64,000 nt of DNA from Cucumis sativus (Eukaryota; Streptophyta; Magnoliopsida; Cucurbitales; Cucurbitaceae): NCBI RefSeq assembly GCF_000004075.3, contig NC_026660.2:17317837-17381836 (forward strand), written 5' to 3'. Under the pieces are notes generated by a model. The model saw only the letters and a list, made by a program, of their open reading frames with translations, had not been told where the DNA came from and ran no database searches. Position 1 is the stretch's first letter. Each line of letters begins with the position of its first letter. Shown here in pieces: positions 1-64,000 of this stretch. The translations under genes were made by a program, and so were the position numbers.

Positions 1-57
1 CAATATACATCCATTTGGTGATACAACATAAAAAACGCAAAACCTATAATGATTACA

Positions 58-485
58 TCATTGATTAATTTGACGAAGTTTGCAAGTCCTAGAATTATGG
101 CCCTTGCCATACCAACTACTACATCTTGTTGTGCTACTATTAAATTCACCGATTGATGAGATTCTTAATTTTTTAGGGTCTTCCAGCTAGATGTTTAAAA
201 ATAGGAGGTAAAGCTTCAACGTCATCATTTACAACCCTTCATTTTGAATGAACTCTAACTGGTCACACACAACCTAAATATGTTGACAACAATGTCTGTG
301 AATGATAATAATCAGACACATAAGAATAAGTATCTGGGTTAAGCATCCGAAGAACAGCAAGTGCATGAAAACAAGGAATCTCATGAAAATCTCATACTCG
401 ATAGCTACAAGATCCCAAGTTTAACTTCACTATGAATTGTTATTAACTAGCCATTACAATGTACTCAACATTGTTGATATGATGA
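58..485 (-). pseudogene. Mutator-like (MuDR/FAR1-type) transposase C-terminal relic: SWIM finger plus zinc knuckle
   Basis: Conceptual translation of the minus strand gives the tail of a MULE transposase. A SWIM-like zinc finger (C-S-Y-R-V-stop-D-F-H-E-I-P-C-F-H-A) lies at about 410-363. It is followed by the usual L-R-x-L-N-P-D-T-Y and Y-V-S-D-Y-Y motifs, an L-P-P element, G-R-P and a CCHC knuckle (C-S-S-W-Y-G-K-G-H-N-S-R-T-C, about 126-81). It is dead: stop codons replace the SWIM tryptophan and further positions, and one base is missing just after G-R-P. The catalytic DDE part is not visible here. In living MULEs this protein binds element ends and catalyses transposition. The motif order supports the family call. 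Exact borders, inverted repeats and target duplication were not found. Confidence 0.75.
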
Positions 486-894
486 ACCTACAAAATGAAA
501 ATAGAAAAAAAAAATTAACATTTACAAAAAGACATTCATAGTTCTATCAAAGTATATCACTGATAGATAATGACAGACTTTTATTGCTGATACATATTAA
601 GTACTTGTTGTGTGGCCAAAATCCAATAATACCGATAAAATCAATAGAGGCATCAAATTGAATTTCATTCAAGATCAAACTAACTAAACCACCGAAATTC
701 ATCATATCATCAACAAGTAACTCCAGCAACACTATAATTATCATAAGAATTGTACGGTGTCCACTGTCTACCATAAAAAAATACTACAGGAATATTAACC
801 ATGATATCAAATTACTGCAAAAAACAAACAAAATAAAAGAAAAAAAAACATTATATAATAAGCTAAGGATATAAATCCAACTATATCAATTATA

Positions 895-955
895 AAAAGT
901 GATAGAGTTCTATCAGTGTTTATCGGTGATAGAAAGCGATAGAGTTCTATCACTG
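895..955. repeat. Palindromic GATAGA/TCTATC repeat cluster
   Basis: The near-palindrome GATAGAGTTCTATC occurs twice, separated by a related GGTGATAGAAAG stretch. A weaker relative (TATCACTGATAGATAA) lies near 556-571. Such TCTATCACTGATAGA-type repeats are abundant in cucurbit genomes, as I remember them. They were probably spread by mobile elements, and no element border can be assigned here. Confidence 0.5.
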
Positions 956-3900
956 TCCATGAGTGTGCACAAAATTTAAATTAGTTCACAAAAAACAGAG
1001 AGAAAAACAACATCAACTAATTAAAACCTAAAACATTAAAAAAAAAAAAAACGAGCAAAGAAAGAAGAACTAGAAGAAAAAGAAAAAAGGAATGTTAGAA
1101 AAGGAAAGTGTGTGAATATGCCCGTTATAACAAACATTTTTTTATTGAATTATTTAAGATTTAATTTCTTGTTTTGTGGTAATGAAATAGAATATTTTTT
1201 TTATTTGATTTGAATTAATTACTATTAATCATTTCAGTAAATATCGGATTATCATTTTCAAGAACTCGATCTTTATGTCTTCCTATTAATTTCACACCGT
1301 GATGAACTTTGCTTGAAATTTGATTTTAAATGAAAACAAAATTATAATTAAAAGTGATTCAAAAATATAGAAGAATAAGATGAAAGAAAGGAAAAAAAGA
1401 AAAAGAATACTAGGATAGAAAGTGTCGTCGCTGATGGACGTGAAAACACCGACGGTGTAAAACCTAAATTTGAGACAAACGAAGAATAAGTCATAAGAAC
1501 ATGTGGTTGATAAAAAAAATGAAGGAACACGAATATTTGAGTAACAACAAATGGATATTTTTGGAATAACATAAAACTAATATATTTCCTCTAATTATTT
1601 TTTGGGTATAAGATGTAAATAATTTCATTTTTTTCTATTTATGTAAATTTCATTGGCAAATGTTATTACTTTTTTGATTTATTGTGTTTATGATTATACC
1701 AATGCGTTCAAAATTATCCATCACCATATTAATGTCAATTGAAATTTTGGTATTTATAAATTTCAAATGATGATTACAAATGTTGATTTGGAACCTGTCA
1801 ATTAATACATCCTTTAAATTTTGCACATATATATATTTTTTTATCAATTATTTAATGAAGAAATTTCAATTTATTTTATCAATTCCTTATAACACTGGAA
1901 ACTTTTTCTAGGCCACTTCAACTTACCTAAAAAATAAAAGGTAAATTTCAATGGTTGGAATCGATTAGCGGTTTTGATCGGTGTTTTGGTTTGCACCATT
2001 AATTATAACCATTAACAAACTACAAAGACTAAAGTTCCAATGGACATTAAATGAAATCAAATTAAAAATCTAAAAGTGGAATATATTTTTTGTTTCTATT
2101 TTGGCTGTGAATCACCCATCATTTAGTTCCAATAGAGTAATTCATGTATGAAAACACTAATGAGATAAGTTACCCATGGAAGTAAATTTGAACTTATAAT
2201 AATTTAGTAATTGAAATGGGAGAAGATTAAATTGAAGTAGTTGATAAAGTTAAAGTAAGAGCAGTAGAGATGAGAAAATAATGAGAAAGAAAGAAAGAAA
2301 AAAAGAAGAAGATAAAATTGTTAAATGTTAAAAGTGAAAATAATGAGTGAAGAAAAAGAGAGACACAGAAAGAATAATGTCAAACTGAAATCTCTTTTAA
2401 AAGCAAACAAACACTACACAAAGTTTGGGTTAGCTAAACCGTCGCTATCCTTTATACCAATTCTAATTTACCATCTCTCCCTCTATACATATATATAATT
2501 ATTTAATTTCCAATATCCCTAATGTCAAATCAACCCGTTTTTATCTAATTAATATTTATTTTATTCTTTAATTTGCATTTTTAACTATAACTTTCACACG
2601 TAATCTTATATATATTCTTACAAAAATAAAAACTAAACTAAAGACTAAATAGTTATCAACAATCAAACAAGTTTTAATATTATATTTGTAATTTAATCTT
2701 GCAAAATTTGATCGAGAGTTTTTATTTCAAGTTCAACAACATTTACAATATTTATCTAAATTATTTCAAGTTCAGCCATGTTGTTTATATTAACATATTA
2801 ATTGTGGTGATGAGATAACACTTTTATTTGATTCAGCATACAATGTGATACCCTTTTGATAAATTAAATTTATTGTTTTCTTTTTGTTAAATTGATCATT
2901 TTTGGTACATGTTTAGACTTTGTTTAATTTTAATGCTTGTAATTTCAAATATCCAATTTTAAATCAATTTCATTAAAGATTAACGAAAACCATATTTCAA
3001 ATGTCAAATAGCCTTTGTCCATGGAAGTCTTCTGCGTTTGATATGATCTTTTTTTTGTTCAAATTCATTACGATTTATTTGGGTTTTTCACATATTTTCT
3101 TTATTGAGTTTATTGGAGTCTATCAATTTTGTAATTCTTTCTATTTCAATTTGAACCCAATTATTCAATTGTATAATACAAATTAACATTCTCTACTCTT
3201 TATTTCTTACATCTTTCGATTTTCAAGATATGTTATATAATGTTCCGTTTACTTCCATGTTATATATATAATGTTACATTTACTTTCATGTTTAAACTTT
3301 ACCCTAACCACGCATTACATGGATAATCACATTTGATCTTGTAATTTTAATCAAGTAGATAAAAAAATTGATTGATTTTAATTTTTGGTTTTGAGAACTT
3401 GTGAGCATCAATAGAATTATGTGGCTTTTGTCACTGTTTGATAATAAAATAAATGTATGTATCACATTGCAGTAACAAATAGGAGAGGTGGAAATATACT
3501 GTTTTATCAGCGCACTGATCATGATTCCTATCCATAATCATAGTCCAATGCACGATGATCATAGTATTGCATAACATACTAACCCAAACATTATTCAACA
3601 TGCAAAACACTTCCAAATTTTACTTTCTCTGTTCCTATTCTAAACCAAAATTTGCTGAAACTTAAAACCCTAACTATTATATTCAACCATAAACACTATA
3701 TTTGAAGCTTTCGGTTTGCAATTCACTGCACCTACAAACTTTGTTCACCTATACAAAAATTTAAGTATTTTCAAGTAATTTCTCATAGTTTAAAAAATGA
3801 AATTTAAACTCTAGCTATATACTTTAACTGACTTGAGCTACGTATATATACACACATGTAGGTGATATATTATAATTAAACATGGGTTGGTTGTTGATTA

Positions 3901-6900
3901 AATTTAATTTGAGAGAGGAATACTACAAGTGTTACCTTTAATGAGTGATGAGGGTGTATTGGTAAAAAAGTCATAATTTTTTTTTTCAAACTTTAGAGTC
4001 TATTTTATTTATTTATTATTATTTATATAATGGTTAAGTAAACGGAACCTGTCTTATTTTGATTATATAAATTTTAACAAGCAATCACTAAAGAGAAGTA
4101 AAAAGAATTGAACCACTTGTTATAAAATGTTCGCAAATTAAGATTAGTAAATGAGCTAATTAAACAAACATAAATAAATATTAAGATTTTTCTTTCTCTT
4201 TTTATTTTTTAAAAAAGAATAATTCTTATGGGTTACTTCACCAATTTGTTAGTTAACACGTCAACATATTAGAACAAGTCGTATCGACATTGCCTGTCTT
4301 ATAGTTCGTTTGACAACTCCATATCTTGTTACTAATAACCTTTTTATTTTTAATATAATTAGTTCATTTCTAATATTCTTTTGTTTTTTCTTTTTCAGAA
4401 ACCAATCAACAATTCACCTAATTTCTTCACATATATAAATCATATTTATACCGGCCAAAAACCACAAATTATAAACATCAAGAATTTAAAATTTCATAAA
4501 GATAAAACAATAATCAAAACCCAACTTTCATATTCACGTATATTATAAAACAAAAGAAAGAAAGAAAAGAGTCTATATTTGTAAAATAATAATACTGAAT
4601 GTTAACATTTTTAGAAATAAATATTAAAGTTATTTTATTTGAAAAAGAAATCCAAAGTATCTAGTAATAATTAACAATGCTCCAACAAATAACTGCAAAA
4701 GTTTATTTTCTTTTCTATATTATAATAAAAATAATGATGTCAATTTAAAATTTAAGCATAACTCCTAAGATATATTTGAATCGTAAATATTGTTTTATAA
4801 ATATTAGTCATTTAACACTTAAATATATAAGATAATTATATATGTTTTGAGATATAAAAAATTATTTATGTGTCGAAGTTAAATATACGTACTTAGTTTA
4901 CCAATTTTATATGCAAACATAGAAATAACTAATTACTTAATTGGATGCAAGATTCAATAGATCAATTGATGCAATCATTAATTAAAATTAGCATTATTTA
5001 ATTTAGTGTTAGATTAATTAATTATTTAATCAAATGATTAGAATATTAAATTTAAGAATTGTTAATAAAGAACTTAAATAGATTTGCTTTATTTTATAAA
5101 TACTTTTAATACTTTCCTATTATTAAAAATGCTCCAATAAAATTTATCTTAAATAGTTAAGATAATCGTTGCAAAGGTATAAGTTGAATTTAATTAAATA
5201 TAAATAACGTATTTATATTAAAAAAATTAACAATAATGAATAATTTATATAAATTTATTAAAATTAATTAGTTTATATTTTTCTTGTTCATTTTCTAAGC
5301 GTAAAATTATCTATTCTCTATTGTTATACAAAACATTAAAGAACTCCATGTTCAATGAGTTTTAAAAGATTAAAAAAATAAATGAAATTCAAGACATTAT
5401 ACTAAAATTCTATAAGAATTCTTGTGATCCAAACGAGACCTTATATTAACAAAGTTATATAACTTGTTCAATTTGGATCTATATTTTTCTTATTCTAGTT
5501 CATTAATCATGATTAAAAATGGTTACTAAAATTATAAACATATTAGATATTGACAATACATTACTAAGGTCAATATTTGGGGTGCCATTATACACACACA
5601 TGTACATAAGAATCATTCAAAAAACACATAGCTAATAAATACAGTTAATCGTGCATAATTAGTTTGACAATTAACTTAAATTAGTAGTTGATGGTAAATT
5701 AGCTAAATAATAAGGAATAAAATGGTAGTATTAATTTACGTAAACAATACTTTACTTCAAATGATAGGTGAAGATTTCTTTAATTTACTTAGAACAAGAA
5801 CTTTGGGTAATTTCCATGAAATTTCTTTAATAAAATAGATGCAACTCCTGTGGAAGAGGAATAAGATTATATTATGAAGAAACCCATAAGATTTGTCAAA
5901 TATATAAGATCACTCCATATATATATATATAATAAGTATATGAATCTTGTTATTTGATATATATGAACATATATATTAGAGATTAGAGATTTTTGTTTCA
6001 AAGTATTTAATGTTTTTAGAAAGCTACATATATACAATAAATATTTATATATTTGTCATAGAAATTTATAAAGAGATTGAAAAAAAGTGATTATATAATA
6101 TATATATATATATTGGAAAAGGTTAGGTGTATGTTTGTTTTAAGAAGGTGAGAGAAAAGGTACGTCATTGTTTTCATAACAAAGACATTCGGTTTAACAA
6201 AATTATGGTCAGTTTTCGGGTACAAATTAAGCAGCTGCTAATTAAGTAATGCTTAATAAGAACTAAAAACCATTCCCTAACCCTTTTCTTTACATATAGA
6301 CAGATGAGGTTAGAATTAATGTGGAGTTGTTTTTACTACTCCCTATGAATTAATCTTATCATTTCACCATCCACAAAACAATCCTCATCATTTTTATAAG
6401 ATACGTGGATTCGTTAGTTGATATTGATATACAAAATTTCATGTTTTTCTAATACTAGAATTATAACATAGGTAAAACTCAAATTAATATAGTGTTTAAT
6501 AGAAAAATGATGAACTCAAAGAGACACTATCTTAATACATATATATATGATCTTATATTCAAACTCCACATGATCTTACATAAACAAAACACTTTGTTGG
6601 ATTGCCTAGGGTTTAGAGGGATCCAGTACATATAAACTCTAACTCTATTGGAATGTTTGAATGTATGTATAATATGATATTCTTTAATTTTAATAAAATA
6701 TGATATCTTAGCTTCCACTACTCATAAATGTAATCGACATATTATTAGTAGATAACACATACATGACAAACTTAAGTTCAAGTATTTCACAAATAAAAAA
6801 TAATACCATCCAATGAAACTTTGCAGTAAAAAAAAAAAAGCGTAAATAGTAATATTAAGCTGAAATGTCATCAAAATGATGATTTAACATATATAATAAT

Positions 6901-7485
6901 AATTAAGGTGATCATAATGGGGTGTTGTAGTTAATTTGGGAGTGTTTAATTTAAATAAAAGATTGCCTCCATTCTAAGAGTGCAGCTGTATACATAGTCA
7001 AAAACAACTGCGCCACATGATGACAACAACAACAGAGGGTTTATTGGACAAACCAAAAACATATAATATCAAAACTTATATACTATTGTTGGATCCAAAA
7101 TATAAAAAAACGAATATAAGGTAAAATATTAAGGAAATGATATATATTGAGGTGATACCATGCATGCATGAAAAATAATAAAAAGAAGAAATGGAGGAGG
7201 AAAGTTTAAAAAAGACATTAATTTTGATATGTTTGAAAAATAAAATATATGATTTTAAAGATGAAATATGTTGAAAAAAGAAAAGAGGAATTATATATTT
7301 AGGAAAGAAGTCATTGGACTAGGAGAGACGTCATTGTAAGTTAAAAACCGAAAGCTGCCCTCTTTGGCAAACGTGTAGAGGCTATAGAGGGAGAGAGATA
7401 AAGAAAAGAAAAGAGAAGTTTGATGAGACAATAAGATAACAAAGAATAGAAAAACGGACAAACATTAATTAAAAAGGAAAAAATA

Positions 7486-7942
7486 GGTTTAGTTTCAATT
7501 CTGTATTCAAGTTTGAAAGGTTATACTTTTCTTTTTTTTAAGTTTTGAGTTTGGTTTTAATTCGTAAGTAACTTTTACATTTGAGTTTGGTTTTCGATTC
7601 GATTTTCTTTTTGTTTAACTTTTCACTAATACTTACTATTTAATTCAATAATATTTGACGACGTTAGTGTCAATTATTAAATAATTTAAAGTAATAATTA
7701 TTAAGTGAAAATATAAATTTATTTTAAATATTAATTAAAAGAGCATCTAATAAAAATAGGGTGGACTATGTTTTGAAACTTATGAATCTAATTGAACCAA
7801 AACTCGAATGTCATGAAGATAAAATTGTAATATTTTGAAACCTAGAAAATAAATAAAATTAAAATCAAACTCGAAACTTTAAGAAATAAAAGATATAATC
7901 ATTTTAAGATTTAGAGACTAAATAGAAACTAAACTTAAACCC
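7486..7942. mobile_element. MITE-like imperfect inverted repeat
   Basis: The left edge (GGTTTAGTTTCAATTCTGTA) and the reverse complement of the right edge (GGTTTAAGTTTAGTTTCTAT) match imperfectly. The match continues inward through AAAGTTT(T/C)GAGTTTG and related stretches. No coding capacity is visible between them. This suggests an old non-autonomous DNA element of about 450 bp. Degenerate arms and the lack of a clear target duplication keep confidence low. Confidence 0.35.
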
Positions 7943-8440
7943 TAGACACTAAACTTAGTTGGGATATCTTGATGTTGCACTAATTATCCCTCCTGCCTTT
8001 TGATTATTTTCAAAATCTAGACTTAAAACTTAGAAACTAAAAAGAAAAAAAAAAGTTAGATGAGATTACCTCAACGGAATCAAACTTTTTAGTTAAATAT
8101 GAATATAAATTTCTAATAATCACTAAAAACATAAATTCAATATACTTTTACAATTTCTACTGTAAGTCACATTTTAAACTGTCAATCACATCTTAACGAC
8201 GGAATTAGAAAAATAAACAAGAGCGTAATTATATAAAAATGAAAAGTATATAAAGAATAAAGAATAAAAAATAAGAAAATAAAAATAAAAATTGTCGTGT
8301 GAAAGCAACAAAAGTGACTGCCTATCCACAACCCTTCGTCTCTTAAACCAACCCCACTTTGCTTTATTACTCTGTTTGTTACTCATTTCTTTTATTATTA
8401 TTATTCCATATATTCCCTAACCTCTCTTTAACAATATATA

Positions 8441-8549
8441 TCTTCTTCTTCTTCTTCATCTTTGTCTTCTTCTTCTTCTTCTTCTTCTTCTTCTTCTTCT
8501 TCTTCTTCTTCTTCTTCTTCTTCTTCTTCTCCTTCTTCTCCTTCTTCTT
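8441..8549 (+). repeat. (CTT)n microsatellite in the MYB leader
   Basis: An almost pure CTT/TTC tract with an uninterrupted core at about 8465-8531. It ends about 100 bp upstream of the MYB start codon, so it probably lies in the 5' leader or core promoter. In other frames and on the other strand it yields artificial poly-Phe and poly-Glu reading frames. Long CTT tracts in plant leaders are length-polymorphic. Confidence 0.85.
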
Positions 8550-8646
8550 TCCATTGCCTAGGGTTTTCTAATTCTTCATCTTTCCATATTCTTTTTTCCA
8601 AGTACTTATTATATATAATTAATTGTTTGATTTTCGGTTGATTATC

Positions 8647-10149
8647 ATGAAGGATAGTTCTGGAGATCATAATAATTATAATAATAATCTTCATGTTAAT
8701 TATCATGATCAATATAAATCTTCTTGTCCAAGAGGCCATTGGAGACCTGCTGAAGATGAAAAACTTCGTCAATTGGTTGAACAATATGGTGCTCAAAATT
8801 GGAATTCCATTGCTGAGAAACTTCAAGGCAGATCAGGTACTTTTTATTCCTCTAAAATTTTCCATCTGGCCTCTCTCTCTCTGGTTTGAAATTAGAAGGT
8901 CCACCCAAATTCATTAATTTTTTTTAAAAAAAACTTCTCTCTAATTTGTTCTTATGATCAATTTAAATTTCTATTGATTTCTCAATCATTTTTTTTTTCT
9001 CTTTAACCGATCGAGGATGTTTATGTGTTTGGAGTAATTGTACGGACCAATAAAGTTGGTAAAATAACTAAAACAAGTAAATTAAACCAAACCCACTTAA
9101 AAAATAGGGTAAATTGAGTAAAGGGTTTGTCTTTAAAAAGGGTTAAATTTCTAAATTTGTTATCTCAATTTCATAAATCCTTCAATTTTGATGTTAATAA
9201 AGAAACAAAAATTAGCTTATTGTTTTTTTTTCTTCAATAAACTGAAGTGAGAGATTCAAATAAAAAAAATCTTTTGATCATGTTTGAAATTTTCTAATTT
9301 TGTTATACTGAATATATGAACCACAAACCTGAAGATGGTCGTTAGTTTATGCTAGTTGAAGTATATAAAGCTAATATGGATTGGTATTTTTGTTGTTTGA
9401 TTTTGTTAGGAAAGAGTTGTAGATTGAGATGGTTTAATCAACTAGACCCAAGAATAATCAGAAAGCCATTTAGTGAAGAAGAAGAGGAAAGATTATTGGG
9501 AGCTCATAGAATACATGGAAATAAATGGTCACTTATAGCAAGACTATTTCCAGGTAGAACTGATAATGCTGTGAAGAATCATTGGCATGTTATTATGGCA
9601 AGAAAGCAAAGAGAACAATCAAAACTTTGTGGCAACAAAAGAACTTATCAACAATTTTCAAATTTAATTCTCAACAACAACCAAATTACAACACAATCTT
9701 CATCCTCAACAACAAATCATCATCATCATCATCATCATCATCCTCAACTTACAACAACTACAATTCTTGTTTCTGACTACAACAACAACAACAGCAACAG
9801 CAAAGATGGAATGGTTTGGAATTTCAGACAGGGCTTCAAAGGTTATTCAGACAATAATAATATTCTCTATAGATCATCGTCTTCTCATTTTAATTATAAC
9901 TATTATCCTAATTCTTCATCTTCATCATCATCATCAGCTAGATTTTGCTTCCCAAATAATAAAATTCCTATTGGGGTTTTTGAATTTGGTAGCCCTTCAA
10001 CTACAGCACTTATGAAGTTCATGGCTAACACTGATGATCGTAATAATAATCATGATCAACAACCACAAGTACTACAACAAGAGGAATCTCTTAAGGACAA
10101 GGATAATATCCCCTTCATAGATTTCCTTGGAGTTGGAATTTCTTCTTGA
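8647..10149 (+). CDS. R2R3-MYB transcription factor, MYB52/54/56/105/117 clade
   Basis: Two exons, 8647-8836 and 9410-10149, joined across a GT-AG phase-1 intron in the codon for Gly64, give 309 residues. The ATG at 8647 is chosen because it is the last in-frame Met before the domain; an in-frame ATG at 8623 is possible but its codons look like leader. R2 spans about 30-79 with three Trp and the [11 protein letters not shown] recognition region. R3 spans about 82-129, has Phe in place of the first Trp as usual, and ends H-W-H-V-I-M-A-R. This W-F-N-Q-L-D-P-R and E-E-E-E-E-R-L-L pattern marks the clade linked to secondary-wall formation, organ boundaries and meristem function. The C-terminal half is low complexity: eight His (167-174), Ser runs and Asn runs. 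It should act in the nucleus as a DNA-binding regulator. Targets cannot be read from the sequence, and the paralogue within the clade is uncertain. Confidence 0.93.
9721..9742 (+). repeat. CAT microsatellite encoding a poly-His run in the MYB
   Basis: Eight consecutive CAT codons (one just before 9721) give a pure histidine run. Nearby ACAACA/AACAAC and TCATCA tracts give Asn, Thr and Ser runs. These are coding microsatellites in the disordered tail, outside the DNA-binding domain, and probably vary in length between accessions. Confidence 0.75.
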
Positions 10150-10409
10150 TCATCTAATTTTAAACTACTTCTTTTTATTACTTATTCATACAGATCCTCA
10201 GCCTCTCCTATGTGAAAAATTAAAGATAGGTTAATTTTTTTTAGTTTTAGTTATATATATATAAACTCTTTTCTCATCTTGTGAGATGGTATTATAAAAG
10301 GATATGACTTTGATTTTCATGCACAAGTCTGAAAAAATAGCTAGAGTTTGATTTCTTGTTAGTTTTTTTTATTAGATTTTCTTCAATCTTGATCAATTAC
10401 CAAATTAAA

Positions 10410-10413
<4 letters not shown>

Positions 10414-10459
<46 letters not shown>

Positions 10460-10470
10460 GTATGTATATT
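10414..10470. repeat. (AT)n microsatellite
   Basis: About 15 uninterrupted AT units followed by TATG-interrupted TA units, some 270 bp after the MYB stop codon, in or just past its 3' UTR. Confidence 0.85.
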
Positions 10471-12527
10471 TGTATGATGATGATGATATAACTATGTGTG
10501 ATGAATATTTAATTTATACATAAGTACCCTCACATATTTTTCAAGGTGGGTGCGTGAATGTCTTATATATCATATATGTTAATAAGAATTACTTTGCTAT
10601 TTTATTATATATGGTGGGTAAGTTAATTTGAAAATTTTGAATGTGTTCTTAGCAAGGATTAGTTAAAAAAAGTTTAGGAATGCAAGAAAAGATTAAACTT
10701 AATTAGGTAATGGAAGGTTCTTTTGTGTTAAATTTGTTGAGAGATATGACATTAGTATAAACTGTCCATATCAGTAGATTTAAAGAAGCCTATCAATATG
10801 GTTACAAGAAACTTATAACCAACTTCATCACTTTGATACTTATTTTATTTGATTTGTAAATATATAATTATGTCAAGTTAGGATACTTTATATTTTTTCA
10901 ATTAGGTTGATTCTTTTATTTGGCTAAATATGCCATTTCCCACTTATATTTATTATTTTATAGTTTTTTTTAGTTGATAAAAGAATGGCTTTACTCTTTT
11001 AAAATTTTTATTCTTTTAGCTCAATCTTCAATTTTTTTTTTTCTTTCGTGTTGATTTATCCACAAATTAATGACATATATAACATTATTTTACAAAATAC
11101 TTCATTGTTAAAAACTAAATAAAAAATGTATCTGACATGTCAATTAATTAAATATCTGAAATTAAAGTGTACCACCCTTGCAGGGGAAATATCAAAATAA
11201 AATAAAATAAAAACTATTTTAAACTATAAAACTTAAAAAATATATATATAACCAAATTTTATAATTTATCTATTATAAACTAATATAGATTAGTATTTGT
11301 ATTTATTACACAAATTAATTTACAAAATTACACAAGATAAATTACAAAATTTTAAAACATTTTGATTTGTTTTACTGTATAGAGAAAAATAGGTCATTTC
11401 TTTTTTTAAGAGGCGTATAATCCAATGAAAACCTCGTAGTACGTTGTAATATGATCATATTTGATAAATTAAGAGAGCAAATATATATTATATATATGTT
11501 TGATATCATTCAAATTTTGTTTCTAAAAATTATTTTTAGATTATGTAATCCTGTTTGGAAACCCTAAAGTTTATATTAAGTAAATATTAAACCCTAAATC
11601 TTAATTCATTTATTTTTTTTTAAAAAAATTCATAGGTAATGTATTTTAAATTATAAATTTACAATATTACAACATAATAATACTACCTCCCTCTTTTCCC
11701 TCTTGTTTCTCGACGAAAAAAAATAATTATACCAATTTTTTTAATATGAAAATGTTTTAAAATAAATTATATCCCAAAATCAATTAAAATTAAAAGAAGT
11801 AACTCATCTATCTTATAGTTAAGTCATCCTTGATTTTTCCAAAGTTGGATTCTCAACAATGTCTCCTCAAGGTAGTTCCTCTTTTGTGTTCACCAAACAT
11901 GACTGGATCACAATTTCATTTAATTAATTAGATCGAATACTCATTTGAACTCTGAGACCATATATGATAAAATGAGATTTCATCTCAAAACTAATTGACA
12001 ATGAGATAAAGTAGTTTCATCGGACTTATCAAGTGTAAAAAAATTTGAACGAGACCCCAATTGAACTACTTATTGACAAAGGATAAAGGCTTGGACCTAG
12101 CTAAAGATAAAATTGGAAAAAAAAAAAAAAAAAGTAGAATGTAGGTTGAATTTTAACCTACTTTAAAGTTGGAATTAAACAAGATCAGACTAGTGCATGG
12201 CATATGGCATGCCTTTATAGTACATGTTAAGACTATATAAACCTAAGAAAAAATAGGGCACCTCATATGCTTTCTTGACGCAAAATATAGCAAAAACTTA
12301 TATAGATACTTTTATGAATTTTACTATATTTTATAAATAGTAATTTCAAATATCTTGTTAATTATTAAAATATCTCTTGTTTTTATTTATTTATTATGTA
12401 AGAAAAATGAGATGTATAAAATTAACTGTAATAGGTTATAATTAAGACTCCTCTCAAAAGTGATATTCACGTGTATCCTTAAATAGTCATTTATCTATTC
12501 ACGTTACTTTGAGTAAGTACAAAATCG

Positions 12528-12843
12528 ACTAAAATGTTATTTTGATCCATTCACTTCAAATTTTGTTCAAATTTATTTCATAAACTTTCAATTGTTCATT
12601 TTTTTTAAAAAAATTTTAAGAACATTTTGTTATTTATTAAAAAATTTTAAAAATATATTCACATACCATATTTCTAAAAAAGTATGATCATTATTTGACC
12701 AACCTCCGTAAAAGCTAGTTTTATAGTACTCTATATATATGATTCATTGAAAATATAGTGACTAATATTAGATAACTAAAAATACATAGACTAAAATTGA
12801 ACAAACTTCAAAATATATAATGTCAAAATGATAGTTAACCTAC
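12528..12843. mobile_element. MITE-like inverted repeat, same family as the copy in the PP2C intron
   Basis: The left end has ACTAAAATGTTATTTTGATC, and the reverse complement of the right end reads GTAGGTTAACTATCATTTTG. Inward, TTCAATTGTTCA on the left pairs with TGAACAA-type sequence on the right, together with GACTAAAA-type motifs. The arms are diverged. The ends and internal motifs match the better-preserved copy at 34866-35199. Confidence 0.45.
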
Positions 12844-13755
12844 AAAACTAATTAATTCTTATACAAGCTAATAAACTCCTCTCTAGTGTGATATATTACA
12901 TGCATTTGCTCTAACTTGAAATATATATATGTTTAACTAATCAAATTTTGAAAGAATCGTCTCCAAATTTTACGAGTCAATCATTTTTATTTTTAATGTT
13001 CGAAACAAGGTCTTGATTGAAAGGATAAAAGTATTAGTATGAGAGAAAAGGATTGTGAATACATACGTGTACGTGTGAGAGAGACTAACAATTTTATTGA
13101 TTTGGCTTTGAATAAACTATTTTATTGCACCTAGCTAAGATGTAATAGAACAAAGCTTGAAGGCTAGCTAATGAACTTTTTTGTGTTTCTAAAAGGCTCA
13201 TTCTCAAGAAAAGAGAAATTAAACGTAATTTTGATAACTTAAGATGGTTTTGTTTTATCAGTTTATAGTTGTCTCTTACAACTTCAATAGCCAAAAACCA
13301 AACGTGTAGCGGTAAAAAGGACATCTAAACTTCCACCATTTTCAAGGATACATCCACTCACATGTTGTTTACGAAAATAATAATAATAATCATAAATCCA
13401 ACTCCCAATAGTTTAAATTGGCATTACAAAACTTCTCCCTTCTCCTTTCCTATTACAATGTATTATCTTATATATTGATTCAATGCGTCATCTTTGAAAG
13501 ACGTGAGATTAAGTAAGATATGTTTCAAAAACCTTTCATTTATGGTAAGAAAATAATGTCTATGGTCCTAATTGATACATTAAATTCATCATTCTCTTCT
13601 TCTTCTGTCGTTTCAAAATCCCTACAATAAATCAAACTCTCACCTTTTCATAGCGTCTAAAATTTCTCATCTCAATAACTAATAAATTTTTTCTATAAGT
13701 TTTGTTTTGTTATTGCTCAATATCATGGAATGAAAGATTCAAATAATGAACAAAG

Positions 13756-13829
13756 GACCGCATAGCGCAGTGGATTAGCGCGTCTGACTTCGGATCAGAA
13801 GGTCGTGGGTTCGACTCCCACTGTGGTCA
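13756..13829 (+). tRNA. tRNA-Arg (anticodon TCG)
   Basis: A complete cloverleaf without intron. Acceptor GACCGCA pairs with TGTGGTC, the anticodon stem TCTGA pairs with TCAGA around loop CTTCGGA, and the T arm is GTGGG-TTCGACT-CCCAC. The discriminator base A is at 13829. Internal A- and B-box promoter sequences are intact. Nuclear-type gene that decodes CGA-family arginine codons. Confidence 0.96.
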
Positions 13830-13889
13830 AATTAAAAAAGAAGAAGTAGATAATTAGTCGAAAACCTTTATCCTAATTAAGGTAGAATT

Positions 13890-14026
13890 TTACAGCAAAA
13901 CTCCAACAAAATATAGAGCCTCACCTAAAGGAATTAATTAAATTAATATATTTAAATTGATTCGATTAATAAAAAAAAATTAAAATTACATTACAGCAAA
14001 ACTCCAACAAATTAAATATAGAGCCT
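13890..14026. repeat. Direct repeat of about 33 bp flanking 70 bp
   Basis: The segment TTACAGCAAAACTCCAACAA...ATATAGAGCCTCA occurs at 13890-13922 and again at 13991-14026, the second copy with a short TTAA insertion. This is a recent local duplication or a relic of an insertion near the tRNA. Confidence 0.7.
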
Positions 14027-14029
14027 CAA

Positions 14030-14225
14030 AACGTCATCTGCCTTCAAATAGGTCTTTGAGAGTGAGCACTGCTGCGCTCTGACTTCCATGTCGAAGTGCA
14101 GCACTTTGGTGAAGGTCACCTTTTGTTGAGGTGCCGACCAGAGCCCCACGGCGCCTAAGTTGGTGCTTCCACCACAATGCTCTTTTCTCCGCCGTTTCTG
14201 TCCTCTTTTGGCTCCATTTTCAACC
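14030..14225. other. GC-richer island, possible gene fragment
   Basis: About 195 bp with clearly higher GC than its surroundings, between the tRNA-Arg and the transposon nest. Minus-strand frames are briefly open and include a Met near 14215, but they break within about 20 codons and no family motif is recognisable. It may be a captured or decayed exon, and no function is proposed. Confidence 0.35.
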
Positions 14226-14760
14226 TATCTCAATACAAAAAAATATCTTCAGTGACGAAAAAATATTAAATTTAAAGATATTAACCATAGACGTAAAAGA
14301 TTAATTTTATTTTTATTTATTATCAATCACAAGTTTACTCTTGATTAAAGACAATATCACAACACTTAACTCACATAATTTCAAAAAAATTATTATCAGA
14401 ATTTATTATTTTAGCAACTATGTAGGTTTAAAACTGATAATGTATACCCTCATTTTGAAATCGACATTGTTCCTAAAAATCTTATTCCATAATTAATTTC
14501 ATTTTGAAACCCTTTGTCCTCATTCATTCTCCTTCCTTTTTAATTTCCTCAAAGCTCTCCCATCACCATCTCCTTCACCAAACTCATCGCAACACCTCAC
14601 GATTCTACTGCCACCGTCCGTCCATCCACCACAAACCCACCGTTCATTGTAAAGAGTTTTTGTATGTCTGCCGTGAAGTGTCATCGTCTCTTCACCATCG
14701 CTGTGAACAGTCCCATGCAATGCCAAATCTAATTCTTTCGTCCCATGGGTGAAGTGTAGT
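14226..14760. other. Intergenic, leader-like C-rich tract before the CACTA nest
   Basis: Mostly AT-rich. The last 250 bp are pyrimidine-rich and resemble the C-rich tracts that follow each CACTA start further right. No supported gene. Confidence 0.4.
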
Positions 14761-15879
14761 CACTACAAGAATTTTTTTTTTTTTTTGTGTCGACAACTTT
14801 GTTTGGCAACCTAAAAAAAATGTGGACAAAGATATAATGTGTCGACGTAATTTCATTGCCTGAGCACATCCTCATTTTCGTGGACAAAAATATGAAAAAG
14901 TTGTATATTGTATGGTTATATCTGATCGATGAAAATATATACGTGGACAAAAATGTGTGTGGTTTTAAGGAAAATTTTTAGATTGAATTTCTACCAACGT
15001 TTATTTTAGTTTATGGTCACGTATCCGTGTGTGAGCAGATAATTTAAATATTTGTCGACTTAATTTATGTGGCGAAAAATCCGACCTTTTTTATACATAT
15101 TTATTTATTTATGTGACACAAGATTTAAACATAGCAAATAGGGTGGACAAAGGTTTTTTTTTTTTTAAACCTAATTTCCTTACTTTTCTCCTTTCTTTTC
15201 TTTTACTTTTTCCCTCAATTTTCTCCCACACAACACTTTTTTCCTCCTCTCCCACACACCCCCTTGATTTCTCTCTTCCTCTTCTCGTAGACCCGACCTC
15301 CCCCTCTATACCATCAGAACGCTGCTTAACGCCACTGTTACCCACTACCCTAATTTGCCCCTACCATCAGAATGTCGTCGCTCCCCTGCTTGTCAAATTC
15401 GTCGCCAGCTCGTCGTAAGTGTTGGTCGCCAGCTCCTCCTGCTGCTTTAAGTGTTCACCGCCTCCCTCCCTAGTCGCTACTCCATTCACCGTTTTCCACC
15501 CCAAAGTAAGTTTAACTTTAGTTTATTTACCGAGATTTCAAAGCCTCCAACCTTGTGCTTGATTCCGTAAGATGTTGATACATATTAGTAGATTGTTATT
15601 GTGTGTGAAACCAAGGTTAATTGATTCTTAGAATTGAATTTGCATTTTTATTTTTTAGGATTACGCTGCTATATGGGTTATTTTTGTTTTTGGTTTTATT
15701 GAGCTTGGTAGAGGGAAACTACTTGAATTGTCAAATGTGTTTTTATCCATTCTATTTAGATGAAAACAAATGTCATTGCCCAGATGGATGGCTTCTGTTG
15801 AAGCGTAGTATGTATGTATGTATGGTCAACTCTTGCAAATATCTTTTCAGCACTTCTTGAATATGAGTTTAAAAGTCAC

Positions 15880-17300
15880 ATTTGGGCACTTCTTGGATAC
15901 ATTTTTTGTTTGTTTGAGAGTAAAATGTATAACTTACACGGTTATCTCTTGAGATTTAATTCTCACCTTTATTTTTGTTGAGTTTTGTAGTCATACTTAA
16001 GTATTTTAAAATTGTTTTGAGAGTTAAAGTGTGATCACTTCGACATTTTTAAGAGATTTTGTAGTTGGTTTTGAGTTTGGTAGTCACATTTAATCATTCA
16101 TAAGTTGTTTTAAGAGTTAAGACACCTTTTTGGTGATTTTTAGTCGGTTTCTAGTTTGAAAGTCACACCAAGACACTTTTTTAAAAGGCACATTTTAACT
16201 TGTTTTGAGAGTTAAAGTGTCATTTATACATTTTGTAGAGATTTTGTGTTTGGTTTTGAGTTTGAAAAGCGCACATAACCATTTTGAAAATTGTTTTGAG
16301 GGTCAAGACAATTTGTAAGTGAGTTGGTTGATTTTTAATATAAAGTCACGTTTAGATAGTTTTGACTTGTAATGGGATTTGAAGTGTTACATAGTCACTT
16401 TTTAACTTGTTTTTAGAGTTATATTGATATTTTTACACTTGTAAGAAACTCTTTAGGTTGATATTGATATTACATGCAAATATCCTTCAACTACGATAGC
16501 CAATCATGCATATATTTCATATTTATTTTATGCTTGAGTTGTTATATGTTGTGGCTATTCTACAGTTAGAGTAGCCCAATCATACATATATTTCATACTT
16601 ATTGTATGCTTTAGTTGTAATATGTTGTGGCTATTCTGCATCTACAGTAGCCAATCATTCATGTATTTCATATTTATTGTACACTTTAGTTGTAATATGT
16701 TGTGGCTATCCTACATATATTTTGTAGGCTTGAGTTATAGTCATACTTAGGTAGTTTAAATTTGTTATGACAGCTAAAGTATTACTTAGATGCTTTTTAA
16801 ATATTTTGTAGTTGGTTTTTAGTTCGAAAGTTAGACTTTAGTAGTTTTAACTTGTTTTGAGAGTTAAAGTGTCACTTAGACCAATTTTAAGAGATTTTTT
16901 TGGTTGGTTTTGAGTTAGGAAGGTACGCTTGAACATTTGTAAGTTATTTAGAGATTTAAGATATTTAAAAGGTGATTTTTATATGATTTTTAGTTTTAAT
17001 GTCACACTTGAGTAGTTTTCACTTAATTTGAGGGTTAACGTGCTTGAGTTGACACTTTTTAACTTGTTTTCTCATTTAAAAGGGTACACAAGTCCTTTTC
17101 TGAGTTAAGTGTCAGTTAAATACACTTTTTAACTTGTTTTTTTTAGTTAAAGTGTCATTTAGACACTTTTTTTTTTGGATATTTTGTGTTTGGTTATGAG
17201 TTTGGAAGGCACACTTAAGCATTTTGAAAGGATTTTTGAGACTTAAGACACTTTTAAGGTGATTTTTAGTTCGAAAGTCACACTTAGTTATTTTTTGTAA
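15880..17300 (+). repeat. Degenerate tandem repeats inside CACTA copy A
   Basis: Phrases such as GAGAGTTAAAGTGTCACTT, GTTGGTTTTGAGTTTGGAAG and GGCACACTTAAGCATTTT recur many times with drift. Near 16490-16720 a unit of roughly 75-90 bp is repeated three times (ATATATTTCATATTTATTGT ... GTTGTGGCTATCCTGC). Single relatives appear at 17925-18040 and 19590-19700. No coding function is apparent. Confidence 0.65.
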
Positions 17301-17399
17301 TTTCAATTTCGACATGAATTGATATATGATGTATTGTAATTATCTTTTGTAATATTGTATGACACTTTCTTTTGCCATCTCAATTGCATTCTTTTTATA

Positions 17400-17880
17400 G
17401 AAAAAGAAAAAAGGATGTAATGTTGATGAGGTAGAGGAATTCCATGAAACACATTTTCGTGAAAAAGAATAGATCAATGATAAGGCAAAATATGCATACG
17501 TAAATTTGTTTTATCATGACTAAGTAAATTCATGCATTATTCAATATATTTATTCTAAGTAGATCTTTCATATATAGTTGAAAATGCAACGAATCATTGT
17601 AGATTATACTGAAGACTGTGTTCAAATGGTCTCTAGTGCGAAGACATTCGAAGTTGTATTAGAGTGTCGCTCAATACAAAGTGTCAACCCAAAAAGTGGT
17701 GAACCGTTAGATAGTATAATGTGCCATCTACACGTGAAAAAGAGAAGAATGAAATGACATACCTTTAAGAAGCCAATGAAAAGTTGACCAACAAACTTGC
17801 AAAATGAGAACAAAGGTGGGTCAACATTAAAAACAGGAGTGAATCTCGGAGAGGAAAAGAATGCACCTTCAAACACTTAA
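17400..17880 (+). pseudogene. Relic of a Ptta/En/Spm-type (Transposase_24-like) CACTA protein
   Basis: Translation of about 17401-17490 gives E-E-F-H-E-T-H-F-R-E-K-E-stop-I-N-D-K-A-K. This fits the conserved F-x-x-T-H ... W-x-x-x-K-A block of plant En/Spm accessory proteins, with a stop where Trp is expected. From about 17584 a second open stretch reads S-A-K-T-F-E-V-V-L-E-C-R-S, like the conserved E-x-F-x-x-V-L-G-x-R-S block. Further stops follow. The family call rests on these short motifs from memory and the position inside a CACTA-ended element supports it. Not functional. Confidence 0.5.
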
Positions 17881-18472
17881 ACTAAAATTTAAAAAATTAT
17901 ATTGTTAAAGTACATACTTAAATATTATGTGTGGCTATCATGCAATTTTGATAGCTAATCAAGTATACATTTCATATTTATTTTATATTTGAGTTGGAAT
18001 ATTTTGTGGCTATCTTGCAATTACTACGGTGGTCGATCATGCATATACACTACAAAAATTTTGGGCTCTACCGACAATTTTTACTGGCAACATAAAAAAT
18101 GTGGGTAAAGATATGATGTGCCAACATAAATTTATTACGTGGACATATCTTCATTTTTGCCAATGAAAGTATATACGTGGGCAAAAAGTTGTGTATTGCG
18201 TGGACACATCATCATTTTTGCCAACAAAAATATGTACGTGGACAAAGATTTGTGTGCTGAAAAGGAAAATTTAAGTTGAATTTTTGCTGACGCTTATTTT
18301 AGTTTATGACCACATATCATGTGTTGGCAGATATTTTAAATATGTGCCCATGTAATTTACATGGCGAAAAATCCTACATTTTTATACATATTTATGACGA
18401 CTCAAAACTTACACATATGGCGATACTAGACTTATACATACGGCGACACAAGACTTATAACGTGGGCATGCT

Positions 18473-18490
18473 CCCCCCCCCCCCCCCCCC
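18473..18490. repeat. C18 homopolymer
   Basis: Eighteen consecutive C at the junction between the subterminal region and the leader-like tract of CACTA copy B. The exact length is unreliable in any assembly. Confidence 0.8.
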
Positions 18491-19252
18491 TGGCTTTTTC
18501 CAGTTATATGCCAAAAATGCTACTCTTCGATCTTCTCATCCCAACTCTGACCCCCTTACCCAATGTTCTTCTCACACCGATCTTCTTCTCGTGAACAGCC
18601 ATAGGCGATGTGGAACGCTTTGACTTCTTCTCACGAAGAATGCCTACAGATTGATCTGCCGAACACCCATCATCACGAACACCCATAGCCGACTAGCTCC
18701 GCCGAATGCCTAGACTGATTCGAACAATCCCTCGTCAAACAACAGTCCTTCGTCGAACGCCTTTCCGTGAACGACTTGCTGCACCCTAAACACCAAGATT
18801 TTCTTTGCTCACGTCGATTGCCCAGCTTCAATTTCACTCCTCGTCGTCACTGCTCTTCGCTAAACGGCTCGTCGCACCCCCTGCTTACCGATTTGTATTA
18901 ACTCAAATAACGTATGAATTGTATTGTTGCATTAAAATTTCAGTACCTCATTTGACACATAAAATCAGTAATCCTCCACCAAATTCTTAGTACTTCCTAG
19001 AATTTATCTTTTTTTTTTTTTCCATTACTCTAGTCTCTAAATAAGAAATTTTAACATCCTCTCGAAGTTCAAGGCTAAAAGGCTAGATGCACAATAAGGT
19101 CTGTTAGATGCTTAAAGTACTTGAACTAATCTCGAGGTTTAAAATAATCTTTTGCAACAAATTGTATGTTAGGATGATGTAGCTTACTATTCATCATTCT
19201 TTTGCTTTACGACTCCAGGATATGCAAATAGGCTGCTCAATGTTTGCAAGCA

Positions 19253-19339
19253 TCCTTTAAGACCAAATTCAGCTGAATGTTGGAATGCATGATGGTTATT
19301 GTGCCAGCCTTCTCCAAATAATAGCAAACTCAACCACTT
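19253..19339 (-). pseudogene. Acyl-lipid (delta-9 type) desaturase histidine-box fragment
   Basis: A minus-strand frame reads [38 protein letters not shown] is the third His box of plant ADS/delta-9 acyl desaturases, which binds part of the di-iron centre. Neither the other His boxes nor the family's following W-W-x-x-D segment can be seen; the frame after FGLKG looks unrelated and ends at 19187. The sequence before the Lys ends in TATAAG, so this could be the start of a captured exon. It lies in CACTA copy B, antisense to it, which fits transduplication of a host gene piece. Non-functional on its own. Confidence 0.6.
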
Positions 19340-21213
19340 ATAAATGGAAGAAAAAACATCTATAAGAAACAAATAAATTGTAAAATTTTTATTTTGAATG
19401 AGAAAAAAAAAATCTATTGAATAGAACATTTTTAAATATATTAATAATTTAGAAATGTTAAGTTGAAAACTCTATTCAATAGAACAAAAATGAAATATAT
19501 TAGTAATTTAAAGTGTTACATAGACATTTTTTTAACTTAGTTTTATTTTAATAAGAAACTTTTTTTTGATAGATATTAATATTACACACTAATATCCTTC
19601 AACTACGATAGCAAATTATGTATATATTTCATATTTATTGTATGTTGTAGTTATCCTGCAGTTATAGTAGCTAATCATGCATATATTTTATACTTAATGT
19701 ATGTTTTAGTTAAAGTGTCACTTTGGACACTTTTTATATATATATATTTTGTGTTTGATTATGAGTTTGGAAGGCACACTTAAGACATTTTGAAAGGATT
19801 TTTTAGATTTAGATTTAGAGAAATTTAGATGATAAGAAAGCTTTCTCACTATAAAATTAGGGACTTGTTTGTACATCAATTTATAGGGTGTATTCCTTCA
19901 AAGTCATAAACTAAAGCCCAAAACAATTATGATATTTATTTTGTTTTCTAGTTTTGGTTTTTGATAAATTGATTTTATTTGCTCTCAAAAATTTTAAATT
20001 GTTTGCATCTTTATTTTTTTTTAGAGGTTAAACAAAGAGCATTTCTTAAAGGCGTTCAAATCAAAGGTTCAATGATATGATGCTCAACAAAGCTTTACAC
20101 CTCTTTTTTTCACAATAAAAAAAAATAAAGTTCATCACTATGCCATTTTATTTCACTCAAGTCATCTTAAACTTGAAGTTGTTTAGTTCAAAGGTGTCTT
20201 AATATCAATTTTTTTTGTTGATTTTCTTATGTCTAGGGATCAGGTAGGGAAAGAGAAGGAAAAAGAAGAGAAAGTTTGAAAGACAATGAGAAAAGGTATC
20301 GTATTCGAATCATTTGTTTGTCAATCTTATTCTATTTAACTAATTGAAGATTATTTTGTTTAAATGAAGTAAATTAGCAAGAGTTACGCATATCAACGAA
20401 ACAGGTAGATGAAGTAAATTGAGCATTGATAATGCAATTGCCAGAAAATTTTCATTTATATGTCTAATACTAGATGTCATACTATGTCTTCTTTATCAAT
20501 CTTTTTTTTTCCCTCTATCACTAAAAACATTTTGGCTTTTTGTCTGAAATGAAATATGATATTAATTCTAGGCAAGTTGAGAACGCACATTTTGATCTTA
20601 AATTTTGTTATACTGTGAAAGAGTACTTTCTGTACTGCTTTTTGGTTTCTTCAATTTGATATTAGTAACTTTGTTTTTTAGGAACAAGTGACCAGAGTTC
20701 AATACTAAATATTCTTGTGGTTTTGTGATTTCTATACCACGTAGATTTTGTACTCAGAAGAATTTGGAATCATTTATTCTCTTAATAAACATAAAAACAT
20801 TGCTTCCTTGTCTGTTTATTTGTGCTGATTGTTGGTGTTGAATTTGTACTTCTGAAACATTTTTTTTTATACTCTGTAGGTAATGATTAGATATATTTGT
20901 TATTGGACTGTACTGGGACTAAAGTATCCATTGGTATGTTGACATTTTCTTTAAGCGGAGATTTGACATTGAAATTAAAGAGTAACCAATATGTTGTCTT
21001 TTATAATTAGTGTTGCGCTCTTCCATTCCATTTTCGAAAGAAAGAGCAAAAACAGGGAAAACACAATTTTCGATCTCCATTACCCTTTCCATCACCTGTA
21101 AGATTCACTCACTCTCTCTTTCATTTCTCTTTCCCTGTAATTTTCTTTTTCTCTTTCAGATCTGCACTTCTTTTTCCCTCTTTTCTTTTCTTTTCTTTTT
21201 TTCCCTGCTGTTT

Positions 21214-21339
21214 CCTCTTCTCTTGGATGTTGATTTTCTTGGTACTTCTAGCTCTCCTCTTCTCTTGGTTGTTGATTTTCTTGGTACTTCTAGCTCTCCT
21301 CTTCTCTTGGTTGTTGATTTTCTTGGTACTTCTAGCTCA
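21214..21339 (+). repeat. 42-bp tandem repeat, three copies
   Basis: Three contiguous 42-bp units, each containing TTGATTTTCTTGGTACTTCT and CCTCTTCTCTTGG, at 21214-21255, 21256-21297 and 21298-21339. The period is a multiple of three, so the frame stays open (a repeat of V-V-D-F-L-G-T-S-S-S-P). The surrounding frame starts with leader-like sequence and is not a recognisable protein. Confidence 0.85.
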
Positions 21340-22194
21340 TTCAATGTTCAAATTGATTATATTAGACTTTCTTTTTATTTTTCCTTCTGTTTCTAGCCTT
21401 GTTTTGATGGCTATTGTTTATTTCTCTGTTCCTATTTGGCTTGCCTTTTTTCAATTTGTTTAGAATGTTGTAGATTTATTATGTGTTTAATTTTCTTATT
21501 GAATCTTGGCTATAGTGGGATGTTTATGGATTTGGAGTTGGGTTGTGTTGATGCCTCATAATTTCCTTTTCGATTGTTTGTTTTCGAGGTTACATAAATT
21601 ATAGTAGGTCTCGTTGGATCTCTATGGTTTAAGGGTGCATTTATGAGTTTAGATGTGGAAATGGATACATGATAGATAGTTTTTTTGTTGACCTAGTCTT
21701 CATAGTTCTTCATGTTTAAGTCTTCATTTCTATATGCCAGTTGGAGTTAGAAGTTGAAGTTTCTATTTTTAATGCTATTCTTATTTCGTTTGTAGATTTC
21801 AAAGATTTGAGGATAACAATCGGTGAGACTTTAATCAGTTTGGAGTTATTTAAGAGTGTTGTGGTGTTTGGAGGAGGGTGATGCCTCTGTTTCTTATTAT
21901 TACACTTTGTGTTTCATGATTAAGAATGATGTTCATAACTTGTTTTGTGATATGAATAAGAACAATATGTTTCTATGTTGTAAGTATATTGTAATGACCA
22001 ACTATATGTATATGTTCAACAGTATATATGCAATTTGTTAGCTATTTGATTGAAGGTTTGAGTTGATTCAAGAAATGTAAATAGTTCAATTGATCATATT
22101 GTAAACCGTTGTTGGACTTTAAAACATGTGCAATATAATTTTATGGGTATTTAAAATTGTACAATTTTTTATTTGAAAAAAAATGTATTGACAT

Positions 22195-22386
22195 GTAAAA
22201 CATGTCAAGAATAAACAAGTTCTTGAGGTTTATAAACTGTAAAGTATATATTTACTTAACGCTTCAAAACTGTCAAGTAAACCTCCATTGTTCTTGACAC
22301 TGGATTACTTGACACGTTGAAAAGCGTCAAGTAAATAGATACTTGACAGTTTTTGAGTGTTAAGTATTGCCAAGTTTATAGTAGTG
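22195..22386 (+). repeat. CTTGACA/TGTCAAG subterminal repeat cluster at a CACTA-like end
   Basis: Within about 190 bp the octamer-like motif ACTTGACA or its inverse (TGTCAAGT, GTCAAGTAAA) appears roughly ten times in both orientations, ending at TATAGTAGTG. Dense short repeats next to a GTAGTG terminus are the usual transposase-binding architecture of CACTA elements. The motif differs from the GTGGACA motif at 14.8 and 18.1 kb. Confidence 0.6.
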
Positions 22387-25300
22387 GTAATATCATATTT
22401 CTAGCGATATTTAAGATCAAATTTGTTGTAAAGTGACGTTAATTCCTATTATGGAATAAGGAGGGAGTTGTGCTATTTTTGGGAGAGAATCATTCTTTGA
22501 AGAAAAATGCGAGAATATGATTAAGAGAGAGTAGAGATATATATATTTTTTCTGTCCATTCTTTCATCATCAAAGGGAAAGAACCATTACTTAATGCAGA
22601 TCTTAATTTGCAAAGAAAATTTCGTGAAAGGAGTTGCCCATTACTCCACTCCCCTATAACTCTACAGAGTTAATTAACTAAATTTATTAATTAAATAAAA
22701 TTTAGTTAATACATTTACTAAATATTTGTATTTAGTTTAATGTATATATCAATCATATTTTAACATAAATATTCTTTCATAACCTTTGTTTTTATGTGAA
22801 TCTGATCGTTATCGTTAATTTAACCCATACCTCTAATATGAATTTAATTTATACTATTTTAATATTGGAATTTCATTGAAGTTTTAAGAATCTCATATTA
22901 TAAAGTTCAATTTTAAATCTAATTCATAATAAATTGTGAATATATTATATTAATTGCATTATATACAATAAATTTCTTTCATTAGTTTTAACACTTAACA
23001 AATTTGTCACAATTAAATCCTTATTTAATCTATTATAAACTAGAAAAGAGATCCAATCCACCTACATTCTAATAAGCTTCAATGATACAATATTAATTAA
23101 TCAAGCTTCTCTTTAATTAAGTAATCAACCTTCATCAAGTATGGGACATTCTACTAATGATTCGTAGTTGCACTTTTATGGACTGTAGATATGTTTTTGT
23201 ATCCAATAGATATAACCACCTTTATGTAAGTTAATTCTTCACAAGTAGTACATAATTACATTTAAGATCAAAATTACGCCTTACTACTCTAACGAACAAC
23301 CTATATATTTATGGTCCAACCATACACAAAGTTTCTCTCAAGTCATTGTGAGGGTGAAGTCTCGTTGTTCAAGCCTTGGGTTGACACTTTAAGGAACAAC
23401 TTGATCTATTTTACTCTAGAGGCAAAAAGAAGTGGATTTCATCTTGTACGTGAAATTATTTTATAAGCTTTCCACTTGGTATCGTTTCCAAGATGGTAGG
23501 CATATTGAGTCGACACCTAGGGTCACTCTTATTCATACAAATCAAAGGACAACTTTCATTTATAATCTCACTCAAGATTCAGAACATGGTCATCGCTTAT
23601 TGAAATATTAATCTCTTCTTTTTTACAATATTACCATTGGAGATAATATATTTCGTAGTTTTAGTCTTATAAAATCTCACAATATGAAAACCTTCACTCA
23701 TATGTTTCTACGTATCAAATTGTTTATAACACTTGCAACATTTGTAACACTTATAAAACTTGCGCGTTGTATCCATAGTGTTATTAGAATAAAACACTCA
23801 ATAATATTATTAATACACATTATATAGATTTTTTAGGTTATTATTTGAACACGGTCCACTTGCATGTGTCAACCACGTATTGTTTAAGTCTTATTAAATA
23901 ATCTTGAATTTTAGTTGATTGTATCTAAGTTTAAACAAATGAATATATAACACTTTATTTATATAATTATTTGCTTACAGATTACAGTCAGCCAAATTTA
24001 TGGCCCAACAATAACTTCAATTTCTTTTATCCATCTTTTACTTCATTTGCAGAAATCTCTTTACATCTTTGTTACCAATTGGGAACATTTTTGGCTAATT
24101 ATATGAGTCTTGTGATAAAATAATAGTCAATATATATGGCAATCTTCTCTAGCTATGTCCCACTAAGTTCAAATATTGCTTTGAAAACGCATAGTTGCTA
24201 ACTTGGAATTATTGAATCAAAAGAGGTAGGTCCCTATGATAATTTTATCGTTTCAAGCACCACAATATAGTAATATGAAGTAATTTGAGTAAGAAATCTC
24301 TTCCAACGAGGAGTGTGAAGGAAACAATCCAATCTTAAGAGAACAAATCGGTTTCGTAGATTAGACCATGTCAAAGAGTCATTTTATCACTAAGGAAACC
24401 ATCAACCCAACTTGAGAAATGAATTGATTGAATTTTTCCATATTGTATTTAACATGGTTTGTAACTGATATTTTTTTTTATCACAATGGACTATATATAT
24501 AAAAATTACCACTAATAAGCTTAAGCCAGCAGGGTGCATAATTTATAACAAATGAGTTGAACAGAATTTTATTTTTAGGCTTTTATTGGTCCATATATGG
24601 CTTATAACCATTTCAAACCATCAATTTAGGAAATTGTTTGTTGAAATAGAATAAATAGACTTACCCATCATAATGAGAAAAGTTTTGATTGATTATATCT
24701 AATATTTACATTAAAGTGGTTGGTTGAACCGAACCAGTGAACCAGGTTCAGTTTGGTCAATGATTAATGACCAAGCGATGAACCGGCAGAGAAAATGAAT
24801 GAGAAGGAAATGACTTCTTAGCTTAACATCATAATCTATGAGATATGATTCTCTAATTTACTAATTTAAATAAATATAATTAGATATTTTCTAGCTTTTT
24901 GGTGATCCAATTTTTTATAATAAAATTAATAATCATTAGTCCCATTATATTCCTTTCTATTATTATTACTATATTTGTGTTTTATTGTATATGAAATCAT
25001 TACCTTTACATTTTCTTTGAAAAGCAACAATGTAATCAATTACACAACAAATAAATTGGGGGTTATATATTTCTTTAGTTTTGTGTAAATGAAATCATCT
25101 CTACGAGACAATGACGTCACACTTTTATCAACTTGAAGATTTTTGTATGCACTTTTTCTTTTTCCATTTCTCAATTAAAGGGCGGAGAGACTTATCAATC
25201 ATTGTAGGTAGAAATTAAACCTCAAATCTTGTCCAACTTATAGTATTTATTAGATATCTCATTAGTTGAGATAGGTTCAATTTTAATATTTCAACATGTC

Positions 25301-27572
25301 TTTCATCTTTCATTCAACTTCTATTCACAAATTTTTTATTTTATGTATTTTTAATAGAACTCCAGAGATCATTTAGTTGATAAGTCATATTAGTTTGTGT
25401 TTGTAAATCTATTTTAGCTTAGATAGAAAATAGTAAATACTAACATCGCTGGAATGAGGAAGCAGATAGGTAGGAAAAAGTAATCACAACAACGAAACAA
25501 ATATAGAGTTTTTCAATATGTAGTACAATAGACGATAATTTGTTACAATTAGTCGTAAACACCATTGTTAGGCCAAATCTCTCGTTCCTCCAACCATGGA
25601 TTTCTCATCCTACCACAAGTGAAGCTTTCTCCACGACGATTGCAGGAACCAGAACCAGAAGACAGCAAACTAAACTTCCCTTGATGCCAAAATTGAGACA
25701 GATGCTGTCAACCATTGGTGTGACTCTTAATCCATGTCCTACACTCATTTCGATTTAACTTCTGAAACCCATGCCAACTCAGGTTCCTTACCATGTCTTT
25801 GAATCAATTCTAATTCTTGCCCTTTACGTAAAATGGCTAGTTTGAACTTCTTGATTATGCACTAGGAATATCTATTCTTGGGCCTCTGAAATCTGACCTT
25901 GAAGGGATATATATATATGATCTGATTGATTTTATTTCCAAAACAATCTACTCTAGCCATTTTAAATTGAAGTAACACCTAGATTTATTTGGTATGGTAT
26001 AAAAAGTTTCCAATAACGTTTTTAAAAACCAAACAGAAATTTTTAGAACTAAAACCGTAATTTTCAAATTTTATTACTTTTATGGAGTTTATGAAAAGAA
26101 TATATAAATTTCGATATTTAATGACAAAAAATAAATCATTTTCCAAACTTAACTTTTAATTATTACAATCATAGGCATAAGTTTTAAAATTTAGATAATA
26201 CTATTGTTTGAACTTCAGAAAATGTAATTTATTGATGAGAGTTTTATAATTCAGTAACTATGATCTGAAAAAGAAGAAGAAGAAAATGAAAGTTGAACTT
26301 AAATTTAGAAAAGAGTAGAAGGTAGATTTACCTCAGCTGATTAACAGTTATGCTAATTCTAAACCCTAATACAAAGAGAGCATAAACGAAACCTCTGAAC
26401 TGACAGTAAATCTAGATTGTTAATGGTGATTAGTAGAGGGTCAAATTCTTTAATTACATACAGCTGATTAGAGATAAAAGTTCAAAGATTAGGCATGTCA
26501 TAATTAATGTCTCTTCACCTTTATATATATGTATGTGAGAGAGAAATAATATTATATTTAGACAATAAATATTGTGAGTAATAAATTTGACGATATATGT
26601 GGGGCAAGAAGTAGAAGGAAAGGACATGACCTTAATTTTGTCACCTACTTACACAAAAGTAGCACCTCCGCCCCTTATATTACTCCATATACTTTACCAA
26701 CGTTTATTTTTTCCTTTTTCCTCAGCATTTTTGCATTTAAAGGCAGTCCGTGGTTACATTTTTTTTTAAAGTTCAATGAGTGAACTTGATGATCAGAAGG
26801 ATTCAAATCTTTTTGATCTTGTAGTTGCATATCTCGAATAATTGAATTCTATATTAAAAAAATAAAATCTACTTATACAACTACATTAATAGTAAATTAG
26901 GCCCAAAATTAAATTTAACTTAAAAAATAAATCTTCAAACTTATATAAATACTAAAATTTTGATCATCAAACTTACATGATAGATTTAAAAAATGGTCAC
27001 AATTTTAGCACAAATGGTAGAGGGTTTTGATGTTTAGTATTGAAAAGAAAGGATAAAATCATAATAACCAGAATGATTATCGTTTAGGGATAATTTTTGT
27101 AAATTTGTGTACAAGCTAAGTTTTGAAGAGTTAAGTAAATATAAAAGTGAAATGGATGGCACATTTGATTGGAATTAGGAATAAATTAATGAAGGCGTAA
27201 GAAGGGGGAAGGGGCGTTGTTCCGAAGAGAGTGTAGTATGAGCCAAAATTGTGAGTGAATTGGGAAGGGTGGTAAGGTAAAGTCTAAAATCGTGGGCGTT
27301 GCCCATTCCATGGGAGTAGTTGGATGAAATTTAATGGCAAAAAACATGGGTGACTTAAAAAAGTCACCAACTTTCCAAAATTTTCAGTATCTCATTCAAT
27401 ATCCATTGGACCCCACTAAGCAAAAATTTAAAATTATCGGTGTTTTTTTTTTATAAAAAAAATTGTTATAAAATGGGCTTCTCCCCTAGCTTCCATCACC
27501 ATTGTCATTTCCATTTGTTTCAGTATATAATATAAAGAAGTAGAAAAAGAAAGAGAAGAAAAGGAAGGGAAA
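22387..27572. other. Intergenic region upstream of the plantacyanin
   Basis: No supported gene. A stretch at about 23040-23900 has the moderate-complexity look of an old LTR or other repeat, but no second copy or polymerase domain is present in the window. A slightly GC-richer patch at 25540-25760 has a 72-codon open frame without recognisable motif. The last 300 bp should hold the plantacyanin promoter. TATATAATATAA at about 27524-27535 is TATA-like but lies only about 40 bp from the ATG. Confidence 0.5.
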
Positions 27573-29279
27573 ATGGGAATTAAGGTGGGTGAGGGAAGAG
27601 GCAGTGCAATCGGAAGAGCCGTCGCTGTTGCCGCCGTTATAGGGTTAGTTATGATGTCTCAGTTGGAAAGCGTGGAGGCAGCCGTTTACGATGTCGGGGG
27701 CTCCGGTGGATGGACCTTTAACACCGAAAGTTGGCCCAAAGGAAAACGTTTTCGTGCCGGTGATATTCTCCGTAAGTCCACTCCTCCCTCCATTTTTATT
27801 TCTTAAAAGATTTAGGGAAAAAGAGTTTTATTCTTAGGATGTGTTAGAGTTTAACATTTTCTACTTTTCTTCCTCGGTTGAATTGAGTTGCGAGTTCACA
27901 AAAGAAAAAAATGACCTAATCTAACTCAAATTATATATTTTTTAAAGTTTGGTTATTTAGATGGATTCATTTGTGAACTTTTAATATTTTTCTTATAGAA
28001 TTGATATGATATTTTTTTTATAAAATTTTTATATTTTATATTTGAATTTAATAAAATTTTAGTTATTAATCATATGATTTAGAAATTTAGAAATTTACGA
28101 ATTTAAGATTAAAATAAAACAATAAGCTATGACCTTGATAACAACCTGAAGTTGTCAATTAAATTTTAACTCAAATTCTGAAGTTATCAAATCAACCTAA
28201 TTACTTATGTATGTATTTACCAACATCTAAGAAATATGTGTTTCCAATACCATTAAATAGAAAGAAAAAAAATGTATTGGGCATTTCTCAGTATAGTTTC
28301 TAATGTGAGATCCATACTTTAATTTTCGTGTTTCTTTTCTTTAATAATTAAAATTAAATTGTTACATTTTTCTATTTTGATTTTGATTTTGTCGGTAGTT
28401 TTTACTGTTGAATTATTTCGAAAAATTGTTATAAAATATTTACCTTCCCTAGAAAATTCGAAGGGTAATTTTCGTGATTTTGTAAATAGTTTACCTATTT
28501 TTTCTATTTTTGAAAAAACTTTTTAATTATTTTATTTTCATTTAATTTCTAATCGAACAATTAGTTTAGATGGGATTGTCAATATTAATTTTTATTAATT
28601 AACTGTAAAAGTATTAAATTAATTTATTCAATATTTTTAAACTTTTATACTTTAAAATTTTATTAAAATAAAGTTTTAATGTGTATACAAATTTTTCTTC
28701 ACTATCAAAACTAAGTAAAAGGAATTCACATTGTCTGATTATAAATTCAACAAAAACCCTCTTGTCAAATTAAATTAAATTCAAAACTAACCAAACATGC
28801 TAATTTTTATTTATAAATATAGTCAAAATATAGCTCAACTTTATTTATTATCTACTAATAATAATCAGTAACATATTTGATTTTTTCCTTAGTAAAAAAC
28901 ACAAAATTTAGAATATTTGTAAATAAATTTAACATTTAAAACTATTTTTCAAAATAAAGAACACTACCAAATCAAAATTAAACTCGGAAGGGTTGGTTAG
29001 TAACGTAATTGATGGAGGAAAATGGTATTTAAATTATTTTGTGGAAACATAAATATATAGTGGGTAAATTTGTTTGCAGGGTTCAATTACAACCCATTAG
29101 TGCATAACGTGGTGGTGGTGAACCAAGGTGGGTTCTCCACCTGCAACACTCCGGCGGGTGCCAAAGTGTACAAGTCCGGCAGTGATCAGATCAAATTACC
29201 CAAAGGACAAAGCTATTTCATCTGCAACTTCCCCGGCCACTGTCAGTCCGGCATGAAGATCGCCGTCAATGCTCTCTAA
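27573..29279 (+). CDS. Plantacyanin (basic blue copper protein, cucumber basic protein family)
   Basis: Two exons, 27573-27771 and 29080-29279, GT-AG phase-1 intron, 132 residues. Residues 1-36 form a secretory signal (hydrophobic A-V-A-V-A-A-V-I-G-L core, cleavage after S-V-E-A). The mature 96-residue cupredoxin has the exact length of cucumber basic protein. All type-1 copper ligands are present in mature numbering: His39, Cys79, His84 and Met89. The Cys52-Cys85 disulfide pair is also present. Plantacyanins are small extracellular blue copper proteins, linked to pollen-tube guidance and wall or redox signalling rather than photosynthesis. There is no GPI-anchor tail, so it should be soluble. 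Oddity: the split codon at the junction reads CGG (Arg31), where I remember Leu in the cucumber protein. Other remembered differences are at mature positions 4, 37, 38, 62 and 65. Confidence 0.95.
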
Positions 29280-32200
29280 TCTATAATAGTTTCACCCTTT
29301 TTTTTGATATGTTTATTTACTGCTTTTAAAATAAAAAGTTATTGTATGTGTTGTCCTTTATTTACATAACTATATACTATATTATGGTGGGAGTCTTTCC
29401 TTTTTCTTTTTCTTTACTTTTTTCTCTTTTTTCTAGTTGAAATGTCATTTACTTTTTTCCAAACTTATATAACTCATTTCATCATACCAATGCTTCCCAA
29501 CTGTCGTTTTCTTTATTTGCTCCTTCGTATAACATTTTCCTCTTTTTTTTTTTTTTTTCCTTTCATTTACTACTATTTAATTTGTATGTTTAACTAAAAT
29601 TCACATTTTGAATACTTATCAATACCACCGTGGTCCGTGGGTTTGGTTTAAACAAGGTGTAAATATATATACTCGTTTAGGCCGTACGTGTGAAAAACGG
29701 TCTAGTTTGAGTTGATTCCAATCGTAAATGGGCAATGTGTCTGTGGTTATTGGTGTTTACTCATCTAATTTTTACAAAAAAAAAATTATGATTGTGATTG
29801 AACATGTTTATTTTAAATTATTAATTCAAAGGTGAAATGAAAATTACAACTATTTTTTTTTATTGGCAACACTAATCACGACCAAACAAAATAAATCGGT
29901 AAAAGTATAAGTATCTTAAATGCTATTGACTTCACTGCAATAATCAGTAGATTGATAGAACAAAGATAAGAGGTTATAAAATTGTTAAAACGACTAGAAT
30001 CCCTATTAATAGTTACATCTGTAAATCAGTATCTTCTTATTTCAAAGTAAAAAGGAAAGAAAATGAGAAAAAAAATATATTTTTACCAAATATATGTGGG
30101 TCACACGGTATATTCAAGTGCAATTGGATTGAGCTTGATTTTCACCAGCTCAATAAGATTACAAGATTTCATTACGGGTGGTACAGTAGACCCCATTTTT
30201 AATTACGATTACAGATGGACATATAAACAAAAGCTAAAGTAATCTGATGGGATCCACAAACTGAATTGAGATTGATTTATACTCGTTCCTCCATTGTAAA
30301 TGTGGCCTTAGTCCATTCACTTTTGTTTTTATTTTTATTTCTTCTTATTTTTGCTTTTTTAGTACAACAACGGTAGGATGCGAAATGAAATACCTTCGAC
30401 CTCTAGGTATAGCAATCATGTCAATATCATCGAATCAAGTTCGTTTTGATTTATTTTAGCTTTTCTTCCTATAAAATGTTCATACACATACAACTTTAAT
30501 TTATTTTGATCTATATATTACTTTTAAATGAAGGTTTTATTTAAATATTGTAAATGAAAGGAATATTTAGAGATTTATTGTAGTTTTAAAAATATTTATT
30601 ATAATATTGTAGTTTTTAATAGTTTTTAAAAGGATTTTGCCTTCTCCCTCCAATGGCTTGGGTTAAACTCAAGACATTGAATTGCCCTTCTCTCTTCAAA
30701 GTTTTATTATAATTCAATTAACATTGATTGCTTGAATGTATTATATCATATAGAATACATTAAACATTAAAATATAATTAACATAAAATCACTTTTAATC
30801 TTCTCCATTTTTCACTTTCATTTTGGATGATCTTTTTATCAAACATTTTTTCTTCAATAAACTCATTATAATGATACCAATTGTAATACATATCTTTTTT
30901 ATATATATATATTTTTCAAAATGATGTATTTTTATACTTTGGAAAATTAAATTTGTTGAATTTTGTTATATGTAATTCTTTTATTGACTTCATATTTTTA
31001 TATTAATTTAGTAAGTTAAAAAAGTCACGTGCAATGCACGTGTTCAAAGACCAATAAAATTTATGATAAAGTTATTAGTATAATCATCTAAGATAGCGAT
31101 GTGTCATGATTTAATTAGTTACAATAATTAAGGATTGAGTAATTGATGAGTAATTGTTTCATAATTATGTTTTTGATTTTTCTTTATAATTTTAAGTTTT
31201 CGAGCCCAATTACACATATCTCAACTAAACTATGAAATAACTTGGTTGAGTTAAATGTTTTGACAATGATTTTTTTTTTCAACTCAATAATGTTTTGACA
31301 GTGATTTTTCTTTTTAAATACCATGAGTTAAAAGACATTCTCACTTAATATTTTTTCTTGAACAAAGTCAATATTTTTTCTTGAACAAAGTCGATATTTT
31401 TTCTATAGTTTAGATGAAATTACTTTTGTAAGAATTTCAGAAAAATAATATTTCAAATGCCTTTCTTTGTTTGTTTAATAACAGTAATTATATAAGGGAG
31501 GATTAAACAAAGAAGTATTGTTCAAAAAAATTGAATGAGTTTGATGTGTTTGTATGAAATTCATGATTTTTCTTTACCGAGATTTCGATTGTCATTCATA
31601 AATTTTGGTTGAGATTTTTGACAAATTTATGATATTTGATTAAAATTTTGGTCAGAATTTATGATTTTCAATTAGAAGAAATGTATTTTCGTTTGTGCTC
31701 ACCCATAAAAAATTGAAAGGGCCAAATTTTATCATTTTCTTGAAGATTAATGTATAGTATTAAATAAATCTTAATAATGGAAAACTCAAACCTCAATAAA
31801 TGAAAGAGCATTTCTTTCCTATAAAAACTATTGAATTAAGGTATTAATTAGCTTTCATTATTTTCATCTTGTTATTCATTAATTAAACATTTTACAAAAT
31901 TATTGTTCTTTTAAAATAATGATTGAAAATTGTATTTTTATTAAAAATAAATAATCATGACACCAACGGTTAAACTAGACTGTTTATTTAAGCCCATCAA
32001 TAAAAGGTGATTATCTTTTTTTTTCTCTTCAAGAAAGTAAAATTTGAATATAGAATTCTTGTTTATATATCATTTATACTATGCTGGATTAGATTGATAT
32101 AGTTAGATATAGGTAGGGCAATTTCTATTTCAACTCTATATATTATAGAAAAGTTAGCATTCATTTCATGATTAGTTTACCATAGAAAAAAATGTAAAAT

Positions 32201-33117
32201 ATTCATAATTTCGGAATTACATTGATTCTTAAACTAATAGTAAATAAATCAATTTAAAATTTAAATATGTATATATTTGTTTATAATTTCATCTCATTTT
32301 AATTCGTTTTTAAAAGTAAATTATTTTTTAAAAAGATTTTTTGCTTATCCAAATCTAAACAATTGATTTAGTTATTAAATCTAAACAAGTTTTTCATGTT
32401 TATTATGGATAAGAAAGATGATGAAAAAGAAGACAAAAGTTGAATATTTAAAAGTGGATGTTGGAGAAGTTTTTTTAAAATATTTGGTTGATTTGTTATA
32501 TTTATAAAAATGAAGGATAAAAATGTATTATTAAAAGCTAAAAAGAAATAGGAAAATGCAGTTGACATTATTTTGGTTGCAATGATAATGTGGGAGGTTT
32601 ATATTTTGTACCAACATCTGTTGTATTAACTATTAAACAAAACTCCTTTTGTAAACACTAAATTGAAAAAATAATAAAAAGAAAAAAAAAAAGAGTAAAG
32701 ATGTGATTTATCGGAAACAAAAAGAAAAATGACCATCCAATTTTGAGGAAAAGGGATTTTGTTTTTCTTGTTTTACTTGTATTCCGTTGCAATATTTTTT
32801 TTATTTTTTTTTGAAGACTAGCAATTAAATTAAAAACAAACTATCCCACACCCTCTTCTCACCCATAACTTTATTAAGAACTAAAACTAAATCAAACCAT
32901 TTTCTCTTTCCTTTCCTTTCTCAAACCGTACCAGATTCCACCGCCGTCCTTCTCCGCCGCCCCCCGCCGCCATCTCAACTCTGCTCCAGCCTTCAACTCC
33001 TACCTCCCCCTTGACCTCTCCCTTTTCTCTCCCCGCCTGGGTATGCCGATCAACACGTCGCTCTTCAACCCCCTCAACCATTCTCTCCTCCTCCGCCCCT
33101 AGTTTCACAAATTTATA
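29280..33117. other. Intergenic region between plantacyanin and PP2C
   Basis: Plantacyanin 3' UTR followed by AT-rich DNA with no supported gene. Contains the CACGTGCA palindrome at 31026-31042 and a short tandem duplication of TATTTTTTCTTGAACAAAGTC near 31351-31400. The final 230 bp (about 32885-33117) are pyrimidine-rich, as expected for the 5' leader of the PP2C gene. An in-frame TAG at 33100 precedes its ATG. Confidence 0.55.
31026..31042. promoter_or_regulatory. Perfect palindrome CACGTGCA-A-TGCACGTG (double G-box core)
   Basis: Two 8-bp arms around a single A, each containing a CACGTG core, the binding site type of plant bHLH and bZIP factors. It lies about 2 kb upstream of the PP2C leader and 1.7 kb downstream of plantacyanin. 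It could instead be a terminal hairpin of an old transposon. Regulatory function is inference only. Confidence 0.35.
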
Positions 33118-36100
33118 ATGTCCTCCAGGGATTCTAACGTCCTCTTCAGTGGTGGCGGTATCAGGTCTTTGAATCTTACTTTTTCTCCCTCTTCGCCACA
33201 CCTCTTCATATTTTTGCATAAATTCAATGCTTTTTTCTCCTAATTTTGACCTTTTCTCTCCTCCCCTTCTTTATTCACTTACTTTTCATTAAAGTGTTTT
33301 TTGTGGGGTTCTACCTTTGGATTGGTCTTTTTAAGCTTCTTACAGGTTGTACTCTTGATCCTTGTGGCATTCCATATCTGGATGGAGACATCTAGTTACA
33401 GATTTTTTTCATTTTCATTTTTTTTATAATAATTTTGTCTTGCTTTTCGAGGAAGTTGTATTTTTAGGAAAATTCTTCCAGTGGGTTCTCTAATTAATAG
33501 AATGTACAATGAAACTTAAGGATCTTTTGTTTGGCCATTTCTTTGTATAGTCTACTTTGATGTTAATTGTGGTCCAGATTACCTGCCCATCGCATGAATG
33601 GCGGTGGACCTGAGTTTTTGGTTTCCCTACCTGCTTTTGGAATAAGATTCCTTTCTACACTTTTTTTTTAAGAACTTGAAGCAATCAATGTGCAATAGCT
33701 CAGTTCTTAAAGGTGGCCATAGGGCCCATTATCTTCTGGGGTGTGATTTGAGTTGCCCTCATGGATGGATTTTTCAGTCATGAATCATTTAATTCTTTAC
33801 GAACACAATCATCCTTAGTTTTATGCTTTTGATGGATTTTTTGTGAAGCAATACTTGGTGCATGATATCGTATTCAGTAATTGTATTTTTCATGCAGAGT
33901 TGAAATCTAGCAGCCATGATGCATATTAAGTCATTAAAAGCATAACGAGGGACATAATGATATTTGTTAAAATAACTTCTTATTTTGGTGGTCTTATTAC
34001 AATGTGAAGTTCGGGAAGCAGTGAAACTTGCACATCTAATATTTTTCTCTTCTGTCCTTTTAGTTTTCTGAATGAAAATCACACTGGAAAGTTCAGCTAT
34101 GGATATTCTAGTTTCAAGGGCAAAAGAGCTTCGATGGAGGACTTCTATGAAACAAGAATTTCTGAAGTTGATGGGCAGATGGTCGCTTTTTTTGGTGTTT
34201 TTGATGGTAGGACCTAGTATTTGTTCGCAATTTTATGTCATTTTATTTGTGAGATTGAATCAGAGGGATGATTTACCTCTGAGTGGTTCAAAAAATTGTT
34301 TCTATATTTAAGTCACTTACTGCATCTAATTCATCCGTTTCATTTAAAAACTATCCTTATAAGAGTCCTGAGTTGTCTAGTTTGATGCATGAATGCTTGC
34401 TTTTCCCCTAATTTCATGGATGCTGCAATGTTACGTAGGTCATGGAGGTTCCAGAACAGCTGAATACCTTAAGCGCAATCTTTTCAAGAACCTAAGTAGC
34501 CATCCAAATTTTATCAAAGACACAAAGACTGCTATTAGTAAGAAGTTATAATGTTATAATGTATTCATTTATATGATGTCACGTTTTCCTTTTATCTTTG
34601 TTAGTGGAGCGTAAACCATAAAAATGACTTGTTCTGCAGTTGAGGTCTTTAAGCAGACCGATGCCGATTATATCAACGAAGAGAAGGGGCAGCAGAAAGA
34701 TGCTGGGTCAACTGCATCAACTGCTGTCCTGTTCGGGGATCGTCTCCTTGTTGCAAATGTTGGAGATTCCAGAGTAGTTGCATCTAGAGCTGGTTCAGGT
34801 TGCATTTTTTTTTTTTTCTGATACTTGATCTTAAAAAAACATGAAATGGTTTGTTAAGTATTTTAGGTTAAAATGTTATTTTGGTGCAAGCTCTTTGAAA
34901 TTTGTATAGTTTTAGTCCTTGTACTTCCAATTGTTCAATTTTAGTCCTTGTGCTTTCAGTAAATCTTAAATTTAAACCCTCCCCACTGCTAGTTTATAGT
35001 TGATTTTTTGAAAACTTTTATTCTCTATTAGCATATTTTCTGTAAATTTGGAAAACATATTCACATATGTATGAAAATTGTTATTATTTAATTAATTTTG
35101 ATTAAAAAAAAAAGTTTAAGATTTACTGGAAGTACATGGACTAAAATTAGATAATTGAAAGTACAATGACTAAAAGTGAACCAAAATGGTAGTTTAACCA
35201 TTCTTATTTGATTAAGTATTGAAAATGAAGAATTGCTGTAATCAATGGATATGTGGCAATGGCTATTTAGTTGTAAGATATATTATTCATTTTTTGCAGC
35301 TATTCCCCTCTCTATTGATCACAAACCTGATAGGTCAGATGAGCGCCAACGGATTGAACAAGCTGGAGGATTCATTCTTTGGGCAGGTAAAATACACTTA
35401 CTTTTCAATTGCCACCCTGTGCACCTGACTCAATTGTTTAATTCTGTTTAAATGATACGGTATTCACTAGAAAATAATCTTAATGAATAAAGTTTAGGTA
35501 TATTTTTATTTTATATATATATATATATATGAATATATAAAGAACAAAGATCACAGTATCCACACTTATGATTTTGGATAATATAATTAGACATAAACAA
35601 ATTTTTTCCATTAGTATTTCCATCTTAATCCACTATTACTATTTACATAACAATCTTTATTAAAGTATGAAATGAAAACATCTAATTTGATGTGAAATTT
35701 GACCCAGGAACTTGGCGGGTTGGTGGTATTCTAGCAGTTTCACGTGCCTTCGGAGATAAGCTACTCAAACCGTATGTTGTTGCTGATCCCGAAATTAAGG
35801 TTTGGAAGCTATCTTTTGCATATGAACGTAGTATGTATTTATTTGGTCTAGCACAATAAATCAACAGCACAAGTTGACTATGTTCATATTATTTGTACTT
35901 GCATATGTTCTCCATCAAATGTTAATGACATTTATCACGAAGATTTTGCGAAGTGCTAAGATCCTTGAGTTTAGCTTAGAGGCCATTGTTTCAAAATTTC
36001 TTTTGGTGGCCGCTTATGTAGTTTCAAATGGGTTTGCATCTTGGTGTAACCATTGTAGCCCTAACCATGTATTTTGTATATCATCTGTTTCCTTCTGCTC

Positions 36101-37136
36101 TTATAATAGCTTGTGAAAATGTGGAAAAGAGCATTGCTTTTGCCGTTCTTACCTGCTTCCTTGACTCTGATTTTCACTCATCTGAATAGGAAGAAGAACT
36201 CGAAGGCGTAGATTTTATTATTATTGCAAGCGATGGACTTTGGAATGTCATATCAAACGAGGTGATTGTTTATTCAAATTACATTGACTTTCTCTATCTT
36301 GTTCTATTAGAGATTAATTATTCGTTTATTTAATCTTTTAAACAAAAGAAGTTCTTTTCTGATTTTGACATCTTAAAATGTGCTAATGCCAACTTGGAGA
36401 TCTTGAAAAGATAAAAAAAGGGACTATCTGGGAATACTTCTCTTGGTTTGGAAGGATTCAAGTCATTTGGCCTTTCTACATTATAGGGCAGTTGACTGAA
36501 AGGAGAGTCAGAGACAGCCTTTCTTCCTTGTCATTTTCTTACAAACCAACTATTCCACAAGCATATAACGAGAAAAATGATAAAATAGTGCATAAACTAT
36601 ACAAGAAAATCCATAGGATCATTGAAAATGGCTAAGATTTCCATTAACTTGTTCTTAGTTTTCAGAGTATATGCTGAGTTTTCTAGTTGTGAAATTCATG
36701 CTTGTCAAAAGGTAGAGTCATCTACTATTTCTAGTTTCAGTAGACAATTGATCAAGTTATGGAACATTTTAAAGAACTTTTTGAATCTAAATGCTCGAAT
36801 TGGCGACCACTTTGTGGGATTAGTTATCGGATGCATCACTGTGTTAAAGCAATATTTACATTCAAACGTTTCTGAGGTAAAAACTTCAGGTTTCTTAAGC
36901 TCATTCTACCCTCTAGTGGCAATTGGTTCTAAACGAAGTGGGATTCACACACAAAGCTCAAATCAAACTTTATAGTCTATGTTTCATTTCCCTTTTGGGC
37001 TTTGCAGGAAGCTGTGGCATTGGTACAACACAATCAAGATGCAGAAATGGCATCAAGACAACTAATCCAAGAAGCTTTTTCTCGAGGGAGTACCGACAAC
37101 ATTACATGCGTCATTGTACGTTTTGGTTTGTCGTAA
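33118..37136 (+). CDS. PP2C-type Ser/Thr protein phosphatase (AT1G43900/PP2C11-like)
   Basis: Eight exons: 33118-33164, 34064-34206, 34439-34537, 34640-34798, 35300-35386, 35708-35799, 36190-36261 and 37008-37136. All introns are GT-AG and the product is 275 residues. PP2C signature motifs are in order: M-E-D-F-Y-E (40-45, metal ligand Asp42), F-F-G-V-F-D-G-H-G-G (58-67, Asp63), D-A-G-S-T-A-S-T-A (117-125), N-V-G-D-S-R (136-141), [15 protein letters not shown] (181-195), A-S-D-G-L-W-N (222-228) and T-D-N-I-T-C (262-267). The catalytic core is complete. The enzyme should be a Mg/Mn-dependent Ser/Thr phosphatase; S-S-F-K-G-K-R and the D-E-R-Q-R-I-E block place it with small plant PP2Cs like PP2C11 and PP2C59, not the ABA co-receptors. 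An in-frame stop upstream supports the ATG used. An extra upstream coding exon, as in longer relatives, cannot be excluded. Intron 4 carries a MITE-like insertion. Confidence 0.92.
34866..35199. mobile_element. MITE-like element in PP2C intron 4, long terminal inverted repeats
   Basis: The ends GGTTAAAATGTTATTTTGGT and, as reverse complement of the right side, GGTTAAACTACCATTTTGGT match. The inner arms align for about 85 bp, including TTTTAGTCCTTGTACTTCCA on the left. There is no coding capacity. At 334 bp it fits a non-autonomous DNA element of the widespread plant type with GTCCTTGTACTT/GGACTAAAAT arms. It sits inside the intron without disturbing the splice sites. Confidence 0.7.
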
Positions 37137-38310
37137 TGCGATAGAATCCAATGAAACTTGTATTAATCAGCAAATGCAGTTCTTTCTCATGGAATGTCAT
37201 TACTAACTACAGTTACTGGTCTTAACGAGATCTTGCATTGATCCTCAAAGATTAGCGGATTTGTTTGTTTGTATCAAGTCAAATTCATAACGTGCACTGC
37301 GCTTGCTCGATTTGTAGATTACTTAATACATATGTTCCAACTTTTGCTTGCAAATGTCGTTTCAATGGGGTTCCTCAAATAATAACAACCAGGCTAACTT
37401 CATGTTATTTTTATTTGAAAAATTACCCAATTTTCTCAACTCAACAAAAAGTGGCCTTTTTGCTTATGTCAGCACCTTGTGAAGCTACGTGTTTGCCCCC
37501 AAGTTCACTACATGTGTACAAGGGCCACTTGATACATGCCTACTCGATGCTCGATGCTCGACATGCGTTTCTTGCTCCACCAGTTAATTGAAAAAAGTAA
37601 TATATTTTAAAGTTATTTGATATACACTTTACTCAATGCACAATGCTAGCTTGCTTGCTACTCGATTCTCGATTTCCTAATTAATAATTGAATTACTTAA
37701 ACCAAAAGATCACTGTTTTTCTCTAATACCATTTCCTATCTTCGTTTAGAAAATTCTAGTGCTCTAGCTCTATTCTCCTCCACTCTTATTCATTATTTTC
37801 TTGTGATTCATCATACTTCTTTGACGTCTTCGATACTTGCAGAAGGTAACATTCACTTTGAAGCACACGTGTTAGTAGTTGCTCAATACTCGATACTTGA
37901 TTTTTCCTGTCCCATTTGTCGTTTCAAAAATAGAATCGTACTCACATGGTTCTATTTCCTTCCTAATCAATACGAAGAACTAGTGCTTAATGTTAATGTT
38001 TACGAACACCGACCATTGTAGCAAACATCATTGTCGAGTATATGATGTCGTGTAATGAATATACAATTGTCAAGTACCATGTTTAGGTATCATGTTTAGT
38101 GTGTTGTGATGAACATTGAGTATCAAGTATGTCAAGTGTGAATAGCTAGCAAGTAAGACAAGGAGCGAGAAGCAAGGATTTAAAAGTGGTTAATTATCTT
38201 TGTTTTCATTTTGTTTCCTATGAAGCATGGTTAGTCAATTCAAAATTGTTGTGAATGATTGATTTCGTGGCCAAGCCACCCGTTTTTCTTCCCACATCAT
38301 ACTGACCAAA
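37137..38310. other. PP2C 3' flank and repeat-like DNA
   Basis: Begins with the PP2C 3' UTR. From about 37540 to 38170 it is rich in short phrases such as CTCGATGCTCGA, CTCGATACTTGA and GTCAAGTAC. This repetitive sequence may be the flank of the DUF1985-containing element to the right. No supported gene. Confidence 0.45.
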
Positions 38311-38985
38311 AAAATAGTGATGGAGAAGTTTACAGCTGCATAACTTGATCTCTTAAAAAAGACAATGTTAGGCTATTTCGTAGATATGGACGTAAAATTC
38401 AATAGTTCACTGTTTCATTACATCCTATTGCGAGACGTGAAAGACATCAAGAGGGATTTCATGCCTTTTGATTTGAATCATACTATTGTGACATTTAGTA
38501 AAGATGATTTCTTCTTAGTAACGGGGTTCTAGCTGACACCCAATTCAGAAGAGGCTTCAAGGGCTAAATGTAAACTAGAAGACATAGTTCTTAGATATTA
38601 CAAGAAGTCTATAACAAAGTCGTTCACATTAATGCCCTTTAAAAGAAATACAAAACAATGAAGTTTGAAACCGACGTAGACATTGTGAAAATAACAGTGG
38701 TCTACTACACTAAGTTGGCTATGATGGGTAAGGAGAAAATGAGAACCTATGTGGACATGAGACTTTTCGTGGACGTTGAAAACATGGACTACTTCATTAG
38801 TCTCGATTGGGAAAATATTCTATGGGAGAGGACATTCTCAAGATTGCAATGAGGTTTGGCTGGAAGGCTGATAACAACAAAAAGAGGTCGAAGAATAATA
38901 AGAACTACATTAGTAAGTATAATCTACCGGAATTTCCTCATGCATTCCAAGTAATATCATATAAGCTTGTTTGCTTGTTATGTTT
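38311..38985 (+). pseudogene. DUF1985-type protein relic (Ulp1-bearing MULE family)
   Basis: Translation from 38371 gives S-L-F-H-Y-I-L-L-R-D-V-K ... V-T-F-S-K-D-D-F-F-L-V-T-G-F, the core of DUF1985 (x-F-x-x-x-E-F-x-L-V-T-G-L), ended by a TAG at 38530. After a frameshift near 38650, the frame continues with V-D-V-E-N-M-D-Y-F-I-S-L-D-W-E-N-I-L-W-E-R-T-F. A-F-Q-V near 38940-38955 then matches the usual G-F-P-x-A-F-Q-V tail. In plants this domain occurs in captured Ulp1-protease proteins carried by Mutator-like elements. The protease domain itself is not visible. Decayed, and borders are unknown. Part of the further open frame at 39291-39596 may belong to it. Confidence 0.6.
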
Positions 38986-39859
38986 CTAATACTTTTGTTT
39001 TCTTGTTGAGTAGCTCTCCTTCATTATAGTTGCGAGTCTACAAGATCATATCGATTGTGGCTGAAAACTGTGCAACTCGACTAAATAATTATGTCATTCC
39101 TTGTGTTCTTGAGATGAGAATACACATACACCTTATCCACCAAGACAATGTAGCGAGATGTTTTTTTAGTCTGACGAGGTATGCAATTACTCATTAAGAT
39201 CCTCGATATTCAATTACAACATGAAATTAATAACGTTTATTTTTTGTTTAATCCAACTAGTGAACACACCTAGACTAGTGATATTAGAGAATGAGGAGTT
39301 GTATAGAGATACTCAAAACCATGAGAGGTCGATTTATGGATGCAAAAATATGGGGTCAAAGGCGTCAAAATCGTTTAGTAGTGAAGATGTCTAGACTCCT
39401 TCTCGAGCTTTCGAGAACAGGGATCATGCCTCACTTGACCAAGCTCATTCCACATCGTATCATGGAGATCAAACAGATTGCTCACCTACTACCAACTCTT
39501 GTTATAAATAACAAGACACATATTAATTCGATAGCCAACAACGGAATCGGCTTCACTTGGAACCCACAAGAGTCGATACTTCAAGTGGAGTATTGATTGA
39601 GTTGATTGAACGAGTCGTGTCAGTAGAGTGAAAGATAGAAGATGTTCAAACAGATTTACGGTCTTGAACATTGATGTGACTGATCGGGTCTTACATAGAT
39701 CATATCAAAGTGATTGATCTTTCGAAAAATGAGTTGTAAGAAAGAAAGAGAAGATGAATAAAAATAGAAAGAACATCTGGAAAGAAACCAATATTTTATT
39801 TAACCAAAAGAAAATCTTGAATGAGAATTTTTTTTTAGAACTGTACCTTGGTTTGCACT
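38986..39859. other. Transposon-derived sequence between the DUF1985 and gag relics
   Basis: Contains a 101-codon open frame at 39291-39596 (plus) rich in Arg, Ile and Thr, with no confident family. The position suggests it is the distal part of the MULE-type element. No evidence of a host gene. Confidence 0.35.
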
Positions 39860-40470
39860 TCTGAAGTTGCTTTTCAACCTTTTCTGCAAGATGCATTAAT
39901 TTATCAAAATCCTTACACTTTCATTTCAACATGTTTAACTACATCAATATTTAAAGCATCAAGGAACCTGACCATAGTGTTTTCTTCATCCTCGTCCATA
40001 TCCAATCTTTCTATCAATATCTTCATCTCCTTGAAATAATTATCTCCACAATCTTACTCCCTTGGCATAACACCTGAAGTCTTTGTGCACAATCTCTCAA
40101 AGTAATATTTTGGCACAAACCGACTCTTCATAAACTCTCTTAATTCTAGTCATGTCTCCACTGGACCCTCTTGTCACCTCCTCCTCTTAGAACACACCTT
40201 ATCCCACCACGATTGTGCATACTCTATATGATGTGTAATAGAGATAGTTACCTTCTTCTCTGCAAAGAGATTATTACCATGAAATATGTTTTCTGCTTCG
40301 TGTTCCCATTGAAAATAGTCTTCAGGATTAGACGTGCCACGAAGTTTTGGCAATTTTCAAAACCTTGGTCTCCATGTGGTTGCTTTCTTTTCTACCTTGT
40401 GATCTCCTATTGTAAAAACCTCCACTTCCTCGTGAGTCATGTCGCTCCTCTCTTCTAAGCTCATCTACAA
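39860..40470 (-). pseudogene. Ty3/gypsy retrotransposon gag fragment, broken
   Basis: The minus strand translates as a gag capsid region: G-T-S-N-P-E-D-Y-F-Q-W-E (about 40340-40300), then S-W-W-D-K (about 40210), E-F-M-K-S-R-F-V-P-K-Y-Y (about 40140-40100), Y-F-K-E-M, E-E-N-T-M-V-R-F-L-D-A-L-N (about 39985-39945) and L-M-H-L-A-E-K-V-E-K-Q-L (about 39900-39860). This is the canonical motif order of plant gypsy gag (Retrotrans_gag). Stops and at least two frameshifts break it. No protease, RT, integrase or LTR is seen nearby. Non-functional fragment, opposite in strand to the DUF1985 relic. Confidence 0.75.
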
Positions 40471-41622
40471 CTAGGGGTGAGCATCGACACCATATTATAT
40501 ATGTATGTGAATATTTTTAAATGATATTTGAACCACTTTAAAGTATATGGACTAAAATGATATTTTAACTTAAAAATTATCATTGATTTAAAGCTATTTG
40601 TTCAAAAACCAGTGTATTATCATTTATAGACATTTTAGTATTACCTATGAAGTATTATGTATGTATATGAATATTTTTAATAAAAGTTTGGTACTTGAAA
40701 GAGTGTAGCAATAGAAGAAAGCACCAAAATTATATTTAGCCAATTTTGCCAGTGAGTCCTAGCAATAAAATTTGGACAATCACAAGGTTTTATATTTATA
40801 CTGCATTGTAATTTTTAGGCTCAATTTTATTCTAAAAATTTGAGAGGATGACTATCCCAAACGCACCCTAAATATTTTAAGTTAAAATAACTTTCAAAAG
40901 AATAAATTTATCTGTAACGATAGAGTTTATTTCATGTTGTATTAAAAATTAGAATGGTACTATCACACAACAATGATTTGAAATGATTGAAATTATTTTT
41001 TAGAATTAAAAAAGGAACAAAATTAAAGCTTAATAATATTATTATTAAGTATACAAGAAAGGCAAAAGATATAGCTTAACTTGAATTAAAACTTACTTTC
41101 TCAAATTGGAATAAAGTATAGATACTTACTTACTACATTAACTTTTTAGTAGTTATCTTATATTATTGATATTCATAACACAGCTTATTTATGCATGGAT
41201 GTATCATGTGTGGGGGAAACAAAATCTCTTTTCTTTTAATATTTTTAAAATAACTTGCACATCAATCATTAAAGTTGCCTCTTTTACAGCTATAATTAAT
41301 GATTATGAGAGATGGAAAAAGTTGCCCCTTACGAGGGTGCACACTGTAAGGGGACCATCATCTCTTAAGCTTCTTCTCTTGTTTTAAGAAACCAACATTT
41401 AACATTACAATCTTACTTTTATTCACATATATTTGATACATTAAACGTATATAAGTATATAAGTGTGTGTTCAAATTGGATCTTCGAACCTATATAGTTA
41501 TAAAATTCATAACAATTAATCAAAGGTTTAATTTTAACATAAGTTTATGCAATTAATTTTACCACTGTCCTCCACCAACTTTTGCGATATTGTAGATTTC
41601 TAAATTCCACTATATATGAATT
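40471..41622. other. Intergenic region before tRNA-Gln
   Basis: AT-rich. GGACTAAAATGATATTTTAAC near 40550 resembles one end of the MITE-like family found elsewhere in the window, without a partner. No supported gene. Confidence 0.5.
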
Positions 41623-41694
41623 GGTTCTATGGTGTAGTGGTTAGCACTCTGGACTTTGAATCCAGCGACCTGGGTTCGACTCCCGGTAGGACCT
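41623..41694 (+). tRNA. tRNA-Gln (anticodon TTG)
   Basis: Complete cloverleaf without intron. Acceptor GGTTCTA pairs with TAGGACC (one G-T pair). The D arm begins GGTGTAGTGGTTAGCAC, the anticodon stem CTGGA pairs with TCCAG around CTTTGAA, and the T arm is CTGGG-TTCGACT-CCCGG. The discriminator is T at 41694. It lies about 430 bp upstream of the DnaJ start codon, same strand. Nuclear-type gene that decodes CAA. Confidence 0.96.
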
Positions 41695-42126
41695 GTTATA
41701 TAATTTTTAATTTTACATGGGGATAGGCCCAAGCCCATATAAGAAAGGGCCCAAATCAGTAGCCGACAAAACAACAGTGTAGACGTGGCGATATAGAAAG
41801 TAGGAAAAAGCAAAAGTGGAAAAAGATAGAGTACTTTGGCGGTGCATCATAAGCGCCACCATGTTGACAGTTAAAAAAATACTGTTTGCTCCCGCGAAAA
41901 AGCAGTTTGCTTTGTATTAGTTTATTAGTGAAGAACTGGAAAGGCACGAGAAGCTAGTGGGCGGTGGGGTGGGCGAAGCGAAGCCAACATCCTTCCATCA
42001 CAAATGGCCCTATTTCTCTCTCACTCTCTCTCTTACTTTTCCCCATTTTTTCTGCTCTCAACTTTCTACTCCCACTCTTGCTGGACCTTCCTCTGCTCTA
42101 GATCCCTGATCTAGGTCCTCACCAAA

Positions 42127-45100
42127 ATGGTGAATGATACTGAGTATTACGACATTCTTGGTGTTCGTCCTTCTGCTTCTGAGGAGGAGATTCGTAAGGC
42201 TTATTATCATAAGGTTCGTTTTCTCTGATTGATTGTTTTTTTTTTTTCTTTTTTTTTAAGGATTTTGAGTTCTGTTCTGTTAGTTAGTTGATGGAAATTG
42301 TGATTGAATGGCAATGGAATAGGAATTGTTTGATTAGTTTCATGTTTGAGACTTGAGTTGATTGTTCTTGTTCAGGCGAAACAAGTCCATCCGGATAAGA
42401 ATTTGAATGATCCTCAAGCTGCTGAAAGGTTTCAGGCATGTATACGTTTCATGTTTTGCATAATGCGGAACTTTTCCCCAGCTGCTGAAGTTATTTGCTG
42501 TATACTAATTACTTTCCGCAGGCTTTGGGTGAAGCTTATCAAGTGTTGAGTGATGCAGTCCAAAGAAATGCCTATGATAGGAATGGGAAGCATAGTGTTA
42601 CTAGGTTAGATCTCTTGGTTGAGATTCATTTGTATATGTGGTTTTCCTTCATCCACGCTGATGTCATTCTTTTTAGTTAATTGGTTTCTTCTCCTCCGTA
42701 CTGTTCTGTGCTGTTCTTTCTTTTGACATTATTGGATTTGTGATGTTCAGGGAATCCATGCTTGACCCTACTGCTGTTTTTGCACTTTTATTTGGAAGTG
42801 AATTATTTGAGAACTACATTGGGCATTTAGCTGTAGCATCAATGGCCTCATCTGAATTAGAGAGCGAATCTGGCAATCCAGAGAGATTACATGATAAGTT
42901 GAAGGCAAGTATGCCGTATCGTGTTTACATGTTTCATTAAGTGCATATCTTTATACCTCAGATTTGTTTTTTAGTTTTAACACTTGCAGAGTGGCAGATC
43001 AAACTATAGATCTTTTGAATAGTCTCTTATATACTAAGCAATGTTTGCTTGTAGTATAGGGTTGTCGCTTATAATATGCTTGCTACAACACTTTATTTGG
43101 TAGCCAATCCTTCTCTAAACATTTTTTTTATATCTATAAGCAATCTCTTGGATTATAAGGAATTCTGTTCCTGCCCACCACACTCTCTTTCGTTTTTTGT
43201 TAATTTTTTTATTCCTTTTCTAGGTAGAACTCTCAGGAACATGAATCTATTTTCTTATTTGTTTCTCCCTCTACACATGTTTGTCTCTTAAATTTGAAAA
43301 GATTCCAAAATCTATGAGAGGCTGTAGTTTTAGCTTCCCACAAAATTAGCACATAACATCGGACTCTTCCATGCTCCAAAAAAGGGATGTTTATTTATGT
43401 AGATAATATGTTCTTGTGTTCAAGACTCACTTTCTCTAAACCATCTCCACATCCCTGATATGCAACCTATCTATTGTAGGCTGTCCAGAAAGAAAGAGAA
43501 GAAAAACTTGCACGTATACTTGAAGATTTTCTTAATCAATATGTTCAAGGTGATAAAGACGGATTCTTACAGCATGCTGAATCTGAAGCTAAAAGACTTT
43601 CTGATGCAGGTAAGAACTATTATATAATATGGCAACTACGCTCTTTCTTTCTCGCCCTTTTCCTTTCAGATTTCATTTAATTACTAACGTTGACTGTCTC
43701 TTGTTGCAATTCTTGTGTTATTCTACGCAAGAATGTTATGTGTCTAGCCATGTGGAAACACACCTTAATAAGATTGGAACTTTCTCGAAAGCTTATTGAT
43801 GCAGGAGCCATCTTGTATTTTCTTTGATGATTGTAGTTTTCTCTATCTTGGACATGCAGCTTTTGGCGTTAATATATTGCACACTATAGGCTACATTTAT
43901 TCGAGACAAGCAGCACAAGAGCTTGGAAAGAGAGCCATTTATCTCGGAGTGCCATTTGTGGCCGAATGGTTTCGCAACAAGGGACATTTTTGGAAGTCAC
44001 AAATAACAGCTGCAAAAGGCATGAAGATCTCAAGCTCACACTTGGTCTTCTTCTTCCCATAGATGATTGAGTATTCTGCTTTGATATTTTGCTACTTAAT
44101 AATTTCAACTATTTATATGTATCCAGGTGCATTTCAGTTGTTACAACTTCAAGATGATATTAGCAGGCAATTTAAAATGGATGGGAGTGGCCCTGGAACT
44201 GATATTGAATCGCATATTCAAGCGAATAAAGACACATTCCTCAATTCTCTGTGGAGGCTTAACGTGGTTGACATTGAACTGACTCTTATAAATGTGTGCC
44301 AAATGGTGAGATCTCTCTTTCTCTCTTTTTAAAACTGAATATTTGGGAACTTATCAAATTATCCAGGGAAGTTGGTTGCACTTAGTTATGATTCCTAGGC
44401 AATTAGGACTTAGGAAGTATTGGTACTTTGATATTGAAAACAATAAATTCATTAGTTATTGGGCCCAGATAATGAATGTTTGTTGTCCAATTTATTCCCC
44501 AGGTGCTACGGGATACTACTGTTAGAAAGGAAGATCTAAAAGCTCGCGCTCTGGCACTGAAGGTTCTTGGAAAGATATTCCAGGTTCAATATTCTTTCTT
44601 GTATTTATTGATTGCCAGAGGCCAAACAACATTTTTTTCCCATTATTGAAGTTTTCTTAATTTTACTAAAATTTCGTTGATGCCCCACAAGTTCTGGCCG
44701 TTTTCATGCACGGATCTAGTGATAATGGTTTTTAATGGATACAGTGTCCTCTCTGATGTCAAAGTCACACCACTATAAAATGCCGGGATGTTCTGCATTT
44801 TTATGATGTATTTTTAAGAATAAGAGTGATAGTGATCCGAGTTTTTAACGTCTTGTTTTTAAAACTACTTAATGTCTTCATCAGCAAGAGAAGCAGGCGC
44901 AAGATAGTGGTACGTCAAGAAAGAAAGGTGCTGCTGCAGTAGATGACGAAGGAACGAGTTCAGAGAGCAGCGATGATGAGGATGATCCCCGAAGACCTCT
45001 GTCGTATCGAACTCCTTTTCTTACTCAGGCAAGTACATCAACTCTCTCCTTTTCCATTCAAAAGGGGATCCACTTTATCTTTTGAAACTTGCACGGAAAA

Positions 45101-46377
45101 GTTTTGCTATCATAATTATGGGTCAGAATTAATCACCAAGTTGACTCTTTTGGTAGCTTCTATAGACTAACATTGCTAACCGGGTCGCTGGCTTTTCTTC
45201 TTAAGCTCATACAATACATAAGAAATACAAATACGATCAACTTAACCTGAATGAGTATGGACTCGTTCATTTTCTGTCTTTTGAAAGTATGACAACTTTT
45301 TCATAAGCTTTTTTATCTCTCCAGTTGTCTCGAAAATCCTAACACTAGGCGTGTTAGAATAATTGGACTAAGCTGATAACTCAAACTACTTAATTCATAT
45401 TATATAGATTGGATTAGGTTAGTTTCAAATATAACCCAAAATCCTACCATGTCCTTTAATTTTAGACTTAAATAATCAATGTATATAGGGATTTACAAGC
45501 CACTGAAAAAGTAACTCTATGGTTATGTTAAATTACACTTCTAATTTTGTGTTTAAAAGTTTTGTTTTTCCTTTGAAACATTTAAAATTATAATAATTAG
45601 TTGTTATCATGACATTTTTAGAAATTCCTACACCTACTTCACACAAACTTACAAGTTTTAAGATCTCATATTAAACATGTTACTAACAATTTATTTAATT
45701 TTGAACTTCTCAAATACTTTTTGAAGATTTGTTCAAATTCAAAATTATTTCGACAACTACCATTTCTTTACAAAAATTAACTTTGACATAAAATTGAAGC
45801 CTCATATTTCATAAACATATTAACTACAAACTTGAGATTTCAAGATTTAAGGTATTGAAGAGTTATTAGGAAAAGTTTCAATTGATTTAAAATAAATCAG
45901 AAGAATAGAAATTCTAGAAATAAAAGCCGTACTTTTCTATTATAATAATTAATGATATAAAGTGATGAAACCTTCTACCACCAGAGAAGAATATTATATT
46001 ATATGTCACTATTGAATTGAATTCATGTTGGTAAAATACTATACCTAGTCTTCTTAAAGTTTTGCATCTTTTGATTTTCTATGCCACTAAAGGATATGTT
46101 TCAATTGCTTTTCAGTTGATTAAACTTAGAAAGTTTATTTACTTTTCATTAGTTTCTTACTTTCTTCATCTGTAATTTTTCTTTCATTAACCCAAAGATA
46201 ATAATAATAGTACTTCTATTTGATTAAACTTTTGGACTATTTGATGGGAAGGACGGTCACGGTCGAAGTGCTATATTATTTGTTCATGTCGTGCAGGGTA
46301 TAGGTAGACTCTTCAGATGCCTCTGTAACCCAGCATTTGATGTTGACGATGATGAAATTGTGTATAAAAGCAAATGA
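42127..46377 (+). CDS. DnaJ (Hsp40) protein with DnaJ-X domain, ATJ10-like
   Basis: Ten exons: 42127-42213, 42376-42435, 42522-42604, 42751-42904, 43480-43609, 43860-44018, 44127-44305, 44503-44583, 44885-45028 and 46297-46377, coding for 385 residues. The J domain spans about 5-70 with the Hsp70-activating H-P-D at 34-36. The DnaJ-X domain follows at about 125-330 ([28 protein letters not shown]). A basic linker, an acidic Ser/Asp stretch ([10 protein letters not shown]) and [14 protein letters not shown] complete it. There is no Gly/Phe or zinc domain, so it is a class III co-chaperone; relatives are cytosolic, nuclear or membrane-associated. Introns 2, 4, 6 and 9 start with GC instead of GT (CAG|GCATGT, AAG|GCAAGT, AAAG|GCATGA, CAG|GCAAGT). 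Nearby GT donors checked at introns 2, 4 and 9 break the frame, and none suits intron 6. A CT-rich leader lies upstream. The 3' end faces the SKP2 gene. Confidence 0.9.
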
Positions 46378-47039
46378 TAAATATATATGTTGATGAAAGA
46401 AGGTTTATCTCTCATCTTTCAACAAGCATAGAAAGGCTCAAAGCCTTCAATTGTGTTGACAAATGATGTGGTTGAACTGAAATCAATGATCTCCCATTTT
46501 GCTACAAGTTGGCATTATGTACAATCGACGTTACTCGTTCTGTTAACAGTTTCATGAAATCACAGACCACATATATATTATTTTTCTCCAAATGGTTGCA
46601 AATATAATGAAAACAATGGCGCTATAGTTTGTTTGATAAGAAATCATATTTCAAGTCAGGTAACTTATAACCACGACCATCCAAACTGCTGACATTTCTT
46701 GCTTTTCTAGTAGTTCTTTTCCTACTTAGATGAAAGAGTACGTTTTAGTTGTTAAGTGCTCTGTTGCAGTTTTTTTCTTTACCAAGAGTCTTACTTATGA
46801 TATTCAAGGCATTTCCATAGATTACCAAGCATGTGTTCCAAACAAATATAGGCTTGGCATCTCAATGTCCTTAGGCTACATATTTAGAGACGAAAAGAAG
46901 AAAGACCGAGAGACTTCAGATAACAAAGTTCTCAAATGTTCAGATCCAAGATCCCACTCTTCCGAGGAACAACCACATCATGATTTTCCGGAAAAGGGTA
47001 GTCCTCGAGTATAATAATAATCTAAACTCGCTCTCGTGT
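46378..47039. other. Short intergenic spacer between convergent DnaJ and SKP2 genes
   Basis: 662 bp shared by two 3' UTRs. The 94-codon frame at 46730-47014 (plus) lies in this UTR space, has no family motif and is taken as chance. Confidence 0.6.
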
Positions 47040-50000
47040 TCAATGAGCTGAATGAAGAAAAGCAGTTGCCGCACGGTGAGCTTGGACTGCACAAGCACAG
47101 TGCACAGAGATCAAATTTAAACAGCCACTCATGATGAGAGAATGGCGACCCGAGCAGGTGTGGAGAGCTGGAAATGAATCACAGACTGCTTGAACAGCAG
47201 GGGGAGTGAGAGCTGTGCATTGGCTTATGTTGAGAGTTCGAAGACCATCATCATCATTCTTGCCTTTCCCTGTTCCCCATTTTGTGGGTTTGTTCTTTAT
47301 ACAGCTATGTGCCAAAGAGTACATAGCTCTGTCCGTTATGTTTTGACAATAGTAGAGGCCAAGGGACCTCAGATGAGGACACATATTTGCCAAAGCAATC
47401 ACACTATCATCTGCAGATGAGCCAAAATAATCAACTACATTGAGCTACACTATTATAAACTAACCACTGTTCTAAAGTTTTAAAATCATCATTTCCATCA
47501 GTCATAAAAGAGTTTTTAACAACAATTAGAGAGAAGAAAACACGCTGAAAGTTGAGACGACTATTCTGACAAAATAGCTTTCACTTGCCCTCAGTTATGC
47601 AAGAGGAAACTCTCAAAAAATGGAAGTTCAGATCTGAGGGATTTCCATAGTTTCGAAGAATTTTTCTCATAACCAAGACAATGAGAGTAGCTCAGGAAAA
47701 GGCTTCTCCATGAGCCACTCACATAAAATCATGGGAAATTGCCGAAGGCGAGTGTCACACGTTTTTCATTTTGCATGTGTGAAGTGTATCGGGTGTATAT
47801 TATTAGTGTAACAACTGTATCAAATGTACCCGTACTATTTTGGTATTTCATTGGTTAGAGCCTTTCTATCCATTTTTGTAAAACGTAGTACCTTTGAGCT
47901 TTGAGCCTAAATTTTTAGAGCTTAATTTGCAGATCAATATGCAAGAAGCCCAAAAATCATTTACCCCCTCATCAAATACAAAAGTGGTAACATTGAGTTT
48001 GAACCCATGAGAAGTGATGCTATTTGGTTTCCTTTCTAAGGTACATTGAAGAAAATCATGATTTTGTTTCAATCCATCAATTTCATGGAGCAAAGGGCTT
48101 TGCTTGGCAATAAAAATCAAATTGCTGGTGTAGAAAAAAAAAAAAATCATAGATTTAATGGCAACCAGAGCTGGAAGGAATGGAAGAGTATAAAGGATAT
48201 TTGAGGTTAACAATACACCTTTCGGGAGGGCCATGTGTAAGGGTAATTTGACTAGTTGGCATCTGTAATGGTAGGGCTTAATAGTCCCTCCAGATCAATA
48301 TCGTGAGTCAAAGTTCACTAAATATAAATCTACAGAAATCAGGTGATCGAGTTAAGAGATGTACCTGTAATTAGAACACAGCCACACAAGTCTAGGATTC
48401 GAAGATCAGGACATCCATACGCCAAACTCATCACACCCACATCAGTCACATTTTCACACCATCCAAGATTTACAGACTGCAAATGATTACAGTATTGTCC
48501 GATAGCCTACACATGAACAAAAGTTGATTACATCATTCATCTTGAAACAAGCTAAACTTGCTTAATCTGTAGTTTGTACCTGCAATGCAGTGTCAGATGC
48601 AGCCTTGACACATCCACAAAGATTAAGAACTTTTAGCTTTCTGCAATAACTGGCCAGATAAGCCAGTGCAGTGTCACTGAATGCAGTACAACCACTAATA
48701 TTAAGTCTCTTAAGATCACGGCAACCATGAGCCAGAGCATATAACGAGAGATCACTGAGCTTGAAACTTTTGCTCAGGTCCAGGACCTGCAGATCATGAC
48801 AGTAACTAGCAATGGTCTCAACAGCATCGTCGCCAAGCTGGGGTTTATCTTGGCGCAAGATTAGATTTTGCAGTCTTGCAAATTTAGGAGCAAGGGATAG
48901 GACCAAGTTGTTCATGTTCTTTTGGCACCTGAAACAAAAAGGGACACCAACTAGCAATTAACTAAGTTGTCTATTCATTTTCATGTCATCAAAGATGTCC
49001 CATCAGTATATCTTTACACTCCATTTCAATTAAAAACAGAGGCTACTGAACAACTTTCCTTGCCAAGCATATATCTTAATATAGCAAATCACTATTAAAG
49101 TACTTCCAACAAGTTCTAAGTTGATAGTTTAAATTCATATAATAATAATGATGTACTTGAGTAGCATGCACCAGTCAAGGGTACAAGAGCTTAATGTGGT
49201 GCGGCCTACATAACATCAAAATAGATGTCATTCATTAGACGTATAAATGTCTAAAAGTAAGAGTTTATCTTTCTGGTATTAAATGTCTAAAAGTAAATGT
49301 TGAAGCTATACTTACAAAATAAAAGTCATAAGTTTGTAGCAAGAAAAATCAAGCTTGCACCGTTCCTGATATGTTTATGATTTATAAGTCAACCTCCAAA
49401 GACAGAGTTATCACATAGCAATGGGAGAACTTAAAGTAAGTAATTGATAACTATGGAAAGTTAACCATCTTCTTTAAATAAAGAGTCGAGCAAAGATATT
49501 ATACACCAAAGTAATTGGGAAAAAAAAAAGTTTTTTCTATCCTAACAAACTCAAGTAAAAACCAATTCACTACTACTCGTTCACGTCCTCAAAAAGGTAG
49601 CAGAGAAACGGGATCACTTGAATTGAGATACAACTACGTATTTTCTGAAGGCTTTTATTTTCTTATAACTACGTGCTGATGCGCCCTATCAACTTTAGAG
49701 GGACTAGGACACAACAATATATTGACGAAATTTACATAATATGGTGGACAAAGTTAACGATAGGGGACAATATCAAAACCCAAAATTTCTTGTTTGCTAA
49801 ATAACAGTGTATTATTTTTAAACATATAAAATCAAAGCCATCCAGATCAACTGTCACCCTTCCCATCCAACCAAGCCTTTGTATAAATTATTGTGATTCG
49901 AGGAATTAAGTGATATAAATACTACAAAATAAAATACTAATAAAACCAGAAGGAAGGACTCCAAGTCATCATATAATATGAAAGTGAAACAATAACACAG

Positions 50001-50670
50001 GGAGAAAATCAATATAAACAAGATGCCGAACTGAAAATCTTGGACGAAACGACTAATAAGTAATAACAATACAATTCAATAAGATAAGAGTAACATAAGA
50101 GATCAAAGCCTGGTTGGATAACAAATTAAGCTTTTAAACACAACTCCCACCTATGATCTCTTTTTGTTCTATTATCTACTTTTCACAAATGTTCTCAAAA
50201 TCTATGCTCAAAGAATACTTTTAAAAAACTTTGTATAATGTTTCTTCAAATGTTTTCTATCTGAGAAAGACAAAGCCATGGTAAGAAATTTGTTTAACAA
50301 ATTGTGAGAAAACAAGCAAAATTTTCAAAGGAAAAAGTAAAACCAAATAGTAATCGAAGGCATCCAAAGAAAGGCATCCAAAGCAAGTCAAAAGGAAGTA
50401 CCATGAGAGGGAAAGATGGGCAAGGCCAAAGCAAATAGCATCCCTCCATCCACGACACACGCCTGAAGCTACAATAACAGTTCGATCATCAACAAGCGAT
50501 AGTATTTGCAACAGAAGCTCCATAGGAATATCTTTCCATCCTGCTAACACCCCACCATCCATTTGAACTCCTTTAGCACCAACGTCCATTCCATCACCAG
50601 CAACAAGCATCATGGGTTTCTCAAAGCACAAATTCAAATCTTCAGTCCTCAAGTTTTCTTTACCAACCAT
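47040..50670 (-). CDS. SKP2A: F-box/LRR protein, SKP2A/SKP2B type (SCF ubiquitin ligase subunit)
   Basis: Four exons on the minus strand: 50670-50402, 48928-48580, 48506-48365 and 47410-47040. All introns are GT-AG and the product is 376 residues. The first ATG is at 50670; the open frame above it (to 50688) begins with TTG and is leader. An F-box at about 43-88 (W-K-D-I-P-M-E-L-L-L-Q-I-L, then R-G-W-R-D) should bind ASK1/SKP1. Leucine-rich repeats with L-x-x-L-x-L-x-x-C and N-I-S-G-C-T motifs fill about 100-335, followed by the conserved G-R-H-S-L-I-M-S-G-C-L-N-L ... V-H-C-A-C tail. The Arabidopsis proteins recruit cell-cycle factors such as E2Fc and DPB for degradation, and SKP2A binds auxin. 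Whether this copy is nearer SKP2A or SKP2B is open. A noncoding 5' exon is probable (separate entry). Confidence 0.93.
47866..48234 (-). other. 122-codon open frame nested in SKP2 intron 3
   Basis: An ATG-initiated frame of 122 codons lies wholly inside the intron between exons 3 and 4, same strand as the gene. It has a hydrophobic start and a Phe run but no recognised domain. It is unusually long for AT-rich intron DNA but may still be chance or an old insertion. Confidence 0.2.
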
Positions 50671-51060
50671 TTCACTCAAATCCCCCAAACCTCCCGTAAC
50701 CTAAAACTTACCAAAGCAGGCTCAAAATATCAGAATCTCGTCGCTTCTACTGCCTGACACAAAGAAAGGGAAGATAAAAAAGCACAGTAAGAAAGAGAAG
50801 AGTGTAACAATATTACAACCCTGATGGTACGCTGTTTGGTTTCAAGGAAAGGCAGAAAAGAGAGTGACCGAGATGAAAAGAAAATAGAGTGGTACTTCCA
50901 TGTCCGAATGGTTGAAAACAAAGAAGAAACCCGCAAAATATACAAAGAAGAGAAGGTAGGAAAAAGAAAAGATCAAAATCAGAGAAAAAGAAGAAGGGCT
51001 TAGGGGGAAACAAAAAGGAAGAAAAGGAATTGAGAGCGATTACCTGGGAAGGATAGAAGA
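50671..51060 (-). promoter_or_regulatory. SKP2 5' UTR with probable leader intron
   Basis: On the minus strand CCCAG|GTAATCGC at about 51043 is a good donor and TTTGTGTCAG|GCAGTAGAAG at about 50757 a good acceptor, giving a leader intron of roughly 285 bp. A further downstream acceptor TTTTAG|GTTACGG near 50700 is an alternative. The area before it is strongly pyrimidine-rich on the minus strand, as in a plant leader. Transcription start not determined. Confidence 0.45.
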
Positions 51061-51597
51061 TGAATACAAAGAGATTCCCGTAAGCAAAAGAGGTGAAACG
51101 GTCTATAAAATAGAAGACACGCAAAAGAGAGAAAGAGAGGGGGAGAAAGAGAAAAGGTCCGGTGGCAAAGAAAGGGCAATGGAGATTGAGCCACGTGGAA
51201 AGCATGAAGCGTGCGTGTGAGGATGGGCTTCGGGAGTTTCAATGGGACCCACTTTCGTCTTTTTGCGTAGGAAAAGGAAAGGATCCATTTTATTGAGTTT
51301 TGAAAAGATAAAAAAAATAAAAATATATATCCTTTCTACTTTTATTATTATTAAAAAGATTAATTTCATTTTGTATTATTTGGGAAAATAGAGTCTGAGT
51401 TGTTTGTGTGTGTAGAAGGTTCGATGTGTTCAAAACCGAAGCCGCACTCCAAAGCAATTCCTTTTTCATTTCATCCACAAACCAAAATGCACCTTTTCTT
51501 TTTAAATCCCTCTCCTTTACCTTTTTATCATACCCCCCTTTTCATTCTCCCTTCTTCCACCACAAACACTTCCTTAACTTTTTAACTAGCTACCGTT

Positions 51598-51859
51598 CTA
51601 TTTTAGTCACTAAATTTTGTATCTTGTTCCACATTAGGTAAAACTTAAAATCATAGATGATTAAAAGTGGTCATCTTAATTGGCATCATAGTCATCCAAA
51701 TATAGAAGTCGCCTCATCATTTTGTTAAATTGTTAGCATAATCTTAACGGTAAAAACCTTAATACGTTCTTTATAAAAGTTCAAAGACTAAAACAAACAC
51801 TTGTAAAACTTTAGGGACCAAAATAAAACAAGATACAAAATTTAGGAACCAATATAGGA
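51598..51859. mobile_element. MITE-like inverted repeat
   Basis: Left arm CTATTTTAGTCACTAAATTT followed by TGTATCTTGTT. The right arm, read as reverse complement, is CCTATATTGGTTCCTAAATT followed by TTGTATCTTGTT. The shared core AAATTTTGTATCTTGTT is perfect over 17 bp. It is noncoding, about 260 bp, and belongs with the other GTCACTAAAA/GGACCAAAAT-type elements in this window. Confidence 0.6.
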
Positions 51860-52291
51860 TTTAAACCTAATTATTTGTATGGACTCTCTAGAATTCTTGA
51901 AACAAACAAGGATGCTTTTCTAATAGTGTGGGTTACTCACTATTTGTTGATTTGTTATGTCACAAAAACAATAATCTTGATCATCTCGCCTAGGACACTT
52001 CATGTGATGTGAATTGACTGAAAATACTAACAAATTGATGCAACGCAATTATGTCATGGCAGACATTCAATTTGGCAAGTCTAACATTGAACGTCCTTCG
52101 CTATCTAGGGAAAAATAAAATAAAACATTTGAAATATTAAACAAAAGTGTCTCGTGAGTGGGGGTTTTCACCAACATATTTAGTAAATACATTTTAACCA
52201 TAACGTGTGTTGCTATTCTTTTTCCAAAACCATGCTATATTAATAGTTACGCATTCAAATAGTAAAATCATTTCCTTTCAAATCATTCATA

Positions 52292-52416
52292 AAAGTTCCT
52301 ATCGCATAGGAATACATTCCTCATAACGCATACAATACTTATTTGGGTATATTCTGTTTGAAAGTTTAAGGACATTTTTGTGTAAGTATTCCTCGTAAAG
52401 TTCCTATCGCATAGGA
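52292..52416. repeat. Exact 20-bp direct repeat, 105 bp apart
   Basis: AAAGTTCCTATCGCATAGGA is present at 52292-52311 and again at 52397-52416. Each copy contains the near-palindrome TCCTATCGCATAGGA. This is a local duplication and could be paired sites of an old insertion. Confidence 0.75.
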
Positions 52417-54620
52417 TTTTTTTTTTTTTTTTACCCAAACTACAAAGTTTAATCTAAGTAAATACCTTTAGAAAAATGAATAAAAAATAGAGACAATGAT
52501 GTTTTTGGAAAGTGAGAAAAGGACAATGGAGGGGGGAGGGGTATCTAGTATTGTTCTATGTCCCATGTTAAACATGGGACCTTCCTTTCTTTTATTTTAT
52601 TTTTAAATAAAAGATTCTTAAAGAGATTTTAGAAAAATTAGCATATTATAGTATTTTGTATTTTATAAATGTCCTAAATATAATAACATTTCATTTCTTT
52701 TTTCTAGAATGATGTGATTTAAATAATTGTTGTAAAAAATAAAGTGATGAGAAAAATATTGACAAAAATAAGTTAGCAAAATTGTGTACCCAATACATGA
52801 TTTCTTTAAGTCATGTACCCGATTCACTACTTCGATCGCATGTGTATAGCTCACTTGCAAGTGTGGCAGTGTGGACTGCCAGTTGTTCACCATGCCAAAA
52901 TCATGTACCGAATACATAACTTCAAATGTGATGTCGTTTACCCATTCCATAACTTGAACGTGAAGTTTTGTTCCTTTATATTATGTTATATTCTGTTTGA
53001 CCTTTCTTTTAATAACAAAAATCAACAAATAAGGAAATAAAATTAAGAGATTGAAAACCCTACCTAACTTCCACTCCCCTTTTCCCTCCCCCTCCTTGCT
53101 GTGAAACAAGACTAGCCACAACCCATTTTCTTATTTCTTCTTCTCCTTCAAGCTTTCCATCAATCAGCTTCAGACCTTGAATAGGCCAGTGGCTTCGCTT
53201 GACGTGCGTGATGGTGGACAATCCAAATCGATGTGATTTCACGGTAGACGAACAACAACAATGCTTTCCTTCTCTAACGACAATTAATTCTTAGCATCGA
53301 ACAACTTGTTTTTATATTTTTGTCACTTTGGGAGTTAATTTGACGCTTATCCATAATATTTCGACATTATTTTTTAGTTACTCACTTTGTGATGGCTCTA
53401 AATATGTAGTATTTAGTGTATTTAGATACCAACCGGCAATGTTTTGAGTTGTGTTGCGTAAGAATAAGTGGTATAAGACTTTTGAGACATTTGTTGAAAA
53501 TTATCATTTAAGACAAAATACTATGATAGATATTGAATATCAATAAATATTTATATATAAATCGTCGTAAAATAATCAATTATGACATTTTTATTCACGA
53601 GTTATTTATTAACTTACGTGGATTAAAGAACTAAAAAAAAGTCACAGAAAATGATAATAACATTTTGTAAAAGTCGTCTAAACCTATTTTTGTAGCTGTA
53701 TTTTCTTTTATCCATCTTGCTTTTATTTGTAAAGAGAACCATTTTCAATTTTTGGAGAAATCTTCCATAAATTTATAGGTTTTATAAAAAATAAAAAAAA
53801 AACGTTTTAGGGAGTTTATAACTTACATGCTTTATTTGATAATAATAATAATATATGTAAAAAAAATGAATGGTAATGACCTGAAAAAGTAAATAAAACC
53901 TTTTTTTTGTGGATAAAATAATAGTATACTAAATTATTCATGTTCAAGATATATAGAAAAGTTTAGACAATCGAATAATTAGACATATTTATTTAGATTA
54001 TATGTATAGAATAAATTTTTAAAAATAATATTATTTTAATAAATAATGAAAAAATAGGGGGGAAAGAAAAAGATTAGACAAAGTTTTGTCAGCGATTTTC
54101 ATTTAAAGAAGTCTTTGACCGAGTGGTTTTCCACCGTCAAATTTTCATTTATGTCTTGGGTTCAGTTTTCCGATGTTTTCCCTTTTTTTGTGCAACTTAA
54201 TGATTTTAAAATTACTTTTGTTTTCAACTTTTAACATTTTTCTAGATTTCCATTGTTAAACTAAATTGTCTTTTGTAATATATAACTTACATAATTTCAG
54301 TCTAAAGTCTATGATTTTAAATGTTTAACAATAATTTTTAAAAAATAATTTTAAATTTTACATAGGGCTTTTCGAGTATTTATTATTATTTTATATGTTT
54401 ATAAACCATTTAAAACATGTAGTTTGACACATGATAAAGAAAGTTAATATAATATAATGGATTGTAAATACAATTATATTGAATACATATACAACTGTCG
54501 ACTCAATTTATTTTTTTAATATAACATAATGGATTGTAAATTATAAAATATTACAAAAAAAATAAATATATAAATATTTCGTTAAATTACAAATTTAGTG
54601 TTTTGGTTTTCATAAAATTA

Positions 54621-54793
54621 TAGAAAATAGTCTTAAACTATTTACCAAAGATAGTCTTAAACTATTTACCAAAGATTTTCAAATCATAAAAACTATATGA
54701 GATTTATTATAGAAAATAGTCTTAAACTATTTACCAAAGATAGTCTTAAACTATTTACCAAAGATTTTCAAATCATAAAAACTATATGAGATT
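54621..54793. repeat. Nested tandem duplication (89-bp unit with inner 24-bp doublet)
   Basis: An 89-bp unit beginning TAGAAAATAGTCTTAAACTA is present twice, starting at 54621 and 54710. Within each, a 24-bp block (ATAGTCTTAAACTATTTACC plus AAAG) is itself doubled. Two rounds of duplication are implied, the inner one first. The near identity of the copies suggests recent origin. Confidence 0.9.
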
Positions 54794-56800
54794 TTATCAA
54801 ATGGTAGAGACTAAACTCTTCCTTTCTCAAAACCATACAAACTAAATATGAAATTTAGCCAAAATTTTAAATATAAATTATAATCATATAGTTTATTGTC
54901 AGTTAAATCTTGGTTGATAAATAAGACTAATTTTATGGTTTATAAATATATAATATTAGACATGTTTAAACATTCTCTTAAATTTGAATCAAAATTTTTA
55001 AAATTTTGAATATTTTGAATTTGCTAAGTAAGGCGAACTTAAAATATAATTGTCTTAATTGTATTCCTTGTATAAAAATTTCAAAATTGAGATTTTATAC
55101 CAAGTAGACCCTAGCCTCTCACCACAGAAAATAAGATAAAAAGTAAAAACCTAACCTTTAATCACGATTGTGACCACCAAAGTCGTCCATTGAAATAGAA
55201 ACACCAATAGTTAAATAAAGAGATATATAAGAGAGAAGAGTGTAGAAATAAAACCTGTAGATTCAAGGCTTTTAACAAATACTATTATCGTTATGAAGAT
55301 AGGGAATAAATTTCTCATAATAAAATGTTGGGTTAGCTGGAAAAATATTAGCATGTTTGACACGTGAACTATTCAAAAAAAAAAAAAAAACTTGTTCTGT
55401 CAACATTGGAATTGAAAACACATTCAACCACCATTAAATAATAAATTAGGATAATTTCAAATATGAAATATATGGTCAAAATCAAGCCTTAGACTTAGAA
55501 AGAGTCGTGGGTTTCTCCTCCTTTTCAGTCTTTTTCCAACTACACCTAATATACCAATATTATTGATGGAGAGACTTGAGAATAATTATGGTTCTCAATG
55601 TTCAATATAATGAGAAATAAAATATATGGTAACATATGATTTGTCATTTAAAGGGGAGGATGTAATCATGCATGAAGGAAGATTGTAACTTTGGATTTTG
55701 AGGGATAAATTTTTTAGATTTATCTACTTGACCTCTTGTGGGGAAGTCTCCATATTTTTTTCTTAAAAATACCTTTAAGGAAGAATAGTCAACCGATTAA
55801 AATATGTATAGTCAACTAAAATTTAAAAGTTAGTGTATAAACACACACACTATTTTTAAGTGATTTTGAGGGAGACAAATTTACAAATGTTAATATTTGT
55901 ATAGGTTGTAAAGATTTAGTATAGATTGATTTTAACTTCATAACAATTTGGCTTTTACTTTTATACATACAAATTCGGTACCATAATATGGTTTAGATTT
56001 AATGAATTTTCTTATGTATATAAAACTAGTTAGGAACCACTCACATATATAAAATAACGATAACAATAAAAAATTAATTTGGAACCAAATTTATATATAA
56101 ACTAAAAATGCCAAGTCTATCACATATATACTAGAAATCTTACCCTTCATTTTAGTGAGTTTTTTTATAGTTAGAATTAAACGGAAATGAATTAAGTTAT
56201 TAAATACTTTAAAGATTAAATGGTTTCATCACCACAATAAAATTCAAATACTAAATTGCTACTTCTTGTTTTCACTTTTATGATGATCGATCAACTAAGA
56301 GCAGGTGATAAATATAAGCTGAAACATCACAAAATTATTTGGAACAATATCAAAGAATATCAGATTATATTATCATAAACAAAGAAACAGATTGAAATGC
56401 AAGAGGATATTTTAATTTGGAAACTATATATGCATCTTTATCATTATCACCATAATCAAGTAGTAGAACACAGTTGAGAAAGCAAAACCATCCTATCAGA
56501 TGTAAAGAGAAGTTTACTTTAATTTAGTCCATTCCATTAAGTGGAGATATACACTTTATCTAAGTAATGGAATAATATCCAAATTGGACAAGATATTCAG
56601 ATTACTTAGGTAGGCATTATTAGAAACATCTTTTTACTACAGCCATTCATTTCATTCTACTGATACTTTTAGACATCAACTTTATTTATTTATTTATTTT
56701 TAAAATCAGGGTACCTTCAATCATATCCTTTGAAACTGTCTTCATTTTCTGCCAAATATCTAACCTTTTTAACCCATTAAAAAAATGATATTGTCTGCGA

Positions 56801-59800
56801 CTCACTCTGCGTCTTCATGAATGATTGAATTCTTCACTCATTTTGGTCTTGGTTCATTCTCTTATTCCCATCTCAGGTTCAATGATTGATATTCTTAATG
56901 GGTTTTTTTTCCTTTCTTTTTTTCTTATCCTTTTGGCTAATATCTGGTATGTAATTATTGAGTAGCTTATGGCTTTTAGGTATCTAAGGTCTAAAGGCAA
57001 TAATAAATTCAATAAACTTGACCTTTGTCCAATTTGTTGATTAAAATAATACTGTGTATGGCTCAAGTATTCTATCCTCCGCTGAAATTGGCCAAGTTAG
57101 TTTTTTTATTTTTTAATTCTTAATTTTTTATGGTTGTATAGTTTGGGACGGCGTGTAGATTATTAAACCTCAGAGATCTGACTGGGCCAGTCACTTTACT
57201 GATGTGTGTTTGTTTGTTATTTAGGTAAACATTCTAATCCGATATGTTTCAATTTTACACGTAAATCCATTACTCATTATAGAGAACTAGAAATTGGGGA
57301 GGTGAGTCAATAATTCAATTTGCATGCTACTGTCCTTTCTTGCAAAATAAACAATTCAGTTTACCTGTAAACGTTGGACATTCCTCAAATTACGATCAGC
57401 CGGTTGATTTGTTATTGCTCTATTCAGACTTAATCCATCCTTGGGATCCTGAAATTAGCACCAACAGAGAAAAAATCATAAGAAAACTTGAGTTGCAAGT
57501 GCTGTCAATTAAAACAATGTGAAGCCAGCTCTCATTTCATGTGGCCAGTATATTACACAAATGCAGTAATGTTGATATGAAGAAACTAAAACCTTTTTCT
57601 AGACAGCGAAGAAAAGCTTGTGCTTACGTTTGAGAAACATTACCTGAGTCTGAGCAACTCCTGCCCATTATCTTTCAAGAACAGACTGTATTTTTATTTT
57701 GTAAGATTCAAAGGTTATGCCATAGTCATAGGATCAACTTAGTTTTAAGCAAGAAGAACCCTTTCACCGAGTCAGCGAAGAACGAAGAAGAAAGCCATTG
57801 TTGCCATTCTTCAGTCTTCTTCTCAATGACATCGAGCTTTGTTGTATGTCTTACGCTCTTGCAAAATGCTTTCATTGTATTCAAATCCACCATATTTTGG
57901 CAGGATTCCTGACATAGAAAGCATCCGTCCTGCCTGATGCCGATCTGCTCTTGTAATCCATTCCAGGATTTAGTCTCTGAATCCATGACATGTTTCAATA
58001 TACATCCAACTAATCTGGTGGTCGGATAAATGCATAGTTAATCAGTTGTTACAACAAGCTGAAATAATACTAAAATTATAGCTAATGTGAAATTTTACAT
58101 TTTTGAAGTTTAGAAAAGATCTGATCGGAGCAGTACAGAATATGATCTAGATTAAATTCCATATGACTTCTATTCATTCTCAAGCAGCTATATTATACAC
58201 AACTTCTTCTTCCGATTGACTATGCTTTCTTTCCATACCAACCATTTTGTAGTCAGCAACTTCTGAACTTCTGATTGATTGTAGTCAGCAAAAAGCATAA
58301 AATTTATGAACAAAGATCAAGAGGGACAGCATTTTCCCAGCCTATCATTGGGTAGTAAAGAAAAGAATATAAGAGGGAGAGTACAATCTCATGATTTAAG
58401 AAGCCAGGAACTTATTTTTAATTTAAAAAAATTGTGATTCCCAGAAAGTCTAGTTTAATGGTTGGGGGAAAAACATTGTTCTCGATGGCCTTATGCAGAG
58501 AAGTTCCTGTTTTAGGCAAATCGTTATTACTGTATCTAGCCACTTTTGCCCTACAAAGATTACTGGGTAAGTGAGAAGGATTTGAACCCTTTAAACTATC
58601 ATATTTTGAGGACTTGAGCAAAGCTCCAAACAAACTTAGACCTTAATAAAATAAGACTTGCAGAGAGAGGACGATAAAGGAAAAGGAAGATGACAACCAA
58701 GCTACATTTGAAAAATGATTTGTGATGCACCCATGTAAGAGACTTTATTCTTTAGCTGTTGCTGTTACCACTCTTTCAACTTCCATGATAGATACAAACA
58801 TGATTAATGAATTGAAGAAAATGGCTGTTATTGAAAAGGGAATCTACAATTACCCTCAAAAAGCCTATATTATATATATTGTGCTATGTGTGGTCGAATT
58901 TTGAAACTCGCCCCATTTTTCTTCATCAAATTGCCAGCCTGAAGGCATTCGATCATCTCATTCTATCTCAGCTTCAACATCAAGGATCCAGAATGCAGCA
59001 ATCCACGTAATGAATATGCTATACCTACTAATTCACATTCCTGTTTCAATCATTTTCTGTACTTTTTATAGGAAGCATCAATTAAACTGATAGAATTATT
59101 CTATCGATTTTTACCGTAGTAAATGAACAAACACGGATAACATGATTCCAAGCAAAAGGAAGCCTATCCAGTCCCTTTTACAAAGCATAACTGAATAAAA
59201 ATAGGGAACATCTGAAAGCGTGTGCCATAACTCAATGAAATGAGTCTAAAGATGCAATTCAAGTCAATCATGAGTTGAACAAATATAAGATAACATCTGT
59301 GGATATTGCTTTTTTCGTTTTTGGTTTCAAGAAAGAAACTGGAGGAAAGAAGAAACGGAAACTCTTGAAAGCCAATCTCTAAAAATAATTCTGGTAAATA
59401 CGTCACCTGTAGAGAAAAGTGTTCCTTAGGTGGCATATTGGCCTGAAAAGCAGCATAATACATCTCTAGATGTAAAATCACGAAAGGGAAACATTTTGCC
59501 CCATCTTTGAAATGAACACTTCAACGGCATTCTACATTTCTTTACAATAATTAACTATGAATTTCAACCTGAGAGATGGAGGGTAAACCACTTCAGTAGT
59601 TACTTGCCCTTCATCAGCACCCAAAATAAAAAACAAAGAAAAAGACAAAAAAGAGGTGGAGCCTCAAATCAAGGTGGTGGAAACTTGCAAATTCCTTGGA
59701 GCTGGTACAAGCTACTTTCTCATCATCCCAGCATCATTGTCGTAAGCACCTCAGTTAGCCCAACTCACAGTCACAGGGCACAGACAGCACCAGAATGGTG

Positions 59801-61772
59801 TCATGCCATTATGTAAGTGAAAAAAGCAAGAGTCAACGCTTATCGTGAGTTAAAACTTCAGCATCCATGTTGTGTCACTAATTTCTTTGACATACCAGTG
59901 TCAGGCACTTCCCTATTCTCTCAATCTTTGATCTTTATTACCTGGATTTTTCACTCTAACAGGCAACTGAACTGAGAAGGAAGTACATTGCAGCATTTTA
60001 GACATATTGAATAGCAGGTGGAAGCACATGCCCATCCACAGTAGAGAAAAAGGCAAAAGATCTAAGAATTCCATTTTAGAGTATAATTTGTCCGAGGTTC
60101 TTCGTTTTAAATGAATAAAAATAATCTCTCATGAGGTTGAATGATAGCCATCAGCCATGCTATTAGACAACCCCTCCCCATTTTTTCCTGAACAGTGATG
60201 TGGGCACGAGGCATAAACATAGACAATATGTGCAACAGCTTCCTTACCTATTTCTTCACACCAAGAAGATGACTCAGGATCCAATGCTTGCTGTATAGAC
60301 ATGCTGCTACTAGTCTAGCAGACAAACTGGTCAGTTGCATTGTGCAGATGAGCTATCCTGAGAGCTACTTCGGAACAAAAAACTTTTGATGGAGAGAACA
60401 GTCTGTTCAGTGCAAGTCATCCGTCGATTTATGTTTTAGTTTATCTCCCCAGTAACACAAAATCGACTACGTCTTTTCTACTATTAGTAATCAAACCTAT
60501 GAGAGGAACAAGAGCTTACAAAGACCCTAGAAAGAATCAGAGCATTTAAAAGAAAAACCAGATAATTATCTTACTGAGAAAGCATGGAATAGAAAAGGGA
60601 TGCATGCATCAATAAGATTTTTTAATACAATACGATCTTTCTCATATTATAGTATCATTTCTACAAAGTTATTAGCACCAAAGTGACCTTTTGATCATGA
60701 AAATATTTGTCAATTGTATGGTCAGTTCTTGTCCTATTTTCAATTAGAATCAGATCATACAATTTATGAATATTTATGTCAAAGAATAAATAATCAGTGG
60801 GTTGTACTATGTATCGACAAAGGAAACTAAAACTAAAACCCCTCACCCTTCAAGTAGAAACATGCGGTATCACCAAGTTTGTTGTAGTGTTGGAATTACA
60901 GAACACAGCTTATCCTTCTCCCAGCCAGCATGCTTTGAACCCATTTACAGCACCCCAATGAACTCGCTATATTTCCACTATTTAAGCACATCTTGGCAGC
61001 TTAGTTAGTGAATGGCTTGACTTGATGAGAATTATAAGACTGATTCAAGAGGCTGGGTAGATCAAGACCCTAGTTTCTTCACGTTGAGCTCTTGAACATG
61101 AAATGCTCTTCAATGACCAATAGCAAAAATTGGATACTGTAATGGGAAATAACTTCCATCGTTAATCCTACATGAAATTGTGATTTTTCAATGAGATAAA
61201 AGTTAAGATAGGGTTAAGGTGAGCAAGCTTGTAAGAGTTAAGCTCAAAAAATAAACATGGATAATATAATTATTTAAACAGGTGGCCACAATGAGAGTTG
61301 GAGGAAGCATTACATCATCTTCACGTCTCTCCAGTCTCTTGAAGCATGAATATGTATGTATCAGTTTTCTTCCAAACTTCATCTTCCATTGCACAAAGGT
61401 TAGTTCCAGCAAACGTCACTGGGAATGCTTTCAATTGGTATCCCACCATTGCAAACCCACAAAAATGCAGAAAGAATAGTCGCTGAACATCAAAATAAAG
61501 CTGCTAATCTCTTAATAGGGTATCAGATTTGCAGCAAAAATGAAGCAACATCTTCAAATCCAGCAAAAACTTATTCAGATGAGGCACTCTATGAAGGATT
61601 CCAAGCACAATACCTGTACCACCTCTCATCCACAAGTTCCTATGGATAGTCTGGGAGCATCCGTTACAGTGTGATTGTCAGAGTCCACAACCCCAAAGAT
61701 TGAGATGTTGGCCCTTGGGTATTAAGAATTCGATAAATTTGAGGTTCACGTCATCAATATCACAAAACACTT
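56801..61772. other. Gene-poor but compositionally richer region downstream of the PPR gene
   Basis: Less AT-rich than 51-56 kb, especially from 57.3 kb onward, with short open frames on both strands but none with a recognised family. It could hold a long spliced 3' UTR of the minus-strand PPR gene, a noncoding RNA, or a decayed gene. The 90-codon minus-strand frame at 57726-57998 is the most protein-like piece (separate entry). Confidence 0.4.
57726..57998 (-). other. Unrecognised 90-codon frame, possible terminal exon
   Basis: The open stretch continues upstream past the first Met to an acceptor-like CAG near 58010. The product is polar, with C-F-L-C-Q-E-S-C near the middle and an amphipathic W-Q-Q-W-L segment near the end, and normal-looking codon use. 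No upstream exon could be joined to it with confidence. It may be the last exon of an unknown gene or pseudogene. Confidence 0.25.
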
Positions 61773-63689
61773 TCAATGTATTATTTCCATACACTGTTCA
61801 TGGTCAATCCCATATTCAATCTCCCAGATGATTAATTCCAACACTGAAATGATATTTTCTCTCGATAGAAGTTGTAATTGGTCATCCTGGAAAGCATACG
61901 CATAATCTTTTGTCACAATCCAGCTGCAAGCCTTCACCTTTTGTGTAGCTATATTCTCCCAAGTCTTCTTGACACGAACCATGCTTTCCCATTGACATCT
62001 CATCGCATATGCTTGAGCCAGCACTGAATATGGTAGGGATGATTGTGGTTCCAGTTTCATCATCCACTCTGCAACTTTTTCAATGATTTTTAGGTCTCCA
62101 TGAATTGCACAAACACCAAGAAGTGACGTCCAAAACGTAGAAGTAGGTTGGTACAGTGTTGTTTTGATAATATTAACTGCTTCTTCAAATTTACCAGCCC
62201 GACTCAGCAAGTTCACAACACAAGAATAATGTTCATTCCTTGGCACGACTCCATGTTCATATGTCATTTTAGAGAAGATGACTAGCCCTTCCTCAACAAG
62301 ACCAGCATAACTGCAAGCTAATAAGACTCCGGCTAGTGTTATCCTATCTGGCAGTACACCTTCCATGACCAGTTTATTAAAAGTATGTAGGGCCTCAAAG
62401 TATTTACCATTGTCAACCAGACCCATAATCATAGTGTTCCAAGATATCAAATCTCTAAAGGGCATATCTATAAAGACTTTCATGGCATCATCAATTGATC
62501 CAACTTTAGCATACATGTCTACCAGTGAACTAGTTACAATGACATCAGACTGAAAACCTAACTTAAGAACCAAATTATGAATTTGACTGCCCAATTCCAC
62601 AGGTGTGAAAACTGAAATGGAGCTCAGCACACTGCTCAGTGTAGTGTCAATTGGCCCAAGGTTCTCTCTTAAGGTATACACAAAAAGCCACATGGAATCC
62701 CTCCAATGACCATGCCATGCAAAACTTGAGATCATGACATTACAAAGAACTGGATCCCATTGATTGGTATCTTCAAAAAGCTGCACTGCAACCTTCAAAC
62801 TGTCGCATTTGGAAAACAAGTCAATTGTAGCACTAAGTACAATACTGTTAGAAGTAAATCCCATCTTGAAACAGAAAGCAAAAATTTGCTTACCCAGTTC
62901 CAACTCTTGGAGGCAACAGCAGATACTGATCACCATTGATATAGTGAACTGATCAGGTGAGTGCTCAGTGGTTCTCATTAGAAAGAACTGATTGAGTGCC
63001 AATACTCTAAAGCCTGATCTATGACAGCCTAAAATCAAAGAATTCCAAGAGATAACATCCACCTTTTCCATGCTAGAAAATATGACAAACATATAATCAA
63101 CAAGGCCAACTTTTCCATACATATCAATCAATGAATTCCCAAGCACCATACTTGATACATCCACTCCACTTCGTATCATACTGCCATGAACTTGCTTACC
63201 ATGAAAAGCAGACGACACAAGTGAAAGCAAAATGGAGAAGGTATACTCACTTGGTCTAAAACCAGCATTTTGCATTTCCAGAGAAACGCCCATTGCACTA
63301 TTACCAAATCCAGATGAAACGTAGCCAGAAATCATAGTGTTCCAAGAAACAATGTCCCTCTCAGGCATTACATCGAACAGATGGCGGGCACCATCGACAT
63401 CGCCAAATCTAAACATACCCTTCAAGCATATGTTCCAGGATATAATATTCTTATCTTTAATCCCATCAAATACTTTCAATACGTCATGGACAGGACCAAA
63501 TAGCGCATATAGCTGGAGACAACGATTGGCCAGAAAAGTATTGCTGTCAAGGCCAAGCTTTAGCAATTGACCGTGTATTGTTTTGGCATTGTGAACAGAG
63601 CCAAGCACTAAACACCGGCGTATCAGAGAAGAGTAATGAGAAAGCAAAGCTTTGTGCGCACCAAGAAGTTTGTTTAGCTGGAGGTGCAT
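61773..63689 (-). CDS. PLS-class pentatricopeptide repeat protein with E domain (AT1G43980-like)
   Basis: A single intronless frame. The longer open stretch to 63827 begins with TTG, so the first ATG is at 63689, giving 638 residues. PPR motifs begin near residue 60 and repeat to about 540. Examples are N-I-I-S-W-N-I-C-L-K-G and D-I-V-S-W-N-T-M-I-S-G-Y, with I-D-M-Y-x-K-x-G and D-P-V-L-C-N-V-M-I-S-S-F later. The tail (W-T-S-L-L-G-V-C-A-I-H-G-D ... S-W-I-V-T-K-D-Y-A-Y-A-F) is an E/E+-type domain and there is no DYW deaminase. Such proteins bind organelle RNA sequence-specifically and act in C-to-U editing with DYW partners, or in splicing or stability. A mitochondrial or plastid destination is expected, although the short N-terminus (M-H-L-Q-L-N-K-L-L) is not a strong transit peptide. 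The AT1G43980 assignment is from memory. Confidence 0.92.
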   Translation of the reverse strand: MHLQLNKLLGAHKALLSHYSSLIRRCLVLGSVHNAKTIHGQLLKLGLDSNTFLANRCLQLYALFGPVHDVLKVFDGIKDKNIISWNICLKGMFRFGDVDGARHLFDVMPERDIVSWNTMISGYVSSGFGNSAMGVSLEMQNAGFRPSEYTFSILLSLVSSAFHGKQVHGSMIRSGVDVSSMVLGNSLIDMYGKVGLVDYMFVIFSSMEKVDVISWNSLILGCHRSGFRVLALNQFFLMRTTEHSPDQFTISMVISICCCLQELELGKQIFAFCFKMGFTSNSIVLSATIDLFSKCDSLKVAVQLFEDTNQWDPVLCNVMISSFAWHGHWRDSMWLFVYTLRENLGPIDTTLSSVLSSISVFTPVELGSQIHNLVLKLGFQSDVIVTSSLVDMYAKVGSIDDAMKVFIDMPFRDLISWNTMIMGLVDNGKYFEALHTFNKLVMEGVLPDRITLAGVLLACSYAGLVEEGLVIFSKMTYEHGVVPRNEHYSCVVNLLSRAGKFEEAVNIIKTTLYQPTSTFWTSLLGVCAIHGDLKIIEKVAEWMMKLEPQSSLPYSVLAQAYAMRCQWESMVRVKKTWENIATQKVKACSWIVTKDYAYAFQDDQLQLLSRENIISVLELIIWEIEYGIDHEQCMEIIH

Positions 63690-64000
63690 ATAAGTACTAT
63701 GGCGACTCTTGAGTGGTACGCGAGTGGAAGAGCAAATTAGGAAGAATGGAGAGGGCAGAGGATGAAGAAAGGGAAATGGGAATATCAAACAGGATAAGAC
63801 AGGTTTTCGGAAGCGACCTTCTGTCAAGTGTTCGAGGATTGAAGTGGTGGCGGATTTGGCGGAGCTTCTTTGGCTGTGAGCGAAGAGGATTGAGAAAATG
63901 GTCGCAACTCTACAATTTTACATTTGTCTTCCTTTTTTTTCTATCAATATTTACTTTTCAATGCTAAGATTTCCAAATTAATTCCAGTAATCCGTACATT
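63690..64000. other. PPR 5' flank, truncated by the window end
   Basis: Minus-strand leader and promoter of the PPR gene. The coding frame stays open to about 63827 without an ATG, so an upstream start outside normal rules is unlikely. No distinct element is seen. Confidence 0.5.

Follow-up and report, generated by a model that had tools for sequence, protein, structure and literature searches.

A DnaJ-X co-chaperone gene of Cucumis sativus with GC at three, and probably four, of its nine 5' splice sites

The DnaJ-X gene at positions 42127-46377 of the window (the whole stretch of 64,000 nucleotides of Cucumis sativus DNA that was analysed) is complete and consists of 10 exons and 9 introns. 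All nine introns close with AG; introns 2, 4, 6 and 9 open with GC, and the other five with GT. Judged from the sequence, GC is secure as the donor of introns 2, 4 and 6, and probable as that of intron 9, the least secure of the four. The density of GC donors in this gene is real and uncommon. It represents a known, U2-type class of introns, unusually dense in a co-chaperone gene that is otherwise ordinary, and not a new kind of thing. The best explanation, which we consider probable, would be that single-base GT to GC changes were tolerated in the lineage of this gene.

The joined coding sequence is 1158 nt long, contains no internal stop and encodes an intact protein of 385 aa. Residues 6-68 form a J domain (DnaJ, 88.5 bits; Pfam cut-off 27.8) and residues 131-322 a DnaJ-X domain (174.6 bits; cut-off 29.4), so that both domains of the DnaJ-X J-domain co-chaperones (PF00226 plus PF14308) are present at scores over the cut-off. 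As predicted from its sequence, the gene is a functional plant co-chaperone gene with introns at the positions and phases of its family. Its exons and its GC-AG introns are the following.

42127..42213, forward strand: exon 1, with the start codon at 42127 and the beginning of the J domain; donor GT; placed by frame, domain match and paralogue-guided alignment
42376..42435, forward strand: exon 2, with the HPD motif of the J domain; placed by frame and paralogue-guided alignment
42436..42521, forward strand: intron 2, GC-AG, tcag|GCATGT, phase 0, 86 nt; GT at the same position in both paralogues
42522..42604, forward strand: exon 3; donor GT; placed by frame and paralogue-guided alignment
42751..42904, forward strand: exon 4; placed by frame and paralogue-guided alignment
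42905..43479, forward strand: intron 4, GC-AG, gaag|GCAAGT, phase 0, 575 nt; GT in both paralogues; weak in-frame GT at +18
43480..43609, forward strand: exon 5, in which the DnaJ-X domain begins; donor GT; placed by frame, domain match and paralogue-guided alignment
43860..44018, forward strand: exon 6; placed by frame and paralogue-guided alignment
44019..44126, forward strand: intron 6, GC-AG, aaag|GCATGA, phase 1, 108 nt; GT in both paralogues
44127..44305, forward strand: exon 7; donor GT; placed by frame and paralogue-guided alignment
44503..44583, forward strand: exon 8; donor GT; placed by frame and paralogue-guided alignment
44885..45028, forward strand: exon 9; placed by frame
45029..46296, forward strand: intron 9, probable GC-AG, tcag|GCAAGT, phase 0, 1268 nt; an alternative GT-AG pair, donor +4 and acceptor +7, keeps the frame
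46297..46377, forward strand: exon 10, including the stop codon; placed by frame

The intact frame, the two domains over their cut-offs and the constraint on the protein make it very improbable that the gene is decaying and that its GC donors are the early lesions of a pseudogene. An assembly or sequencing error at the donors is scarcely credible, because it would require four T to C errors exactly at donor position +2 in a gene whose frame is intact.

The original prediction placed GC donors at 42436, 42905, 44019 and 45029, two of them reading exactly GCAAGT, and stated that joining the exons at GC restores the conserved protein. We found the same bases at these positions, with GCAAGT at introns 4 and 9, and the frame of 385 aa; introns 2, 4 and 6 are in addition selected by the proteins of two paralogues, and intron 9 we grade as probable. 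Introns 2, 4 and 6, and probably intron 9, run from GC to AG at a junction that the protein requires, as U2-type GC-AG introns do, which was found by paralogue alignment for introns 2, 4 and 6, and by frame and by eye for intron 9, where an in-frame rival is present. U12-type introns have an RTATCCTTT-like donor motif. They were ruled out here, the donors reading GCATGTAT, GCAAGTAT, GCATGAAG and GCAAGTAC.

An open frame is a weak test of these junctions, because they had been picked to keep the frame open. The junction test consisted of protein-to-genome spliced alignments in which GT and GC donors were scored equally, and the queries were the proteins of the two paralogues (residues of exons 1-8). 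These are the two further loci of the genome at which a DnaJ-X match exceeds the cut-off; a weak match on contig C6 (21.5 bits, two stops) is below it and was left out.

Contig C2, from 12502513, forward strand: DnaJ-X paralogue (DnaJ-X match, spliced alignment)
Contig C4, about 26409k-26434k, reverse strand: DnaJ-X paralogue (DnaJ-X match, spliced alignment), comprising loci L040-L043 (G000:C4:26406001-26437000)

Under neutral scoring, the C2 and C4 proteins each recovered introns 1-7 of the model, with GC donors at introns 2, 4 and 6, at the conserved residue and in the conserved phase. When GC was forbidden, the score dropped by 73 half-bits with the C4 query and by 52 half-bits with the C2 query, and the GT-only solutions for these three introns altered or lengthened the conserved protein at each place. 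When GC was allowed at a penalty of 12 half-bits, the C4 query kept it at all three donors in its range, and the C2 query kept it at introns 2 and 6, but for intron 4 it switched to the weak GT at +18, in the vicinity of an insertion in C2. It should be noted that neutral scoring can place a false GC at a poorly conserved junction, as was seen at locus L055 (see below).

The GT alternatives nearby had been dismissed in the original prediction. If introns 2, 4 and 9 are spliced from their GT at +5 with an unchanged acceptor, the protein is truncated to 53, 143 and 363 aa, respectively. The dismissal was too strong, since in-frame GT-AG options do exist. Those within 60 nt of each boundary need either a shifted acceptor or a weak GT, and include cgt|GTTTAC at +18 of intron 4, with an unchanged acceptor and 6 additional aa; ttg|GTCTTC at +26 of intron 6, with the acceptor at +11; and caa|GTACAT at +4 of intron 9, with the acceptor 7 nt downstream. 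We consider it quite unlikely that some junctions are truly GT-AG by the intron 4 or the intron 9 route. Both of these alternatives are in frame, and the C2 query under the GC penalty favours the one at intron 4. However, cgt|GTTTAC is a poor donor that lengthens the protein, and the C4 query keeps GC under the same penalty; at introns 2 and 6, the GT-only solutions that were found change the conserved protein. If the GC donors are used as modelled, gene prediction restricted to GT would put three or four junctions of the DnaJ-X gene wrongly.

The GC donor of intron 9 is based on three features: the open frame, its perfect CAG|GCAAGT context, and the exon end FLTQ|GC, which by eye resembles FATQ|GT of the C4 paralogue. 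This intron lies outside the region common to the window gene and the paralogues, and the C-terminal exon was looked for in the C4 and C2 paralogues and found in neither. Splicing from caa|GTACAT would give a protein reading ...FLTQASRLFRC..., but it depends on a further AG, 7 nt beyond a good CAG, and alters the phase, and the counterpart in C4 reads ...ATQ|GT in frame (by eye).

The paralogues also bear on the history of the GC donors. Over exons 1-8, the protein of the window gene is 62.7% identical to that of C4 and 55.0% to that of C2, the latter two being 60.8% identical to each other. Introns 1-7 are common to the three genes in residue and phase, as is the donor of intron 8 in C4. The C2 and C4 genes thus resemble the window gene in intron positions and phases, and differ from it in that every donor read is GT: all 15 introns that the alignments placed (7 for C2 and 8 for C4, where the acceptor of intron 8 is unreliable), plus two read by eye, at intron 8 of C2 and intron 9 of C4. 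All six copies of introns 2, 4 and 6 have GT; C2 has no visible intron 9. The window protein served as query for the paralogue models, which are therefore not wholly independent of it; they were identical with GC allowed or forbidden. At equal positions, introns of 86, 575 and 250 nt in the window gene correspond to introns of 5.7, 5.6 and 11.6 kb in the C4 paralogue.

The suggestion in the original prediction that the GC donors are an ancestral property of the gene is not borne out for the family, because at the matching residues and phases both paralogues read GT; on this ground, ancestry across the whole family was rejected. Since the paralogues have GT at the matching introns, the simplest history is a change in the window gene: most simply, GT would be ancestral and the GC donors derived by GT to GC changes in its lineage, a polarity that is drawn, with no outgroup, from two paralogues within one genome and from models built on the window protein. 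The GC changes could still be old within the orthologous line of the window gene itself. Synonymous differences are near saturation (pS 0.75-0.79) and nonsynonymous ones low (pN 0.23-0.30; 0.78 and 0.23, respectively, against C4 over residues 1-311), so that the GC changes may be spread over a long time, during which the protein stayed constrained.

In plants, GC-AG introns are reported to make up 1.2% of RNA-supported introns (PMC6310983) or 1.488% of introns (PMC7072748), values to which the figure of about 1% in the original prediction is close. The introns described here resemble plant U2-type GC-AG introns in having a GC donor in a mostly consensus, AG|GCAAGT-like context, an AG acceptor, and ordinary positions and phases; they differ from this average in that three or four of them occur in one gene of nine introns. 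At a share of 1.488% and with independent introns, the probability of at least 4 of 9 is 5.8e-6 and that of at least 3 of 9 is 2.6e-4. The earlier wording that four in one gene is far above chance therefore holds under independence, but much less so if introns within a gene are correlated. Assuming a geometric distribution of introns with the published means of 27,232 genes and 4.15 introns (PMC6310983), a plant genome would be expected to contain 0.14-0.31 genes with four or more GC introns, and 0.005-0.011 such genes with at most 9 introns. For assumed values of the correlation within genes, these expectations rise to 3.6-5.1 and 0.24-0.35 genes at a rho of 0.02, to 13-17 and 1.5-2.1 at 0.05, and to 31-40 and 5.9-7.6 at 0.1. 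These figures concern a gene that had been picked as the striking one in a scan.

A comparison within the same genome included the gene next to the DnaJ-X gene.

47040-50670, reverse strand: F-box/leucine-rich-repeat gene, intact, 376 aa, four coding exons; 3' of the DnaJ-X gene and convergent with it

In a small, partly by-eye and author-chosen set of 41 introns (21 in J domains, 17 in the paralogues and 3 in this neighbour), one has GC, versus 4 of 9 in the window gene (Fisher p 0.0025, or 0.016 with intron 9 counted as not GC). A local bias towards C was considered and rejected: all three coding introns of the neighbour, found by eye, are GT-AG, and the GC content of introns is 0.317 versus 0.310 for the window. 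The J-domain sample consisted of 42 aligned loci, including 20 (L044-L063) from among the 87 J-domain matches in the genome; L006 and L007, being repeats of L044 and L045, were left out of the count. There is no intron inside the J domain in the remaining 20 loci outside L044-L063, some of which are repeats of one place; one or two are present in 19 of the 20 loci L044-L063, and none in L051. The aligner output for these 20 loci contained 22 introns, two of them with GC (L047 and L055). The GC donor at L055 was rejected, since the call consisted of two introns three residues apart and a rerun at a higher intron penalty moved the GC elsewhere; the sequence reads gaaaaa|GTGAGC where the relative L057 has gaag|GTAACA, and it was counted by eye as one GT intron, which leaves 1 GC among 21. 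L047 (G000:C3:38076500-38082500, reverse strand) is a J-protein gene with gag|GCAAGT at the J-domain intron, its relatives L044, L045, L046 and L048 all reading GT there; with GC forbidden, the score of L047 falls by 25 half-bits. L053 (C6:12454700-12460700) and L054 (C7:5600000-5606000) have an equal alignment score and an equal intron of 706 nt, perhaps as the result of a duplication; the compared stretch is not identical, and both were counted.

A survey of human and mouse reported few coding genes with more than two GC-AG introns per transcript, most transcripts with a GC-AG intron having one (PMC7242645). Our literature search returned no paper joining 'GC-AG intron' with 'DnaJ', and, as far as titles and the starts of abstracts tell, no plant gene known for many GC-AG introns was among the matches listed.

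Outside +2, the GC donors of introns 2, 4, 6 and 9 match the consensus CAGGTAAGT at 7, 7, 5 and 8 of 8 positions, respectively, and the GT donors of introns 1, 3, 5, 7 and 8 at 5, 5, 7, 4 and 4. Introns 2, 4 and 9 are thus close to CAG|GTAAGT, and intron 6 is weak. Computed pairing with U1, with C at +2, is -4.5, -5.4, -3.0 and -6.9 kcal/mol for GC introns 2, 4, 6 and 9, and -4.6, -5.5, -11.0, -8.1 and -5.6 kcal/mol for GT introns 1, 3, 5, 7 and 8. The GC donors are weaker on average, with overlap, in that GT introns 1, 3 and 8 are no stronger than GC introns 4 and 9. According to a study on mammals, GC donors adhere more closely to the consensus, a strong context permits neutral fixation, and conversions from GT to GC (298) outnumber those from GC to GT (40); its authors link these conversions to alternative splicing, and regard neutral fixation in a strong context as an even more plausible first step (PMC2490688). 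At positions with GC in Arabidopsis, 9,830 compared plant sequences are reported to have GC and 13,045 GT (PMC7072748), which indicates that exchange between GT and GC at a fixed place is common.

We propose that, after the split from the two paralogues, three or four U2-type donors in the lineage of the window gene underwent a T to C change at +2. The resulting GC sites would still pair with U1 outside +2 and be spliced, probably a little less efficiently; they would be used in RNA, splicing would be mostly constitutive, and the changes would have been tolerated neutrally, given the strong context at introns 2, 4 and 9, and not selected. The intact coding sequence of 10 exons with both domains, the GC junctions selected by the paralogues and the constrained protein are in line with this proposal, as is the same substitution of GC for GT at L047 elsewhere in the genome. 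On the other hand, several such changes in one gene are improbable under independence, as calculated above, intron 6 has no strong context (5 of 8), the GC donors are on average weaker in computed U1 pairing, and the abstract of the same mammalian study offers selection for alternative splicing as the cause of GC accumulation in mammals (PMC2490688). We regard the neutral account as the most economical one.

Alternatively, the weak GC donors may be kept by selection as a regulated design, in which several introns are retained, or the GT at +5 is used, for instance upon heat, and the co-chaperone is shut down through premature stops and decay of the transcript. We consider this unlikely. Introns 2, 4 and 9 have a GT at +5 that would shift the frame if used; but the donor consensus itself includes a GT at this position, and so does GT intron 1. 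Likewise, a stop ahead of the normal one results whichever of the nine introns is retained. The early stops invoked in the original prediction, which also suggested a regulated splicing design, do not distinguish the GC introns from the GT introns of the same gene. AT1G77020 is, we assume, the putative Arabidopsis orthologue of the window gene. It has been reported among the DNAJ genes whose transcripts are more abundant in young leaves than in old ones under 1 h of heat (PMC9280325). Plant GC-AG sites are reported to be less used than GT-AG sites (PMC6310983), and the GC-AG class to be significantly elevated among alternative donors in a study of rice and Arabidopsis (PMC1769492). GC-AG introns reportedly account for 2.61% of retained versus 0.90% of constitutively spliced introns in Arabidopsis, but even among the retained introns they are a small class (PMC4128822). 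The regulated GC donors of let-2 of C. elegans (PMC2490688) resemble those described here in being GC donors expected to be weaker than GT, regulation being hypothetical in the window gene. Because three of the four GC donors have a strong context, tolerated drift fits better than a regulated design.

A more specific form of selection can be imagined, in which the GC set acts as a valve on splicing speed: when U1 or splicing becomes limiting, for example upon heat, the GC introns would be retained jointly and the co-chaperone switched off, GC being conserved in orthologues and GT in the paralogues. We view this as a speculative and improbable scenario. A gene with multiple GC donors, set against two GT paralogues with equal intron positions, offers a clean natural comparison between drift in a strong context and selection for leaky splicing.

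The F-box/leucine-rich-repeat neighbour is putatively SKP2-like, in that it resembles Arabidopsis SKP2A/SKP2B. We take SKP2B (AT1G77000) to lie close to a DnaJ gene as well, AT1G77020, and on this view AT1G77020 would be the orthologue of the window gene. On the other side of the DnaJ-X gene lies a tRNA gene.

41623-41694, forward strand: tRNA-Gln (TTG) gene, which precedes the DnaJ-X gene in the same orientation and ends 432 bases before its start codon

The window also contains a tRNA-Arg (TCG) at 13756-13829 and two long open frames which by eye are pentatricopeptide-repeat-like (61773-63827, reverse strand) and MYB transcription factor-like (9349-10149, forward strand).
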